From NCBI GenBank assembly GCA_031285115.1, contig JAITWU010000326.1, positions 1 through 12,432 of the forward strand: a DNA stretch of 12,432 nt, given 5' to 3'. Positions 1 through 12,432 of the stretch are shown piece after piece (positions within the stretch are counted from its first letter, which is position 1; each line of letters begins with the position of its first letter). Source of the stretch: Azonexus sp. (GTDB taxonomy: Bacteria; Pseudomonadota; Gammaproteobacteria; Burkholderiales; Rhodocyclaceae). The notes under the pieces were generated by a model. That model had not been told where the DNA came from, searched no databases, and saw nothing but the letters and a program-made list of their open reading frames with translations. The position numbers and the translations under genes were made by a program.

Positions 1-48
1 GGGCAAGGTCACGCCGCGCAATGGCAAGGGGTCGAACAGGCTGGGCAT
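1..48 (-). CDS. NADH:flavin oxidoreductase / Old Yellow Enzyme family, N-terminal 16 codons only
   Basis: The minus strand from 48 downward reads M-P-S-L-F-D-P-L-P-L-R-G-V-T-L-P and then leaves the window. The pattern LFDPLxLRGVTLP is the usual N-terminus of Old Yellow Enzyme-type FMN oxidoreductases (Oxidored_FMN family), where it leads into the first strand of the TIM barrel and the NRI/V motif. These enzymes reduce activated C=C bonds with NAD(P)H through bound FMN in the cytoplasm. An AGGAG ribosome-binding site lies about six bases before the ATG on the minus strand, which supports this start. The gene is divergent from the antiporter operon. Only the N-terminus is visible, so the subfamily (YqjM-like, NamA-like or dienoyl-CoA reductase-like) cannot be decided. 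Confidence 0.72.
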   Translation of the reverse strand, partial: MPSLFDPLPLRGVTLP

Positions 49-88
49 GGAAGGTCTCCTGATAAAAGGGTTGAAGTGACAGTGGCCG

Positions 89-118
89 ATATTCTCAGAT
101 ACAAGCCAATACAGGCAA
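89..118 (-). promoter_or_regulatory. Possible promoter of the divergent flavin oxidoreductase gene
   Basis: On the minus strand a TTGCCT (113-118) is followed after 18 bases by GAATAT (89-94), with a TG one base before it (extended -10 type). The match to sigma-70 consensus is moderate at best. It lies about 40 bases before the minus-strand ATG, a normal distance. The assignment is weak and rests only on hexamer similarity and position. Confidence 0.22.
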
Positions 119-185
119 ACCCATGCTTTTGAATCGGCCAGCACCTTGCGCGGCAAGGCGCGCTGACGCCTGTTCCGCTTGCCTC

Positions 186-194
186 TGCTAGACT
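186..194 (+). promoter_or_regulatory. Extended -10 promoter candidate for the mnh operon
   Basis: TGCTAGACT fits the extended -10 pattern TGnTAnnnT. No good -35 lies at 16-18 bases; the nearest is CTGACG at 163-168 with a 20-base spacer, which is compatible with an extended -10 promoter that depends less on the -35. Transcription would begin around 200-203, at or next to the ATG at 202, and no Shine-Dalgarno sequence precedes that ATG. This would make the mRNA leaderless or nearly so. Confidence 0.33.
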
Positions 195-201
195 CCGACG
201 C

Positions 202-3171
202 ATGGCCTTGCTTTTGATCATTTTTCTCCCCTTTGTCGGCAGCCTGGGCGCCGCGTTTCTTCCGGCCAATGCCCGCAATGCCGAAGCTTGGCTGGCGGGG
301 ATTGTGGCGTTGGCGGTTACCGTGCTGGTTGCTTTGCAGTACCCGCAACTGGCGGTTGATGGCGTTTTGCGTCTGAGCATTCCGTGGTCGCCGACGCTGG
401 GGCTGGATTTTCAATTGCGGATGGATGGCTTCGCCTGGCTGTTCGCCATGCTGGTGGCGCTGATCGGGTTGCTGGTGGTGATTTACGCCCGCTATTACAT
501 GTCGCCCGCCGATCCGGTGCCGCGCTTTTTTTCTTTTTTTCTCGCCTTCATGGGCACCATGCTCGGCGTGGTGTTGTCCGGCAATTTGCTGCAACTGGCG
601 ATGTTCTGGGAGTTGACGAGCCTCGCTTCCTTCATGCTGATCGCTTATTGGCATCACCGCAGCGATGCCCGCGCCGGGGCGCGGATGGCTTTGATCGTGA
701 CCGGCACGGGGGGGCTGGCGCTGTTGAGCGGGGTTTTGCTGATTGGTCATATCGTCGGCAGTTACGATCTCGATGCGGTGCTGGCGGCGCATGAGGCGAT
801 CAAGGCGCATCCGTGGTATCCGGCCATTGTCGCGCTAGTGGCGCTGGGGGCGCTGACCAAGAGCGCCCAGTTCCCTTTCCATTTCTGGCTGCCGCACGCG
901 ATGGCGGCGCCGACGCCGGTTTCGGCCTATCTGCATTCGGCGACCATGGTCAAGGCCGGGGTTTTTCTCCTCGCCCGGTTGTGGCCGGTGCTGGCGGGCG
1001 GCGATTTGTGGTTCTGGCTGATCGGCGGCGCGGGGCTGCTGACGCTGCTGATTGGCGGTTATCTCGCGTTGTTTCAGAGCGATTTGAAGGGCGTGCTGGC
1101 TTATTCGACCATCAGTCACCTCGGCCTCATCACCCTGCTGCTGGGCATGAACAGCGAGCTGGCGCTGGTCGCTGCGGTTTTTCACATGGTCAATCACGCC
1201 ACGTTCAAGGCTTCGCTGTTCATGGCCGCGGGAATCGTCGATCACGAAACCGGAACGCGCGACATCAACCGCCTTTCCGGCCTTTTCCGGGCGATGCCGA
1301 TTACGGCGACGCTGGCCCTGGTGGCCGCCGCCGCGATGGCGGGGGTGCCGCTGTTGAACGGTTTTTTGTCAAAGGAAATGTTTTTTGCCGAAACCGTCTT
1401 TGTCGACCGCCCGGACTGGCAGCGCCTGCTGCTGCCAGTGGCGGCGACGCTGGCCGGGATGTTGAGCGTCGCGTATTCGCTGCGTTTCGTGCATCGCGTT
1501 TTTTTCGGCCCGCCCGCCGCCGGTTTGCCGCATCAACCGCACGATCCAGTGCGCTGGATGCTGCTGCCGAGCGCCTTGCTGGTGGCCGCCTGTCTCCTCG
1601 TCGGCATTTTTCCCGGCGCGACGGTCGGCCCCTATCTGCGCACGGCGACCGACGCCCTGCTCGGCCCGGCGGCGCCCGAGTACAGTCTGGCCGTCTGGCA
1701 TGGCCTCAATCTGCCGCTCTATATGAGCGTGACGGCGCTGTTTGGCGGCTTCATGCTCTACCTGCCGTGCATTGGCCGACGCAGCGAGCGGATTCCGCTG
1801 CTCGGCGGCATCGACGGCAAAAAGGCGTTCTACGAACTGCTCGTCATGGTGATGAACCGCTCCGGCTGGCTGCTTGGCTATCTGACCTCGGCGCGGCTGC
1901 AAACGCAGATTCTGGTCATTTTGCTGGTCGCCGTGGGCGGCAGCGCCTTGCCCTTCGTTGATGGCCTTCTGCAATTCGGCAATGCGCCAATGACCGCGCC
2001 TGACCCGGCGTTTGCGCTGTTGTGGATGGTTGGCGCGCTGTGCGCCGTGGCCGCTGCCTGGCAGGCCAAGCTGCACCGGCTGGCGGCGCTGATTCTGGCG
2101 GGCGGCGCGGGGCTGGCGACGAGCCTGACTTTCGTCTGGTTTTCCGCCCCCGATCTGGCGCTGACGCAACTGGCGGTGGAAGTCGTCACCGCCATCCTCA
2201 TCCTGCTCGGCCTGCGCTGGCTGCCGCCGCGCCACGAGCGTTTCCGCGACGGCTTGCCGGAAGCGCCGCGCGCCCATCTGCGCCGCCTGCGCGACGCGCT
2301 GCTGGCGCTCGCGGGCGGCGGCGGGCTGGCGGCGCTGACTTACGCCATTTTGAGCCGTCCGGCGGTCGACGGCATCGCCCCCTTTTTCGTCGCCGAAGCC
2401 CTGCCGCAGGGCGGCGGGCTGAATGTGGTCAATGTCATTCTGGTCGATTTTCGCGGCTTCGACACCTTTGGCGAAATCACCGTGCTGGCCATTGTCGCCC
2501 TCAGCGTGTACGCGCTCCTGCGGCGCTTCCGCCCGGCCCCGGAAAGCCTCGCCCGGCCCGCCCAGCAGCAGCGCGACCCCGGTCTGGCCGCCCTGCTCCC
2601 CGCGTCAGGGCAAGAAACAGGGAGTAAGCCGCAGGAAACCCCCTCCGCCCGCCCGCCAGAGGCGAAGGGCCTGTCTGCGCCAGCCGACCTCGGCGCCGAC
2701 CTGCCGACCGGCTATCTGATGCTGCCCGCCGTGCTGGTGCGCCTGTTGCTGCCGATGGCTCTGCTCATTTCGCTCTTCTTTTTGCTGCGCGGCCACAATG
2801 CGCCGGGCGGCGGCTTTGTCGGCGGTTTGGTGTTCGCCACCGCGATCATTCTGCAATACATCGTCGGCGGCACGCAGTGGGTCGAATCGCGGCTGCGCAT
2901 CCATCCGCTCACCCTGATTGCCTGCGGCCTCCTTGCCGCCGCCGGGGCGGGTCTCTTCGGCGTCTTGGGCGGCGGCGCTTTCCTGACCGCCGAAGCCTGG
3001 CATGGCAGCCTGCCGCTCCTGGGCGACATTCACCTGTCGACGGTGTTGCTGTTCGACATCGGCGTCTATCTTCTGGTGATCGGCGCCACCGTGCTGATGC
3101 TGGTCGCCATCGCCCACCAGTCGCTGCGCGGCCTGCACCGCGATCCCGGAGGAAACGCCCGATGGAACTGA
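202..3171 (+). CDS. mnhAB: Monovalent cation/H+ antiporter, fused subunits A and B (MnhA-MnhB / MrpAB / PhaAB)
   Basis: This 989-residue inner-membrane protein is the large fused subunit of a Mrp (Mnh/Pha) secondary antiporter that exchanges Na+ or K+ for H+ and supports pH and sodium tolerance. Residues about 1-500 form a NuoL/Proton_antipo_M-type channel with the expected charged residues in membrane helices: E137 in MFWELTSLASF, K220 in ALTKSAQFPFHFWLP, H245 and K251 in LHSATMVKAG. Residues about 605-675 are the MrpA-specific DUF4040-like region with D651 and E660 in SAPDLALTQLAVEVV. A non-conserved Pro/Ala/Gln-rich linker (about 778-834) leads to the MnhB domain (about 838-985) with its hallmark HNAPGGGF (865-872) and FDIGVYL. 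The fused form is normal for Gram-negative group-2 operons. The ATG start gives the usual MALLLI-type N-terminus; no Shine-Dalgarno sequence is seen. The last 10 bases overlap mnhC. Confidence 0.96.
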   Translation: MALLLIIFLPFVGSLGAAFLPANARNAEAWLAGIVALAVTVLVALQYPQLAVDGVLRLSIPWSPTLGLDFQLRMDGFAWLFAMLVALIGLLVVIYARYYMSPADPVPRFFSFFLAFMGTMLGVVLSGNLLQLAMFWELTSLASFMLIAYWHHRSDARAGARMALIVTGTGGLALLSGVLLIGHIVGSYDLDAVLAAHEAIKAHPWYPAIVALVALGALTKSAQFPFHFWLPHAMAAPTPVSAYLHSATMVKAGVFLLARLWPVLAGGDLWFWLIGGAGLLTLLIGGYLALFQSDLKGVLAYSTISHLGLITLLLGMNSELALVAAVFHMVNHATFKASLFMAAGIVDHETGTRDINRLSGLFRAMPITATLALVAAAAMAGVPLLNGFLSKEMFFAETVFVDRPDWQRLLLPVAATLAGMLSVAYSLRFVHRVFFGPPAAGLPHQPHDPVRWMLLPSALLVAACLLVGIFPGATVGPYLRTATDALLGPAAPEYSLAVWHGLNLPLYMSVTALFGGFMLYLPCIGRRSERIPLLGGIDGKKAFYELLVMVMNRSGWLLGYLTSARLQTQILVILLVAVGGSALPFVDGLLQFGNAPMTAPDPAFALLWMVGALCAVAAAWQAKLHRLAALILAGGAGLATSLTFVWFSAPDLALTQLAVEVVTAILILLGLRWLPPRHERFRDGLPEAPRAHLRRLRDALLALAGGGGLAALTYAILSRPAVDGIAPFFVAEALPQGGGLNVVNVILVDFRGFDTFGEITVLAIVALSVYALLRRFRPAPESLARPAQQQRDPGLAALLPASGQETGSKPQETPSARPPEAKGLSAPADLGADLPTGYLMLPAVLVRLLLPMALLISLFFLLRGHNAPGGGFVGGLVFATAIILQYIVGGTQWVESRLRIHPLTLIACGLLAAAGAGLFGVLGGGAFLTAEAWHGSLPLLGDIHLSTVLLFDIGVYLLVIGATVLMLVAIAHQSLRGLHRDPGGNARWN

Positions 3172-3506
3172 TTTTCGCGCTGGCCGTCGGCGTCATGGCC
3201 GGTTCCGGCATTTACCTGATCCTGCGACCGCGCACCTTTCAGGTCATCATCGGCCTCTCGCTGCTCGCTTACGCCGTCAATCTGTTCATTTTTGCGACGG
3301 GCCGCCTGCGGCTCGATGCGCCACCCGTCATCAATCCAACGCTTGGCGGCAACCCGGCGCTCTACACCGACCCGCTGCCACAGGCGCTGGTGCTCACCGC
3401 CATCGTCATCGGCTTCGCCACCACCGCGCTGTTTCTCGTCGTCCTGCTCGCCGCCCGTGGTTTGAGCGGGACCGATCATGTCGATGGGCAGGAGGCGGAG
3501 GGGTGA
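3162..3506 (+). CDS. mnhC: Monovalent cation/H+ antiporter subunit C (MnhC / MrpC)
   Basis: A 114-residue, three-helix membrane protein of the NuoK-like (Oxidored_q2) family, an essential subunit of the Mrp antiporter complex. Visible family features are the N-terminal helix (MELIFALAVGVMAGSGIYLIL), the RPRTFQVIIGLSLLAYAVNL segment, the loop with PPVINP, and the third helix beginning with DPLPQALVLTAIVIGFA. The cytoplasmic tail GLSGTDHVDGQE is typical of the family end. The start is fixed by a strong ribosome-binding site GGAGGAA (3148-3154), seven bases before the ATG, inside the end of mnhAB. The gene appears complete. In canonical operons mnhD follows immediately; here it is displaced by about 3.9 kb. 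A diverged copy of its tail-coding sequence occurs at 4299-4334. Confidence 0.95.
   Translation: MELIFALAVGVMAGSGIYLILRPRTFQVIIGLSLLAYAVNLFIFATGRLRLDAPPVINPTLGGNPALYTDPLPQALVLTAIVIGFATTALFLVVLLAARGLSGTDHVDGQEAEG
3459..3494 (+). repeat. Direct repeat copy 1 (end of mnhC)
   Basis: This 36-base stretch encodes the MnhC tail and matches 4299-4334 at 28 of 36 positions without gaps, including a perfect 13-base core (3459-3471, GGTTTGAGCGGGA). Both copies are in a frame giving GLSGxDHxxGQE. The two copies flank the toxin-antitoxin pair, 840 bases apart. Confidence 0.7.
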
Positions 3507-3542
3507 TGTTGCAAGGTGCACAGCTTGCCATTCGCAGCATCC

Positions 3543-3560
3543 TGTAGAAACATTTCTACA
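3543..3560. promoter_or_regulatory. Perfect 18-base palindrome, probable operator of the toxin-antitoxin pair
   Basis: TGTAGAAACATTTCTACA has 8-base arms (TGTAGAAA/TTTCTACA) around a CA centre and ends 26 bases before the antitoxin ATG. Phd/YefM and VapB antitoxins generally autorepress by binding palindromes in their own promoter, so this is a natural operator candidate. It is AT-rich inside GC-rich surroundings. A TTGCCA at 3525-3530 could be a -35, but no convincing -10 is seen at the right distance. It lacks a following T-run, so it is not a classic terminator. Confidence 0.5.
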
Positions 3561-3586
3561 TTTCTTTGTCTCCACGAGGCGCGCTC

Positions 3587-3841
3587 ATGAGCATCACCAC
3601 CTTATCAAGCCGCGAGTTCAATCAAGGGTCCAGCGAGGCCAAGCGGGCCGCCAACAAGGGGCCGGTGTTCATCACCGACCGGGGCAAACCGGCCCATGTG
3701 CTGATGAGTTTTGCCGAATACCAGCGCCTCACCGGGCAGCGGCGCAGCATTGCCGATGCGCTCGCCATGCCGGGCGCAGCGGCAGGCGAATTTGCGCCGC
3801 CGCGCCTCAATATTGAAATTGCGCCTGCCGATTTCTCATGA
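3587..3841 (+). CDS. Antitoxin of the Phd/YefM family
   Basis: This 84-residue protein has the standard Phd/YefM antitoxin layout. The N-terminal DNA-binding part contains SSREFNQ and SSEAKRAANKGPVFITDRGKPAHVLMSFAEYQRL (about residues 7-50), nearly the family consensus. The C-terminal tail (about 60-84) is the region expected to bind and block the toxin. The ATG at 3587 is preceded by GAGG (3576-3579) with seven-base spacing; a TTG at 3566 in the same frame has no better site and is not needed. Its stop overlaps the toxin start (ATGA at 3838-3841), the usual antitoxin-first order with translational coupling. It should both neutralise the PIN toxin and repress its own promoter at the palindrome just upstream. 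Confidence 0.92.
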   Translation: MSITTLSSREFNQGSSEAKRAANKGPVFITDRGKPAHVLMSFAEYQRLTGQRRSIADALAMPGAAAGEFAPPRLNIEIAPADFS

Positions 3842-4263
3842 TGTTTATCCTCGACACCAATGTGATTTCCGAACTCCGCAAAGTGCGCCCCGGCAAGGCT
3901 GAGGCCAGAGTCGCGGCGTGGGCGGAAAGCGTCGACGCCGCCAGTCTCTTTGTTTCAGTCATCACCCTCATGGAACTGGAGCTTGGCGTGCTGGCGATCG
4001 AACGCAAGGACGCAGCCCAGGGGGCCGTGCTGCGCGCCTGGCTGGAACAGCAGGTCTTACCCGAATTTTCCACCCGCACCCTGCCGATTGATACGGCGGT
4101 GGCGCTCCGCTGCGCCCGGCTGCACATACCCGCCAGACAGAGCGAGCGCGACGCGCTCATCGCCGCCACGGCGCTGGCGCATGGCATGACGGTGGTGACG
4201 CGCAACATCGCCGATTTCCGGTCGACCGGCGTGGCGATCCTGAATCCGTGGGAGTTTGCGTGA
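3838..4263 (+). CDS. PIN-domain ribonuclease toxin, VapC/FitB-like
   Basis: A 141-residue PIN-domain protein, the toxin partner of the preceding antitoxin. VapC-type toxins are Mg2+-dependent ribonucleases that cut tRNA or rRNA when the antitoxin is lost. The four conserved acidic positions are all present: D6 (FILDTNVISEL), E46 (TLMELELG), D105 (SERDALIAATAL) and D126 (RNIADF), so the protein looks catalytically intact. The ending (TGVAILNPWEF) is typical of the FitB/StbB-like branch. Two ATGs stand in tandem at 3838 and 3841; the first overlaps the antitoxin stop and is preferred. Pairing a Phd-type antitoxin with a PIN toxin is a known mixed combination. The stop codon overlaps a GTG at 4260 that begins a 28-codon ORF. 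Confidence 0.92.
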   Translation: MMFILDTNVISELRKVRPGKAEARVAAWAESVDAASLFVSVITLMELELGVLAIERKDAAQGAVLRAWLEQQVLPEFSTRTLPIDTAVALRCARLHIPARQSERDALIAATALAHGMTVVTRNIADFRSTGVAILNPWEFA

Positions 4264-4346
4264 ACAAGAAACAGATCAAAGAGCTTGGTTCACCGCGCGG
4301 TTTGAGCGGGATAGATCACATCGGAGGACAAGAGAAAGATTCATGA
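4260..4346 (+). CDS. 28-residue coupled ORF carrying a copy of the MnhC C-terminal tail
   Basis: A GTG at 4260 overlaps the toxin stop (GTGA) and is preceded by GGAG at 4251-4254 with five-base spacing. The frame stays open for 28 codons and ends in a TGA that overlaps the ATG of the permease (ATGA at 4343-4346). Residues 14-25 are GLSGIDHIGGQE, matching the MnhC tail GLSGTDHVDGQE at 9 of 12 positions; the N-terminal half (NKKQIKELGSPR) is not MnhC-like. It could be a mnhC remnant left by the insertion, kept open by chance, or a short coupling ORF linking toxin and permease translation. I see no domain and no evidence that the peptide itself has a function. Confidence 0.4.
   Translation: MNKKQIKELGSPRGLSGIDHIGGQEKDS
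4299..4334 (+). repeat. Direct repeat copy 2 (mnhC tail remnant before the permease)
   Basis: This is the downstream partner of 3459-3494, with 28 of 36 bases identical and the 13-base core at 4299-4311 exact. Allowing a two-base gap, weaker similarity extends a few bases further left. The divergence means the duplication is old, or the copy came from a different mnhC allele. Confidence 0.7.
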
Positions 4347-5245
4347 GCGCATTACTGTTACTGTTTTTCTGCATCCTGCTTGGCGTGCTGGTGGCGCGCT
4401 TTGCCAAGCCCCCCACGGGCATGGCCCACAGCATCAACTGGTGGGTCATCAATGTCGCCCTGCCCGCCCTGGTGCTGGAGCTGATCCCCGGACTCAGGAT
4501 TGATGGACGGCTATGGTTTCCCGTGGCGGCCATGTTGCTCACTTTTTTCGGCGCCTGGCTGCTGTTCGCCCTGATCGGCAAAACCCTCGGCTGGTCGCGC
4601 GGGCGCATCGGCGCGTTGACGCTGGTATGCGGGCTGGGCAACACCTCCTTCGTCGGTTATCCGATGATGCAGGCGCTACACGGCGACGCCGGGCTGGCGG
4701 TAGCGGTGATCGCCGATCAACTCGGTACTTTTCCGCTCCTCGCCTCCGTCGGCGTCGCGGTGGCCTCCATCTACGCAGGCAAGGCGGCGGATGGGCGCAA
4801 GATTGCCCGCCGTATTCTCACTTTTCCGCCTTTTCTCGCGGCCCTGGCTGGCATCGCAGTGAACCTGCTCGGTGGCTGGCCCGCCTGGCTGGCGGCGGAA
4901 CTGCACGCCCTCGGCAGCACCTTGACGCCGCTCGCCTTGTTTTCGGTCGGCTTGCAGTTGCGCTTTCATCTGGGCCGGTCGCAATTGTCAGCGTTGTGCA
5001 TCGGCCTCTCCTGGAAGCTGGCGCTGGCCCCCCTGTTGGTCGGGCTGCTCGGCTGGACGCTGCGCATAAACGGCTTGCCGCTCACGATCAGCATCCTTGA
5101 AGCGGCAACCGGGCCGATGATTTCCGCCGCCATCCTCGCCGATGAATACAAGCTGGAACCGGCGCTGACCAACAGCATGTTGAGCATCGGCATCCTGCTC
5201 TCCCTGTTCACCCTGCCGTTGATCAATTTCTTCCTTGGTGGGTGA
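4343..5245 (+). CDS. AEC (auxin efflux carrier) family permease
   Basis: A 300-residue very hydrophobic inner-membrane protein with about ten predicted membrane helices, matching the Mem_trans/AEC transporter family in length and layout. Recognisable family segments are the first helix with FAKPPTG and INWWVINVALPALVL (about 20-50), the middle CGLGNTSFVGYPMMQALHGDAGLAVAVIADQLGTF block (about 95-130) whose broken helix is thought to line the transport path, and the late SILEAATGPMISAAILADEY segment. Bacterial members export or import small organic anions such as malate or malonate; the substrate here is unknown. The ATG at 4343 is chosen because the protein then starts directly with helix 1 and AGAGA lies seven bases upstream; a longer N-terminus in the same frame from 4256 would add charged residues atypical of the family. 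GC content resembles the host genes. Confidence 0.9.
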   Translation: MSALLLLFFCILLGVLVARFAKPPTGMAHSINWWVINVALPALVLELIPGLRIDGRLWFPVAAMLLTFFGAWLLFALIGKTLGWSRGRIGALTLVCGLGNTSFVGYPMMQALHGDAGLAVAVIADQLGTFPLLASVGVAVASIYAGKAADGRKIARRILTFPPFLAALAGIAVNLLGGWPAWLAAELHALGSTLTPLALFSVGLQLRFHLGRSQLSALCIGLSWKLALAPLLVGLLGWTLRINGLPLTISILEAATGPMISAAILADEYKLEPALTNSMLSIGILLSLFTLPLINFFLGG

Positions 5246-5420
5246 AATTTTGGCGTCAGCGCAAAAGCAGGGCGGAGGCGACTATCGTCTAAAATCGCCA
5301 GGGCATTCGGCGCGTTTTGCTTCATAGAGCGCGGCAACGACAAAAAAGGCAAAGTGACGGAGAAGATCATGGATGATTGGGGGATTGAGTCGTTGGAGTT
5401 TATTGCATCGAGGTGATGAA
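5246..5420. other. Intergenic spacer before the ATPase cassette
   Basis: These 175 bases separate the permease from the ATPase gene. A TAAAAT at 5290-5295 matches five of six -10 consensus bases, but no convincing -35 is at the right distance. One frame is open from just after the permease stop to a TGA at 5414, with no good start or domain; its last part (KIMDDWGIESLEF, about 5360-5402) could be a relic of a lost gene. No terminator hairpin with a T-run is visible after the permease. Confidence 0.5.
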
Positions 5421-6617
5421 ATGAAGATTGAATTTATCCGGCTGAAAAATTTTCGCGCCTTTCGGAATGTGACGCTGAAAAACCTTCCTGATTTCTGCGT
5501 ATTCATAGGAGCCAATGGAACCGGTAAAACCACACTGTTTTCAGCATTCGGGTTTTTGCGCGACGCCATGTCCACGAATGTCACTGCTGCGCTTGGACGG
5601 CTTGGCGGCAGCCGTGGTTTTCAGGAAGTTCGCTCCCGTAATAGCGAAGGGCCGATAGAAATTGAACTGAAAATCCGCGCGGATATTGGCCGTCCGCGAA
5701 GTAGTCTTATCACCTACGAATTGGCTATTGATGAAAGGAATGGACGCCCCATCGTCACGCGCGAAGTGCTCAAATACCGGCGCGGAAGCAGTGGACAGCC
5801 CTGGCATTTTCTGGATTTCAGCGAAGGGAAGGGCGACGCAGTAACCAATGAAATAGAATCAGTCACTGACGAGAGCCAGTTGCAGCGCGAGCATCAGGTT
5901 TTGCGTAGCCCCGATATTTTGGCGATCAAGGGATTGGCGCAGTTTGAGCGTTTTCCCGCCGCCGTTGCCTTGGGGCAGCTTATTGAAAACTGGCACTTGT
6001 CGGATTTTCATATCAACCGTGCTCGCCCGGAGCAAGAAACCGGCTATGCGGAACATTTATCCCGCGAAGGGGAAAATCTCGCGCTTGTCATTGAGTACCT
6101 GCATAAGCAACATCCAAAGATTTTTGGTCAGATTCTTGAGCGGTTGGCGCATCGCATTCCGGGAATCACAAAAGTTGAATCCAAGCCAACGGAAGAGGGG
6201 CGCATCTTGCTCAAATTTCAGGATGGTGCTTTTGAAGATCCGTTTCTGGCTCGATACGTTTCGGATGGCACGATCAAAATGCTCGCCTATCTCGTATTGT
6301 TATACGATCCAGCCCCACACCCCTTGCTGTGCATCGAAGAGCCTGAGAATCAACTCTATCCATCCTTGCTGTCGGATTTGGCCGAGGAGTTCCGCGCCTA
6401 TGCCCGACGTGGAAGTCAGGTTTTTGTCTCAACCCATTCACCAGATTTTCTGAATGCGGTTGAACTGGAAGAAGCTTTTTGGCTGGTGAAATCGGAAGGT
6501 TATACGGCGATTTGCCGTGCATCCGATGATGAGCAGTTGCGGGCGCTGATTGATGAAGGCGACAAACTCGGATACCTGTGGAAACAAGGCTTGCTCGAAG
6601 GGGCGCATCCCAAATGA
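5421..6617 (+). CDS. RecF/OLD-like ABC-type ATPase (AAA_21 family), component 1 of the candidate defence cassette
   Basis: This 398-residue soluble protein has a complete ABC-type ATPase. The N-terminus MKIEFIRLKNFRAFRNVTL is the standard start of RecF/SMC/OLD-like ATPases. Walker A is GANGTGKT (30-37, K36). A signature-like SDGTIKMLAYL precedes Walker B LLCIEEPENQLYP (302-314) with tandem catalytic-type glutamates E306 and E307. The H-loop histidine is H339 in VSTHSPDFLN. The middle (about 80-270) is the usual variable insert. No nuclease (TOPRIM) domain is fused at its C-terminus; that role could fall to the next gene, whose ATG overlaps this stop (ATGA, 6614-6617). The start at 5421 is supported by GAGG at 5410-5413, seven bases upstream. 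Base composition is visibly less GC-rich than the antiporter genes, suggesting horizontal origin. The defence role is inferred from family resemblance. Confidence 0.9.
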   Translation: MKIEFIRLKNFRAFRNVTLKNLPDFCVFIGANGTGKTTLFSAFGFLRDAMSTNVTAALGRLGGSRGFQEVRSRNSEGPIEIELKIRADIGRPRSSLITYELAIDERNGRPIVTREVLKYRRGSSGQPWHFLDFSEGKGDAVTNEIESVTDESQLQREHQVLRSPDILAIKGLAQFERFPAAVALGQLIENWHLSDFHINRARPEQETGYAEHLSREGENLALVIEYLHKQHPKIFGQILERLAHRIPGITKVESKPTEEGRILLKFQDGAFEDPFLARYVSDGTIKMLAYLVLLYDPAPHPLLCIEEPENQLYPSLLSDLAEEFRAYARRGSQVFVSTHSPDFLNAVELEEAFWLVKSEGYTAICRASDDEQLRALIDEGDKLGYLWKQGLLEGAHPK

Positions 6618-7165
6618 AGGAGCTGGTCATTCTTACCGAAGAACTCTCCGCCAAGGATTTGCTTGAAGGTTTGTTGCCGCGCTTGCTTCCTGAGGATTGG
6701 ATATTTCGTTGCATCTCATACGAGGGCAAGCAGGATCTCGAAAAACGGATGGGATTTGTGTTGCGCGCCTGGAAAAATCCAGAGGCGCGTTTTGTTGTTC
6801 TGCGTGATCAGGATTCAGGCGATTGCCGAACCATCAAGGCCGGTTTGCTCCAGCGTTGCCGTGATGCAGGGCAACCGGATGCGCTTATCCGCATTGCCTG
6901 CCGGGAGTTGGAGGCTTGGGTTCTCGGCGATTTAATCGCATTTTCAGAGGAATTTTCTGCGCCAGCCGCAGGCAAAGCCGTTGGGAAAGCCAAGTTTCGC
7001 AACCCCGATGCGCTGGGCAGCGCCGTCGCCGAACTACGGAAATTTGTGCCGGGCTACCAGAAACGTGATGGCGGTCGGCGGATGGGGAAACGGCTTGACC
7101 CCAAGCGAAATATGTCACCCAGCTTTCGCACATTTTGCGACGGGATACTCAGGATCGCTGCATGA
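6614..7165 (+). CDS. DUF4276-family TOPRIM-like protein, component 2 of the candidate defence cassette
   Basis: A 183-residue protein that I recognise as DUF4276 family by its conserved pattern: N-terminal ELVILTEE followed by a helix (SAKDLLEGLLPRLLP), then YEGKQDLEKR (about 36-45), RFVVLRDQDSGDCR (59-72), RIACRELEAWVLGD (93-106) and KFRNPDALGS. The acidic residues E9/E10 near strand 1 and the D65-x-D67 pair resemble a TOPRIM metal site, the fold used by OLD-family nucleases and topoisomerases. E98 and E100 are further conserved acids. The gene overlaps its ATPase partner by ATGA on the 5' side and the 87-residue ORF by ATGA on the 3' side. DUF4276 genes commonly sit beside such ATPases. A metal-dependent nuclease or effector activity is plausible but unproven. 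Confidence 0.86.
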   Translation: MKELVILTEELSAKDLLEGLLPRLLPEDWIFRCISYEGKQDLEKRMGFVLRAWKNPEARFVVLRDQDSGDCRTIKAGLLQRCRDAGQPDALIRIACRELEAWVLGDLIAFSEEFSAPAAGKAVGKAKFRNPDALGSAVAELRKFVPGYQKRDGGRRMGKRLDPKRNMSPSFRTFCDGILRIAA

Positions 7166-7425
7166 CCGCCCCCCAATCCCTTATCGCCAACTTCCCTTTC
7201 GAGCCGCCGCGCTGGCATTGTCCAGAATATCAAGGTAGCCTGAAATTGACCGAAGGCTGCCGTCCGGCGGGTTATGAAAGTTTCGATAGCGGCCACAACA
7301 CCCGCCGCGCCGCGCTGGATGCGTGGGCGAAGGCTGTCAATCGGCAGGGTGGCTTTGGTGTTTGGTGTTGTGATGTAGCGTTTGCGCCGGAGCAGATTCA
7401 AGACATTCTGGCGACGCATGGCTGA
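7162..7425 (+). CDS. Uncharacterised 87-residue protein, third member of the ATPase/DUF4276 cassette
   Basis: I do not recognise this family. The ATG overlaps the DUF4276 stop (ATGA, 7162-7165), which argues for a real, translationally coupled gene. The protein is soluble, without signal peptide or membrane helix. It is rich in aromatic residues and contains cysteines and histidines (PRWHCPEY near 16-23, TEGC near 30-33, VWCCD near 68-72) that could bind a metal or only stabilise a fold. It might be a regulatory or sensor subunit of the cassette, an inhibitor that keeps it silent, or a truncated remnant of a longer gene cut when the cassette landed next to mnhD. It ends 16 bases before the chosen mnhD start. 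Confidence 0.6.
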   Translation: MTAPQSLIANFPFEPPRWHCPEYQGSLKLTEGCRPAGYESFDSGHNTRRAALDAWAKAVNRQGGFGVWCCDVAFAPEQIQDILATHG

Positions 7426-7441
7426 ATACGGCGTTAACCCC

Positions 7442-9055
7442 ATGCCCCTGCTCCACCACCTTCCCATCCTGCCCATTCTCATCCCGATGTTGACCGGGAC
7501 TTTGCTGCTGTTTTCCAGCGACAGCCGCCACGGGCCGCGCATTGCGCTGTCGCTTTTTTCCGTGCTCTTGCAACTGGCGGCGGCGGGGGCGTTGCTGGCG
7601 GCGGCGGGGGGCTGGCTGGGGATGCCGTGGCCGGGGAGCATTAGCGTTTATGCGCTGGGCGACTGGGCGCCGCCGTTTGGCATTGCGCTCGTCGCCGACC
7701 GGCTGGCGGCGGTGATGTTGGCGCTTACCGCCACGCTGGGTCTGGCGGCGCTCGTCTATTCGATTGCCCGCTGGGAAAAAGCGGGGGTGCATTTTCTGCC
7801 GTTGTTCCAGTTTTTGTTGATGGGTTTGAACGGCACGTTTTTAACCGGCGACCTCTTTAATCTCTTCGTTTTTTTCGAGGTCATGCTGGCCGCCTCTTAC
7901 GGTCTGGCGCTGCATGGCTCGGGCGGGCCACGGGTGCGCGCCGGGCTGCATTACATTGTCGTCAATCTGCTCGCTTCGCTTCTGTTTCTCGTCGCCGCCG
8001 CCTTGATGTATGGCGTCACCGGCACGTTGAATCTGGCTGAATTGCCGCCGCGCATCGCCATGCTCGATGCCGCTGACCGCCAGTTGTTCCATGCCGCCGC
8101 CGCGCTTCTGGGTGTTGTTTTTCTCATCAAGGCCGCTGCCTGGCCGCTCAATTTCTGGCTGCCGGCAGCCTATGGCAATGCCGTGCCGCCGGTTGGAGCC
8201 ATTTTCGCCATTTTGACCAAGGTTGGCGTTTATGCCCTGTTGCGGCTGGGCGTGCTGTTTCAGGAAAGCGGCGTCGCGCCGCCGCCGTTTGGCGGCGACT
8301 GGGTGTTTTACTGCGGTCTGGTGACGATGGCGGCTGGCACGCTAGGCGTCTTGCAGGCGCAAAAGCTCGATCGGCTGGCGGCGTTTCTGGTCGTCGTCTC
8401 TTCCGGCACTTTGCTCACGTCCTTTGGTTTTACCGGCACGCTGCTGACCGGCCCGGCCATTTATTATCTGGTCAGTTCCGTGCTCGGCAGCGGGGCGTTT
8501 TTCATGCTCGTTGAAATGGCCGAGCGCAATCGCCAGCAGGGCGCGGATTTTCTCGCCATCAGCCAGGAGGCTTTCGGTGTCGAAGCGGCGCATCACGATT
8601 CGGAACATCCGGACGAAATGGTCGGCGTCGCCATTCCGGCGGCGATGGTTTTTCTCGGCCTCGCCTTTGTCGCCTGCGTCTTGCTGCTGACGGGACTGCC
8701 GCCGCTATCGGGCTTTGTCGGCAAATTCGCCCTCCTCGGCGCTTCGCTCGCTTCGCTGCCGCAGGCTTCCGTGCTCCATGTCGGGCTGTATATCAGCGCC
8801 CTGGTGCTGTCCGGCATGGCTGGCTTGATTGCCATGTCGCGCCTCGGCATCCGCGTTTTCTGGGATATGGAGCGCTTGGCGCCGCATCTGCAATGGCTCG
8901 AAGCCGGGCCGGTCGCGGCGCTCTTGCTGCTCTGCCTGTGGCTGGCGCTCGCGCCGGAGGCGATGATGGCCTACGCCGCCGCCGCTTCCGATTCGCTCTA
9001 CGACGCGGGGGCTTATATCCGCGCCGTCATGCCCCAGACGCCGCTAACGCCATGA
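7442..9055 (+). CDS. mnhD: Monovalent cation/H+ antiporter subunit D (MnhD / MrpD)
   Basis: A 537-residue NuoM/NuoN-type membrane subunit (Proton_antipo_M) and one of the two large ion-translocating subunits of the Mrp complex. Family marks, numbered from the ATG at 7442, are the N-terminus HLPILPILIPMLTG, E146 in LFVFFEVMLAASYGLALHG, K230 in FLIKAAAWPLNFWLP, K260 in AILTKVGVYALLRLG, and the late GLPPLSGFVGKFALL block. An upstream in-frame ATG at 7418 would add eight residues and overlap the preceding small gene; neither start has a clear ribosome-binding site, and 7442 gives the family-like N-terminus. The gene is intact although cut off from mnhC by about 3.9 kb of inserted genes, so it may now depend on readthrough from, or promoters in, the inserted region. 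Its stop overlaps mnhE (ATGA). Confidence 0.95.
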   Translation: MPLLHHLPILPILIPMLTGTLLLFSSDSRHGPRIALSLFSVLLQLAAAGALLAAAGGWLGMPWPGSISVYALGDWAPPFGIALVADRLAAVMLALTATLGLAALVYSIARWEKAGVHFLPLFQFLLMGLNGTFLTGDLFNLFVFFEVMLAASYGLALHGSGGPRVRAGLHYIVVNLLASLLFLVAAALMYGVTGTLNLAELPPRIAMLDAADRQLFHAAAALLGVVFLIKAAAWPLNFWLPAAYGNAVPPVGAIFAILTKVGVYALLRLGVLFQESGVAPPPFGGDWVFYCGLVTMAAGTLGVLQAQKLDRLAAFLVVVSSGTLLTSFGFTGTLLTGPAIYYLVSSVLGSGAFFMLVEMAERNRQQGADFLAISQEAFGVEAAHHDSEHPDEMVGVAIPAAMVFLGLAFVACVLLLTGLPPLSGFVGKFALLGASLASLPQASVLHVGLYISALVLSGMAGLIAMSRLGIRVFWDMERLAPHLQWLEAGPVAALLLLCLWLALAPEAMMAYAAAASDSLYDAGAYIRAVMPQTPLTP

Positions 9056-9555
9056 TCCGAAACCGGAAACTGCCGCTCATGGAAATCACGCTGCTCGCCG
9101 TGTGGCTGGTGGTCAATGAGTCGCTGGCCCTGCACCAGTGGCTGCTCGGCGCGCTGTTTGCGCTGCTGGCGGGACGGCTGGCGCGGGCGCTGCGCCCGCA
9201 TGAGGCGAGGCCGCGCCGCCTCGATGTGGCGCTCCTCTTGTGCTGGCATGTCTTCTGCGATGTGGTGCGCTCGAACATCGCGGTCGGCCAGATCATCCTC
9301 GGCGCAACAAGGCAGCAGCCGAAAGTCGGCTTCATGGAAATTCCGCTCGATTTACGCGACCCGCACGGACTGGCGGCGCTCTCCATCATCATCACCGCCA
9401 CGCCCGGCACCGTTTTCGCGGGCCTTGACCCGGCCACGAATGTACTGACCCTGCACGTCCTCGATTTGCAGGACGAAGCCACCTGGCTGCGCACCATCAA
9501 AGACCGCTACGAACGCCCGCTGATGGAAATTTTCAACGATGAAGCGTCTGGCTGA
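9052..9555 (+). CDS. mnhE: Monovalent cation/H+ antiporter subunit E (MnhE / MrpE)
   Basis: A 167-residue member of the MnhE family with two N-terminal membrane helices ([32 protein letters not shown]) followed by a cytoplasmic domain. Conserved stretches include [17 protein letters not shown] (about 65-81), [27 protein letters not shown] (about 92-118) and YERPLMEIF near the end. It is needed for assembly or stability of the antiporter. The ATG overlaps the mnhD stop (ATGA at 9052-9055); a second in-frame ATG at 9079 would shorten it by nine residues. The gene is complete. In the standard order mnhF would start at or just after its stop, but 36 bases later hsdM begins instead. Confidence 0.94.
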
Positions 9556-9591
9556 CAGCGACCTATTCACCCGGCAAACAGGAATGACACC

Positions 9592-11138
<1,547 letters not shown>

Positions 11139-11142
<4 letters not shown>

Positions 11143-12212
11143 CCCGCAAGAAGCGTCCCACAAGAAAGGAAATAACTATCGCCAGTTCCTCGGCGGCGGA
11201 ATATCTGACCTTTATCGCAGCAACAGGCGATGATCCGCAATCGGTCGAAATGCGTTATCAAGACGAGAATATCTGGCTGACGCAGAAGATGATGGCAACG
11301 CTTTACGGGATTACGGTTCCGGCCATCAATCAGCACCTCAAACGGATTTTTGAAGATAGCGAACTCGAAACAGGCGCAGTTATTAAGCAATACTTAATAA
11401 CTGCCGATGACGGGAAAACCTACACCGTCAACCACTACAACCTGCAAGCCATCATCGCCGTTGGCTTCAAGATCAACAACGAACGTGCGGTGCGTTTCCG
11501 CAAATGGGCGGGGCAGATTGTCAAGGACTACACCATCCAAGGCTGGACGATGGATGTGGAGCGGCTCAAAAAAGGTCACAAATTCACCAACGAATTCTTT
11601 GACCGGCAACTGGAATACATCCGTGAAATTCGCCTGTCGGAGCGAAAGTTCTACCAGAAAGTCACGGATTTATATGCCACCGCCTTCGACTACGACGCCA
11701 GCGCCCAGACCACGCGGGATTTCTTCGCGCTGGTGCAAAACAAAATGCACTGGGCTGTACATCGTCACACCGCCGCCGAAGTCATCGTTGCGCGCGCCGA
11801 TGCCAACAAAAATCACATGGGGCTGACGCATTGGGAAGCCGCGCCCGGCGGCAAGATCGTCAAGTCCGACGTATCCGTAGCCAAAAATTATTTGAACGCG
11901 CAAGAAATGGACTATCTGGAGCGGATCGTCTCCCTCTATCTGGATTTTGGCGAGTTTCAGTCCATGCGCAAAATTCCCATGTCCATGCAGGATTGGGCAC
12001 AACGACTCGATGGCTTCCTGGAGTTTAACGGTAACGAAATCCTGACCGGCCCCAGCAAAATTTCCCACGAACAAGCCAAACTCCACGCCGAAACCGAGTT
12101 TGAGAAATACCGCATCGTGCAAGATCGCTTGTTCGAGAGCGATTTTGACCGCTTCATGGCACTGGAGGCGGAAATCACACAACTCGAACCGAAGGATGGG
12201 AAACAACCATGA
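11139..12212 (+). CDS. RhuM-family protein (virulence protein RhuM-like) in the type I R-M operon
   Basis: A 357-residue soluble protein matching the RhuM family. Recognisable segments are [40 protein letters not shown] (about 32-72), which looks like a winged-helix or HTH-type module, then [25 protein letters not shown] (about 98-122), [36 protein letters not shown], and the C-terminal [23 protein letters not shown]. The name comes from a Salmonella pathogenicity island gene; the biochemical function is unknown. Such genes are recurrent cargo between hsdM and hsdS, and might act in regulation or as part of a toxin-like or anti-restriction control device. It overlaps hsdM and the next gene by ATGA junctions, so it belongs to the same translational unit. 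Confidence 0.9.
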
Positions 12213-12432
12213 ACCAGACAGACAGCCGAAAAATCAAGCTCTTTGAATCCCGCGAAGTTCGCACCGAATGGGATGCGGACAATGAAAAATGGTGGTTCTC
12301 GGTTGTGGATATTGTCGCCGTGCTGACCGAGAGCATCGACCCGCAAGCCTATTGGCGCAAGCTGAAACAGCGCCTCAAGGACGAAGGCAATGAAACCGTG
12401 ACAGATTGTCACGGGTTGAAGATGCGCGCCGC
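12209..12432 (+). CDS. Bro-N domain protein (BRO family, phage antirepressor-like), N-terminal part
   Basis: The first 74 codons of a gene that runs off the window. The start reads IKLFESREVRTEWDADNEKWWFSVVDIVAVLTES (about 8-41) followed by DPQAYWRKLKQRLKDEGNETVTDCHGLKM, a typical BRO N-terminal domain. Bro-N is a DNA-binding domain found in phage antirepressors and in genes carried inside type I restriction operons. The ATG overlaps the RhuM stop (ATGA, 12209-12212), so it is co-translated with hsdM and the RhuM gene. The C-terminal domain, which would tell whether it is an antirepressor, a DNA-damage inducible DinD-like protein or another type, is not visible. Confidence 0.85.
   Translation, partial: MNQTDSRKIKLFESREVRTEWDADNEKWWFSVVDIVAVLTESIDPQAYWRKLKQRLKDEGNETVTDCHGLKMRA

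Follow-up and report, generated by a model that had tools for sequence, protein, structure and literature searches.

An intact HEC-01 ATPase-DUF4276 gene pair between apparent relics of a type III-like restriction-modification system in Azonexus sp.

Which of the three overlapping genes at positions 5,421 to 7,425 of a 12,432-nucleotide stretch of Azonexus sp. DNA (the whole stretch is called the window below) make up a defence cassette, and what stood around them before? The first-pass annotation had read all three as a split OLD-like system, with an ATPase, a DUF4276 effector and possibly an 87-residue third part. The three open reading frames (ORFs) do lie at 5421-6617, 6614-7165 and 7162-7425, and both gene overlaps read ATGA in the sequence. 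Each frame also offers an upstream start codon: an ATG at 5373 for the ATPase, whose 398 residues are counted from the ATG at 5421, a GTG at 6578 for the DUF4276 gene and a TTG at 7135 for the small ORF. Our analysis goes beyond that annotation in two respects, a methyltransferase stub just upstream of the pair and an origin for the third ORF. The features are as follows.

5348..5416, forward strand: putative C-terminal stub of a type III-like DNA methyltransferase gene (mod), with its TGA at 5414-5416 and a putative 5' limit
5421..6617, forward strand: OLD/AAA_21-type ABC ATPase of HEC-01, 398 amino acids (PADLOC PDLC04144, 1e-198; Pfam AAA_21, 4.4e-33)
6614..7165, forward strand: DUF4276 protein of HEC-01 with a predicted OLD-type TOPRIM fold, 183 amino acids (PADLOC PDLC04143, 4.5e-66; PF14103, 1.6e-12)
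7162..7425, forward strand: 87-codon ORF, an apparent internally deleted relic of a BPTD_3080-type restriction helicase gene (res)
7177..7311, forward strand: part of the relic from the helicase N-terminus, ORF residues 6-50 (HMM of 10 N-termini, i-E 3.2e-11)
7300..7419, forward strand: part of the relic from the helicase C-terminus, ORF residues 47-86 (HMM of 10 C-termini, i-E 1.3e-20)

The first two genes match models of one candidate system over almost their whole length. The ATPase matches PDLC04144 across positions 1-395 of 395, and the adjacent DUF4276 protein matches the partner model PDLC04143 across positions 1-184 of 190. The residues singled out by the earlier annotation are present where it placed them, namely K36, E306/E307 and H339 in the ATPase and E9/E10 with the D65-x-D67 pair in the DUF4276 protein, and the ATPase carries in addition SDGT at 281-284. 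We take K36 to be the Walker A lysine, E306-E307 the Walker B/acid residues, H339 the His-switch (H-loop) and SDGT a signature-like motif. The AlphaFold model of the ATPase has a pLDDT of 88.5. When the two proteins were compared with 79 other rows (L045 and L062 omitted; L057 and L120 are one contig), the window was found to keep every near-invariant column, defined as at least 97% alike, 105/105 in the ATPase and 28/28 in the DUF4276 protein. The pN between the window and related loci was 0.11-0.17 for the ATPase and 0.21-0.31 for DUF4276; with synonymous sites at or close to saturation (pS 0.74-0.88 over eight comparisons involving four loci), we give pN only and no dN/dS. Judged by sequence, the window holds an intact two-gene HEC-01 module, ATPase plus DUF4276.

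We also analyzed the conservation of the pair across genomes. A scan of genome contigs with a DUF4276 alignment gave 357 confirmed matches, and the best 80 of the 357 loci were analysed. In 79 of these 80 the ATPase lies directly upstream of DUF4276, which bears out the annotation's expectation of a conserved gene pair; in the exception, L045, the contig starts 16 bases before the DUF4276 match. The ATPase is full-length and without a stop in 78/80 (the others, L045 and L062, lie at the end of a contig or close to it). All 80 DUF4276 matches are full-length, in a set gathered by DUF4276, so that an intact DUF4276 beside broken neighbours is partly selected for and survival of the ATPase is not. 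The profile matches, the conserved columns and the adjacency in 79 loci together suggest that the pair is more than chance. No close relatives were seen in viral contigs in one scan.

By its model matches the pair is not new, being already in PADLOC-DB 2.0.0 as candidate HEC-01, although the labels HEC-01A and HEC-01B swap between the ATPase and the DUF4276 protein in different models of that database. HEC stands for Hma-embedded candidate (PMC10855318, PMC12111858). Relatives of the window pair in L034 and L091 do adjoin Hma-type genes (DUF1156 and DUF499), whereas the genes enclosing the window pair are type III-like mod and res relics. HEC-01 is one of the systems listed for Desulfovibrio piger strains (PMC12724379); HEC-06 was reported to be active (PMC12988326), and HEC-04, an ATPase-TOPRIM fusion, to be active against T4 and T5 (PMC12111858). 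The literature passages searched report no phage or nuclease activity of HEC-01, and the term DUF4276 occurs in none of 5.39 million papers.

The DUF4276 protein was modelled by AlphaFold with a pLDDT of 94.6, and the nearest folds to the model are OLD TOPRIM domains (6nk8, 6njv, 6njw, 6njx and 6p74), with a best Foldseek E of only 2.9e-3 and an unrelated protein next at 7.1e-3. At the sequence level, its profile showed no link to solved TOPRIM chains; the sole match up to E 1 was a designed protein (0.32). The TOPRIM motif consists of a glutamate after strand 1 and a DxD after strand 3. In the model, the predicted strands at 2-8 and 58-65 directly precede E9/E10 and D65/D67, and these four acids are invariant across 34 rows and near-invariant across 79, so that both the fold and the placing of the acids behind strands 1 and 3 agree with an OLD-type TOPRIM domain. 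The TOPRIM fold on which the annotation's split OLD-like reading had depended is thus present in the predicted structure, and DUF4276 gains a predicted TOPRIM nuclease identity.

How does the pair relate to known ATPase-TOPRIM systems? PARIS likewise encodes an OLD-type ATPase and a TOPRIM effector as separate genes, its effector AriB being a DUF4435 protein. The AriA profile matches the window ATPase at 8.7e-32, and a search with the ATPase reached AriA chains at 9e-4. However, none of the AriB models is matched by the window effector, its 12 PADLOC families at E up to 1 are all HEC-01 models, and the ATPase fits HEC-01 far better than PARIS. In PARIS itself AriB is a TOPRIM tRNase that is released through AriA upon Ocr (PMC12409363, PMC12839542). 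OLD nucleases and Gabija GajA also combine an ABC ATPase with a TOPRIM domain; the DUF4276 model is nearest to the OLD TOPRIM domains, and a profile of the ATPase matched the OLD nuclease of Retron-Eco8 (4.2e-7, residues 1-50). Unlike these fused proteins, the window has two genes, and the ORF directly downstream is a putative BPTD_3080-type relic, not a GajB-type helicase.

Then, where does the third ORF come from? Among about 5.8 billion proteins, of which only those 0.55 to 1.75 times the query length were covered, no homologue of the same size was found, the sole match being the window's own protein, and the small ORF was rejected as a conserved protein. Its residues 45-85 match positions 928-968 of the 970 in NCBIfam NF046055 (BPTD_3080 restriction endonuclease) at E 9.5e-8, with 30 bits vs a full-length cut-off of 800. 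BLASTP against five helicases (L007-L011, 928-988 amino acids) aligned ORF residues up to 1-49 with the helicase N-terminus and up to 42-87 with the C-terminal region. The HMMs of the two helicase ends, built from the ten helicases of the four-gene operons described below, overlap on the ORF at residues 47-50, the deletion joint. Judged by length, about 840 codons are missing, and the deletion is in frame. The start of the ORF also resembles a helicase start, the first ~10 bases around the overlap being identical in L056. The small third gene is by these matches a leftover of a restriction helicase and not a new part, and we have dropped it as a component of the cassette. That it works as a third component, a regulator or antitoxin made from re-used helicase ends, is very improbable: the ORF is open, begins in the ATGA overlap with DUF4276 and joins its two parts in frame, but it has no relative of the same size, its homology is confined to the two end regions of a ~930-residue protein, and no such helicase remnant was found beside the 70 other loci, among which L012, L020 and L057 have short downstream sequence.

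The origin of this leftover is indicated by 10 of the 80 loci (L015-L019, L022, L024, L031, L056 and L069), in which the order is methyltransferase-ATPase-DUF4276-helicase. The helicase is full-length and without a stop in all ten. A single full-length methyltransferase match is present in L015, L017, L056 and L069, and two matches in one frame in L031; in L024 the first ~115 residues are unmatched, and in L016, L019 and L022 the gene is cut by the end of the contig. In L018 (5812-8803) the methyltransferase lies in two frames, perhaps through a frameshift, and the pair and helicase there are open. In nine of these loci, those with the tail read, the methyltransferase stops 3-4 bases before the ATPase start.

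On the upstream side of the window pair, 4 bases separate the end of the mod stub (5416) from the ATPase start. The stub matches an HMM of 10 methyltransferase tails at i-E 2.1e-4 over 5348-5404; at the 70 other loci, the best value of this HMM in forward frames of the flanks was 0.66. Its Smith-Waterman scores against the ten tails were 45-58, each above the best of 1000 shuffles, with a thin margin for L022 (52 vs 50) and L024 (54 vs 50). The tail match alone is modest evidence, and the putative stub becomes convincing through its position and through the helicase relic that follows the pair. We searched for remnants of the outer genes in forward frames up to 1500 bases upstream and 3600 bases downstream, six of the 80 loci being short-flanked on one side. 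Matches to the mod tail, the res N-end and the res C-end at i-E <0.02 were found solely in the ten four-gene loci and the window; the other 70 loci had none at that level, their best values being 0.66 and 0.36. From these matches we conclude that mod and res of a type III-like system, of BPTD_3080 type, once enclosed the pair, and that both outer genes have apparently collapsed, mod to a C-terminal stub and res to the in-frame 87-codon remnant. The window thus has neither the intact methyltransferase nor the intact helicase of such a system.

In a tree of 81 rows, made quickly and without bootstrap and so unable to tell gain from loss, the ten four-gene loci and the window fall within one 33-row clade (SH-aLRT 100). 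The row nearest to the window is a pair from Dokdonella that lacks both mod and res, and neither gene was found beside the window's nearest tree relatives L014, L012 and L013, L012 having only 113 bases downstream. Methyltransferase-helicase operons without the pair exist as well (L007, L008 and L010).

These observations raise the question of whether the pair is itself a dying remnant without function in this genome. In favour, both of its neighbours are relics and the insert lies inside an mrp operon; the pair genes, however, are intact, with all 105 and 28 near-invariant columns kept, and elsewhere the pair stands without mod/res neighbours in 70/80 loci and nevertheless has a full-length DUF4276 in every locus and a full-length ATPase in all but two. 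We consider decay of the pair unlikely. Because the pair persists without mod and res in the window and in these 70 loci, it probably works alone or with systems in trans.

We next looked at the place before the helicase by a search anchored on the helicase, which avoids the choice of loci by DUF4276. Among 369 genomes of the class, 8 matched at 1e-150 (49-76% identity). The helicase is preceded by diverged HEC-01 pairs in L132 and L136, by PD-T4-4-like ATPases in L131 and L133 (the partner match being weak in L133) and directly by the methyltransferase in L130; the ORFs before it in L134 and L135 gave no match to the pair or methyltransferase queries. In L129 (2918-4217) the mod-res gap is filled by a BrnT toxin, a BrnA antitoxin and a PIN-domain protein, and in L011 another ATPase and a 232-residue protein occupy the gap. 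These varied contents suggest that the place takes exchangeable modules.

Other host systems around the pair were also seen. In L088 (4432-13080) the pair has an Eco57I-type methyltransferase on one side and a PglZ protein on the other, an arrangement that suggests embedding in a BREX-like locus. In L036 (7960-13187) and L039 (6213-11010) the pair is intact, preceded by a shortened HmaB and followed by an HmaC with large gaps; the two names are based on DUF1156 and DUF499 in Pfam and on HmaB and HmaC matches by PADLOC in a pooled scan. Measured against L091, to which L034 is full-length, HmaB residues 4-154 (L036) and 4-159 (L039) of 981 remain, with a weak 947-978 end in L039. The HmaC of L039 is in one open frame; that of L036 is in pieces with a stop, and another ORF lies between it and the pair. 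L036 and L039 are sister rows, so the Hma decay is perhaps one or two events, and they are perhaps a second lineage in which the host system decayed around the pair.

The first-pass annotation placed the cassette among other defence and addiction genes, and this holds in part. A Phd-like antitoxin and a PIN-domain (VapC-like) toxin directly follow mrpC in the window, and then an auxin-efflux-carrier family transporter (3566-5245); after mrpE, at 9555-12212, lie an HsdM gene (TIGR00497) and a gene for a RhuM-like protein, named by eye, that matches PADLOC candidate PDC-S05 at 4.1e-143. The immediate frame, however, is the mrp antiporter operon, and in other genomes ordinary families occur next to the pair as well. 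In pooled neighbours (84 proteins each) PADLOC families numbered 226 near vs 116 far, the proteins behind each family not being reported. The near set took 84 of 128 ORFs, all from loci without the four-gene order, and left out L014:10679-15346, L058:5016-8627 and 42 ORFs after L068; the far set took 84 of 85, leaving out L091:18744-19484. As a sign of defence enrichment this difference is weak evidence, and in the Pfam scan of the near set many ordinary families were among the 25 of 121 listed.

The insert splits the mrp operon between mrpC and mrpD (window 3506-7442). An mrpD search at 1e-220 matched 9 of 76 genomes of the genus: the window's own, six in which mrpC and mrpD are adjacent (G065, G057, G047, G010, G008 and G022), G013, and G004, whose contig ends at this point. 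G013, the closest relative, is split at the same point by different cargo (contig C18, 13416-23429; L119, L111), made up of a gene that by eye encodes an aldo/keto reductase, a pair assigned by PADLOC to PDC-M23, and mod and res genes of type III. On this comparison the mrpC-mrpD junction appears to be a hotspot for the insertion of defence genes. The GC content of the ATPase (51%) and DUF4276 (55%) genes is lower than that of mrpAB (65%) and mrpD (63%), which fits a foreign origin. After mrpE, G013 continues with an apparent mrpF (by eye), and the window's difference from it there makes a second rearrangement point likely. Helicase matches at 1e-20 occur in 4 of the 76 genus genomes (36-40% identity). 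On another contig of the window's own genome (G000, C235, 6-1211; L137) there is a distant helicase relative of ~35-40% identity, cut by the contig end.

Taken together, we put at roughly 0.68 the reading that the window holds an intact HEC-01 pair that has outlived its collapsed mod/res system and acts as an ATPase-controlled TOPRIM nuclease, probably autonomously or in trans. The ATPase would hold the nuclease silent and would sense a phage signal, perhaps, by analogy with PrrC and PARIS, an inhibitor of the neighbouring modification system. Once released, the nuclease would cut nucleic acid and stop the infection at the cell's cost.

PrrC is silenced by the linked restriction-modification (R-M) enzyme EcoprrI and freed by a phage anti-restriction peptide; one RloC gene adjoins an hsdR relic, and it has been proposed that a copy in trans took over the role of this relic (PMC2610378). 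Both are ATPase-linked toxic nucleases in R-M loci, and RloC beside the hsdR relic is by analogy the nearest precedent for the window, although these proteins differ from the window pair in belonging to another nuclease family, in being encoded by one gene and in being tied to type I R-M. OLD-ATPase/TOPRIM modules embedded in BREX and BREX-related (Hma) systems have been described as backup effectors (PMC12839542). It is possible, though doubtful, that the pair guards a restriction system, staying silent as long as that system works, being freed upon its inhibition by a phage and now acting in trans on another system of the genome. Relatives of the pair are embedded in type III-like, Hma-type and PglZ-containing loci, the RloC case has a second hsd locus elsewhere (PMC2610378), and the window's HsdM gene and the distant helicase fragment of the same genome could be counted in favour. 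The 70 relatives without mod/res genes speak against such a guard, as does a methyltransferase search of the window's own genome, which gave no match but covered a genome only 83% complete and had no positive control. Could the pair instead be a device of DNA metabolism? Cran1, an archaeal OLD-family ATPase, has a cell-cycle role and is apparently not a defence protein (PMC12796447), and ordinary genes occur among the pair's neighbours. But the pair is patchy (2 of 41 genomes of the genus and order, the window's own included), it is embedded inside modification systems, and defence was reported for the related candidate HEC-04 (PMC12111858); we consider a role in DNA metabolism quite unlikely.

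The reading of an ATPase-controlled nuclease pair that outlived its host system removes a false third component from the proposed cassette. As a tentative extension, OLD-ATPase/TOPRIM guards might pass through a cycle, in which they lodge in the mod-res gaps of type III-like, Hma-type and BREX-like systems, outlive them and continue free; if this is true, its decay stage would be what is seen in the window (type III-like) and in two Chromatiaceae loci (Hma). Whether an embedded guard depends on its enclosing system can now be tested, with the operons of L015, L017, L056 and L069 as material. For the family, the locus suggests that a defence pair embedded in a restriction system can survive the decay of that system.
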